DNA of 64,000 nt from Saccoglossus kowalevskii (Eukaryota > Hemichordata > Enteropneusta > Harrimaniidae): positions 86,127-150,126 of the forward strand of contig NW_003116459.1 of assembly GCF_000003605.2 (NCBI RefSeq), read 5' to 3'. This document shows, piece by piece, positions 1 through 64,000 of the stretch (position 1 is the stretch's first letter; each line of letters begins with the position of its first letter). The notes beneath the pieces were generated by a model. It saw only the letters and a program-made list of their open reading frames with translations, did not search any database and was not told the origin of the DNA. A program made the translations under genes and the position numbers.

Positions 1-150
1 CCCTGGTGGCAGCTATGTTTGTTTTTATTATTAGAAGACGCTTGCGTGTGTAATCATTCAAGTTCCATATTTGGAATTCGCATTTCCTTATATGGTAGAA
101 TGAAAATACCCAGTGCAATGCCGTAATTATGAGGTATTGCACTGGGTTTT
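1..150 (+). repeat. Truncated copy of a dispersed inverted-repeat (MITE-like) element
   Basis: The segment starts inside an element also present at 45774-45963 (opposite strand), 46047-46146 (opposite strand) and 54366-54588 (same strand). The shared core reads CCCTGGTGGCAG then TGTTTGTTTTTATTAT, followed by GGAATTCGCATTTCC. A CArG-type motif CCTTATATGG lies at 86-95. A 12-bp perfect inverted repeat (108-119 with 136-147, arm ACCCAGTGCAAT) follows, where the other full copies have only one arm, so this copy is rearranged. The left end is cut by the window edge. Confidence 0.75.
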
Positions 151-1861
151 AGACGAGAATAAGATTATATTTGGTATTCTCGTGATCATTATTCCAATTT
201 CCCTTATTTTTCATTCTTAATTACCAGAATCGAAATTGGATAGAAAAGTTGATTAATTAAGTTGGATTGATTTTTAAGTTGGTTCAACGAAGTGAAATGA
301 AATGTACAATACAGCTCGGTGTAATTAGAAACGGCTATATTTGATTATAAAGTAACACTATAGTAATCATATTATTTTGTCAAAGTTTGCAAAATTCATT
401 AATGAAATAAACAGGAGATTCATTTGATGACTTCACATCTTGTCAATAGTAATCTATGTAATTGCGATGAAATTCAACAACATTCTATAACAGGTGACGT
501 TGCATGGTAGAATAATATCAATCTAATAAACAATAGAATCAGTTTCAATTAAGTACAACGACGACTGACATAACCACGTGACAGTTGAACCATTTTACTA
601 AATCCATGAGGAACATTAAGTATTGACAGTGAAAATAACGTTCAAGTTAAAATCACACAGAGTTATGATTAAACAAAAACTGAATTGTTATATATCATAC
701 TAAATCGAGAACATGTCTCAAATTACATGTGACATGTTCAATCTCATTTCCCCTCATGAAATAAGTATAATTTTCTCAATATCCTGTCTCGTTTTAAAAA
801 CGTAACACGATATTCGCTGATTACATATGTTAGCATAAATAATTTAAGGCAATTATTCAAATGCAAGTGGTTTAAGAATGATCAAAACATGGTAAATATT
901 TGAATATATACTTAATATATAGATCGCGTGCAAGGATGTGAATATGACATATGCAAAATATCAGATCTGTAAAAATGTATGCAGAATATTTGAATTATGA
1001 TAACGTCTGTGTTCAGAATAATTACACAAGTCTCGACTGCCCTTATACATCTCGCTAATCAATACATTGTCAGTGATTCATCGGGCACAATTTAGCCGCA
1101 ATTTTCAGATAGATTTCTAATTGACCTAAAACCCAAAGGTGCAATGATTGGATTAGTTGTGTCTTATATTCCGCCGCAGCTGACACCCAATTAATATTCT
1201 ATGACATGGTTAGTATATATGTTTATAATACCACATGGGAACATCCGTGTGTTGTGATTCAGACGGAAGATTACGCATTCGACGTATGTCTGGCACCCAC
1301 ACATATTCAGTATTACGTGACACGGTTGCTTGGTTGACAGTGCATGGGAAATTGTTCTTGTTTTATAAGTCACGCTGTAGTTAGTATGCACAGTGAATGA
1401 ACCTTGGAATAACAATGAGATCTTAATTATATAAGTGATGGGTTCGCCTTTATATTAACAGGTTGACATACTGAAGCATCCCCACCAATAGGCCACTTTT
1501 ATACTACGGATATGATCGTTGGTAATAAGTATGAAAAGTGTGTACATGATTTCATTTGTCAATATGACTCACGCTGCAAATGCAAACACGCACATCCGTT
1601 TGTCCGTTGGTATACAATTTCGGAAGGTTTTTTATAATTACAACAAACGAATCGGAACAGGGTGATAGTGATTCAAGGTTCAACGAACGATCTATTAAAT
1701 TGCACCCTGTTACTATTTTACCAATGTTCTGCCTGAACGCGAGTCGCTGTGGGTCAACTCTTGCGTTTGATACTGAATAAAGCAATGTGCAATGTTGGTG
1801 TTGTTTGTTTTATGCATTAGGGCTATGTCGTTCAGGTGAACACACCTCCAGTGTGCAACGA
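151..1861. other. Gene-free AT-rich sequence
   Basis: Only short ORFs without codon bias, family motifs or splice context are seen. No RNA gene or repeat array was recognised. Confidence 0.6.
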
Positions 1862-4360
1862 GCTTCATCTTCTAGTATAATGACACACCAGCATATCGTG
1901 TAATGACTGACTCATGCCAGCATCTACTATATTGACCGACACACACTTGCATCTAGTGTATTGATTGATTCACGCCAACATCTAATATATTGACCGACAC
2001 ACACTTGCATCTAGTGTATTGACTGATTCACGCCGACATCTAATATACTGACCGACACACACTTACATTTAGTGTATTGACTGATCCACGCCAACATCTA
2101 ATATATTGACCGACGCACACTTGCATCTAGTGTATTCACTGATTCACGCCAACATCTAATATATTGACCGACGCACACTTGCATCTAGTGTATTGACTGA
2201 TTCACGCCAATATCTAATATATTGACCGACACACACTTGCATTTAGTGTATTGACTGGTCCACGCCGACATCTAATATATTGACCGACGCACACTTGCAT
2301 CTAGTGTATTGACTGATTCACGCCAATATCTAATATATTGACCGACACACACTTGCATCTAGTGTATTCACTGATTCACGCCAACATCTAATATATTGAC
2401 CGACGCACACTTGCATCTAGTGTATTGACTGATTCACGCCAATATCTAATATACTGACCGACACACACTTACATTTAGTGTATTGACTGGTCCACGCCAA
2501 CATCTAATATATTGACCGACGCACACTTGCATCTAGTGTATTGACTGATTCACGACAATATCTAATATATTGACCGACACACAGTGGCATCTAGTGTATT
2601 GATTGATTCACGCCAACATCTAATATATATTGACCGACACACACTTGCATCTAGTGTATTCACTGATTCACGCCAACATCTAATATATTGACCGACGCAC
2701 ACTTGCATCTAGTGTATTGACTGATTCACGCCAATATCTAATATACTGACCGACACACACTTACATTTAGTGTATTGACTGGTCCACGCCAACATCTAAT
2801 ATATTGACCGACGCACACTTGCATCTAGTGTATTGACTGATTCACGCCAATATCTAATATATTGACCGACACACAGTGGCATCTAGTGTATTGATTGATT
2901 CACGCCAACATCTAATATATATTGACCGACACACACTGGCATCTAGTATATTGACCGACACACACTGGCATCTAGTATATTGACCGACACACACTGTCAT
3001 ATGTTGTATTGACCGACATACACTGGCATCTAGTGTATTGACTAATTCACGCCAACATCTAATATATTGACCGACACACACTTGCATCTAGTGTATTGAT
3101 TGATTCACGCCAACATCTAATATATTGACCGACACACACTTGCATCTAGTGTATTGATTGATTCACGCCAACATCTAATATATTGACCGACACACGCCAA
3201 CATCTAGTGTATTGATTGATTCACGCCAACATCTAATATATTGACCGACACACGCCAACATCTAATATATTGACCGACGCACACTTGCATCTAGTGTATT
3301 CACTGATTCACGCCAACATCTAATATATTGACCGACGCACACTTGCATCTAGTGTATTGACTGATTCACGCCAATATCTAATATATTGACCGACACACAC
3401 TTGCATTTAGTGTATTGACTGGTCCACGCCGACATCTAATATACTGACCGACACACACTTACATTTAGTGTATTGACTGGTCCACGCCAACATCTAATAT
3501 ATTGATCGACACACACTTGCATCTAGTGTATTGATTGATTCACGCCAACATCGATATATTGACCGACACACACTTGCATCTAGTGTATTGACTGATTCAC
3601 GCTAACATCTAATATATTGACCGACGCACACTTGCATCTCGTGTATTGACTGATTCACGCCAACATCTAATAATATATTGACCAACACACGCCAACATCT
3701 AGTGTATTGACTGATTCATGCCAACATCTAATATAATGACCGACACACACTTGCATCTAGTGTATTGACTGATTCGCGCCAACATCTAATATATTGACCG
3801 ACACACACTTGCATCTAGTGTATTGACTGATTCACGCCAATATCTAATATATTGACCGACGCACACTTGCATCTAGTGTATTGACTGATTCACGCTAACA
3901 TCTAATATATTGACCGACGCACACTTGCATCTAGTGTATTGACTGATTCACGCTAACATCTAATATATTGACCGACGCACACTTGCATCTAGTGTATTGA
4001 CTGATTCACGCTAACATCTAATATATTGACCGACGCACACTTGCATCTCGTGTATTGACTGATTCACGCTAACATCTAATATATTGACCGACGCACACTT
4101 GCATCTCGTGTATTGACTGATTCACGCTAACATCTAATATATTGACCGACGCACACTTGCATCTAGTGTATTGATTGATTCACGCCAACATCTAATATAT
4201 TGACCGACGCACACTTGCATCTAGTGTATTGACTGATTCACGCTAACATCTAATATATTGACCGACACCCACTTGCATCTAGTGTATTGACTGATTCACG
4301 CCAACATCTAATATACTGACCAACACACGCCAACATCTAGTGTATTGACTGATTCACGCC
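1862..4360. repeat. Satellite of 58-bp dimers built from two 29-bp half-units
   Basis: About 43 head-to-tail copies of a 58-bp unit fill 2.5 kb. Each unit is made of two related 29-bp halves: one starts TGACTGATTCACGCCAACAT and ends CTAATATAT, the other starts TGACCGACGCACACTTGCAT and ends CTAGTGTAT. Variants (TTGCATTTAG, GGTCCACGCC, CACAGTGGCATC) recur in blocks. A block near 2467 recurs near 2759, 292 bp away, which is five dimers plus 2 bp. Around 2930-3030 the array switches to one half-unit only. The flanks (1862-1930) are the most diverged copies. Because 58 is not a multiple of three, ORFs crossing the array are accidental. Confidence 0.95.
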
Positions 4361-4779
4361 CACGTCTTCTTTATAACACCCCCGAGACTTAATTCAACCA
4401 TCGTTCCCAGATGAATTATCGAGTAGCTGTGCTGTATTCTCTGTGAATTATATAATAAACTGTTCATGTAAAATGTACCCATTCAAATGTCTGACACAAT
4501 ATACTGCTAAACGCGTCAACCTGATTTATTTTGTGTTGTTATTTTTATATAATGTACATAAGTTCAACTACATGTAGTATTATTATACGTCATGGCCATG
4601 CCAGCCAATAAGATACGTGCATTCCATGTAGACATATTCCCTTTTTATTCCAATCAGATTTGCGAAGATTAATTACTGTGTCTACCCGCTGACATAATCG
4701 TATATCCACCTTCATCCGGGTACCTTCCTCCCGAATAATTTACGACATTAACTTGTCATGAGAACACGATACGTGGCAG
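4361..4779. other. Gene-free sequence after the satellite
   Basis: AT-rich sequence with no coding signal or repeat that I can support. Confidence 0.5.
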
Positions 4780-5100
4780 TATTCTTGGAATGATTAGTTT
4801 GCCAGGGTTGCGCTCACTGTGTGACTATCTTATTGGCGGGAAAACTTTAGTAGCCATTCCGCGTGATTTGTAGTCGCGCTTGGCACGAGTTACGTCAGCG
4901 CGCTCAGCTACGCGCTTTGAGACATTCGATCCTTATTGGAACAGCTCGTCTCACTAAAGATTCTGTGAGTCGTGTACTTTGCCGTGAGACGGCACGGCTT
5001 TGTTTGATAGTTTTACGTATTTTGTGTGCTTTGTTAGTATATTTAAATATTATGTATTTGTTGAAAAAATGTTGTTGAAATGTTAAAATAAGCTCGTTTC
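4780..5100 (+). promoter_or_regulatory. Candidate CpG-rich promoter patch with E2F- and CRE-like motifs
   Basis: This stretch is richer in G+C and CpG than its surroundings. It has an inverted CCAAT motif (ATTGG) fused to an E2F-like TTGGCGGGAAAA at 4833-4844, and a CRE-like TTACGTCA at 4890-4897 followed by GCGCGC. Such clusters are known from proliferation-linked promoters. No TATA box is evident. The short ORFs downstream (5208-5630) could belong to a transcription unit starting here, but nothing confirms transcription. It could equally be the end of an old mobile element. Confidence 0.3.
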
Positions 5101-5207
5101 AACGCAGTTTGGTGTATAGCTAGCTGATCCAAAGGTGGCGTTGGCTGTGTTTGTAAAATAATTCTTCGTCGACTGACGCTGCTGAAATAAGGTTCATCAA
5201 CACAGCC

Positions 5208-5635
5208 ATGAAAGTAAAAAAAAACGTTCACGATAAAACTCAATTAAATCTAATCACTGCTCTCGAACTCTTTCAAATTGTTGAGGGGGGGCAGAAAACC
5301 TCCTCTGGTGAACATTTGTATAATGTCTACCTAACAGTTTCCAACGTCAGCTCTATCTGGGTGCATTTGTTTGGGATTTATGCCATAAACTTGTCAATGG
5401 GAAAAATGGGTTTGGATCGGGCTGTCTTATAAAATCAAGCATCATGCAGTCTACTACAGTGATTCGGTGCATTCCTACTGTAGACGCTAGTAGAATTCAT
5501 GAAACGTGTCACGGTGAAATCCAGCAATTTGTGGAATGGACATATAACCGCGACACGGGTGACCTTGATAATATCATTTCATTTTGCGCATCCAAGCAGA
5601 AAATATATACACATACATCAACCGTGAAGTAATAT
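5208..5635 (+). other. Two short ORFs, undecided (possible decayed coding fragment)
   Basis: An ORF at 5208-5432 (74 residues) is followed 11 bases later, in another frame, by one at 5444-5632 (62 residues, starting MQSTTVIRC). The second has an even, protein-like composition with few low-complexity runs. I recognise no domain, catalytic motif or signal peptide in either. Their only support is that they lie downstream of the CpG-rich patch at 4780-5100. They may be a frameshifted remnant of a gene or transposon ORF, or chance ORFs. Confidence 0.15.
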
Positions 5636-7886
5636 TACAGAAGATTTTGATTCAATTATTACGTAACTATAATTATGTAATGCGATTACACTATTAAGGC
5701 GAATGCTGTAATTCATATACATATTATATGTTAAAATTCAAATATGAGATATGCCGTAACGCCCTTAATGATTATTTAAAGTTGACTGAAAGCCGTTGAT
5801 CGTTAATACGTGCCAATAATACAGAGAAACTGTCGTCATTCTTTTATATGTAAATTATATATATAATAATGGTTGTAATATATATTACTTGTAATAGTGT
5901 TTTTACTTGGAGTAGATGTCAGTATTATTTGCTAATTTAGTCGTTTCAATAGCAATGAACGTTGCATATACTTGTATAAAATAGGCAGCCGTTTGGTAAC
6001 TTTGAGAAAATGAGTAGCTAGCAGTTACATGTTCTGTGACACACTATGTCCGGATAAGCAATCCTCGGTTCATAAAATAACAGAATACTGTCAACTGGAA
6101 CAAATGGCAATATAAAAGCTTATATAACAAGTGGAAATATCACTGCAATGTGTACAGGACATGTTCAGCCACGTGTCAAAATTATAAAACGCCATGAAAT
6201 CAATTAAGTTTTATTAGACACAGAATCGTGTTGCATATTGGCTATATATCAGTTAGCATGGGTGCACGTGGTACTCAGCAAGAACTATATTCTCGTTAAT
6301 CATAGTATAGATACTATTTAAAGGATAGGAACGCTTTAAAACACTTTCAGCGCAGGAATTTTCTGAAATTCGCTTGTCTCTTGTTATTTGCTCTTTGATA
6401 GTCCAGGAAAGAAAACTATCCGGTACCTTAAACAAGTTTTTGAATTAAGAACTTTAACTGTATGTATTTTGGTCCATGCTCCTTTCAAGATGGCAAAAAG
6501 TGTAAGCCTTAACGCAATGTGAGAATCGCAAATTAATTGTTTCCATGTAAACATATGCGAATAACCCTACATTTTATTTGCATTGTATAATATTTTCGTT
6601 GATAAAGTAGAAATAACACTATAAGAAAAGCTACTAAATAAGCGTATTATTGCCCATACCTAATCAAAATAAAAACAAATCTGGTTACAAAGCTGCATTA
6701 TTATTATAACTATATTTTTCTCGTTTATTGTGAGTCTAGTTCGTGTTTAGTGTATGTGAACACATGTCAAATGCGGAATTATCAACATTCAACAGTGTAT
6801 CTGTGATGTGTAAAACACGTAACATACAAACGTGGATGAAATGCAACTTTCTATTATTTCTATTCATTCGAGTAGATAAACCAACGTTGTGCAGTGACAT
6901 ACTCAATTCTTATAATACATGCAAGCGTGACATCCCGTTGATTTCTATTATTATAGAAGTAACCATATCCAGTATTCCAGATGTTGTTTTTTTTATTCAT
7001 AAAATACTATGTAGTTCCATTTATATTAGTGCATCTATGTCGACTAGCCTTTGAAAGCTTTCCCACGCGGCTCCCGTCGCAGACGTTAGAAATGAAGACC
7101 GAAGAAAGTCACACCATAGAATAATACAATTGAGATTTCTACATTAATGAACAACACTGGTACGAGCAGCAATGTACCTCCCGAGACTTCCATTCTCGTC
7201 CACAAATCACCGGCAGTACCCTTTGATTCTTCACCCCGGCTCCGGTGAACGTCTCTACTGCATCAAATCCTTTCGTTGTTTCCAACATAACGGCGTGTAT
7301 TTTTTTTTATTTTATATATTATATTTAATTATTTCTGTATTTCTAATATTTATTTTGCTTTTTAAATGTTTAAATAAACTGCCAGCAAAATAAAATATAA
7401 AATAAATATATAAACGCAATGAAAAAGTGAAGCCTAAACTAGAACTAAACTAAACTTATTGTAATCAGATTTGAAACGCCATGTGACGAAAGAATATACC
7501 ACGTAACCTTGGGTCGTGTCTCCTGTGGGCCGTCAGATAAAATAGCGCCGCAATAATGAATATTTAACTACTCATTCAAATATGCACGAACAACATTCAA
7601 TATCGTGAATACTCGGAAATACCTGGATACACATATAAATTTGAAATGCTATTCAATTCCAAGGCGTGTTTACAATGTAAACAACGGAGTGTCACGAATG
7701 TGTTTATATGAGTTGTTGCATGTATGATAAAGAGGTTATTCACCACAAACAAGGAAATAATGTTAATATTTCACAAGTCGGCATGTAAACATTAACCACA
7801 ACACTACTCTGTGTTATATAATGTAAGCTGTCAATATGCTGTTATAACGATCAAACTGAAATTATTGTCATAATACAAAAAACCTT
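5636..7886. other. Gene-free AT-rich sequence
   Basis: ORFs of 60-103 residues here have no recognisable motif and are dominated by A/T-rich codons. I see no structured element. Confidence 0.55.
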
Positions 7887-8014
7887 TATAACGAGAAACA
7901 ATCTCATTTAAACGAGAGAAATATACTCTTTATAACGAGCGAAAAAACTCTCTATAACAATGATAAACTGACTATAACGAGGAACAATCTCATTTAAACG
8001 AGAGGAATAAACTC
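7887..8014. repeat. Short direct repeat, 86 bp apart, based on TATAACGAG
   Basis: A 42-bp segment beginning TATAACGAGAAACAATCTC (7887-7928) recurs with a few changes at 7973-8014. Further TATAACGAG-like starts lie between them (7931, 7953), suggesting a decayed tandem repeat with internal periodicity of roughly 20-43 bp. Confidence 0.65.
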
Positions 8015-8892
8015 GTGATAGCGAGATATTTATTTTATTTTCATATTCCACGGACACCCAATGAAGTCATCATTAAATGTGAATTTACAAATAACTGTGA
8101 AATACGCCACCGCCTAGGTCCATTGTCCTCATCAACATCACTGATTTTAAATGTCAGTTCCTAAAGAAAAAATACATTTAATTGTCCTACTTCGCCATAA
8201 AACTAATGATTGAGATTATTAAAATTTATGGCGATTATAGAACAAAACAATCAAAAATATTATTCTTTCAAGAAATATAGATGATTATTGTGTTTTATCC
8301 ACTCATTTGTCTTTGATTCAATAATATGTTACATAACAGTAAAATAATCAAACTGTCAGATTCTGGGGAGTAATCAACGAAGTGTATTATTAGGTTGTCT
8401 TAGCTATGACGTAGTATGACCTCATAGTGATTAATCAATCAGTTTTTAATGAGGAAAGATTACGTATACAACTGGTGCATGTCTAAGCTCAGATGGAGTT
8501 CGACCCCGTAGTAGTACTGATATCAATTGTATTTGAATTAATCACGCAATACACGGTACTGTGAACAGCAGTAACCACTTTCAATACTTTATGCAACTCG
8601 CTTTTATCACTAAACTTTGCTGTGTTATTGCGTTGTCCCATTTTGCAACACCGTGTGTCGGCTACATGTTTATTAATTACCTCAACATCTATGTACAATT
8701 TATGTCGTGAAATCTGCACGTGACTAACCAAATGAGTCCAAAAAGATGGCATAATCACATATGCCGCTGATGGTTTATATAATAGTATTTCTAAAGGTTT
8801 TATATTTACTAATAAATATGGTCAAGCCAAATTGTCACCAGTTTGTCCGAGACTCGTGTGTAGTTATTTCGATAGCAGTTGATGTTCAATAG
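8015..8892. other. Gene-free AT-rich sequence
   Basis: No supported coding region, RNA gene or repeat was seen. Confidence 0.5.
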
Positions 8893-9058
8893 TTTAAAGT
8901 GGGGGAGTCGTGACCTGCGCATGCGTCGGGTGTCCATAGCGTGTCATTGTTTACAAACAAGTGTCTACCCATGAGCCTTTGCGTTTTTAGCGTGTGTTGT
9001 TATGGTCGTTTGGGACTCAATTCCCGCGCGTGCGCAGGTGACGACCCTCCCGCTTTAA
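8893..9058. mobile_element. MITE-like element with imperfect terminal inverted repeats
   Basis: The left end TTTAAAGTGGGGGAGTCGTG, continuing ACCTGCGCA, matches the reverse complement of the right end (TGCGCAGGTGACGACCC, then TCCCGCTTTAA) over about 30 bp with a few mismatches. The 166-bp interior is GC-richer than its surroundings and has no ORF. Size and structure fit a non-autonomous DNA transposon. The superfamily is not decided; the TTAA-like ends could be a target duplication. Confidence 0.6.
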
Positions 9059-12000
9059 GTCATTCAGCGTACAGTTTTAATTTTAATTACCAACACATTT
9101 TTAACTGCAGATCGTAGTAGATTTTTTGAACAGGCTACACAATACAGAACACAGAACAGATACAGAACCGGTCAGTGACCTTATTACATTATTTCACCAC
9201 ACACATAGTTGTTCTCAATTTTTGATAAAATCGTAATTCGACAAAATTTTAATAAATACCTGGGTTGTTATAATATCTAAATAACGCGATATCCACTGAA
9301 GCGTTTTTATAAATGCTGCTAGTGTTTCATATTGTTTTTGGCACTATAAACTGATATAACGTTCACAACTTCCGGTACCATGATATACCATCAAAACAAA
9401 TTCTCCCATATGTATCCTGGTCGTTTGTATTTCTAAAAATCGGACTATTGGTGTAAACTACGTCCTTGTCGCGCTTGTACATTACAGTAATGGCTGATAG
9501 TTACCATGGCGATGAATACCACGACTGCAGACCACCCATGACTTATAACAACAAGAACGCACCAGCTTGAAATGCAATATAATTTTGTCTTACAATTTTC
9601 GTTATTATAAGTTGAATTGATCAATGTACAATTAGTTTATAGTGTGAGCCTGTCGAGTGTGTGGTTATTTCATGTACATTTGGGCCAGCTTTCGAACGTA
9701 CAGAACGCATGTTATTAGATTCATGGCTTTTTAAACAATCTCAAAGATAGCACAACCATGTGTCATCAACTACACATATTTACATACGTCACTGCAGCCC
9801 CCATTAACTCTGTCTGACACTATTTTCCTTAGCGATGAGTGACGTAATTTTTATCATTTTAAGTATGATTTGAGACGAACCATTGAACTTTCACATCATG
9901 GCTGTTCTCACTAGTGTGAATGCTGTTAATGTGTCAATAGTGGATCAGCAAGTCAATCAATTGATTATACTCCCGCCGGTATCATAATGACATATCTGTA
10001 TTATTTTTATTTGTGTTGTATGTGACGTCTGGCATTTAGAACAGCAATGATTGTCCCACCACGAGACATAATCTACCGACTGTCAACAATAACTATTCGA
10101 CACGTCTATTGTGAGATATGTTGGTGTATCCACGGTATACGTGATTGCATACATCCATGTATTACGTTCAATTCATTCGTCACAGTGAGAATATGGAGGG
10201 TGCTATAATAATGTATGTGACGAATTTAATGTGGTTCGGAGAGATTTAAAAATTAAATTTTATTTACTTCAAGATTGTAAAAGTATGGAATCATACCCCT
10301 TAGTTCAACTAAAAATGTTTTGGCAAATATTAAAATTATTTTTATTATATTAGTTTTGTTTGTACAGGTCTGTGGTATATTGTGGTGTCATTTCTTGGTA
10401 TCTTAACAATGTTCTAGGTAACATAGACTGACAAATTTATACGGTTGTAAAACTTATTATCATTTCAATTTTCCACCCTACCAAACACCCAATTTAGGCC
10501 AATGAATATTTTGTAGTCATTCAAAGCAAATAAACAATGTTAGTAATACACGAGACACCGTAATACAATAATTGATAACATAAAAGTAGAAAAATAACTG
10601 CATTTTATTAAAAGAAATTGTACGACGTACAGTCGCCTTCTACTATACGATGTCAAAATGTCAGCTGCTTATCAAGACCGTGCTCATGACAGCGGCTGCT
10701 TGCAAACTTTATGTAAAAGTGGCATCGCCCACAGCTGTTCATTGGTACGATATATTGCATCGAATCAAGACCCAGTAACTGCTTGTTGAACCTCACACTG
10801 ACATTTTTGTCATATTTACTTAGTGCTTGCAGACAGAAAGCTTTCTGTTCTCCCCCGATGCATCATAATATGGCAGCGTTTCTAATTGGATGTATTTTGA
10901 CGAACTTCGCGATGCTCAGAGGTCGCGTTGGACATACTTTGACGCTTACTCCATGTACATCAGAGTGTCACCAGGTACCTCAAGCAAGGTTATTAATGGG
11001 AGGATAAAAAATGACGGAACATCTATCCAATCATACTGTGATAGTAAAATCATATTCAATTAATACAATGTATTTTTCCGTCACCCACAGTGATTCATGT
11101 GTTCTCTGCTAATGACCAATGTTTCCTATTGTTTGATGGCCTTTATCTGTCTTACAACTGAAACTTAGTACACACGTAATTCAAATCAAAAACAACAATG
11201 CATTATAAGATGATACTGCTTATCCTAATATATCGCTTGTACAAATTCATTGAAATATTCATCGACCACAATGATGAGAAAAAACACTGTGTATATTGTC
11301 TACTCTGATTTGTAAAAAAAATAAGATTTCATATTAATACTGGTATTTCTAGCCTAAATACTTTTGAATAAGTGTTAATTCGATTGGTTTCATTAGTGCC
11401 GAGGGAGTCGTGAAATCGGAATTTAGTCACAGAAAACGAATGCCGGGAAGTATTCATACCCTATTGTTGATTGTGATTTTTAATTGACCCAAACAGAATT
11501 ACCTCGGTTATAGGTGCCATTCTGAAGGTTACATAACGTTAATTACTAACTGCATTGTTTTAATGGCATGATTATTTTAGTTCACTAGCTGTCAATTTAG
11601 TTTCAGTCTACTTGTTTACAAACAAAAAATTGTGTATTATCGATTCCACCTTAATCTTTATATGACAAAAATAATTATTAATAATATTGAAATAAATATA
11701 TAAATGTGTCAATAAATCATACAATTATCATGGAAATTCATTTAGATTTTTCAGAAGAAAAACGTAGCTAACAATGTTTCCTATACAAATGCACTGTCAT
11801 TCTGCTGTGTATATTATAAGATATAAATTAGAATATGTAAAATAGTAGATATTCCGAATTGTGTTATATTTTATTTAACAAATTGAATGAATCCGGTAGC
11901 ACTACCTGCACCTACTATATTTAAATAGGATTCTGTTTAAGTATATCCTGAAGTAGAAGGTCGGTGTCCCTATTTAGTTTTGTGAATATCGAACAAATTT

Positions 12001-14770
12001 TGCATATATGTAAATCCTTAAATATATTTACGTGATAGCGAGTGGATTTTATATTTTGTTTGTTTTTGAATGTCCTTTGTATTACAATATCGATGTCAGA
12101 ATGATGTTTTGACATTATTCAACCACATGTCCAATTACAGTAAACCTTGTGATGTAATGTTTTTATCGCCAATAAATCCGTATGTCATACATCAGCTGGT
12201 TATCAATTTGACAATTGAACCAAAATTTGTGTCTATATTACTAATTTATTGTCAATTGTATTGTCCAGGCCTTTTACTGCCAATAAAGAATTGAAATGAA
12301 TTTTGAATTAAAATTAATAAATAATACATCGAAAAGTATTGATTTGCTATTGAGATTTCTGGCATTATCACATTTTCCAATGATAATTTTCTATTTCGAT
12401 TTCACGCCTAAATAGATATTTACATTACAACTATCCAGGTTCTCATTATAGTACATACATTGGTTCATGCGTCGAGCAAGCGTTGTTAACGTGAAAGTGT
12501 CATTTCAATCCTATACATTTTCGCATGAATTGACTTGAAAGATTACTTACTCACATTACTAGCATGCATCTATAGTTACATGTAAACTTTGCACTGTGCC
12601 ACTAGAGGGTCGGCAGGTCAGTTATTCGTCCACGGCAGTCATACGTGTATAGTTTAGTCTAACTGGATAAAAGTGCACATATAACGCAGGTCACATGATC
12701 TTTTAGCAATTACTGCAAGTGCATATGTTATATTTTAAATGTAAGTCCCTATAAACTGGTGGGTTGCCATACAATCTGTTTTGTGTGTATGTCTTTAATG
12801 TATTGTAATTGTCATCACGTATATCTTAGAAGTATTCAAATACACTGTTAAAACTAACATGTAATACTATACCTACTTAGCACATGTACGGCGTACATAG
12901 TAAAAGACAAGTTATTTTACACTAATACAAACAATGAAACAAATTGCATTACATATGTACTGTTTGCGGTCTAGTATAAACTGTGTAATGTATAGTCATT
13001 ATATATATATAGTATTTTGCTTTAAGTAAATGTTACTTCTGATCAACATCGTGGGGAAACGTGACTAACATCAAATAATCTGCACTGCATACAGACATAT
13101 GCATACAAAGTGCACAATGCCTTAGGTGGAATAAATCAGTTAGTGAATATTGGTACATTCTTCAAAGTATTCTTCTGAGTATGCAAATCACTGCTGATTC
13201 AATGTATAATGTATTATCAATGGATTGATTTTATACATTATGGCAATCAATGCGTGCGATACGTTATGCGTATAATTCTTGCGACGCTATGCAACCTCTC
13301 ACAACTCCATGGATCAACATCGATATTGACATTCTTTCCTGTATATCATATTTGTGTAATCATTTTAAATGTTCAGAATTAACTAATTGTACGTTTCATG
13401 GCTATATAGTCAGAGTCTCAGGGGGAAATCTCAAGACACGTGACATAAATCACTTATAATACTCTTTTATTGACATGCTATATGACCATACACGTCTATC
13501 TGACTTTCAAGTACTTGATTAAAAATATATACCCTCTTCCACCAAATAACGTGACTTTACTAACGTGCATAAGTATCAACATTCTTTAGTGATAGTTTCG
13601 TGATTTTGTTCTAATAAATCCAAGTGGTACCGATTGTACCAAACACTAGACAATTGATAATAATACTTTATTTATTTGCAACTTTTTTTCTATTTTTTGG
13701 CCATTTTGAAATCGGCTTAAGGACGCTTTATTCGACAATCCTTATTCGACCTATATTTGCAGGGATGGTACATTTGTAACACTATTTCAATAACATTCAA
13801 ATTACGAGTATATTATTTTTTTTTAATTGTAATAAACCATTGATTGTTTTAAATATTGATTTTTGGTTACGTTTATTTATTGCGGATGCCTGGCTTTAAT
13901 ACATCTGCAGCCCCGAAGACATGTTTAGTATGGAAATATATTTATTTGATTATTCAAAGTGTCTTTAAGTTGAGCATGAATAATAAAAAACAACTGACTG
14001 ATGTTAGTTTATCAGAAATGCTTTGGTAGAGCAGGTTGTACAATCGCAATGTTTATTACATATTAATATTTTATTGTTCTTGTGTTAGCTGTAATATTCA
14101 GATAATTTCAATGACGGATGCTTTGCTGTTCGCATCAAAGTGAACCTATATTGTCACCCTTGACAACGTGAAAATTCAAGAAAAATTCAAAATGAGTGCG
14201 TGGGTGTGTTCAACTAAAAATACAAGTTAACTATGTTACATACTGGGCACAATGATGACGTGTTTCAAGTACGAGTATGTACAGTCGGTCTGTGTGTATT
14301 AATATATTACAATGCTGTTGAATTCAAGTTGTTAGTCTACAATAACAATCCGCCCGCTGTAGTTGATCTATTGGGGGAGAAGATTATTCATTTTTATACC
14401 AATATGATATTGTTGACGTTGGCATGACATTCGCGCTTTTGTCCAAATTGTTATTTGACAATAATAAACCCATGATACGGTGACGGTAGTTCGTCCGCCA
14501 ATAAGTGAAGGATTTATATTGCATATGTTCACAATTTACTTACAATATTTACTATATATTGTCACGTGACTAATGGGAAGGATAAATCGCAATATATTTA
14601 CAAGGACACTATATTGGCAGGAACGTGGCGGTTACAAAATGGCGTGTAATGGATGTAAATGAGATTGCCTACTGTCTGAGTAGCTGATAAACCTCGATAT
14701 AATACATTCGTTTATACCACTAAATAATAGGTATGGTATATATAATTCATGAAAGCTGATATTATGTTAG
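9059..14770. other. Gene-free AT-rich sequence
   Basis: A 5.7-kb stretch with scattered short ORFs. The one at 10783-11007 looked least random but has no domain or consistent splice context. No repeats or RNA genes were supported. Confidence 0.5.
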
Positions 14771-15238
14771 CATAATACCATATGGCTGAATCACACAATA
14801 CCATATGGCTGAATCACACAATACCATATGGCTGAATCACACAATACCATATGGCTGAATCACACAATACCATATGGCTGAATCACACAATACCATATGG
14901 CTGAATCACACAATACCATATGGCTGAATCACACAATACCATATGGCTGAATCACACAATACCATATGGCTGAATCACACAATACCATATGGCTGAATCA
15001 CACAATACCATATGGCTGAATCACACAATACCATATGGCTGAATCACACAATACCATATGGCTGAATCACACAATACCATATGGCTGAATCACATAATAC
15101 CATATGGCTGAATCACACAATACCATATGGCTGAATCACATAATACCATATGGCTGAATCACACAATACCATATGGCTGAATCACACAATACCATATGGC
15201 TGAATCACATAATACCATATGGCTGAATCACACAATAC
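14771..15238. repeat. 23-bp minisatellite, about 20 copies
   Basis: A near-perfect tandem array whose unit contains ACCATATGGCTGAATCACA. Copies differ almost only at one base near the unit junction (CACACAATACC or CACATAATACC). Each unit carries the palindrome CCATATGG. The high identity suggests recent expansion or ongoing homogenisation. Confidence 0.97.
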
Positions 15239-16158
15239 AATGTGAACTTCAAGAAAACAATAGATCGCATTGAGTGTAAGTAGTAAAGATTTAACACAAT
15301 ATCTGTAAATTCAACATACGCGTTTAGCGCCCTCTATAGGATACAACTATATAGCATTCACTTAAAACTGATTTAAATACGTTTATTTGCACAGCTTGTA
15401 ACAGAACTTTATCATATCACACAGCAAATCAACAATTATATTTGCAATGACGTCATCTATTGACAGGATGGCGTGACAAGGCAGATAATGCCACCTTTTA
15501 CAGTTACATCCAATTACATATGGGGTTTGAATAACTGGTTTTCTTTTAGTTTGTCCTATTACACCCTCCCCTGGTTATTTCACACCGACAATTCTATGCT
15601 TGTTCTGATACAATGAATTATTCAAAACCAGCACTCACACTCTGAGATTGGGTTCTGGTGAGATAATGAACTCAAGGAGATAAATCTATTTTGTAATAGC
15701 AACTCTGGTTCAATCACTCTCCGCTGGTGGTCTCTCCCGACTTTTTGAAGGTCGCATTCATAACGCATTTATGCTTTGTCTATGATTGCAGTTAAGCTAT
15801 ATATATAGTTTCACCTTTACCACTCGCAAAGAATTATGTATTTTGAGAATAATTGTGTGTCTCATATCCCTTTGTTGCTGTCCCTTGGTAGCATATCCTG
15901 AAAATACTGAACATCGAATGGCATTGTAATTGTTTTAACTTCACTGTAGCATAACAATGGTACACAGAATATACACACAGTGGCTGAGGACTCAGTATGT
16001 TATCGCCCCGATTCTGATGACGCATATCAAATTAACTGTAGTTTGACATTTTGCATAAATGATCTCACTGAACTTAAGCAAGTGTACGAAATTCGTATTG
16101 CCAAGAGACGGTATTGGTTAAGTTCATGAATGTATACTGATTTCTTAGTATGTTTGGT
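15239..16158. other. Gene-free sequence
   Basis: No supported gene or repeat in this 0.9-kb stretch between the minisatellite and the hairpin at 16159. Confidence 0.5.
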
Positions 16159-16185
16159 CATAGACCCTCCAGTAGAGGGTCTATG
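16159..16185. repeat. Perfect 11-bp-stem hairpin
   Basis: CATAGACCCTC (16159-16169) and GAGGGTCTATG (16175-16185) are exact inverted repeats around a 5-base loop. It lies about 90 bp from the (AAAT)n array and may be the end of a small mobile element whose other boundary I cannot define. Confidence 0.6.
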
Positions 16186-16273
16186 GTTTGGTGAATAAAA
16201 TCCGTTTAGTGTTTCGCCACGTAAATGAACGCATTTTATTCGTAATTGAATTTGAGTATCGTAAAAAGTATCT

Positions 16274-16464
<191 letters not shown>

Positions 16465-19400
16465 TTCGGATAGTAAAACTTCTCCGTGAAACTGCATTCA
16501 TTTTGAGAAAGTATACTCCCCCTAATGTCTATGAGGTCAAACATTGTCGCGCGCAACGCAGCCATGCAGACGGCGAATTAAAACTCGATATTCATTTTCA
16601 TGGGATATTTCATTTAGGCCGAATTCTGAATATATTTCATCTCAGTAGTAATAACGTAGAGATGGTTAAACCCGATAACAGCATCAGATAATATTAGTAG
16701 GTACATCGAGTGTAATTAATTCAGCTTATCATGTCTCCCTGTAAAACCCGGAAGTAAGTTGCGCTTTTACGTACGGTCCCTTGACAATTGCCATGATCGT
16801 TTATCATCTATGTTGGTTTGAAGCAATTGACGATTGATACATATCTATGAGTACGACCCTGAACTTGTTATAAAACAATCGACCAGGTTTAATGGCGCCT
16901 GCAACGGCCGCTGTTGCTATTATGCAAATTTTGATTACTATTAAATGTTAAGATAACAACGGGAAAATGAATACCAAGACTAAAACCAAGAACAGTAAAC
17001 TATTATTCCTTCGAAACAAAATAAAACGTTGTTATTTCAAATTGGTCTGGAATAAATGCATAGTAAAGAACTTTAATTTGCTTGAAATATCCTTCTGAGA
17101 TTAGATTGTTGTCATATATGTTACGTTGTGAGGCATGTTTGAATTATTATGTTAATATTCATGTTAAGGGCCAATGCTGAGGTAGAACACTTACATGTTG
17201 ATGGTATACTGCCATATGTTAAATCGCAGTTTGCATACAATTCGGATATAGGATTCTGCCTAATTGTTAAAGTAGTCATTGCTTAAAGCTACCGTATGAC
17301 ATTCTATATTGTAACCTGACCGTCTTTTATGCTCTAAATACTTACGCGAGTTTGACATTCAATTATCTTGTTATATTTTACTTTGTGTTGTAACAAACTT
17401 GCAAATACAAGGTTGCGTTCATGAAAACAATTTTCCGTTTTTTATATTACATACACAGTTTTCAAACAAATCGGATTTTGCAGCGCGTATACAAACCTAC
17501 GTTTTCCTCGTATTGTTGCATTCCACTCCAGATGCATTAAACCATTTGTTCTTAGCATTAAAATGAATGCATCTCATATTGCATTTTGACGTCTCTGAGA
17601 TCCTATGTGCCTCGAGTATTCGTTTCAGCTTGTCATCGTCAAAATTATTTAATGTGGACGGACACATCCATCGCTGACCCATATGCAATGGCAACCTATT
17701 CTCCGCACAGATTGATATGTAAATCGGAAGCTTTGCATGCCGAGAAATGAAATGAATGACAATGTGTTTACAGATAATATGTAAATATTAATGAAGCAGT
17801 TGCAATTTTCATATATATTTCAATTTATATATATATATATTTCTACGATAGCTCAAGTCGAATTTATCCAGCCCGCGCCCTACTCTAGCATCTAAACTAC
17901 ACGTCAGAGGTCGTGTCAAATATGTGTCAAAATATAATTGGACTACCAAACATTTACCGCTGGCATTATTAAATTTATAACAAGTGCGTTGGAAAAACGT
18001 CGCCAAAGGCGTCCTCTGAAATGAAACGCCAGCCGTGGGAACCCATGCACTCTATGTTATTTGCTTTATTTATACTTCATTTAGTTTGAAAATAACTGTC
18101 CATTTCGTGTGGTTATCTACATCAACGTCACGTTTATCATCAGTTTCACCTGTCCACAGTGACTTATCAGTGATGGTCACGTGAGTGCAAATATTGCCGT
18201 TACGGGATAATAATAATGTGGTTAAGATTTTAAGTAATTTGAACACCTTGAGCCTCCTTGTCATTTTACCAAAATGTCATATGATGTGTCACGTGGTATG
18301 GCGATATCTAATGTTGCCATGAAACTATATATTTAAATCGATTAGATTCTTCTCTTAAAAAACCAACAATTCTATTTCAAGTTAAGTTTAGTTTATGTAC
18401 TCATTGGTGTTATTCATAATGTTCACGACAAGGTGATATCTACAGGCCCGATATCGGATTTAAATTTTACACATAAATAATATGTTCATTTTATGTCATT
18501 CTCTTAGCAACCTAGAAAGACCTCCGACATTTAACACTCCCCTAGTAACCATAGTATCGAACTAACGTTTCCCAGTACGTTACCATGGAGACAAAGTGGA
18601 TGATTATCGCAATAATTATTCCAATAAATTAAATTCATTAGGCCACCAGTAGACCAAACCAGAATACTCGAATATCTTTTGTGAAAGCGTAGTGTATCAG
18701 TGAGCCCTAATCATACCACTAATCTAATTCTATGTGGAAATTGTGGATAAAACATAGGATAATTGGAATCTACGTCTAGGTCAATCCCCGTTTCGTTACT
18801 GTCGATTTAGTTTGAAACATTTTGAAGGAAAGATTAAACGCGAAGATGCAATAAGCCAGAGGGGAGTATTTCCATATAACAACATTAACGGGAATTACGT
18901 GAAATAAAGTATATCTATTGTACTGTGAATCAGTTGAAATTGTGTTATGGTTATGTTGCTGTAGGTGTTTTCTCTCGAGCACGCGTATATAGGGCGTCTT
19001 TTTTTATTTGAATTAGATGAACAGATTTAGATTGCCACGTCTACAAGTAAATGGCGGTTACGTCATTAGTGCCACACCGCGATGTATACGATGTGGCTTA
19101 AACACCGAATACTAGTCATATGGGTTGCATTATTTACATGTAGGATTATATATCTATTTTAGAAGTTCACCACCTATCCAAGAAAACAACAATAATCTTA
19201 ATGCGGAGCAACCATATCATTTGCACAGTTAAATCAGATTTACCAGCATTGCATATCATCGTTTGATTAAACATTGTTGTATTTGACATAACGTAACGTT
19301 ATCATTGTTTGCATCGAGTGTACATTATTATTGGATTTTGGTTTATATACGTTCATTTCACACAGGAAGTTTATATTTATCAGCTTTCATCGTCCTTTCA

Positions 19401-22400
19401 ATATTTCACTTAGATATGACACATATATTGAAATTGATATTATAAACTTTAATCGCTTGACCCAGTTTTTCATTATTGGCCTAGATTGAGCATTATAAAA
19501 TGTTTTAGCGTTTGGGAAGTTCTTCGCAACAGATGCACAACGTGCAGAGATCCAGCTTCCCAAATGTACTTACGTCTCTAATGACATCGAAAAATCAGTT
19601 TATAAATTACATATCGATGAAACATTAGCTATTTGAGAATATTCAGTGTCAGTTGTATTTTTGGAAACATCGAATTACAACAGAGAATAGTACTATAAGG
19701 GATGAATTACTATTTTAAACGCTGACCTTGCTGTACTGTATAAAGCTTGTCGAATCCCCCCCCCCCCCTGCGTGTACGAATTACAATGCAATGGGTGATT
19801 ATATGAGTTAGATGGGCTAACATGGTTTACACACAATCAGATTAACTATAATAGTGGTACCAATCACCGTAATCACCGTATAAGTAAATTTATTTAATTT
19901 CCAAAATAAATTTCTATTTCATCCACATTGGCCTGTAAACTGAAATTAACAACCTTGAGGCGGAGGGGAAGTACGTCATCGCTGTGATTATCATTATTCA
20001 ACAGCGTAGAAGCATTGCGTTTAATTTTGCATTAAAGATGCAATCAGGCATGAAACCTAATGCCTTTGCAGGGTCATGAGTTTCCTTCTATTTTAATAAA
20101 CTGTAATCGTTTAACAAGTCTCTACCGTCACTTTACTATTTGCATACTATGTCGTTGTGTACAATGCACATATATATGTATTTCATAATATCATGTAGTT
20201 CTGTCTAAAAAAATTACGGCGAAATTACTTTCTCTTTATTATGTAACCCAAGTCTTAGTAATCTGATTGGTCTATGCATGCCAATTGAATTTTTGACAAT
20301 CTGGCAATATCTGAACCCATTGATGGTTTGCACTATATCTCACGAATGTTTATTATGAATTATTCGGATATTTATGATAATTTCATATGTCTGCTAAAAT
20401 ACGTAAGGTACCACTTCTAATTCTTTTAAACTCGCACTGTAAGCTCGTTTCTTCTATATCTGGCGAGCCATGTAATAAGAAAATGACCGTAATAGGTGTT
20501 TTTAATCAGTAATCATTAATGCAAATGAGATATAAAACACTCTCAGGAGACGTCAATACGCGTTCATAAATTACGGTTCCAGTGTGTTAGCTTCTAGCTT
20601 TTAGAACACGTGACACGGGTATATGGGATAAACAGGATATCGAATTCGTGATTCTCAATATAAGATAAACTCGTCTAATAATTTTTATTTGTCCCTCGTC
20701 TATGTTTGAAATAAATTTATATCACATTTACTAAATTTGAGTCATTCGTGTGATATTTTCTATATATCCTTCTTTCCATTTTCAACACATAAGTAGACGT
20801 GCACTTCAGATTATTGTAGTATTTACACATTTCAATATGACTTTAGCTTATGCCAATAATACTTACTTTTCAGTATATAATAGAGTTATAAGTGTATACT
20901 TTCCGAATTGTTCTGAAAATACCTTTCATTTGTAATTATATTATGCTGTGATAAATGGAAAGGCAATCTCATTAAGCGCGGTCCAAGTGGCTTTTTTTTT
21001 GCTGAAGACCTACATATGAACTATGCAACTGTGACACCGACAACCACTCAGAGTATCTTGTTTGTAAATTACGTTGATACGTCTTCGTCACTGTCAGTTG
21101 CTATCGTAAATATTCTCTTATGTCAACATTGGGAAAGGACTTTTTATTATAAGAATAGTGTTAGACGGTCTGAGCATACAATATAATTGTGACATTCGAT
21201 TGTAAACGGATGTTTGAAAAAAATGGTCGCTCGCTTAATAAATAGTAATTGCTTACACACGATAATGTGGTGATGATCTTATATAATAGTTTTGATACAT
21301 AACATACACATGTATATGTTTTATTTTTGTTTTAATATATCCAACAAGACTAAATTCCAGCTATAGGCTTGAAATACAGGTTATTCTAAACAAAGATGAT
21401 ACACCAAGAACAAAATTAACAAACATAACATATAATGTACAAATTGTATTGCAAGGCGTACTAAAAACGTCCCATGAGGGTGAATAATTTGACAAACGTA
21501 ATCCTATGTTATTGAAACTGTCAGTACAGCGCATATGTGGAGACAATTTACGACTATTTGTGTTGTGTAAAACTCTACTGAGAGCAGAAAGATGGAATGA
21601 ATGACTTCGTGCAAATGACTACACCCGTCTGTTAGGATGACTTGTGGCATATTGATTGACGTTTGGTCACTTGATACCCATGTGGCGTACACAATCCTGG
21701 TACAACGGTTTTTTTCAGGATCGATCTGCATCTACTATATATACCAGTGACAACATGGATATACTGTAGACTTCTTAATATTCTGAATAGAATATCGATC
21801 AAATAATTAGATTGCGAAATCGTCTCGAACAAAATATACGCTGAATACAGTAACGTAGTTAGCCTATATGCAAAAAATAACAATCGTGCAATCTTTGAGG
21901 GGTTTATTATTAAAGAAAATAGTTTAGTGTCAATATTGATATACGATGATCTAGTGTCATTGTGAGTAAATGTGTACAAGCATAAATAACAGATCGCTGA
22001 TTAGTCAGTCTCAGCTATTAAAATATTATTATTCATTTTTGTTAATTAAATCGCTAATAATTAAACGTAACCTATTTAGTTTATCCTGTAATTTCACCAT
22101 GCCAATAAACTTTCCTATGTGATGCGTGTGGTGGGAAAAGACCGAACAAACGTATATGGCGGTGCTTCGCAAAATAAAATTTATTAAATAAAGAATTTTA
22201 ATAATTTAATTGTAAGGAATGGTCCATGCATAAATGTGTTAGACTTGGTACCAGCAATGTCACAGTATGGTACCGTATGCGAATGTTGGATATTAGCGGC
22301 AAATATTATATGATATAGCATGCAGTTGCGTGTAATATGCACTGACAAAACGAAACTGAAATTACATAGAGGACCATGCCAGTTGTTGTTAATTCATATT

Positions 22401-24735
22401 CGGATTCAGAAATATAATATGTTTTTCGCACAAAGCCATATCCGATACTCTTGACGAAATAAGATTGCTCATTAATTATAATTATTCTTTATCACGTGCA
22501 AAAGCATATTTGTCTTCGCAATAACATATAGTACGTGAGAAAGTCATTTTACGCTCTGGTGTTACGTGTCCGAGGTGACTATATACAGTATAACAATATA
22601 GGCACAATATGTTTGAAACTATTAAACGCTTTACAATAAACACAAACTGATGATCTGGCGTGTGTATTATGTATTACCATGTATCTCAATCATAACAATA
22701 TTATACGCATATGTACATTTTGAGTTTTAAAATAGGAGAAAGTTAAGAATATAACTGAGAGCATGCATTGCGCTACGTACCAAGCCAAACATAATGTTAT
22801 ATATTTTAAGTTACATGTCAAAATGAATGAACTCATCAAATTCAGACTCTGTATAAAATATCAAACGACAAGATCACATATATGTATGTTGAAATTTATT
22901 AATATTTTATGGGCCAATGATTGCTGTGGCTATTCAGCAGGATGATTTATTTTCATTCAGTACACTTGATATCACTGCTGGGACAATGCGTCGTGTTTGA
23001 TATGTGTACTATGCGACGTATACGACGCGTGTAAAATACATTGTTTGACATTCAACTTCAGTGGGTGGCGCTTCACTTAACTACTAACTTCACTGTCCGT
23101 GTATACGGTATATGGTGAAATGAGGAAATGTATGTCAGAAATATAATTGACTCCACTACTAAAACTACAAACCGACAGTGACGTCATAGCGTGTATGTAT
23201 AATGTACACACGTATTCGTCAACGACACCACGTTTATGAACGCCCATCAACTCAGATATTTCCTTTGTGGATCGGGCGTGAATCAAATTCCTTTTCAGAA
23301 CTATTATTTAATCGGTATACATAAAAAAATTCAAGCTACACCAATGTAGTTACGCAACCAGTGTAAATCTAATCACAAATTACTAAATCCCATTGTATGT
23401 TCTAATTAAATTGAAAAGTAAAACAAATAATACTGGCTAGGTCGTTCTGACCATGATATACTTGACTTTATAAGTGTGCAAAAATATATTCTGCATGTTG
23501 TTTGTGACGTCAGCGATTAGAAATGCGCATGACAATCTCGTCACTGCAATTCCGCGTTGAGCTAAGCGCATTTGTCGTGGTCGTCAGATTTAATTCCATG
23601 TTTACAATTTCCTAATGTGCCTGTAACTAATATTACACTATATTTTACATCTACCATAAACTATAAGCTGATTATCTGCCCTGGGCAACTTTAAAATATG
23701 CAATCGTATCTAATACGCATTGTGAATGTTTCGTAATTTCTACACGCATAAATTCGTATGCTACAGAATGTTGATAACAACCACGAAGTAGCGAACTTAA
23801 TGAAACTGAAGTAAACATTATATTCAATTTCTTATTGCTAAAATCATAAATAAAAAGAAACAAAATTAAATACACGCTAGATGTGAATATTGTAGTCATT
23901 GTAATTTCGTAGTCATTGTAATACCATACCAATACCATAGAGCGGTAATTCTACTACTGTAGCGCACTGTTACCATCAAAGTCAATCATGTGACCGCGCT
24001 AAGCTATTGGCTGGGTGACAGTAAACATCTGCGGGTATAACATGAACCCATTTTTTTTAAATCGCTATGTGATGACTATCGTCGATACGCAGTAGAGCAA
24101 ACAACTCATAGTATTAAACTAAATTATACTGAACACGTACCACTATAACTTCATAACACTAACTGCCAAACACATGTCGAAAGTCTACACACAAATCTCA
24201 AATCCCAGACACGCATCATGTCAGCGATATTAAGGTCGTAATTTATCTTAACCGTGGCAAAAAACAACTTCCATGGGAATCGGGGCATGAGGGTCAGCCT
24301 ATCACCTCATATCAATTTAACCTACCAATCGACAAGTGATGGTTGTAATGTCATTAAACATGGCTCCACTATTCTTAACTTGATATATATTCACTATGAT
24401 CTTTCCAGTATGAATACCACTACCAGATCGTCACTGAATGTGTTCGTCAAAAGGTTTTTAGTGGTTTTAGCAGCTACGCCACGAACTAGGCAATACGTAT
24501 TTGATTTTATCACCATCTCGCGCATGTAAGTGTAAGTTTGGTGTTACTAATTTAATGGTGATTTAGGCTTTTGTTAATTTTGTTAATTATATATATGGAC
24601 TCGATGACTCACAGGGAATCATGCAGGCAGTTGAGAAATCGCGTTTAACATTTATTGACATGTGTTAAAATTGAATTTGTAATAATAAGTGGATGAGGCT
24701 ATAATATCTTTTACAATATTGAGCTGCGGAAACAT
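16465..24735. other. Gene-free AT-rich sequence
   Basis: 8.3 kb with no supportable gene. Small local items are a poly-C run at about 19757-19768 and a POU-type octamer ATGCAAAT at 20519-20526 in the context TAATCATTAATGCAAATGAG. No repeats beyond simple A/T runs were seen. Confidence 0.5.
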
Positions 24736-24934
<199 letters not shown>

Positions 24935-27900
24935 CATATAGGACAGTGACTTGATATATGCTGATTACGCATATATACTACCGGTATGCAGAGTGGGCAT
25001 AGAATTCGTGTAACATAAAACTTTATAGGTTCGAATGTTAAGCCTGGTGACTGACTTAAAGGATTATCATAACCACATCTCGGTTTGCCAATTAGAGGAA
25101 GGAGGTCAGAGAGCATGTGTATTGGCAAACCTTTGTAGTTAAAATATGTCTACCGCAGATCTGTGTTGTATTGGAATTTGCTTTATGAAAAACCTGGCCA
25201 TTTCGTACCCTTAAGCTTTTAACCTACATGTAAATCGCATTGATTCATTGAATACGGTAGCTAATAAGAATGCTATCGAGATTCTGGACACGATTTGTTC
25301 TGTTTAGTATAAATATATTTGCTGTGAGATTTTTTCTGTTTAGTATAATATATTTAGTGTGAGATTGACGGTGTGGGATCTATGTGATCTCACATTCGAT
25401 ATGCATACGCGTTTGAGTAACAGTTTTGTAAAAAGTTCTCTCATTTGATATTATTAGTAGATCAACAGCGTCATACCAAATACGGCTCAATGGTACGATT
25501 CGTTACATACGCCCCGGAACTACAAAGTGGGCATAATTACGTTTATTATGGCTTCAGATTTCATGCACCACAGATAAGAAGAGAATGACGACATTAGCAG
25601 ACTTCACGAACACCAAGGACCCGGGGTAATATGTCTTACTAGCGTTGGGGATTTTTTGTCTCACTCTCCCCAACTCAATGACAAATATTCTTGGTTGGGT
25701 GAAATTATCTAAATGAACACTTTCTTCCTCTCGCACATTGGTATTCCCGGTTTCCATGGTTACCTCTAAATGTCACAATATATAACAAGAATATGATAAT
25801 AAAAACATGTGGCTGGAGTGTCTAGACTATATCAGCATTTCAATATAATATACACCTGTGTAAAATATATCTGTCTTCTCCTAATGCCAAGAATCTAAAC
25901 CTTTGTTATAGTTCAATGTAATATATATATGTATATACAGATAACCCTGCGTCTATGACAGACATACATCTGTGTTTATTTCTCTGATATATACCACATG
26001 GTTTGCTTTTAAGTTTCCAACTTATACGGATTTTATTTAATTTTTTTTTAAATATTATCAACTGTACATTTCACCGAAGTTTCTGAACATTTGTGTATAT
26101 TTCACCTTACGCCAGCTCGTATGTACAATACGTTTCACTTACATCTTCACAATAGAATTATAAATACAGCAATTGCTTCCATACGCAAGGTGACTCGGTG
26201 ATAGCTACACATCGATTCAGGTTGCTTGGATATCAGTTCGACAATGATCAGTCTTCGTCTATGTGCACGTATTGTAAGAGAAATAATGTCATGTCCCCAG
26301 TATGGTAACCTATTCATAGTACACTGCTCACTAGGTATCTAGTAATTGCAACATACGATCATTTTTAATTTGATTTCTTTAAACTACTGATTACATTTGT
26401 AAATAAGACGGCAAGATAAATAGTAAAAAAAAGTATGAACACGCCTTTATAGCATGTTATTCCACTATCAAAACATGCATCCGCCATGTGCTCCTGTTCA
26501 AAATAACAAAACTCCAAGTGTTCTACGTGTTATTGTCTTAAGCTAATAAATGTGATATCAGTAAAAAAAACAATACAATTTAGAACACTATATACTGTCC
26601 ATTTTACTTGTGTTTATAGTTGTCGGATAGAATTGTATTTTATGCTATTATCATACTATGTTTGAGGTCAATCAAGTTTCTTACATTTCCTTAAGCAAAT
26701 TTGCATAAAAGTATATGGGACTTGGTAGATTCAAATGATATGGCAACATCCGCCATGTATAGCTTTTCAATGACCTTTGATTTGACATTGTACAAGTAAT
26801 CGGCGGCGTTTCTCACTATGGCAACCATAACAGTTGAATAAATTGTACTGGCGGTTTATTAGGAATTATTCCAAAAATGCAAATTTGAAAAAATATGTTT
26901 TAACGATCTCATAAGGCAGCTTTTTGTTGCCTGGTTTTAAAAGTTCACCCCGTTGTTACATTAAAAGACACACGAATAAAGTTTGAGATTCAGATTGAGT
27001 TGATAAAATGCATAACGAGGAAACATTCAGGCCAAAAAAATACTAAGACAGCCATATATAAACTGTCTCAAAATAGTAAATAGTTCAATACATGTATATT
27101 AGTAATTTATGTATTCCATTATGGTAAGGGTTTTAGTCAGACTATGCTAACATTGACACTAGACACCCGATCGAAATTTAATTGTGATACTTTCTTTTAT
27201 ACAGTCATTTCCAGCATATTTTATATGAGAAGTGATGTCAGTGTTTGCAGTTTACAACACTGCTAACAAATCAAACAGATAACACATTTTTGTAATACTA
27301 TTTAACAATGCAATACAGACGAAAATATTAAACTTGCACATCATATTGTTCTTGTATAGGATTTAAAATGAACGATTGACGCCTTTTTTTTCGTTTGACG
27401 TGTGCTATTCCACAATCATATTTCTTACATGCCTTGATCGTTCTTATTCCATACACAATTGCACACATATGCAATCTGTTTGATGATTTAATTCAAGAAG
27501 GCCGAAAGACGGAACTTTTATGTTAAAAATTCCTCAAAATCCGGCATTTCTACCGATTTTTTTAACCTCTTTGACTGATTTTGATTTTGGAACACATATA
27601 AACACGACCTTGAAGTACGTCATGTTGTTTCTGATTTGGCTGGCTAGTAGACATTTTGTTGTAATGAAATCTATGTCATGTATTCACTGATTGCAATCAA
27701 ACATAATACCTACAGTATATATGCATTATTTTCGCATTGTGATTCAAAATGGCTGACTCATTTGATTTTGTTTACTATTAAATAACAAGGACTATGTCAG
27801 GTCATGGCATAACTTGCGCCCCTAGTAACTTATATAGTGGTCTATTTTGATTGGTTCTGGTCTCAAAAGCTGACCACCAGCAAAAACAACTATGTTCACA

Positions 27901-29133
27901 ATTTGCATGATGAAAGTCACGTTCAGTTCAGTTCAATTCAATTCAGTCATTTGCGTGTATAATTAATAAATTATAAACCCCGTACTTTTAACTTTTCACC
28001 AAGTTTTATTTTTCAACGTCAGTAGGGTATACCTAGCCTGTCTTATGATGGTTTAAACCCAGCTCACGTTCCCTGTTGGTGTGTATTTATCAGTATCTGA
28101 TAATTCTGTCGTTTTAAAAGTTCCCCGTCCGGATCTGTATAATCTGTCACATGTTCTGCACAGAGGCAGAACTCATCGACTCGGTGAATAACCTTAGATG
28201 TATGATTGAATCGATTTACCCTGTCTGCGTTGTGTCACTGACTCCACTTTGTAGTCTAGCTAAACCCGGATGGATTAAACCACGTCATATTTAGGAGTTG
28301 CTTGAAATTCCAAACTATGACAAGTCGCTTAACTTGATTGGTTCTTTTTAACGGTTGAAGAAGGTTGATATTATATTTATATCGAATAAAAAATAGAAGT
28401 GCATCACATTAGGTACACACTATAGTATCTAAGACAACGGTAAAAATGTCAACTATATTTCCCAACTCAAATTGACACAAAGTATCGCATCTTTATATTA
28501 CGATGGATTACGAGAGAAGGGGGTCATTAGATGCGTGACGTACATAGTTTATTGTAATTTCACAAACCGTTATTCACGTTTATTTGCCATTGAAGCGCAA
28601 GCGTGTGAGTTGAATTCGATTTTTGATAGTAATGCACGTTTGGTCAATATCAAAACATTAAGTTAAATTCATGTCATTCAGCCCCGGTCGCAATATACTC
28701 AATATTGGCAATATTTTGATACTCAGGTGTACGGTAGTTTTCTGTTTTCCATCAAATTCCACTAGCTCCATCTTTAATAGAGAAAATGAAATGTGTATCT
28801 AAGAATGATGTTTAGCTGAGTATGACTAAATAAGTTTAAAAACGCAACTTCTTATTTTTATGTTATTTATACTTATGGTGTAACCACTTTTGACCCTAGA
28901 GACCTACGACTACAAGAAATCAGTTTATCTTACTTGCCAATTGGCGATAATTTATATTAATGTGACATTTTTATCGCTCCTCTTCTAAACCATGGTAGAT
29001 TAAATTCAAATCTTATCAATCCACATCGATGCAGTGACAACGAGAAGCGTGTCCCAACAGCGGAAAAGTGACGTCATAGAGAGGCGTTTTAATTCTAACT
29101 TCCTTTCTTTTTGTTTTTATATTTAGTTTGCAG
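24935..29133. other. Gene-free sequence upstream of the TRPC gene
   Basis: No coding exon was recognised. 5' untranslated exons or the main promoter of the TRPC gene could lie here: a pyrimidine-rich tract ending TTTAGTTTGCAG at 29122-29133 looks like a splice acceptor just upstream of the first coding exon. I cannot place any such exon. Confidence 0.4.
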
Positions 29134-29182
29134 AATTCAGTTCAATCAATGTAAGTCAGTTTGATCTTAAATTTGAACCGGT

Positions 29183-29312
29183 ATGGGGGAGAAATCCAAC
29201 GCTATGAACATGCACGCGGGCGTAAACATGAAACATGCTGCAAGTGGACACAGTATGAACACCAAACCCACTTTAGCCACACTGGGATCCACGGGAAATT
29301 GTATTCAGACAG
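29183..29312 (+). CDS. TRPC: TRPC exon 1 (residues 1-43, candidate start)
   Basis: The exon begins at ATG 29183 ([13 protein letters not shown]) and ends before a consensus GTGAGT donor at 29313. An in-frame TGA at 29174-29176 makes this the first ATG of the frame. It leaves one base (G) that joins GA at the start of exon 2 to make Gly44, so the phases match. The encoded leader is rich in Met, Asn, Thr and Ser and has no family motif, so its support is the donor, the phase and the upstream stop. A start at ATG 32359 is the alternative. Confidence 0.6.
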
Positions 29313-32300
29313 GTGAGTCTACTTATGCATCAATCATTTGAACGACCGTGCTTTTAAAATTGAACGCGATATTTTGGTAATGCGTAGATGTCAGAAAATT
29401 GTTTGTAGTTAAACAACATGATTTTCATTTGATAAAAACACGCTTCTGGGCATGTTGATTTCCAAATACGAGTCGATGACGTAGTAACTAACGTTCTACT
29501 CAATAAACATGGTTGTATAGAAACAACCTCAATCTATACATAAACCTTGCACATATAATTAACTAGAGTGAATCAAAAATAAATGGCTAAAATGTTTATT
29601 ACTTTTTACAATGTGGTTATTTTTAACTAGTTAATTTGTATTACTAGTTAAAGCAGAAAGAATTCCTGTACCCGGAAATGACGTAATACGCCGCGAGTGT
29701 TATCCGGAAGGCGCTTGTCCTAGTATCGACCGGAAAAGAAATGTTTGAGCACACTCCAAGTATATATCTACATGAATATTAATTGCGTTATTATTAAATA
29801 TATATGAAACTCTTATATATCTCGTCACCAACCAAGACAAGGCCATTTGAACGTTCATGTGGTTAACGGTAAAAGTAAATGTCCACAATGCCAATCTGTG
29901 CGTCTGCATTTAGATTCAGTAGTCGAAGAATAATGAGAATGATCAGAGAAACTGCCGGTCTTATCCAAATTGAATTTCATGTTTTAGACGCACAAGGGGA
30001 TACGAATTTTCCACATGGCTGCCTTTCTGGAATGTACAAACAGAATTATGTGACGTCATAATATGTATAATTAATTAGATAGTTTCCTAGATCAATGTGA
30101 TTGACAGTTTGATCGGGTTTGATCTTCTCATGTTAATTTAGTGCTGGCAACTACATAGGAAGTCTGTGTATGTATTTCAAATTACTAAATACACGACAAC
30201 GTATGAATATTTATATTACATCGGTAAAAATAACGTAAACTGTCATTGCTGATAGGTGGAACCAAAGACTGTCCATGCCAAGTGTAAAAATATCAGTCGC
30301 TAGTAGCAGTCGGTAATTGATATCTATCTCAATAAATCGGTTGATATTGTAATCATATTGATATATGATGTAAAATATGTCCATATTATAAAGAGGAGGT
30401 GGAATGATGGCCAAGCAGGAGTGAAATAGTTTGCAGTGTAGCTTACGTAATCTCACAATTCCTTCTTTAAATGCCGAGTAGGCCGCATTTGCATTTTTCA
30501 TAGTGTGACGTCAAGGTAAGCTAGGTCATTGATACCGTAAAACATGTTATAATACTCATGCATTTACACAGAGAGTCAAAACGATAAAACAGTACGATAT
30601 AGCAGGACAGATAATCATTTTTGTACAATTATTAATAGGATATTTCTGCTCTACATGTATTCAACACAGCCACATTTGATTCTGACATAAAATATTCAAT
30701 ATAATATAATATACATTGTAGATATCCTAGAAACTATTTTCACGAATTTATTACCATGATACATATATCACAGCCCATATAATTCCTACCTATGCATGCC
30801 TAGAGGATATATAACTTGAGTATTCTAAAATATAAATGATGTGAATGATAAATAGGTTGTTTAGTTGTGTTATTGATTGCATAATCAGTACGATCTCCTA
30901 AAATTGAGTTACAATATTCGTGAAATTTGTACTTCGTCTTTCCAACTTATATAATTTGACTTATTTACAAAAGAAACATAAATGCATTTCCAATTTCAAT
31001 ATAATCATTTCTACTTAAAACATGGTAAATGTCACGTGACATTGCTGCTTGATATATATACGTGGTTGTTAATATATAACAGTCTGAGCATGTTTTCGTA
31101 CGTGTGCCTTTATAGGTAATGAAATACATCTGTAAGGGGAATCGTTTGAAGGTCTAGCTTAATTTCGTGTTGCTTAGTAAATGTATAATATACTCCTTCT
31201 ATTTTTATTTGCGATGTTCAGATTTTTCCTCTTCGGCGTCCCCAATCCTCAGGATTATGAATATACACAAGTTACCTTGAATTAAATAGTTTCCAGTTAG
31301 GTTACATGTGCCATTTTATGAAATTAGTAACAAAATAACTACTACTAATTGTCATATTGAAAAAAGTAAACAAAATTAATATAGTCTGATCTGACTTATC
31401 GCAATAACACATTCACATTATAGACATTACTTTCACATTATTTTCACATTAATTATTATTTAATTATTAATCGTTTATTCCAGGCCAAAAAAACATATAC
31501 AACACAATCGACACGAATTAAATCATCATAAGTAGAAAATACACGCATTAAACAAAACTTATCCTTAAACCACAGCCTGTCTTTGAGGTTTGTATAGCTG
31601 GTGAACCGTTATACCAACAGTTGAGACCAGGAGACTCAACCTCGATTTCTTTTCCTTTTATTTTATTTTCAAGTTTTTTATAGCTTTGACATTACGCTGC
31701 AAACACTTTCAGATTCGGTCAACTCACCTATAAATGTGACATTAACAGGCATTGTATCTGTCATATATATTCAGTCGCCTAACTTCAAAGTGATTGCCCA
31801 GAAGGCAAATTATTATCAGTTTAGAACCATCGCTATATGACAAGGCATTTGCGAGCAATTGTGACTATGTATATACAACTCAATGGCGTACGGTTTCTAC
31901 TTAAACGAAACAAAATGAAATTACATTTAGGCTGTGAACTAGCGCCACATGAAGCCTTAAACGCAGATATGTATCATACCTGACAGAAGAATAGCCTACA
32001 TACGGTATCACGGAGATAGCATTGTTGAACAATATCATGGTATATTGGTCAGCTAGCTCATATTGTCTGGGACGCTTGCACTTCACCTATCAGAGCTGTC
32101 AACTGAAACGATAACAAATATCAGTATACTGATTTGCATATACACCGCGCGTCCACACTGCGCAGTAAAATTTGAGTCACTCGTGAGCGGCGCTTTTGGA
32201 GCTGGGTCACGTGACCTACCACAGTTTTCAACCCAGTCTACTGCGCTATGGACGGACGACGTGCTTCTCTGCTTATTACTGTTCTTTTTTCAGACTCCTG

Positions 32301-35300
32301 TAGATTTCTAGTTGCGTTTGCCTGTATGTGATCACGTGCTCAAACACAGTTTTCTACTATGTTGAGATTTGCAGGAGTGACATGGAAGTTTGCCGAGACT
32401 TCGACGGAGAAACTGTTCCTTGCCGCTGCCGATAATGGAGACAAAAAAGCTGTTCTGCAGAGCTTAGAAAACGTTGATCCAGCCCGGCTAAATGTCAACT
32501 GCATCGACTCAGAAGGGAGAAGTGCACTTATAATCGCAATCCAGAATGGCAATATTGGTGAGTATTATCAGTCTATTATACTTTTCTTAATAATTACCAT
32601 GGTTATTTGTGTGAATTCCGTTCTCACACAAATCTTACTAGAGATTTTGATTTCCCCTATACTCAGTCGCACCACATTCGAATTAAATTTTACTGTTGTT
32701 TAACCACATGGCTTTAAAAATAATAAATCGTACCAATAATTATTTGAGTAATGAACTCGCCATAACATATTGTAGGAAAATTGAATCTGTTGTGCATCGC
32801 CATTCCGTTCTTTATATTTTATTCTCAGTTTAGTTATAACAATATTGACGGAGAAATCTGCATCTAACACTTTACAAAATCCACAGAAAACTTCACTTGG
32901 AATTCTTTTTCGAATTCACAACCAAAACCCATGACAACCGAGTACCAATCAACCTGATATCTTGTATAACCATTATATTAGATAGCACAGCTGTAGTGTT
33001 AGTGTCATATACATGTCACTATCTCGCACACGACGTGATAACATTAAACTCCGTTTGTCGACGAGAATGATCACAAAAATATAGATAACCCACACCGCGA
33101 AACGTCTTTCAAAATGAAATCCACCAAAGATGACAATCTGAACAGCTGAGTGTGTTAACGTTGTGGTTTATTCGACGATAAATGATATAAAGTAGATGAA
33201 AGCAATGAAACGTTAGGATTGTTGAGACTTACTTATTATAGACACTTGAAATACATTATACCTGTATACATTTACTTGACTCATAAATATCTCTACGTAT
33301 CCTTGACTACACGCTTGATACTATAATTCTGAAATTCGAATTGATTCAGAACTAAACATTTCTTTATTTGCACATGGTCTTGTATATTGCTAGTTTTTCA
33401 CTTGTATAAAATCCGCTAACCATTTACGGTTGATTCATTTCAAGACATGCGTTTTGCAGTTTTACTGTCATTTTTGAAACAGTAAAATACTGTTTACAGT
33501 GTTAATGACGATCGTGTTGATTTCATTCATTGTGTTATTGTCCCCAGTACATTTCGAACAATGATCCGATCGGTGATTAATATAGGCAGCCAATACACTG
33601 TAAAAGCGGCATGTAAGCGTTATTTAGTGCCCAAGATGACGACCGTGCTAGCCTGTGGCTATTCCAGTAACGCTGATTTACGATGCGTCAGTTTTCACGT
33701 ATGAAAATTAACGAGTCAGTGAAGGAACACCATATTACAATTTAAGGATATATCTTTAGGAAATGAAATCTCGGTCGGCATAGGGAATGGTTAGCTTAAG
33801 AAAAAAAGTAATACACACATCTCCCAGAATGCAATGTTGATAAACAACGCTTAACTGTGTTTAACCATTCATTTGGCTATTGTCCATTTTCCCATTCTGG
33901 AAAGTAACAAGCAATAATCATGAATTGTTGATCGCTGTTTCTAGTAAGGCTAACGATTCATTGAGTAAAGGTGTGAGTAAGCACAAATGTAATCACAATT
34001 AAATTTTACTGTTCGTCTGGGGAGACCGTTTTATTTCTTGTTTTCATTATAAAAGCGCGTCGATTAGGGGGTGTATATCATTTAGTTAACAGTTAGATGA
34101 TGCATGTTTTTTTTACCCACTAATACCCACCACCCGCGACGCAGATTAACCCCGTTTGCTTTACATTGTTATTACTGAATACACAGTCGGGTCGTATACA
34201 GCTCGGATCTGACATGAATTGTGCGACTTTACATACAGATTACATTGTTTCTCTTCACAGTTGACTACACTTGGCAAAATATAACATAGTTATTGATATT
34301 ATCAAGCTACTTTCAGTACACATGTTTGAACAGAATATACGACAATAAACGTTGGCTTGAAATATGTGCTTAAAACTACCAGACTAAAACAATCATTTTT
34401 TTTCGAGGATATCTAAAAATGTGTGTGTGTGTTGTCAGAAAGTGTTACTGCGAACAGTCAGGGTTGTCTTATGGATGGATGAAGCTAGCAGTCGGTGACA
34501 TGATAGACGATGTGTATTCAATAAGATGGCGATTTAAAAGTAATATTGCCCAACGCTTGACTTCTTCTAAGCAATAATTATATGCACTATAAAGTACGAT
34601 TCAATGAATTTACACAAAATTATAAATTTTACTAATAATGTTGCAACAAGACTGCATTAAAATTAAAGGAAACAATGGCGGATCTCTGTATTCTTTACCA
34701 TGGGAACTGTGCTTCCATGCTGTATTCCTAATGTTTTCTCTCAAAATGGCGGTCATTTTATATATATATATATTGAACAATATACTTTATTCACGAATGG
34801 CTGCTGAGATCTCGTTTAGAAAGAGTCACGTGATTTGTTTTGCCCATCTCCCATAAATAGTGTTTTGTTTTTGTTTTTTTGTTGTTTTCTCCTGCGTCCA
34901 CTGTTCCAACTCCATGGCTATCGTGACCAGGAAAGCAACACTATTTGGGGTGGGCGGGCAGTGGGTTAGGGGGGATTGGCTGAATAACAAGTCGCGTTGT
35001 ACCCTCGCTCCAAAGTAGATATTGGCAACCATTTTGACAGTCAGTGACATCCCGGGGCTAGTGCGAATCTTAAATTTCACTCACAAATGAAGATTACTGA
35101 TACCCTATTTGTTTGCCAATTTCGAAATATATTGTTTAAAAATTGCATCCTTGGCCAATTCTAGACAAATCGCTTAACATTCCACTGTAAAGATAAGACG
35201 GCATTCTGTTATAGCATTTGCGTGAGAGACAACATATCGTAATTTAGTTTATCACTTGAAACCATCACTTATATAATCCCGTAGTTACAGATGATAATAA

Positions 35301-38300
35301 TCACTTTAGCAGGAAGCTGGCTTGCATTTGATATTGACACATGATCCGTTGCATTAAGGATACGCTGAATGTTGTGAAACCATCTCATATTATTAGTATA
35401 AAGTTGCATAATATCATCGTCAATGCAGAATAACACATTCTTTTACCTATATGTACTTAATTGGCATCACTGTATGTAGCATCGTACATAAATGTCAAAC
35501 AATAATATTTTGATTAATTGCAAATGATGACAGTGCGCAATTGTGCAGGAAGATGATTTTCCCAATAAAATGTTATAATGCGAACATTAGTCTAGTCGTA
35601 TTTACCCGGCGACTATAGAAAAACAACAGACAGTGATCTGAGGAGTTAGTATGCCGAATGGTCGGTTGGCTGAATAAGTGATAAATTCGCGTTATAGTGA
35701 AACATAGCATTTTAGCAGTACGATCAGCTTTATGACGAAGGGTCAGACGTGTGAATTTAAAGTGTGGCAATGGTGCTAGAATTAGAAACATACATGCTGT
35801 TAATAATTTCTCATTAGGATCATACACGGTCTGGCAATGGCTTATGCTTCATTAGTCCACGGAGTAGATGTGTCTGTGTTACACAATATCTAGCTCGCTT
35901 CGTATGAGTGTAAGGTGGTAACGTTCCGTGACTGAGTTTATTATCGATGCTGTCAAATTGGCCTCCTGGGTAAAACAGTTCACCTATAGTTGCGACGCTC
36001 ACTGCTGCTGTATAATGTTCATTTATGTGTAATCGAGATATTTCACTAAAACCTGGTGATATGACGGATGCCCGATGTTTTCACTGATTGCGTGGAAGGC
36101 GTACACATTCAATCGTACAGTCATAATTGACAACGTCTCAACACATGTGTTATAACAACCGATAGTATTACGTCGTCGGTGTTGTTGCTCAAGACGTGAA
36201 ACAAATGCAGAATTGTATATATAGATGTGATACTACTACTACTAAGATTGTTTCAAGATCATTATTAAAATATTTGCATAGAAAAAGCCAAACATAACTA
36301 CATGACGAATTTATACGAACAGTGTCGTTATTTTTCGTGTTTTTTTTTATTTTAAAACGATACAAATTGTATGCCAACTCAATTCTAAGCAAACTAACAA
36401 TGCTCCTGTCAAGACATTCGTCGACGCACTTTCTGGTGCGAATGACTTGGAGCAAATAACTATAATTATATTCGCATTTAGTTGAGACATGATTTACTGG
36501 GTTGGAGAGATTTGCAAAACAATTATCACCTATCACGCTATCACCTATTTTAATAAAATACCATTCTTTCAAACATATTTGTTTTATGACTGTGACTCAC
36601 CTTTGAACGTGCTACGTGTGCACCCCTGCCCTGTTTACATGTACATGTTGTTATCCTACGGAATTGAAATCGTATTATCATATTTGGCTCAGTAATTGTG
36701 GACTTTATATTGGTTTGTATTCATGTCTGCATTAGAATGGACCAACCAAATATAATAATGTATCCTTATACAACATAGTGTACAATTATACATTCTATAC
36801 ATAATTTATGGGTCATGTAATCAATATGGTATCTTCTCTTGCACGATCAAACCTTACACGGATCTGTGTAGCTTACCTTTTGAATTATTAAATATAACAA
36901 ATATGACACGACCGCGTTATTTGAGTAGCGAAACTATTTCATACACCACATATTATATCATATACAGTATACATCATAACATATACACTACATATTATAT
37001 CATATACAGTATACAGCATGACATATACACTACATATTATATCATATACAGTATACATCATAACATATACACTACATATTATATCATATACAGTATACAG
37101 CATGACATATACACTACATATTATATCATATACAGTATACATCATAACATATACATTACATATTATATCATATACAGTATACAGCATGACATATACACTA
37201 CATATTATATCATATACAGTATACATCATAACATATACACTACATATTATATCATATACAGTATACAGCATGACATATACACTACATATTATATCATATA
37301 CAGTATACATCATAACATATACACTACATATTATATCATATACAGTATACATCATAACATATACACTACATATTATATCATATACAGTATACATCATANN
37401 NNNNNNNNNNNNNNNNNNNNNNNNNNNNNNNNNNNNNNNNNNNNNNNNNNNNNNNNNNNNNNNNNNNNNNNNNNNNNNNNNNNNNNNNNNNNNNNNNNNN
37501 NNNNNNNNNNNNNNNNNNNNNNNNNNNNNNNNNNNNNNNNNNNNNNNNNNNNNNNNNNNNNNNNNNNNNNNNNNNNNNNNNNNNNNNNNNNNNNNNNNNN
37601 NNNNNNNNNNNNNNNNNNNNNNNNNNNNNNNNNNNNNNNNNNNNNNNNNNNNNNNNNGTATACTTCGTAACATATACACTACATATTATATCATATACAG
37701 TATACAGCATAACATATACACTACATATTATATCATATACAGTAAACAGCATAACATATACACTACATATTATATCATATGCAGTATACATCATAACATA
37801 TACACTACAATTTGTAACAGAATCCCTACATATCACCGAACACCTAAGCAGTCTGCTTTTGCAATCATTGTCTCACATCTCTCTTCAAACTGGTAGTGAT
37901 TAGTGCAAAAGCTTCGTCCTGAAATATGACCATTTGTTGAAACACGCATATCCTAATCTATTTTTCCCATGAGATGAACGATACGAATAAAAAAAACGGA
38001 TTAAGCATTTAGGCTCCGTCCTAATCTAAACCACATTAGCTCCCTCCTCCCAAAATAAGAAAACATGTCAAGCCTCTTTCAAAATTCAAATATCATGAGA
38101 GCACGACACATGTATACAATGCAGAACCTCGTAATCGGAACACGCACTTTCAAACTGCAACTCGTCTTTTTTGATCATTCTAAGGATAAGTTTTTCCTAA
38201 AACAATGCAAGGAAAATGAGATAGCTGCTTTAGTACAAAGATAAGTGAGTAGAGGTGTAAATCACAAATACAGATAATGACTTTCCATGATTATCTGCAA

Positions 38301-41300
38301 TTCATGACAAGTAAACAGACAAATCTTAAATTTGCTTATTTGGTGGAATGGAAGCATTTCACATAAACGGATGTTCAGTTTTAGCGCTCAAATTTGAGAA
38401 GTTATAACCAGCCGTGACATACTCAAGGGTTGTGTTGATCGTGATTTATTTTGGGCTCACTAAATGTAGTATTTCTGGATTTAGTACCTTGGAGGCACAC
38501 AAGAATAAACAACACACATCAAATAGCGTGAGGATCTAGTCATAGGAGTAACTCGATAGAATAAGTATGTACCACTTCATTCCTGTTATTAACTCAGAAC
38601 CAAGCAGTAACCTTTGACTTTCAGATTTCTGCTGTATGATTAGCAAGAAAAGTACATATAGTAACCATAGCAACATAGTTGCTCTATTGGATCACATTAG
38701 TGCACTGAAAGAGAAACACTACGGACGACGTGTATCATGGAGTTCCATTAAGACAACTTTAAATGGAATCATCCGTATTCACATTATCCATACCCTTACC
38801 ACCAATAATCTTGTTTTTAATGTGCACAACTCGCACTGTTCTTTGATTTCATTCATAGTGACTTAGACGGGGCCCCTAAGGGATTGGGCAATTCGATTTA
38901 ATGTCGCCGTGTAATTGAGACGAGCGCAATTTCACCAATTGTAGAAGGCACATAGCCGGTCTACCCATTAATTGGGCAGAGCATAAAAAGGCAGCATTAA
39001 ATGTTTACATTGATGGGGAATGCATTAGGAGAATCCCATATGATTCATGCGTAAAATACAATGGTCAAATGATTGCTTGTCAAAAAACTCAATTAGTACG
39101 TCAGAAAGCTTCTTGTATAACCCACAGATCTCCTTTTGCCGGGCTCCCATAGGACCTGTTTGGTCTCAACTTAGACATTGTGTATATAGTTCCTAGCACG
39201 ATTGACTACTTGGAGTACTGTATTAAAGCTACTTAAACGACAATTGTTCTGAAAATTGAACTTTTTTAGCGAGAGTGGTTCCTGATTAGGTCTGAAGTCA
39301 AATTGACAGTATAATATATGTTTGATCGAGTGGGTCAGAGCACACACAAGTATTTCATATTTCAAGCAGACTCTTCAGCATTTTCGTGGTAGCAAATATG
39401 ATATCGAACTGAATGTCAATAGATAATTGTTATCTGTATTGGCAAAAGAACACATCAGCACGTTAATTAAAAAAAAGGATAACAACATTTAATTTAATTT
39501 AAATTTGTATTTGATTATCATCCTCCTGTATGGACGTACTAAGGTCCCGACCGCAAACATACTACATATACATGAGTATTGTTACTAACGGTAATTCAAA
39601 ATGAGAGGAAATTCCATACCATGATAAATGGCTGATAGTAATTTGACATTCAGGTTATTGAAATTGACAAATAAAGCGATCAACATACAATACGTATTAC
39701 TTTGTATTATCTAATGTATGAAGTGATGCGTAGCTGGCAATAGAATGGATAATAATAATAATAATGGCATAGGTCAGCGGAATAATGGCCGCTATGACGG
39801 AGGATTCGGCGACATGAGCGGCCATATGCGGATATTCACTTTCCACTGCTATATTCGTTGCTAAGACGACATGATCGTGGGAAATTGCGTTGTGACAATT
39901 TATAACAACTTCTTTTCGTATTTCTAGCAATTATACACACACGCTTACGTCACAGGCATCAATACCAGGTGCTGTGACGTAATAGTCGCAGCATAATCGA
40001 AACATTGCATATTTATTTCTATATAACCATAAATAACTAGCAACTCAACAGTGTGGATGATTTGCGGCCTCTTATAATAGTATAACGTTGCCATATTTGG
40101 TAAACCAGCCACCTGTTCGAGATGTCGCAATGGAATTGAATGTAAAAGGGATTTATTACGCTTGTTACTGGAATACAATTTATTTTGTTAGCATGTACAG
40201 CAAAAAAATATTAATTTGTTTTTATAATAATTATTTAATACAGATATACTACATCATATATGTATGATATATACTATAACCCACAACTCACAATCATTAA
40301 CAGAGCAACAATAAGCAAATTGCGCACACACACAATAAGCAAATGCTTGGGGCATTCGATTGTCATTTTTGTTGACGATCGTGGATGTATGTCGTAATCA
40401 CCTCGATAATATTGTTTTCGTTTATTTAGAAACAAGTTGTTTTTAGGACAGAAAAAAATCTCTGTTTCTCGTTTCATGGAAATTTTAAAAGGAGGTTATT
40501 TTTTTGTTTTGTTTTTTTAATATTGCGCTGAAATAGGGAAAATCTGAGACAAGTGCGAGTACAAGCGCATAGTTTAAAATGATTCACGCGGAAACGAGAA
40601 ACGGAGATATTTTTTTTTTTGGCCTTAGTGTTTGTTTTTTCAAATCAGTGATAGGATTGAAGACTGTGGTGATCTGAATATATATAAACGGTTGATTTAG
40701 ATCACATTAGGCACTGTTGAGAGTAATATTATGCTTGGGACAAGTTTGCACCGCTTTTATTTTAAGCTACCGGAAACACACTTTATGCAATCGTATTGAT
40801 GCATCATTTTACGGATAAATGTCCTATGTGTTTATTTGCTATTTTACGCCTATATCGGGAGTGAAGAACACTAATAATAATAATAATAAATGAATGAACC
40901 TATACAACATGTTGTACTGTGCTAGCTAACAACTATACCACAAGTTCAAAAGTTCACACCTGTATGTATACCATATAATGTGGTTGATACTAGTGAAAAA
41001 TGTTGATTCCATGATACGTCTTTTTTGTCTGATTTGTTTTCGTGGTTTATCGGTATATTCTAAATTAATTTAAATAGATTTTAGTTGTTCGAAGTCACTT
41101 CAAATACACGCAGCTGCGATACTCACGCGTGATTTCCTGTCATGCGTCACAAGTTATTTTCTCAATTCATGGGCACAGCATCGTGAAAACAGGTCAACCG
41201 ATGTTCGCATCAGTTTATCGGATTGGTTCAATGTAAGATGATATACGCTGGATGTTACTGAAACGATACTAATTGACTCAAAGTTCTGTATCATAAGCAA

Positions 41301-44300
41301 TGAATTTGATTATCTAAATGATATTCTGTTGTAAGCGTTTCTGGGAGCGAAACTCACCTTGTGAACACTTTCCAGCTTTTAAAGTATACTTACATCATCC
41401 CAGGGGACATGCAGCTCATACTATCATGTGAATCGATGCAAATAATTATTGATTACCCTGCTACACCAGATAGTTGAAATGACTTGAAATATTTAAATCG
41501 CTGACTTGGTGAAGAATTAAAGAATGAGTAAATGTTCTTGTCATACGTTTATAACATATTACGATCCGACAATATATTTACATACTTTTATGGCATACTT
41601 GTGATATATTATCCAGTTCTAAATAACAATACTAATTATGGATTTTTTTCCAAAATCTGATTACGTGATTGTTGATGAAACTAAAGGCAACAGGCTTTTC
41701 GTCGGTCCACGCCGTCATGCTTTTTGCCGAACATCGGGGGCACTTAGATCAGCAGAAGAAAAAGTCATTTTCAAAATGAATATTTGATTATGATGTTTTA
41801 CACATTATACAGCGCAATGTTGCCTGTGTTTCAATTAATGATGTATTTAATAATGACCTTGGCTGCAGTCACTATTCAAAGTTATTCTAATGTTTATCTA
41901 ATGTTTATAAACGTAATGTTTATCTTGCAGTCAACTCAACACACATCATTGTTTTAAGAAAGTAAAATGTCGGATTCGGTTCGTGCATTCAACGGTGGAA
42001 ACAATATTCCCAGTGTGTTAAAATTATGAATACTTTGAATGTAACGTCTATCAAAAAGCGACAAATATCGCGTCTTTATTATTTCTATTTTGACGTTCCG
42101 TTTCCCATTAATGAAATAATTGCTTTAAAGTAACTGAATATCAGCCCGAGGCGTTAAATGCTTTTGAATTATAATAAACATATTCACTTTCATTATTTGA
42201 TCTTAATTATATTTTCCCCACTTATTATTGGTTATGTTCAGACATAGGCCCAGTGTTGTTAGCTAATTTGGTGAGTTTGGTTTGGTTAAAATCCCTCAAG
42301 AGGTGGTTAATGAGATGTCAAGTGTGCATTTCTTGTAAGCATACTCAACGAGTGTGATACCATCTTTCATAAAACAGACTAAATATGCACTAACTTTTAT
42401 ATTCCAAGTGACTATTGGTAAATAAATTCCCCGACTTACTCAGGCTGTATGTACGATACCAGTGATACCAGTGTTACATGTGAGTCCCGTAGATTGTCGG
42501 GAAAAGTACTAGTCATATTAGCGGTTTCATTTAGCGCATATATAACTGTGTCCCGATATTTTACATTTAAGCTTTTGGGAACCATACAATTTTAGAGAAT
42601 ACATATCATGTATCGAGGTAATCAACAATGCAGCGGTACGCCCAAACTACTTTAGCAACACGACTGTGAGAGAGAATGGAGTAGGATTGTAGCGGTTGGT
42701 ACAAGAATAAATACTGGTTAATGGTTAATATTTGGCGACACGCTTGCTTGAAAAATTAATGACGATTTGCGATTCTTGTGAGTAAAATGTTTGAGTTCAT
42801 AAAATCATAATCAAAGGGCTTGCACCCAGAGGGCAGACGTAATCAAAATATATTACGGCCGCATTACACCATGATTTGAACTAGACAATCATTGCATTGT
42901 CAGATTGTGAAATTGTTGAAAAAATACTTTATTTTGTTCCGCCCGCTTTAGAATCAAAATGAGTCAATCTTATAAACAACACAATACCTTTAGATATACA
43001 AAAAATACATATCAAAACTAAGAATGAAATTTCAAGTCTGCATTGACACTAACACCGATTCATATAAAATATGTCCAGAGGGCACAATTGAACAATCGTC
43101 TCTGTTTAAAGTGAATATTTAGTACCAATAAAAATCTTAGCACAGAGGCGCCCGTCAGTCTGCATTTATCACTCACTAAAATCCGGTAACCAAAATAGCA
43201 AGTAAAAAGATGGCTTCCGTCGTCGAACCAAACATAAATTAACACATCATGGGGACAGGAAGTGTGAAATTGCTTTTGAATTTGATCTTCGTGGTAGATT
43301 TAATTTGCAAATAGCATAGTGCCTGTGGAGAATACCTTTCAATCTTTTCCAACTTTTCTATAGAAGGCATATATACAGAAATATATGCGCCACGGTGTCT
43401 GACAACGGGACTACGTTTTAATTGTTTCTGTGGTTCACTCACCACAACTATTTCAATTTAATTGATTGTGTATTCTTTGTACCGTTATACACGTGGAATA
43501 GCTTAACCAAGAACGTTAAATGCATTTGTTTCATGATTATTTCAATTTACAGTGATGATCGCCATTTGGATGCAAGATACGTGCGTGAAATACGCAACAA
43601 AATATGAACAGGATTAAAATCAAAATACTCAATCCATGTTGAATTGTCAATTATATAAATTAATAACACTGCTGTAAATGAATGAATGGTTAATATATAT
43701 TGTTACGAGAAATCATACAAAACACGCATCTAGAAATACTAATGCAAGTGATATTTGTCTGTGAATAAAATTAGTTAGAGGTTGTATGGGATTGACATTT
43801 TAGATGTTACGTGATTGTATTGTTCCCATCTTCATCTACAATTGATGTTACCGTTGTGTTGTTAATAAGTATATTGTTAATCAATGAATAGAAAACTACT
43901 CTCACCCAAAACAAGAAAATGAGTTTGCTTTGGGTGTATATTGTATATTATTGTGTATACCGGTCTTTTCAAATGTTAAAATCGAAAATATATTTTACTA
44001 ATGTGGCGGCTATTTTTATACTCGTTCTGTATAATGACTATCAACAGTCGTTAAACATGCCTACCTGACACTTTGGTGGCCTACATCTAAGGTTACTATG
44101 CAACCGTAGGCACAGCTGATAAAATCATGTCGAATCCGGGTATCATAGCAAGTCGTTATAAACCCCTATATTCACCCGGCACATCTTTTTAGCTTTACAT
44201 TTTTATTTCCTTCAATAAACCGATTTATGCACTAGTAACTTGTGATTGCCTCTCAACGAATGAACGAGCAGAGAGATGTTTTCATCACAAACTGTGCTCA

Positions 44301-46188
44301 AGTCCTTGACCGCAAATTATATTTATTCATGAGAACGTACTTCTCGAATCCTAAAACATTCTGAAGTCTTGTTGATCATTATATCTACATGAACCACATG
44401 CTACTTTCAAACACTTTGCTTTCAAATGCATACACATACGTCTATTGTATCTTTTGTGGGATGGTCGATCTCAGTCAAATTAACTAGAATTTAAATTAAC
44501 ATAAACTCTGTAGCAATTAGAGTCCGTAAAACGTTTAAAATGAAGTAAAACGGAAGTGAAAGAATACTTACTTGGTGGACAAATTACAGATCATTTGTCA
44601 TGAAACATACAACAAACGCAAGCATTATAAAACACACTGCAAATACGGCATTTGTCACAAGGGCGCTTTATCAAGCATACTCCTACAGTACATTCAATCA
44701 ATCACCAAAAACAGTATCGTTAACTATGAATCCTCTTAAGAAAGTATACGAAAAATCTGTTTGATAAAACAATAGGGTTATGTCATAATAATATTTGCTT
44801 TATAAAATAGAGCTAGTGCACACGCGCCCTACATTCACAAACATGTACAGATAATTTGAGACGTACGGGAATTAGCGTTTTCGACTTTTTATTGAGAACA
44901 TACTGCTATTATAATGCTAAAACAATGTATTTATGATTAAACACATTCTTATTTGTCACTCAGTGTACAATTAAATGTATTTAAACGCGCTCATTAAATA
45001 TTCTCTAATTGTTTCTAGAAAAAAACGTTTGTTGGTACCATTTCTAATTCGATAATTTGGAAATAGGCGCCGAACAATGGTACGCATACGTACATTGTTC
45101 TGAACACCTACACTTGGTTCTATAACGATATTATTTGATTCATGTCTAATCTCACGATGAACTCTTGTTAAATTATTTGATAAAAAAAGGTCAATGACTC
45201 AATTAACATTTATATCTTTATAAAAGCAAAAAGCAATCACACATTTAGTTTCTTCATGGTGATTGATTTCAAGGCTTGGCGCACAATATACAAATAAAAA
45301 TACGCTGCGCAAATTACCTTGCACCTCTGAGAGTCAATGGGGAAAACATAATTACCAATTTCCTTCTCGTAAAAACGATTCCTACAACGTCGAAATTATA
45401 GCATTTGAATTTGTTGAAAACCTGTTAATGATCATTAACGCCACTTCATGAATTGCTGTCTCTGCCGGCGGCGGGGATTGCGGGGGGCAATCCTCTGAAG
45501 TTTATGGTTACGACCATCGCGAATTAACGAGATCTCTCTTGATAAACTGTTTCGGTTTTAACAGTCGCAGCCGTTCTAAAAAACTTAGCAACACTGAGCA
45601 CTATATTACATATTTTTATCGTGTAATTACTGTAGACCAGAAGTAAAGAGAACAAATCATAATAGACGAATACAAATATAAAACTGTATACGTATACTTA
45701 CAATGTATTATGCAAAATCATTGAATCAAGTGACCCATAATAATTGGCAGTACATAATACATAGTTTATATTATTATACATCTGTCTCCGTAAAGTTACA
45801 GCGAGCCGTAATTTTGCGGTATTGCACTGAGAATTTTCATCCTACCATATAAGGAAATGCGAATTCCAATTATGGGATGATTACGCATGTAAGCTTCCTC
45901 TAATAATAAAAACAAACATGGCTGCCACCAGGGTTTGACCGGACGCCATACAAAGATGTATACTAATAAGGTTATTACGAGGATACCTCAAAGTATTCAC
46001 TCAGACAGTACACCGTTGCACCGACCTCCGCAACCGCATATTATTTCCTACCATATTAGGAAATGCGAATTCCAATTATGAAATGATTACGCACGTAAGC
46101 GTCTTCTAATAATAAAAACAAACATGTCTGCCACCAGGGTTTGACCAGATTATTATTCTGTCGATTTTCATGTTGAAGTCGGATATTA

Positions 46189-46247
<59 letters not shown>

Positions 46248-46252
46248 ATGAA

Positions 46253-46327
<75 letters not shown>

Positions 46328-49300
46328 GAATACTGTTGGCAAAGACGCAGCTTGCTAGGTAATAAATTATTCAAATCTGTGACGCACTGCAATGCACACT
46401 GCAATGCTTATACTAGAACGCTTAGTGTAAATCGTTTGTTAGTTATATTCTTCACCAATGACGTAATGTGTGTATATATCTCTCAGTTAGTTATAGCTAC
46501 GAACGCTGTCATACCATACTAACATTAGTATTATTGATGATACCCACGTAAAACCCTACTTGCCGGCGCGCTGAGTGTCACCCACTGATTGATCAGCATG
46601 TCTATCCGTAGCCTTAAGTGTCCTCTTTCATTTGTACGCAATATGAGAGAGGGCATCTGCGTCCTAATCTGCTGTTAATCGGTATAGAAATGGTAAATGA
46701 TACCACGCCGTGTTACGATATGCCTATTAACGTATATTTCATACATATCATCCATATAAATATGCCAGGTATTCACCTCCAAGACATTTTAAATTGACTT
46801 CAACTCACTAGGAAGACAGTATTTTTCGCCAGCTAAATATACGAAATGTAAGAAGATCACGTTCTGTATGTTTATTTGTTTGAAAGTTCGTAATACAGGT
46901 TGTCCCTGCTAACAAAAGTAAATAGATAAATTATATATAGAAGTGTATCATTGTTACACTGATACAATTAATGTATTTTCATAAATAGATATACGTAACA
47001 TCCTGGTTAATATTTGGCAATCGTGGTGAATGTTAGTTACCAATCGTAGTTCTAGGTTAATTAATTTATGAATGCAGACTGAAATCGTGATATGTCCTAT
47101 CGTCATCGCATCTTTGCAGGTGTGATTTATACGCTGATCTTAATACGCTGTTTTTAGTCGGCAAATGCACCTGTTTCATTCTTCTTATCCTTCGCACAGG
47201 TTAAAATCTATTTTTATTCGTCTAATCGAATCTCAAGATTTTCGTCATAGATTTCTATCACTACATATTTACACAACAATAACGTGTTTGCGTCATGAAT
47301 TACGCACGCTGTGATACCCGCCGCTGCCGCAAATCTCGGTGGTTGAAGGTGAAATTACACGACCGACTGTAGTCGGCCGAATATAATCGCTTATGTAGTA
47401 ACTGTATGCCGGCGTTCAGTCAATCGACGTTGCCGGTGGGAATGAAACATATTTCATTTTTCGCGGTCAGTCAACTCTTTAAACCTGTTGGCCAACTACA
47501 GTTGGTCGTGTAAATACACTTTTACACATCCTATCACTTGCTCGTGTCAAGATTGTCTTGCGGATGTCTTACGCGTTAGAAACATGTCTGATTAATAAAA
47601 CACGTCATCGCCGGTATTAGCCGTGATACCATTTAATCATTCTTTACTTTATGCTCGACTTTTAGCCAGTACGTACGCCAACCCCTCCCGATGTCCGAAT
47701 TGTAACATCAAAAATACTCGAAATGGCGTGTTAATAGCCACAATGCGCCAATAAGTCAGACTGTTTCAATGAATACGGTTATGGCTATTTTTTTCTTTTT
47801 AGTCTTCTACATTTACAGTAGTGATTCCATCAGTCTGTCAGCGTGTCTGTCTGTCTGTCTGTCTGTCTGTATGTATGTATTCTACTGCTTTAGTGTACGA
47901 AACAGCATGAATGCACAGACTATAAGAACTGATTTAGTTCTCGGCACGTAATTTCGATTCGAACGACATATTATTATGCAAGTCAACCGAGAAGTCATCG
48001 CTTAGAATGTCAATTTATACTCATACTTAGTTAAGTGCTAAGAAACCTGTATTGAATTTTCGTAAAGACAAATTAATGCAACTCACTATAATGGGTGAGC
48101 GACATTATTGGGGAGTAACGCGTGTAATCGTGCACTGTTGTTAGGTAATTCACGTTATTCTAAGAACACATACTTGATGCCTGTCTATTTGTCTTATTAT
48201 ATCCGGTTCTTTCAAAGCCACCTGACTGAATCTCGCTAGTTTCTACGACCATTAATCCCGTTTATATGTGAGTTATTCAAGGCTTAATAACAAAGAGTAG
48301 CTTATGCATTGAATGCGGTTAATAGTATGAAAATAAAATGTAATAATTCACTTGTACAATGTGGTCACGAAAATCAAATTTAGGCGATGTGGTTACACAA
48401 GTTTATCGTTTGTTTACAGTATAATGGTGTGCATACAATGCTCTGTCCATATATAAACACTCTTGTTTCATTTCGGTGAAGCAATATAAGAAACCGTACA
48501 TTTAAAACAATATTGCATTATACTGTATTTAGTATTATTCCGAAATAGCAATGTTAGTGTCCTTAGACAAAAATATGGCGTCACTTTGTTTATGCCCAGA
48601 AGAAGGTAAGTTATTTTTAAATCATAAAAATCGTAGGATTATCATGCTGAACCACATAGAAATGGAGGGACATTGTTTATATATGTTGCCATTTTTTTTC
48701 CATTAATTAAATAATATGTTTAACTGAGCAATCGCCTCAACATAGGAGCTCATCGGCTCATAGTTGTTAACTACATGGAAAGTGAAAAAAAGAAATGTAT
48801 ATAAGATGTATATAATAGATATCACGCGCCAAAGATTCACAGATTGTCAAAGAATAGTTGATCAGGGGGGAAATGTGTGAAGTTCGTTACAAAACTGAGC
48901 AAACTAAGAGAAAATTGAATTCGTATCCAGTTTCATTAAAATCACAAATTTGTTAATGTTTGAGCAATTCTGTAAATCTCTAATTTCCCTGGTATAGATG
49001 ATATTGCTTTGATTACGTAATACCCACGACTACAGTCAGACTTAACTTTAATCACTGTGCTGTATTATATTCTTTACTTCACTGTTTTAGCATTTTTATA
49101 AAACCGTTTTTCTACCCCCTGAATCTAATTATACATTTTGGAAACTTTGCTTCTTTGATGCATGACTTTAATTTCCGATTGACATACAGAGCATGCATTA
49201 TACAAGAAACCGCTCTAGTGCATAACGGAACACTATATGAATCTTTGCTGGCACGATAGACAAACGGGATTTGTATTTCATAATCTGAGAAATTGGTATG

Positions 49301-52300
49301 AAAACCTAACACGCGATTCACCATACGTTTGTTTGTCTAAATCAAGCCAGGTATAAACGGTTTATTATCATATACTCAACGCATTGTTCGTATCTATCGA
49401 ACTCACATAGCGTCTTCCTATATATTCCATTGCTGTAATCAGTGATTGATAGAGCGAGGCGTGGAAAAAGACAGCGACAGACAAACAAGGTATGCGTGGT
49501 TGATATGGTTGTGTTAGTGCATAGTGAATTTCTTCTTATAGAGTGAATACCGTTGGTTATCAGCAGAAAATCCCTGTCAGTTGGGAGAGGTCTGCTGGCC
49601 ACATTCTAAAAGTCACATAGATTTTATTGAAATTTCAACTAACTGTAATATTGACTACCCAATGTGAGTGTATTACTTTTTGAACCAAAATAGTATAATT
49701 GTAATAGTATATCATTGTTGCGCATCTGTGTCATTGTTTTAATAAATAATAATGTGTAATAGTTGAGATTTGCATTACATATTTGTGTCTCCCTTAATGT
49801 ATATATTATACATTGAAGCGTTTATTAAATATCAATTACAACGAATTTAAAAATCAACAACAGATGGAAATAAGGCCTTGGCAAACTAGGGAGGGGGCAT
49901 TTTCTGCAGACTAAACTTTATGTAAATATTACGTCTGATAGTAATGATATGTGAGATGACACATTGGTATTCCCAAACATTGCCAAAAATGTAAAAAGTG
50001 ACTGGTGTGATTCAAAATTTTCATCTAATTGATTTTCAACTTCTCAAAAAGACAGATTTTTTAGGCAATATGACGTGGTGTTTTGATACATTGACTTCGT
50101 GTTCACCATAAATGTGCTTTGTACTTTCAATTGCAAACCATTTGTGGACATCTAGCTAACATGCGATATCCTCTGTTCAAATTTACTCTGCATTTACTTT
50201 ACATTCCAGGTTTGGTTGGTTGTGTGTTCGTTGAGATTTCTAAAATATATATATATATATATTACTACTTTATTCAAACGCTATCATTAATTGTGTATTT
50301 TGTTAACTTCGAATCAGTACACACTAGAATGCCTTGTAATTCAATTATTCTAAGGCTCTCTATTTTGTAGAAGTGTTAAGAACAATTCAATGATGATTTC
50401 GTCATCAATGACGTATGTATTGAGCCGATAAATTTAACGAAGACTGTGTTTACTAATCAACCCTAATATTCTCGAGGCAATTCGAACGTGTCGTTTCCCG
50501 TGATGCAAGTATTCCTTGAGAGAAACCGGGGATGGTCTGCATATTGAAATAAACGAGTGTAGTCATATACATTACTGTGATAAAAACGAAATCACTAAAA
50601 CTCTTAGGTTTCTATGTTAGTATCTCTACCGTTTAAGATACACAGTTTATACTATTTTGAAATGCCGTGAATTGTGTTTGGTAGTTTTTCATCATTCAAT
50701 AAGCAATGCAATATTGGGTGACCCCTGTTGTGGGATTTTCGTCGAGAATGCTAGTTAGCAAATATTATAGCGCATGCGCGCACCAAATGACAAAACAGAT
50801 GGAGGTGAAAACTATATATATTGAAGTTGAAAAGTGCTTAATATCTTGTGTGTTTTATTCATTAACATCCTTTTTGATTCCCCACTTGCATTCGAAGTGA
50901 ATGAGAATTATTATACACTCCCTACGATCCATTATAGGAGTCTTGTTTCAGATCCTCGTAATTTCCGTTTTTTCCGGTTAGGCCGAGGTAGATTGATGTG
51001 TGGAACGTTTCTCATTAAAGGTATCAACTCGTGTAATAACGTGAATCCATCAACTTACCGCATGATCCGAACGACGCACTGATTGTCGGTTACAACAAAC
51101 ACAACAGTCCGGGGAAAATGTACACGTTCGGAGCAAATGTGCAATGCATCATGGGTAGTGATCTAGAACTCCATCACGAGCGACACGAATTTTGCAAATC
51201 ACGGTCAACCTGTTTTCTTATCATTTTAAAGGAGAGCATAAAATATGGAGACCATACTTTATAAAACATAAATAACTTATAATTTCTGTTTTGCATCGAT
51301 GTTCTTTACAAACACAAACAAAAAGCAGTCGTTGTGGAGAATAGTGTGTTTGTTCTGACAGAAACATACGAACCATGACGTCCTTCTAGACAGTCGACGA
51401 TGAATAGAGAAATACCCGTTTTTAGTAATATCTACTGTATTATCAATCTTCATTGCATCCATATGTGATCTACCGTAGGTCAGACCGTATTAGTCACAAA
51501 ATACTGAATTACTCTGCAGTTCTGCTTTGTCGAAAAGTCACGTCTTGCAATGTACTCAATCAACACTAACGTTCCCCAGCATCGTAATATACCTTTATCG
51601 CAAAAATATAAATAAACATAAATATAAACAAACCATGACATAACTACTTCGAGAATACTGACACAAACGATAGACAGATTAGAGAATAATTTAGCTTAAT
51701 GAAATAACTTTTAAAATCCATGCAGTTAACGAATAAAGCATAAGAATGGGGACAATTAATCATACATTTGCATAATTAACCATGCGAGCAATAGAACTGT
51801 CATTACACAGGAATTACAGGATCACGTTATATTGTATCACATTGCTAAGTAAAAAACGTTAAGAAAAAAATACGCGTTGCATGCAATATTAAGCTCGAGC
51901 AGTCAAATTTCAACATTTGTTCGACGTATCGCGACGCTTTTATGCGCTACAGTGATGAAATAATCAAAGGTTACTACACGACAATCCCTCGTGATGTATG
52001 AACAAGTGATCTAGGTAATGTGTTGTGTCACACAAGACATATGTCGAAATACAAATAGTATAGGTAAATTGGTGCCAAATCATCTACTGCTGATTTGGCT
52101 GCAACGTTTCGAGATTCGTTCGCTGAATTCGTAGTCTGGGTGACACACTAACACTCGGGGTCTTTTGTGCTGCAGGCGCCACACCGAGACGTGCGGTCTT
52201 TATGTAATGTGGACGACATACGGACACTCGTGGTTTTATGTGTTGGTGACGAAACATGCTTACTTATCCACAAGTTCGTTAAAAAAATGTAAAGATCGAC

Positions 52301-55300
52301 AATTGCCAGTCAGTCAGTCAGTCAGTCAGTCAGTCAGTCAGTCAGTAAACATATAGTTGCTGGAGTATCCGTTTCAATGTGAATTGCTAATCATTCTATA
52401 ATTAGACATAAATGTTTTTTAAAGTTATAGTTAAACAAGATATTTTTTTGAAGGTCTACCATTCGAATTATTTTTATTAACTCGGAATAGCTAGGTTAGT
52501 CAGACAACCTAGAAATAAAAATTTGCCGACTTATTGACATTACTAGTATGTATATGCATATACAGAGGATTAAGTAACGTTGAAATACATATCTAACACC
52601 ATAGGGGTCACATTGCTGTCCACCTACTTATTGAAGAAGTTACATTTCAATTCAGCCTTCCATATGTGAAGTATTGATCGAAAACACAGTTTTATTCAGG
52701 GTTTAAAAGATTAAGAGATTGTCACATTTTTCGAGCTGAAATATTCTCCCCAATTCTTTTCAAGGTTTTGTTATTTAAATTTTAAAACGTGATGCCTTGC
52801 CTGGCGATTGTGATATTTGTGGATTTAAGCGACTGCCAGCTGTTCGCGGCATTATCTGTGCAGTCCCATCATTTCATCGAAACACAATATGGTAACTTAT
52901 AACTTATATTATTTCCCACCACCAAGTAGCAAATTTTTTAGTCATGTTATGTACTAGTATTTTCAAGATACTGACATTGTAATGACTACGTATATATTTC
53001 TAGACGATACAACATTGCTAGTCATGCATGGATGTGTGGATCACATACTTCACCTTAGCAGGTATAAAGAGTTATACAATATACTTAAATCGGCTTTATA
53101 CAACAATGTTGTGGATTCATAATCAGGTCACGAATGGTGAATTTGTGTGTCTTATTTCATCAGAGGTGAAGAGGTCAGCTTGCTGTTGCTCGTTGGCATT
53201 CAATTTATATTCGATTATGAATACTACCGTTACTTTTAATCTGTATTAAACTAAATGACTGTTAAATATGTGAGCACTGAACTAGAAATTTGACTTGATA
53301 AAGGATTGACTTGCTGCTAAGTAAATACTAAGAAATGTGACGTCACACTCAAAACATCAATTATTCCGCGACGACCGCGCATATCATGCTTCTGGAAACC
53401 GCCCCATCGCCGGATATTCTCTCCAGCAGAAATCTTCAAATTTGCACGCGTCTCTGTTTTCAATTAATTTAGTACGGGATAACGTGTATATTGTAGGTGC
53501 CCTTTAAAACATATCCGCTATACAGGATTTGCATACAACAATGTACACATATCAATCACAAATAAATCCTTTGTTAGAGATAAAATAATCTTGTCTCAGG
53601 ACAGGTTTATCTTTCGAGGGAGCGATGAAATGAGTAAATGAAATAGATCAAGTTTGATTTACAACAAAGTGATAAACTGATAATGAACGTGAGAGTATCA
53701 ATAACGTGACAGATAAAACAAATCACGAATTTCTACTCGATTCTTCATTGCCGATAGTATAACATATACATTGTAATACCAAATGGTAACGAGTATGGTA
53801 TTATATATATTTGATTACATGGTTACCTCAATGAGGGAGTCTAATGGATAGATAGTCTTTCCATGTATACCAGTTTGGTCCGTTCCAAATGGAGTCTAGT
53901 GGTTTGTGCAGTAGTTAGAATATCACTTTATAGTGAAGAACGTTCGTGTTCGATTCCCTCACGATTCGACTTGCAATTTTTTATTTTGACATTTATATAT
54001 ACAATATGTATGATATGTAAGCTATGACGTTCTGATCATAATTATATTTGCCTTATATTCTTCGTGTTGTTTGTGATGTCAGAGACCTGAATTGCCCATG
54101 TATATCTAGTATCTGTAAGTGTTCATTCACTACACGCTATTTCAAGCTTTCTATTTTGAGACAGTGCGTTGTAGTGTACTGGAAAGCGCGTCTGTTCTGC
54201 TCGCGTACGTGCCTGTAAATTCTGATTCAAGGCTTACATAACATGACAACGTACATAATATGAGGTTATTACGAGGATACTTCAAAGTATGCACGAAGGA
54301 AGTACAGTATCGACGGCGTACTGCCTGAGTGCATACTTTGAGGTATCCTCGTAATAACCTTATTATTATACATCTTTGTCTTGTTAGGATACATCATGGG
54401 GAATGCCGAAATTCAAAAAGTTTAGAACAGAATCAGCGAACTTCTTCGTTAGGAGTCCGGTCAAACCCTGGTGGCAGCCATGTTTGTTTTTATTATCAAA
54501 GGACGCTTACGCTTATGAAAATACCCCGTAAAATACCGCACAATTACGGCACGCAGTAACTTATGGCATTACGGTGACAGATGTATAATCATATTATTTA
54601 TTTTCAATTAATAATTATTAAATATTTATTAAAAATATCAAATTTCCGTCTTTAATTACTATGAGATTATGATTATCTACAAATGAGGTCGCCCCATATT
54701 TTAGTATATTCGTGTGAAAATTGAGAAATTCCGTTTTTGCACATATTAAAAACATGTTGGTATTAGTAAATGAACTATTCCACCTGTCCAGTAGAATTAA
54801 TATACATCACATGTGTATTATGCAGATGTTGGTGTTATTAGGTGGGTTCTGTGTTATTTTTATATAACTAATTCAGATACGTAGCTTTACGTGGGATGTC
54901 TGGGTAATTTCCTCTCATGTGTAATCTGTCAGGCTATGAATCAATATTGATGAGGTTCTTATGTTTGTAGCTGCAGTCATCACAATATTTTAACTTCAAA
55001 ATCTGCGTTACTGAAGCTGTTGTGTCAGGAGGTTGTCAAATAACGTCGTCTTTCAGTCATACCCAATAAGTTCAGTTAAAAATACATTAATCACAGCACT
55101 GAAGTGAAAGTGAAAGTGGAACAACTGTTAAAAAGTCAAGAATTAATATATCAAGACAAGAAAACGTTAAGAATCAATGTATAAATTCGATACAATGGAT
55201 ATATTGCATATATTTCTATTTAAACCTCAGCCTACCCAGAACCCGTCGCCTAATATTTCGATTCAGTGCTGGCTTAGCTTTATTGTAAATGACACTGTAC

Positions 55301-58300
55301 ATTTTGCAATCCTACATAAAATGTCAAATGTTCGGGTAACTTAAAAAACATGCAATCGGCTGCAGCTGATAACTCAACTTATAATTCAATCAGTGGGATT
55401 TAACAAGGAAACCATTACTGGATGCAGCATATTTATCGAAATATACACAACTCATCTTTCTTTGTGTAATTCTTATTTTTAGAAATCATCAAGCTCCTCA
55501 TTGATTATGGAGTAGAGCTAGGGGACTCGTTGCTACGGGCTGTCGATGTACAACTAACTCCGGCGGTGTCGATGATATGTGGCTACATAAAGAAGAAGAA
55601 TACACCGGTGAGAATCATTAAATATATTGTTGGCGTTAACACTGTCCACATATGTCGTTTTAGGGAATATCATTTGAATATTCCAACTTTCTTATATTAA
55701 CTACCTAAATGGGTCATTATTTTGATCAATTTGTTGTGATATTCTCACATTAAAATTATACTGAATTGGCATTATCATAATTGTACGTGCAAATATTTGG
55801 ACATTAGACATAGAATTAGATTAAAGGTACAGCAACTAAATATAACATATTATTATTAGAACGGTCCATCCAGCGAATATGTCTACAAAAAACATATTTT
55901 TAACATTACACGGTCCTAACTCTTCTTATCATGAATTGCCCTATAGTGTCCATGTTAAAATGTGACGCAATCACGAGTCAATGTTTTCAATGAGTTTCGA
56001 TTCTACCTTAAATAAGCCTTATACTACCGTCGTATTAACATTTTGTGGCATCGAATCGCATGTCGATTTACTAAAATTATAAAATTTATTTTAGTATATC
56101 CTCTTTGTTACAATGACCTGTACCGCGTAAATTTACAGTTGGCAGTTCTATTTCTTATTGTAATAAAATGTTTGTTTTGTTTATCACACTGTCGTAACAC
56201 TCACTGACATATGCTGCAAACACATTTTCCTATCCTCGCTACAGATTGAGTTATCACCATTAGATAGGTAGTTAAATCATAGACCTTAGAAAGGTCTGTG
56301 ATTAATTAACCAATAATCACTCAAATGGAAAGTTGGGTTGATGCATTTCGAATTACCATAACTGTACTTTGTTAACATATTCATAATATAAGATTCGAAA
56401 TTTACGTGTGTAAATATTGATATAACATTTACATTGACGTTGGCTTAACTGCAAGAAGATCATTATACAGATTAAACTCAAACTGATAAGTGTGAGAGAT
56501 TTTTGAAATTCAGGTAGTAGGCACAAACCTATTTAACTCGCCTGACCAGAATTTGATGAAAAATGTATTTGATACACTTCACAAAAATCCATGAGTTGAT
56601 TTATTTGCGATAAAATACGCGGAGAGCAGAAGGTCTTATGACTGTAGTATTTTATTACTCTTGTACAGAACACACTACCTTTACTTGCCTAGGGCGGGCA
56701 GTGTTCTAGATTCGACAAGACACATGCACTTCCACAACCGACTGTAACTCAAACAGAATTAAGCAATTCTTTCTTTTTTTATATCTGTAATGGTGATGGA
56801 TGACCTGTGGTTTGAAAACGGAAGTGACTCGCAGTGCCATGGGAAGAAATTATGCTCATGCGCTGCTATTTATTTAAAAAAAATAGACCCTACCTTTTCT
56901 AAGACTGTATTTTATTAAAAATATAGCTGCTACGTTTTATCCAATTAACAAGAGCAGAGGTTTACACGATTTGCCCATCAATCAATTACGGGCCGCAAAG
57001 CACCGACGGTTTGGAGAGAGAGATACAACTGATTATTCACGCTGAAGTTAAGTAAACCAAGATGTGATTCTCAAATGAAAATACGGACCACTTAAATGGA
57101 CAATTTAGGGAATCAACTATACAGCGTTTTTTGTTCACGTGTTGATAGGTTCATTTAGATTTGTTTAATAAAACTGTTTAATGAAAAATACATGTTATTT
57201 GATAAAGTTGTGTGTAATGTTGTACAGGGACGTACTTTTCTTGTAATCGTAAATATAACAAAATATCTGAACTGTATCTCAGCAAAAACGTACAATCATT
57301 AAGAGTGGTAAATGTGTACAAAAAGTAGGTCGATCTTCTATTATCGCGCCTTAATTCGGTATTACTATCGTATAGCGGAAGTCTGTAAATATCAGTTATA
57401 GGAATGGTCGAATGTTCCGGGGGTTGTCACTAAAACTTTTGCTGACAATTTCCTCAGTATCTAAAGAGTAAACAAAACGTAAATGTTACTGTATATATAA
57501 TGATACAAATGCCCTAAAACAGACAAAACATTCTGACGCCGTATTTTGTAATTATTTTATTTTATTTTATTATACCTTGTAACATTAAATGTGAAATATG
57601 CTAAAATGAAAAAAAAAGTGAAATGAACACATTGTCGGGAAAATGTTGTGTAATTTTCCATCAAAAATATATATCCATGGGATGGAAATTGGACATTACC
57701 ATTCTGCTGTTGATCACTAATCGACCCCTATAATAAGGAATTGAAGTGACACTCAATACAACTATGTATTATAATATTATTATTTATTTTATTCATATAG
57801 CGCACTATATTGCGTCTCAGAGCGCTTTACAAATTTGAAATAGCAATAAAAATGGGATTGTGAAATGACAATGAATTGTGTGCCTTAAATGTTAGCCTTC
57901 TGACCATTTTATTTGTACCTGTAGGATCGACTGTACTGTCGCGCTTTCAACGGCGACTTGCACCCTGATATCACGCCCATCATATTGGCGGCGCACCATA
58001 ACAATTATGACATCGTCAAGATTCTTCTCGATCACGGAGCGAGAATCGAAGACCCGGAGTATTACAGTTTTCAAACCGAAGAATTCACGCTACAGCATTC
58101 GCTGGGGACTATTAATGTGTACCGTGCATTGGCCAGTCAGGCCTACATCTCACTGACCAGCGAGGACCCCATAACCTCGGCATTTCAGTTAAGTCACAAG
58201 GTCCGGACGCTCAGTAAACGAGACTATGAGTTTCGTTACCAGTACGAGGAGCTCGCCTCTCAGTGCGAGTCTTTCGCCGCCGAGTTACTGGGACATGTGA

Positions 58301-61300
58301 GGGATACAGATGAACAAAAAACTATACTAAACCACGATCCGGAAGAATGGGCAAGAATTGATGACATGTATGACCTTGAACCGTACAAGGTCAAGTTGGC
58401 AATCAGATTCAAGCAGAAGAAAGTAAGTGTGTATTTGTTACTATCAAGTAATTTGTTAATCTTGGTTGACCTTGACGGATAGTTCAATTAAAGACATGTA
58501 ATAGAAGAACTAGAAACATAGCCTGCTTACCTTCGAGAATGATTACAGTGATATTCTGTTTGATCTTAGTTAGGTAGATAGTTGGCGAGATACTGGAAGT
58601 ATTGTTATACATGTCATGAATACAGTAACACCTGAGTGGCGTGACCTGGCCAACGCGATCAAGGCTACTATAACCCACTGTAACATAGTACAGGTCTTCG
58701 GATATTCTGTGTTTGTGTGTGCAGCTTCCTAATTTAATACATTTCCTTGTCTTTTATTTCACAGTTCGTTGCTCATCCACATTGTCAGCAGCGATTGATT
58801 GCTATATGGTACCATGGTCTCCGGGGTTGGAGAGACTTGAGCAGAACTCGAGCGGTGTTTTTCACGTTACTTATAGGGGCATGCTTCCCTGTTCTCTCGC
58901 TTTGTTACATTGTTGCGCCGACTGGAAGGTTCGCACGGTTCCTCAGGATTCCATACGTCAAGTTTATTTGCCACACTGCCTCATCTCTCTTTTTCCTTGT
59001 CTTGTTGGGACTCCAAGCAGTTGACTTGGATATCTTTCAGGATGAGATTGAATCGCACGCGTCTGATGAATTAAAAACATTTCACGACACGAAACGAGAA
59101 TTACCGAGTTTTACCGAATGGCTTGTTGTGATATGGGTTATAGGTATGTTTGGGAAGCTTATGTGTTTCTTGGATGAGAATGTTGCTATGTAATCCAGTC
59201 AGTTCACATTGTTACCTATATGTTTCTCAGAATGTTGTGTTTAGAACACCTTAGACTGGTCGGGAGGTTGTAACCGGGATGACATGCTCTTGAAAGATGG
59301 ATGGTGATAATTAATGCATCTGCAAAATTTTCCTCAGTATATTATCAATTACACTCAATCGCTAACTGGTTATATATCTCAGTAGCCAGTAATCTATTAG
59401 CTGTGACTTTCAATTCCTGTCACGGGATAATGCTGATGCTGATATTTGTCATCAATTAATCATGTCTCTCGAAAGCCATGGATGACGAGGTTGTAAAATG
59501 GTCAAGGTTATTATAATTAATTTTTGGCACTGTATTTTGTTGTTTGTGTTTCTATAAAATGTTTCTATAAAATGTAGATGTTAAGTGTCCTAAGCAGATA
59601 TGTGTATAATTTTTATTTGTAGGATATACATGGGCTGAAATTCGAGAAGTTTGGAACAAAGGAACCCGGTATCTTGATGAGAATATCAGGTGGAAGGGTT
59701 TTGAATACGTGACACTAGCATTGTATTGGTCTTGGATAGCACTACGGGTGACAGTTTTAGTGAAGGTGAGTTCTGTCTGTAAGTGGTCGATTCCTATCTA
59801 GAGTTGAATACCTGAATGAGATCGACCATTGCCTTCGGGAGAGTCTTACATTGACTATATGATAGATTCAAAACCACTGATTCATTCACTGACCGCTGAT
59901 GAGATGAAGGTGAGGTTGGGGTTCTTATGTTGATTCTGTTCGGCGTCAAGAAGGTCTGTAATGCTATGACGTAGTCCCAAACAGGAATGCGGCTAAATAC
60001 ACTACATATACGACAATATTAGCACATGCAGTGTGTAATTTCAAATGTACATACAGCAATGGAATCATTCATTTTTAAATTAAAGGTTTCGTACGTGATA
60101 AACTAGTTTTTCAGGTCAATTTGAGATAGCAATGAAACCACCTAAATACAAAAACAAGTACTAATCAAGAACACTAGATTTATTTACACTATACTAAACT
60201 GTTTGTTACCCATCGTGATTTCTCACGTTCCATAAACGTAACCCTGCTTTTTAACGGCAGAGTGTTGATACGACAAATAGTGTTATTGGTAAACTATAAA
60301 CAAATCTATATACATATGTAATGCAATGAAATTGTTATTTCAGGCAATGGGGAGTGGTGTTGTACAGGGGATATTTGTCAACAGTACTGTCACAACTGGA
60401 GGAATCGAATTCCCTACAGATGATTCTGATTATATATCAATAGATTTCAGTAGCGGGGATGAGAGGAACTTTAGTACAGAACTGCCAGATTCTGGCGACA
60501 CTCTTGTAGAAGATATGCAACAATTAAACGCAGGACTTGAACAGCTTTTTGAGTATCAGAAACGATTATCCGAAAATATCTCGGGTAGCTTTCAATCTGT
60601 TTTACAGGAAATTAAGGTAGCTGTTAAAACTATAGAAACATCGATTAAGGACAATGCAAACGCAATTTCGTTTTCGTCATCAGCCACCTCAAGAGGGCAG
60701 TCTTCATCAATATATACTAATGTATACAACAAGGATGCCACGCGGAACGAATGGGATGCATTTGATCCTGTCTTGGTTTCAGAAGGATTGTTCGCCATCG
60801 CTAAAGTATTCAGCTTCTTGCGTGTGATTCGCGTGACAGTGGTGAGTCTACACTTGGGACCCATGCAGATCTCTCTCGGTAGGATGATGTTTGACATTGT
60901 CAAGTTCATGATGATATTCTGTTTGGTGTGGTTCGCCTTCTCCGTCGGACTTAACCAGCTGTATTGGTATTATTCACGGGAAATAACTCTGTTTTGTCAG
61001 AAAAACAATCAAACTGACTGTAAACAGCCGTTTGGAACGTAAGTATTCAGATTTTATGTTCATCGCAGTATCTCGATATGCAACATTATTACCATGCTAT
61101 TCATGCCATCTACGCAGTACAATGCCAGTACGGTATAAACATCGACACTTTTTGTTCATTTAAAAATTATTAGGTAATTTCATTTTATTAGTTCAGCTGT
61201 CGACGAAGTCGAGCGGAGCTTATAGTATTACTGATTGTCCGTCGTCCCCGTCGCCGTCGTCAACTTTACATTTTCGACTCCTTCTTAAAAACCACAAACT

Positions 61301-63557
61301 GTATAGCTGTGAAACTTGGGTGGGTGGTTCTCTCTCAGATTTGTTCATTTCGTGTGGATATGTTCAATTGTCTTATTTATAGCGAATATTTTTGTCATTT
61401 TTGGTCAAAAACGCTATTTTCGACTTCTTCTTGAAAACCGCTAGCTCAAATGCTTTGATACTAGGTATGTAGATACCCTGGGTGGACCTCCATCAGATTT
61501 GTTCATTTTGTGATGATATCTTTATTTCTATAATGAATTTGATGAATATTTTTGTCATTTTTGGTAAAAAATTATATTTTCGACTTCTCCTTGAAAACTG
61601 CTTGTCCAATTTCTTTGATATTGTATATGTAGGTATATCAGGTGGACCTCTGTCAGATTTGTTGATTTTGTGACAATATCTTCAATTCTCTATTTGTGAT
61701 AAATATTTTGGTAATTTTTGGTCAAAAACGTTATTTTCAACTTCTTCTTGAAAACTGCTAATTAAGTTTAAGTTGCTTCTTAGTCATTGCTTTCCGGGCA
61801 TGCATCACAAACAGCGGAGCTATATCAGCCGACAGGCTGCTAGTATTTAATTACATTGACTAGTAGCCTATTACATATATCTGTACACCATATTTCTGAA
61901 TCTATATTAGGTAGTTTAATACACAATAATGACCAGAAAAATAAAATAATAAATTAAGATTTCATACCATACATTCTGTCATTTAAAAAACATGTAGAAT
62001 TCCGCAGACGCTGAATACGCTGTTCTGGGCTTTATTCGGAGTTTCCGAGTTAAGAAGCCTAGATATCCAGGGCGCCAATCATTGGTTCACGGAGAACGTG
62101 GGAGGAGTGTTGTATGCAGCATATCACGTTATAGCTATAGTCGTACTCCTTAACGTATTGATTGCTATGATGAGCAACACATTCACACGTGTTGAGGTGA
62201 GTTCATAACCCTTTACTGCAAAACATTATATAAAACAGTAGTTTAGTCCAGCCTAACAATGGATATATTCTCATACCTTGCACCTTAGCTATGATTTATG
62301 CAATATTTTATCAGTAAATAAGACAACAGAGAATCAAACCATGACTTATTTTGTCAAATGAGCGGTTTTATTGCATACTATTATAATGCGAATCAGGAAT
62401 GTTTACAAATCTGCTATTATTACAGGAAGACGCCGATATGCAATGGAAATATTCACGATCCAAACTGTGGATGAGCTACTTTGAGGAAGGGTCTACGTTA
62501 GCGCCACCTTTCAACTTTCTACCTACATGGAAATCAATATGGCGGATATTCTTACAAGTAAAACAAAAATGTCTCAAACTTGAAGAGGAAATTAAAGAGG
62601 TATATGTTGTACATCTACGATTGTGAACAACTCAGTCACTTACTATTTTAAATTTGCATTTATATAGAGTAGATATAATGCCAATCTATTTCCACGTAGT
62701 CGTATCTGCTATTTGTAATTTCACTGACTTGGTCTAATCTCATGTTTTATTTTTTTATTTTTTTTGTTTAGCGAAAGTCAACGGAAGCTCATAAGAAAGA
62801 CAAAGAATATAAGGTGCGTAACATGTTATTTTAGCAACATCTATTGGGGTTTCCAGGGACTAGCACCTAAATAGCAAGTGCAGCAATATATGTGAAGTCA
62901 CAGTAGTATTTTGTTACTTTTAGAAACAGTGTATAACGTCACGGTCGATTCAAATAGACCTGTAATAATTTCAAACAGACATTCGTGCAGTCTATTACAC
63001 ATATTTGCGTTTATTTTTAGGACGTCGTACAACAGCTAGTACGAAGGTATATCTTTGACAAACGCCGCGGAAGTGACGACGATGACGTGGCACCAGGTCC
63101 TGAACCATGGATATTACAACTTAAACAAGACATGTCCGGTCTCAAATATGACATGTTCGATGCTCTTGGACAAATGGAAAACAAAATGGAAAGTATGGAG
63201 GACAAAATGGAAAATATTAAACAAACAGTTGCGGAACCGCGGATAATGTCACCTGTGCGATCACAAAGTCATAACAACCTTGTATGTCCCCCTTATCCGG
63301 AGTCAAACAGCAGTACAATGGCGGACATTCATTCACATACATTATCACCATCGACGCCATCTCTCGACATGGATAGTGACTTCGCTTCATATTTAGGACT
63401 ACCTGACGACCAACGACCCCTTATACCTTTCAAACGGTGGGGATATATCCGATATATTGACGACGGTAGCAGTATGCGGTCAAGTAGGTTAGGATCCGGT
63501 AGTTCGCACTTGTCGTTCCCACCGACGCCATCATTCGATCATAGCCACCTTGTGTAA
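29183..63557 (+). CDS. TRPC: TRPC-family cation channel gene (TRP/TRPL/TRPC4/5-like), 11 coding exons joined
   Basis: Joining the 11 exons listed below, with matching phases and GT..AG introns, gives 1034 residues. Domains in order: leader 1-46; ankyrin repeats about 50-190; TRP_2 linker region about 205-300; pre-S1 elbow 342-363; S1 376-398; S2 428-449; S3 465-486; extracellular S3-S4 loop 487-628; S4 629-650; S5 667-696; pore with LFW 726-728; S6 752-780 containing [15 protein letters not shown] box 790-795; CIRB-like basic segment 857-872; coiled coil about 886-926; Ser/Pro-rich tail. TRPC channels are tetrameric plasma-membrane Ca2+/Na+ channels, usually opened downstream of phospholipase C. 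Motifs [20 protein letters not shown] and [14 protein letters not shown] align with invertebrate TRP/TRP-gamma and vertebrate TRPC4/5. Oddities are the long S3-S4 loop, the missing zinc-site cysteines and the altered TRP box. Subfamily placement is inferred by eye. Confidence 0.93.
29313..32374 (+). other. TRPC intron 1 (3,062 bp)
   Basis: Donor GTGAGT, acceptor GAGATTTGCAG. It contains a 9-bp inverted repeat, TTAACTAGT with ACTAGTTAA, at 29623-29651, and a CpG-richer segment at its 3' end listed separately. No coding exon was recognised inside. Confidence 0.55.
32090..32358 (+). promoter_or_regulatory. Candidate internal promoter before exon 2
   Basis: This is a CpG- and G+C-richer stretch in an AT-rich intron. 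It carries a perfect palindrome GGTCACGTGACC at 32205-32216 (contains the E-box CACGTG and fits USF/TFEB-type sites) and a second CACGTG at 32333-32338. The in-frame ATG at 32359 follows directly and reads MLRFAG into exon 2 without a stop. Transcripts starting here would replace residues 1-43 by MLRFA. This is inference; no transcript evidence is available. Confidence 0.35.
32375..32557 (+). CDS. TRPC: TRPC exon 2 (residues 44-104, first ankyrin repeats)
   Basis: It encodes [20 protein letters not shown], then [20 protein letters not shown]. This is the conserved start of the TRPC ankyrin region (family pattern: E-x-FL-AAE-x-GD ... LN-x-NC-x-D-x-x-GR-x-ALLIAI). Acceptor TTTGCAG at 32374, donor GTGAGT at 32558. 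The exon enters in phase 1 and leaves one base (G), which joins AA of exon 3 to give Glu105. The reading frame is open 5' to ATG 32359, so an alternative first exon using that ATG is possible. Confidence 0.9.
36940..37398. repeat. 42-bp satellite, left part, alternating variants
   Basis: About 11 copies of a 42-bp unit containing CATATACACTACATATTATA. Two variants, marked CATCATAAC (A) and CAGCATGAC (B), run in the order ABABABABAAA, so part of the array is an 84-bp dimer repeat. Because 42 is divisible by three and the unit lacks stops in several frames, it creates long artefactual ORFs on both strands (255 and 292 residues across the gap on the + strand). Confidence 0.95.
37399..37657. other. 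Assembly gap (259 N)
   Basis: A run of N flanked on both sides by the 42-bp satellite. The missing sequence is probably more of the same array; its true length is unknown. Confidence 0.99.
37658..37809. repeat. 42-bp satellite, right part
   Basis: About 3.6 copies of the unit seen at 36940-37398, more diverged (TTCGTAAC, AGTAAACAGC and ATGCAGTATAC variants), ending at CACTACAATTTG. Confidence 0.93.
45474..45494. repeat. GC-rich 7-bp hairpin with a G5 loop
   Basis: GGATTGC (45475-45481) pairs exactly with GCAATCC (45487-45493) around five G. It follows CCGGCGGCGG, an isolated GC-rich patch in AT-rich intron sequence. Confidence 0.5.
45774..46017 (-). mobile_element. Composite MITE-like element, copy with core plus one foldback arm
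   Basis: The core at 45774-45963 has inverted ends TTATACATCT (left) and AGATGTATA (right). It carries the same interior as 1-150 and 54366-54588 (TGCCACCAGGGTTTGACC here, on the opposite strand). It is followed at once by GGTTATTACGAGGATACC at 45970-45987, which is one arm of the foldback seen complete at 54263-54360. A CArG-type CCATATAAGG lies at 45845-45854. No ORF of meaning is present. Confidence 0.75.
46047..46146 (-). mobile_element. Second, partial copy of the same element
   Basis: It repeats the interior of the neighbouring element (CCATATTAGG CArG-type motif at 46051-46060, then AAATGCGAATTCCAATTATG and TGCCACCAGGGTTTGACC) but lacks the TTATACATCT ends. It is followed 40 bp later by the (AAAT)n array. 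Confidence 0.75.
46187..46327. repeat. (AAAT)n microsatellite, about 140 bp
   Basis: About 35 units of AAAT on the + strand with one interruption (G at 46250). The minus-strand FIYL ORFs across it are artefacts. Confidence 0.97.
47348..47520. mobile_element. MITE-like element with about 30-bp terminal inverted repeats
   Basis: The left end GTGAAATTACACGACCGACT (continuing GTAGTCGGCC, to 47378) matches the reverse complement of the right end (GGCCAACTACAGTTGGTCGT, then GTAAATACAC, 47490-47519) at 26 of 30 positions. Each end also contains its own small palindrome, GACTGTAGTC or AACTACAGTT. The interior is G+C richer and non-coding. This fits a non-autonomous DNA transposon; no target duplication is obvious. 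Confidence 0.7.
47843..47880. repeat. (TCTG)n then (TATG)n microsatellite
   Basis: A short run of GTCT units passes into GTAT units. Confidence 0.9.
52307..52346. repeat. (CAGT)10 microsatellite
   Basis: Ten perfect CAGT units. The SQSVSQS peptide of the overlapping ORF is an artefact. Confidence 0.95.
53888..53970 (+). repeat. tRNA-like sequence, probably a decayed SINE head or pseudo-tRNA
   Basis: A segment with GTGCAGTAGTTAGAATATC resembles a tRNA D-arm/A box, and GTTCGATTCC at 53948-53957 is a canonical B box at about tRNA spacing. The anticodon stem TCACT/AGTGA has only a 4-base loop and the T stem does not pair properly, so it is not a functional tRNA gene. Confidence 0.4.
54163..54236 (+). 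repeat. Second tRNA-like sequence (SINE-head remnant)
   Basis: TAGTGTACTGGAAAGCGC at 54172-54189 looks like a tRNA A box region. A weakened B box, GATTCAAGGC, lies at 54224-54233. There is no convincing cloverleaf. It lies just upstream of the foldback at 54263. Confidence 0.35.
54263..54360. repeat. Foldback element, 32-bp arms, 34-base loop
   Basis: Arm 54263-54294 (AGGTTATTACGAGGATACTT onward) is the reverse complement of arm 54329-54360 with a single mismatch. The loop itself holds a small inverted repeat, CAGTA with TACTG. One arm of the same sequence borders the element at 45774-46017, so the foldback and the MITE core form a recurring composite. Confidence 0.85.
54366..54588 (+). mobile_element. 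MITE-like core next to the foldback
   Basis: Ends TTATACATCT (54366-54375) and AGATGTATAA (54579-54588) are exact inverted repeats. The interior has the CCCTGGTGGCAGCCATGTTT block shared with the copies at 1-150 and about 45.8-46.1 kb. Relative to the 45.8-kb copy it has roughly 70 extra bases near its left end and lacks the CArG-type motif. Confidence 0.75.
55483..55607 (+). CDS. TRPC: TRPC exon 3 (residues 105-146, ankyrin)
   Basis: It encodes [20 protein letters not shown] followed by [20 protein letters not shown]. It matches the second and third TRPC ankyrin helices (family pattern E-I-x-x-LLL ... GDALL-x-A). Acceptor TATTTTTAG at 55482, donor GTGAGA at 55608. It enters completing Glu105 and leaves at a codon boundary. 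Confidence 0.9.
55608..57924 (+). other. TRPC intron 3 (2,317 bp)
   Basis: No exon seen. It holds an imperfect hairpin near 56272-56308 (ATCATAGACCT with AGGTCTGTGAT) and a short repeat block at 57776-57835. Confidence 0.7.
57776..57835. repeat. Repeat block with the ATATAGCGC ... AGAGCGCTTTACAA motif
   Basis: TTTATTCATATAGCGCACTA followed by CAGAGCGCTTTACAA resembles a short motif that I recall as widespread in interspersed repeats of marine invertebrates and fish. The GCGC halves may form part of an inverted repeat. Element borders are not clear. Confidence 0.4.
57925..58422 (+). CDS. TRPC: TRPC exon 4 (residues 147-312, last ankyrin repeat and TRP_2 linker)
   Basis: It encodes [20 protein letters not shown] (residues 159-178), typical of the fourth TRPC ankyrin repeat. 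The linker-helix region then follows: [28 protein letters not shown], a helix with [16 protein letters not shown], and finally [12 protein letters not shown]. These match the TRP_2 (TRPC cytosolic) domain. Between the ankyrin and linker parts, residues 185-205 contain no cysteine, whereas most TRPC proteins have a His/Cys zinc site there. Acceptor TACCTGTAG, donor GTAAGT; both ends fall on codon boundaries. It is 498 bp. Confidence 0.95.
58765..59143 (+). CDS. TRPC: TRPC exon 5 (residues 313-438, pre-S1 elbow, S1, start of S2)
   Basis: It opens with FVAHPHCQQ, which continues the previous exon's AIRFKQKK exactly as in TRPC proteins. A hydrophobic pre-S1 elbow (342-363, ending [11 protein letters not shown]) and S1 ([20 protein letters not shown], from 376) follow. 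The S1-S2 loop is Asp/Glu-rich, then S2 starts at [11 protein letters not shown]. Acceptor TTTATTTCACAG, donor GTATGT at 59144. One base is left to make Gly439 with exon 6. Confidence 0.95.
59623..59765 (+). CDS. TRPC: TRPC exon 6 (residues 439-486, S2 end and S3)
   Basis: It encodes [18 protein letters not shown], the TRPC S2-S3 segment (family pattern G-x-x-W-x-E-x-K-x-x-W), then S3, [20 protein letters not shown]. Acceptor TTTATTTGTAG, donor GTGAGT. The family's Asn/Asp before S3 (LWNxxDF) is replaced by WKGFEY. It leaves on a codon boundary. Confidence 0.93.
60344..61038 (+). CDS. TRPC: TRPC exon 7 (residues 487-717, long S3-S4 loop, S4, S5)
   Basis: This 695-bp exon codes a large extracellular S3-S4 loop (487-628), then S4 (629-650), the S4-S5 linker [12 protein letters not shown] and S5 ending LNQLYWYY. 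The loop is acidic, has N-glycosylation sequons at Asn499, Asn528 and Asn564 and a heptad-like stretch 540-590 ([20 protein letters not shown] onward). In fly TRP-gamma the corresponding loop is about 25 residues before the WDAWDP motif; here it is about 135 before WDAFDP. After S5, Cys704 and Cys712 may form the turret disulfide known in TRPC4/5. A second acceptor inside the exon (TCTGTTTTACAG, ending 60607) is in phase with the first. Two bases (AC) carry over to exon 8. Confidence 0.93.
61039..61997 (+). other. TRPC intron 7 (959 bp), mostly a dispersed repeat
   Basis: Donor GTAAGT; acceptor AACATGTAG. A nearer AG at 62005-62006 would put a stop directly in frame, so 61997 is the boundary. 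Most of the intron is the repeat at 61195-61850. Confidence 0.85.
61195..61850. repeat. Dispersed repeat with four internal 146-160-bp subunits
   Basis: The block TTTTCGACTTCTTCTTGAAA recurs with small changes at 61271, 61417, 61577 and 61734. Each is followed by GTGGACCTC-like and CAGATTTGTTCATTTTGTG segments and TTTTTGGTCAAAAACG. The ends share AGCGGAGCT (CGAGCGGAGCTTATAGTATT near 61210 and CAGCGGAGCTATATCAGC near 61813). It looks like an interspersed element of unknown class, with internal tandem duplication. The ORF at 61482-61673 lies wholly inside and is not a gene. Confidence 0.75.
61998..62196 (+). CDS. TRPC: TRPC exon 8 (residues 718-784, pore helix, selectivity filter, S6)
   Basis: It encodes [17 protein letters not shown] with the TRPC-specific LFW motif (726-728), then S6 with [19 protein letters not shown]. 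In Drosophila TRP the aligned filter reads LFWASFGLVDL, where the Asp (D621) sets Ca2+ permeability; here Glu735 aligns with it. Donor GTGAGT at 62197; the exon ends on a codon boundary after Glu784. Confidence 0.95.
62426..62599 (+). CDS. TRPC: TRPC exon 9 (residues 785-842, TRP helix)
   Basis: It encodes [20 protein letters not shown], then [20 protein letters not shown]. This is the TRP helix with TRP box 1 (QWKYSR in place of EWKFAR) and TRP box 2 (APPFN). Acceptor TATTATTACAG. The donor GTATAT at 62600 is weak. Reading through it adds EVYVVHLRL and stops, so retention would truncate the protein after the TRP helix. Confidence 0.93.
62772..62813 (+). CDS. TRPC: TRPC exon 10 (residues 843-856, 42-bp micro-exon)
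   Basis: Fourteen highly charged residues, [14 protein letters not shown], lie between a T-rich acceptor ending TTTGTTTAG and donor GTGCGT. Both ends fall on codon boundaries, so skipping would keep the frame. It sits where TRPC proteins have a variable basic linker between the TRP helix and the CIRB segment. Confidence 0.8.
63021..63557 (+). CDS. TRPC: TRPC exon 11 (residues 857-1034 and stop, CIRB region, coiled coil, tail)
   Basis: It starts [17 protein letters not shown], matching the calmodulin/IP3-receptor-binding (CIRB) segment of TRPC proteins (family pattern x-x-x-LV-R/K-RYV). [15 protein letters not shown] follows, like the conserved LKQDISS-x-R-x-E coiled-coil start, and then regular MENKME / MEDKME heptads to about 926. 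The last 108 residues are Ser/Pro-rich with SP and TP sites (MSPVRS, LSPSTPS, FPPTPS). The final residues SHLV do not form a class I PDZ ligand because position -2 is His. The stop is TAA at 63555-63557. Confidence 0.93.
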   Translation, partial: DVVQQLVRRYIFDKRRGSDDDDVAPGPEPWILQLKQDMSGLKYDMFDALGQMENKMESMEDKMENIKQTVAEPRIMSPVRSQSHNNLVCPPYPESNSSTMADIHSHTLSPSTPSLDMDSDFASYLGLPDDQRPLIPFKRWGYIRYIDDGSSMRSSRLGSGSSHLSFPPTPSFDHSHLV

Positions 63558-64000
63558 GGCTAATTTGCATACATAGTACTGGTTAGTACTGGTTAATATA
63601 CGATGCGTGGAGCAGACTAACATATGTGACAAAGTGGGATTTACCACTACTTCGTACTCACTGCCTTCAACTGCTGCAAACAGGGTGAAATCTACATAAT
63701 TTACTTAATGTGCTCATTAGTATGTTCTGCATTTTTATTGGCACTTCACTAAGAGAACCGTGCTGATCTGTCAGCGTATGATTATATCTATGTCAATGTT
63801 GTAGTATGCATTTATGCGTGATGTTGTTTCTATGTCAACTCTTCAAAATTTTGGAAAAGTATGAATGAACCTGGTTTTTAAACTTCACTAACCTCGAACG
63901 CAATACATATTATGATTTCCTTTGTCACGTGACGCAGGGAGTGGAATATTGAATACATACAACTTATTGTAAGTTGCATAGGTTGTTATTTGATAGAAAA
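63558..64000 (+). other. TRPC 3' untranslated region, running off the window
   Basis: No AATAAA or ATTAAA poly(A) signal is seen in these 443 bases, and no further splice acceptor followed by coding sequence. The 3' end of the transcript is probably beyond the window. Confidence 0.5.

Follow-up and report, generated by a model that had tools for sequence, protein, structure and literature searches.

Long S3-S4 loops in TRPC-type genes of the hemichordate Saccoglossus kowalevskii, a candidate extracellular coiled-coil module

In the passages that we cite here and below, TRPP and TRPML channels are described as carrying a very large extracellular loop between their first two transmembrane segments (PMC8539334), while TRPC3 has an extracellular domain, formed by a long S3 together with the S3-S4 linker, that was proposed to act as a sensor (PMC5967863). 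The S3-S4 linkers of the four subunits of SK2 come together and narrow the mouth of the pore (PMC12677897), and hERG cut within its S3-S4 linker gates much like the wild type (PMC6013512), so a cut at this place need not kill a channel. Maturation cleavage at extracellular polybasic sites is reported for ENaC (PMC8791634), and the title of one paper ties the furin prodomain to calcium entry through Orai and TRPC6 (PMC8037623). As for the TRPC family itself, TRPC1, TRPC4, TRPC5 and TRP-gamma form the alphaTRPC subgroup (PMC13402157), the TRP box after S6 is of the EWKFAR type (PMC8539334), and surveys of cephalopod and scallop TRP genes describe TRPC clades (PMC13402157, PMC8539334), the scallop survey reporting two invertebrate TRPCs that fall into none of the vertebrate groups, with one of them high in the eye (PMC8539334). 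A long S3-S4 loop is not mentioned in the passages of these two surveys, nor is S3-S4 in a paper on TRP conservation (PMC9242649), and among the open-licence papers listed by our searches, none describes such a loop, or a convertase site, for a TRPC channel in its title or the start of its abstract. Here we describe a TRPC gene of S. kowalevskii with a long S3-S4 loop, and compare it with its paralogues and with known channels.

A TRPC gene and its S3-S4 loop

The window, by which we mean the whole stretch of 64,000 nucleotides that was analysed, belongs to a contig of 233.6 kb, in a genome of 572 Mb, and the gene lies at the 3' end of the window. In the 17,037-base mitochondrial contig of the assembly, TGA stands for Trp, AGA occupies a Ser position of nad1, AAA occurs at Lys positions and ATA at several positions of conserved Ile; its genes from cox2 to cytb are largely in vertebrate order, cox1 being on the opposite strand, and code and order together fit a hemichordate. 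Six exons, from 57925 to 62599 (Table 1), each with an AG acceptor and a GT donor, splice into 696 open codons; the model is a partial one, running from the last ankyrin repeat to the TRP box region, and upstream of the six exons an exon-like segment of 43 residues, from 55473, matches a region of the tandem neighbour. Exon 7 has the acceptor ttgttatttcag, followed by GCA, and the donor GGAAC followed by gtaagt, and its junction with the S3 exon ending at 59765 is in phase 0. Three features of a TRPC channel are present, namely ankyrin and TRP_2 (PF08344) domains, with 60.5 bits for TRP_2 against a cut-off of 27 and 26.2 bits for Ank against one of 21.1; a six-helix core of the Ion_trans type, with 35.7 bits for exon 7 against a cut-off of 25 (the S6 exon alone, at 22.5 bits, falls under it); and a TRP box, the segment after S6 aligning with IEWKFARTKLWMSYF of TRPC4. 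Against PDB sequences the spliced core, from S1 to the TRP box, scored 313 bits with TRPC4a, 302 with TRP-gamma, 294 with TRPC5, 283 with TRPC6, 261 with TRPC3 and 222 with TRPC1.

Table 1. Features of the gene and its S3-S4 loop, in window coordinates
Feature	Position	Strand	Evidence or remark
Last ankyrin repeat and TRP_2 domain exon	57925..58422	+	Pfam TRP_2 60.5 bits, Ank 26.2 bits (scored on open frame 57925-58482); splice sites gtag before, gtaagt after
Pre-S1, S1 and first half of S2 exon	58765..59143	+	TRPC4 alignment from residue 300; splice sites
S2 end and S3 exon	59623..59765	+	TRPC4 alignment up to residue 459-461; 3' end GTGAAG followed by gtgagt
Exon 7: S3-S4 loop, S4, S5, start of pore region	60344..61038	+	Open frame, Ion_trans 35.7 bits, PDB TRPC matches, splice sites
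S3-S4 extracellular loop, 136 residues	60344..60751	+	S3 exon end to W of WDAFDP; insert of ~118-127 residues vs TRP-gamma and TRPC1/4/5
N-terminal tether, loop residues 1-50, sequons NST and NFS, probably disordered	60344..60493	+	pLDDT <50
Sequon Asn13-Ser-Thr (Asn499)	60380..60388	+	
Sequon Asn42-Phe-Ser (Asn528)	60467..60475	+	
Predicted continuous helix, loop residues 51-106	60494..60661	+	AlphaFold2; helical periodicity 0/2000 shuffles
Heptad core, loop residues 52-86, a/d string L-M-L-L-L-Q-L-I-S-V	60497..60601	+	1/200 shuffles
Motif Q72-x5-N78-I-S (N78 = Asn564), Gln in heptad position a, Asn of the sequon in g	60557..60583	+	Common to the window gene, L012, L011 and L017
AG of candidate in-frame alternative acceptor (exon start 60608, 48-residue loop)	60606..60607	+	PWM 4.0 vs 2.4 for 60344
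Ser-rich C-terminal tether to S4, without furin-type site	60662..60751	+	pLDDT <50 over 106-144; R-x-[KR]-R absent from loop
WDAFDP motif, start of S4	60752..60769	+	Aligned with WDMWHP of TRPC4, WDAWDP of TRP-gamma
Pore region and S6 exon	61998..62196	+	TRPC4 alignment; splice sites
TRP box region exon	62426..62599	+	TRPC4 alignment; splice sites

The first-pass annotation of this DNA had put 135 residues between S3 and WDAFDP, where we count 136, and had drawn attention to three sequons, to many acidic residues and to heptad-spaced hydrophobic ones. All of this was found again: the sequons lie at loop residues 13, 42 and 78 (Asn499, Asn528 and Asn564 in its numbering), Asp and Glu make up 15% of the loop and Lys and Arg 7%, and the heptad spacing exceeds chance (see below). 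The figure of 25-60 residues that it gave for the loops of fly TRP-gamma and vertebrate TRPC4/5, however, proved too large, as aligned spans give about 9 residues in TRPC4, TRPC5 and TRPC1 and about 18 in TRP-gamma; these spans were gauged via the paralogue L009, which is colinear with the PDB sequences of all four, the TRPC4 value coming from alignments and the others from span lengths. With known loops of about 9-18 residues, the insert here therefore amounts to some 118-127 residues. The number of sequons does not exceed what composition predicts (3 versus 2.07 expected, P 0.34), and their enrichment was rejected, while the third sequon (Asn78) recurs in the loops of L012, L011 and L017. 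Among 20000 sequences modelled on local introns, one had an open frame of 132 codons, and such a frame arose 10 times in 20000 sequences modelled on the dinucleotides of the loop itself; given these simulations, and the resemblance of the loop to those of paralogues, a chance open frame or a retained intron is unlikely. Nor was a known domain recognised: Pfam searches with five of the twelve long loops (those of the window gene, L012, L010, L011 and L023) gave none at its cut-off, the best match of the window loop being Use1 (E 0.0042, 17.2 bits against a cut-off of 38.3), and its best match in PDB was otoferlin (E 0.13). A genome search for a second copy returned the loop itself as sole match at E<=10, and this search is an insensitive one, because the paralogue loops were missed as well.

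Structure prediction was run as an AlphaFold2 monomer on the exon 7 peptide and yielded one helix at loop residues 51-106, with block pLDDT of 62-74 over residues 51-100 and of 49 over 101-110, besides the helices of S4 and S5; as a single-sequence model of one exon (mean pLDDT 53, pTM 0.26), it is to be read as a prediction of secondary structure, not of a fold. The hydrophobicity power at 98-106 degrees over the same residues was equalled in none of 2000 shuffles, and the best heptad registers, of 28 residues (52-79), 35 residues (52-86) and 42 residues (49-90), were reached in 2, 1 and 12 of 200 shuffles, respectively. Two marks of a coiled coil, an a/d repeat running over at least four heptads (residues 52-86) and a continuous helix, the latter in a model of modest confidence, are present here. 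In its sequence, the loop is made of an acidic tether, a heptad and putative helix stretch of about 35-56 residues, and a Ser-rich tether to S4. From genomic sequence and prediction, it is very probable that the window gene expresses a long loop with a helix.

Long loops and convertase-type motifs among the paralogues

The unusual length of the loop for a TRPC channel and its coiled-coil-like helix both stood, but the notion that they are special to this gene did not, as S3-S4 loops of 65-178 residues were seen in 12 of the 13 firm TRPC S4-S5 exons that we located in the genome, the window gene included, and a loop unique to the window gene was rejected on these grounds. The lengths are 136 residues in the window gene, 178 in L012, 160 in L011, 139 in L023, 130 in L034, 122 in L033, 114 in L017, 112 in L010, 111 in L014, 102 in L015, 74 in L013 and 65 in L032, and the sole short-looped gene, with 15 residues, is the TRPC4/5-like L009. 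Because the long loop occurs at the same place in 12 of the 13, it is, as read from these exons, a family trait in this genome, and a gene-specific fluke is disfavoured. The exons come from 13 regions taken around TRP_2 matches plus four more, nine of which (L009-L015, L017 and L023) gave S4 exons with a readable loop, and from a genome search with the S4-S5 peptide, with at least 14 matches, including a weak one (C3976, E 0.0098), that added L032, L033 and L034, whose S3 exons were not located. Loops of the paralogues were taken to end at the WD motif or at what corresponds to it, with their acceptors picked by hand among candidates; a phase-0 acceptor lies ahead of the loop in all 13, with two candidates in L010 (112 or 117 residues). 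With 77% identity in S4-S5, L012 is the closest paralogue; it is encoded on the same strand, some 100 kb upstream. No long loop was seen in the divergent TRPC-like L019-L021, with S1-S5 in one open frame, and L016 is not counted among the 13, since the 11.9 kb that were read, from L016 and L022, yielded no S4 exon for it.

Similarity between loops was tested in the 36 pairs formed by the long loops of the window gene, L010-L015, L017 and L023. The observed score was reached by 0-2 of 300 shuffles for the window loop with L012 (0), L017 (1) and L010 (2), for L012-L017 (1), for L010-L011 (0) and for the recent pair L014-L015, by 5-8 of 300 for L011-L014, L011-L023 and L013-L023, and by at least 19 of 300 for all others; the window loop was not significantly similar to those of L011, L023, L014, L015 and L013 (65, 71, 122, 109 and 75 of 300, respectively). 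Under shuffles that preserve the heptads, its similarity to L012, L017 and L010 was reached in 4 of 1000 each. The alignment with L010 covers the acidic tether, and the Gln residues of the two loops are not aligned. In their best registers the window loop, L012 and L017 all place Gln at heptad a, Leu at the next d and the sequon Asn at g. The motif Q-x5-N-[ILVF]-[ST] is found in 4 of the 12 long loops (window gene, L012, L011 and L017), a count given by none of 3000 shuffle sets; this probability is flattering because the motif was written down after the loops had been inspected. The string common to the four is Q-x5-N-[IL]-[ST], and all four belong to the clade of the window gene. Over the same set of loops as in the pair tests, heptad scores were not significant in L011, L013, L014 and L015, and borderline in L010 (7/200 at one window length) and L023 (10 to 18/200). 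On these results, one common putative coiled coil is supported for the window gene, L012 and L017, and may or may not extend to the other loops.

In an unrooted tree with one vertebrate sequence, the window gene, L012, L010, L011, L023 and L017 are separated by a 100/99 branch from L009, mouse TRPC4, L013 and L014, and in a tree of S4-S5 only the long-looped L013-L015 group with the short-looped L009 and mouse TRPC4 (88/90). Because of this grouping, and because many loop pairs are not recognisably similar in sequence, a single origin of all long loops is not demonstrated. The two recent pairs, aligned as proteins and hence with whole-codon gaps by construction, gave dN/dS values of 0.39 in the loop versus 0.12 in S4-S5 (L033/L034) and of 0.59 versus 0.15 (L014/L015), point estimates without a significance test that put the loop at three- to fourfold the S4-S5 value. 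The L014/L015 pair is weakened by a stop in S4 of L015, which may be decaying. Frames are open in both members of each pair in spite of differences in length, and from their codons the loops look translated, under looser constraint than the core.

An observation that we had not looked for is that furin-type R-x-[KR]-R sites occur in 6 of the 12 long loops, those of L010 (twice), L011, L014, L015, L017 and L023. Shuffling gave a mean of 0.28 loops with a site and never reached six in 5000 sets, and with one member of each recent pair dropped the count of 5 in 10 loops was likewise reached in 0 of 5000. This motif of convertase substrates is absent from all 136 residues of the window loop, from the loops of L012, L013, L032, L033 and L034, and from the core segments, joined end to end, of mouse TRPC4, the window gene and eight paralogues. 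Three of the loops (L010, L017 and L023) have the site after their best heptad stretch, and four (L010, L011, L017 and L023) have it ahead of S4; in L011 it is overlapped by the best, non-significant heptad window, and in L014 and L015 it sits close to where the loop begins, before the aligned segment. On the S4-S5 tree the sites call for at least two changes, with gain and loss in either order. The P-domain (PF01483) has five matches in the genome, one of them with an internal stop.

Proposed role of the loop and competing explanations

An extracellular assembly or cap module is the most likely role of the loop, for which the first-pass annotation had suggested a cap, assembly or a sensor of ligand or force. 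That it is a genuine extracellular coiled-coil module of a TRPC family in this animal, proposed to serve subunit assembly or a cap, we put at somewhat short of an even chance, and the function itself, in assembly or capping, is more tentative still. In the mechanism that we propose, the tethers would let the four helices of a tetramer come together above the membrane, close to the fourfold axis, where they could form a parallel coiled coil that favours the assembly of matching subunits and makes a cap over the extracellular mouth of the channel; the Gln at a core heptad position would set register and partner choice, and paralogues would thus differ in their assembly partners and in S3-S4 coupling. 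The spliced open model, the helix at 51-106, the heptad and helical periodicity, the long loops in 12 of 13 exons, the similarities among loops and the common placement of Gln and sequon all argue for such a module, as may the loop dN/dS point estimates below 1 in both recent pairs, with their open frames. Against it stand the low confidence of the monomer model, the weak or non-significant heptads of other paralogues, the lower score of the 60344 acceptor, the apparent dissimilarity of the window loop to five others, the relaxed dN/dS of the loop relative to S4-S5, and the position of the sequon, since a glycan at heptad g would come right next to the core if the bundle were tight.

Some of these same points would fit a fast-evolving, glycosylated and mostly unstructured spacer, tolerated since links between S3 and S4 need not be short or rigid, with a helix that has no specific partner. 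Residues 1-50 and 106-144 have pLDDT <50, loop dN/dS (0.39 and 0.59) exceeds that of S4-S5 (0.12 and 0.15), loop lengths vary from 65 to 178, most of the 36 loop pairs show no significant similarity, and the cut hERG linker gates near wild type (PMC6013512), yet a heptad core with Gln and sequon recurs in diverged paralogues and the window loop resembles those of L012, L017 and L010, and we hold a mere spacer to be on the unlikely side. It could also be that the last 48 residues alone are normally translated, from an exon start at 60608, with 60344-60607 being an intron or part of a rare isoform. Both acceptors are in frame, 60608 has the higher score on a matrix built from 26 acceptors of the window gene and its paralogues, and a shorter isoform, with a 48-residue loop devoid of the heptad core, is therefore possible. 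As the normal product, however, it is very unlikely: 6 of the 26 acceptors score <=2.6 when left out, comparable upstream exon starts occur in the paralogues, and the stretch 60344-60607 is open and encodes 88 residues that resemble the loops of L017 (1/2000 shuffles) and L010 (4 and 2/2000), although the match to the closest paralogue, L012, is weak (77 and 73/2000) and those to seven other loops tested, L032, L033 and L034 among them, are not significant. Splicing out of most of the loop, which the first-pass annotation had named as fatal to its reading, finds no support for the same reason, the resemblance of these 88 residues to paralogue loops.

A further explanation makes the S3-S4 loop a segment for proteolytic control, cut by convertases in several paralogues to give two-chain channels, as in ENaC, while the window gene and its tandem neighbour stay uncut. 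The excess of R-x-[KR]-R over shuffles, with and without one of each recent pair, its absence from the joined core segments, its position after the best heptad stretch in three loops and before S4 in four, the P-domain matches and the tolerance of hERG to a cut in this linker (PMC6013512) are in line with it, but a motif alone is not cleavage, the window gene, L012, L013, L032, L033 and L034 have no site, the site of L014 and L015 comes before and not after the aligned segment, and in L011 it collides with the best, non-significant heptad window; as the purpose of the loop, we consider this quite unlikely. Taken instead as an extension of the coiled-coil module, proteolytic maturation in some paralogues, as suggested by the motifs, is attractive but unproven. 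The fullest form of that idea, a TRPC subfamily of an invertebrate deuterostome with a coiled-coil S3-S4 module, about half of whose members carry convertase sites and would become two chains split in S1-S4 and joined by the helix, the window gene being a form that stays uncleaved, is a doubtful proposition; if true, such a TRP channel would mature through a cut in its sensor domain. A family whose S1-S4 domain bears an assembly helix, joined in some members by a convertase site, would offer a handle on partner choice in TRPC channels and on whether extracellular events gate them, together with candidates for natural split channels.

Comparison with described channels

TRPC1, TRPC4, TRPC5 and TRP-gamma share with the window gene the ankyrin/TRP_2 N-terminus, S1-S6 and the TRP box region, and TRPC4 and TRP-gamma also the WD-x-[WF]-[DH]-P motif ahead of S4; they differ in the loop, of about 9-18 residues there and of 136 with a heptad stretch here. 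The loop-length comparison covers these four channels, TRPC3 and TRPC6 aligning in two pieces. TRPC3 and TRPC6, with core scores of 261-283 bits, resemble the window gene in having an extracellular feature formed from S3 and the S3-S4 linker, which in them is a long S3 helix with a cavity and in the window gene a separate predicted helix between tethers; the TRPC3 domain is one precedent for the proposed module. The likeness to ENaC concerns the six paralogues with sites, known as motifs, and not the window gene, which has none. The ENaC fold is unrelated to that of TRPC channels. The S3-S4 linker of SK2 is a two-stranded beta-turn (Gly231-Asp253) in a K+ channel, whereas here a helix is predicted in a TRP channel, with pore capping as our inference; it is nevertheless a precedent for the window loop, in that the linkers of its four subunits extend across the pore and contact one another.

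Furin-type motifs in the paralogue loops

Judged by motif, six TRPC paralogues in the Saccoglossus genome have putative furin-type sites (R-x-[KR]-R) in the loop between S3 and S4, where they read RDRR/AV, RVRR/AV, RKKR/SP, RRKR/MS, RLKR/MS and RRKR/SN; the motif is absent from the S3-S4 loop of the window gene.

Positions of features in the window and in fetched regions of the same genome (L-numbers)
Feature	Location
S3-S4 loop with putative furin-type site	L010:4531-4866
S3-S4 loop with putative furin-type site	L011:7525-8010
S3-S4 loop with putative furin-type site	L023:1043-1465
Putative furin-type sites, S3-S4 loop	loop exons of L014, L015, L017
In-frame stop in S4	L015:3592-3861
Poorly aligned S6 segment	L013:4312-4497
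Tetranucleotide-type repeat	window 46056-46370

Paralogue pairs, possible defects and divergent clusters

The L033 and L034 pair on contig C934 is near-identical in S4-S5, with 2 residues different over the aligned stretch, and the two loops differ by 8 residues in length and by many substitutions. The S4 of L015, a relative of L014 in opposite orientation on contig C1752, is interrupted by a stop, possibly reflecting a pseudogene or a sequence error, and the long-looped paralogue L013 aligns poorly mid-way through S6, as if a frameshift or an unrecognised intron lay inside the segment.

Contigs C3976 (L021) and C4610 (L020) carry clustered, divergent TRPC-like genes bearing TRP_2 (13 and 4 matches, respectively, in a domain search of the assembly), and L019 on C346 resembles them. 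These clusters are a second TRPC-like expansion in the genome. In all three examples examined (L019, L020, L021) S1-S5 fall within a single open frame, and none shows a long S3-S4 loop.

Window repeat and mitochondrial contig

Several minus-strand frames of the window repeat translate as YLFIYLFI. Elsewhere in the assembly, the 17-kb contig C4830 (L043, L044) is mitochondrial, with cox1 on the opposite strand, nad2 preceding nad1, AGA at a Ser position, and ATA at positions where Ile is usual.
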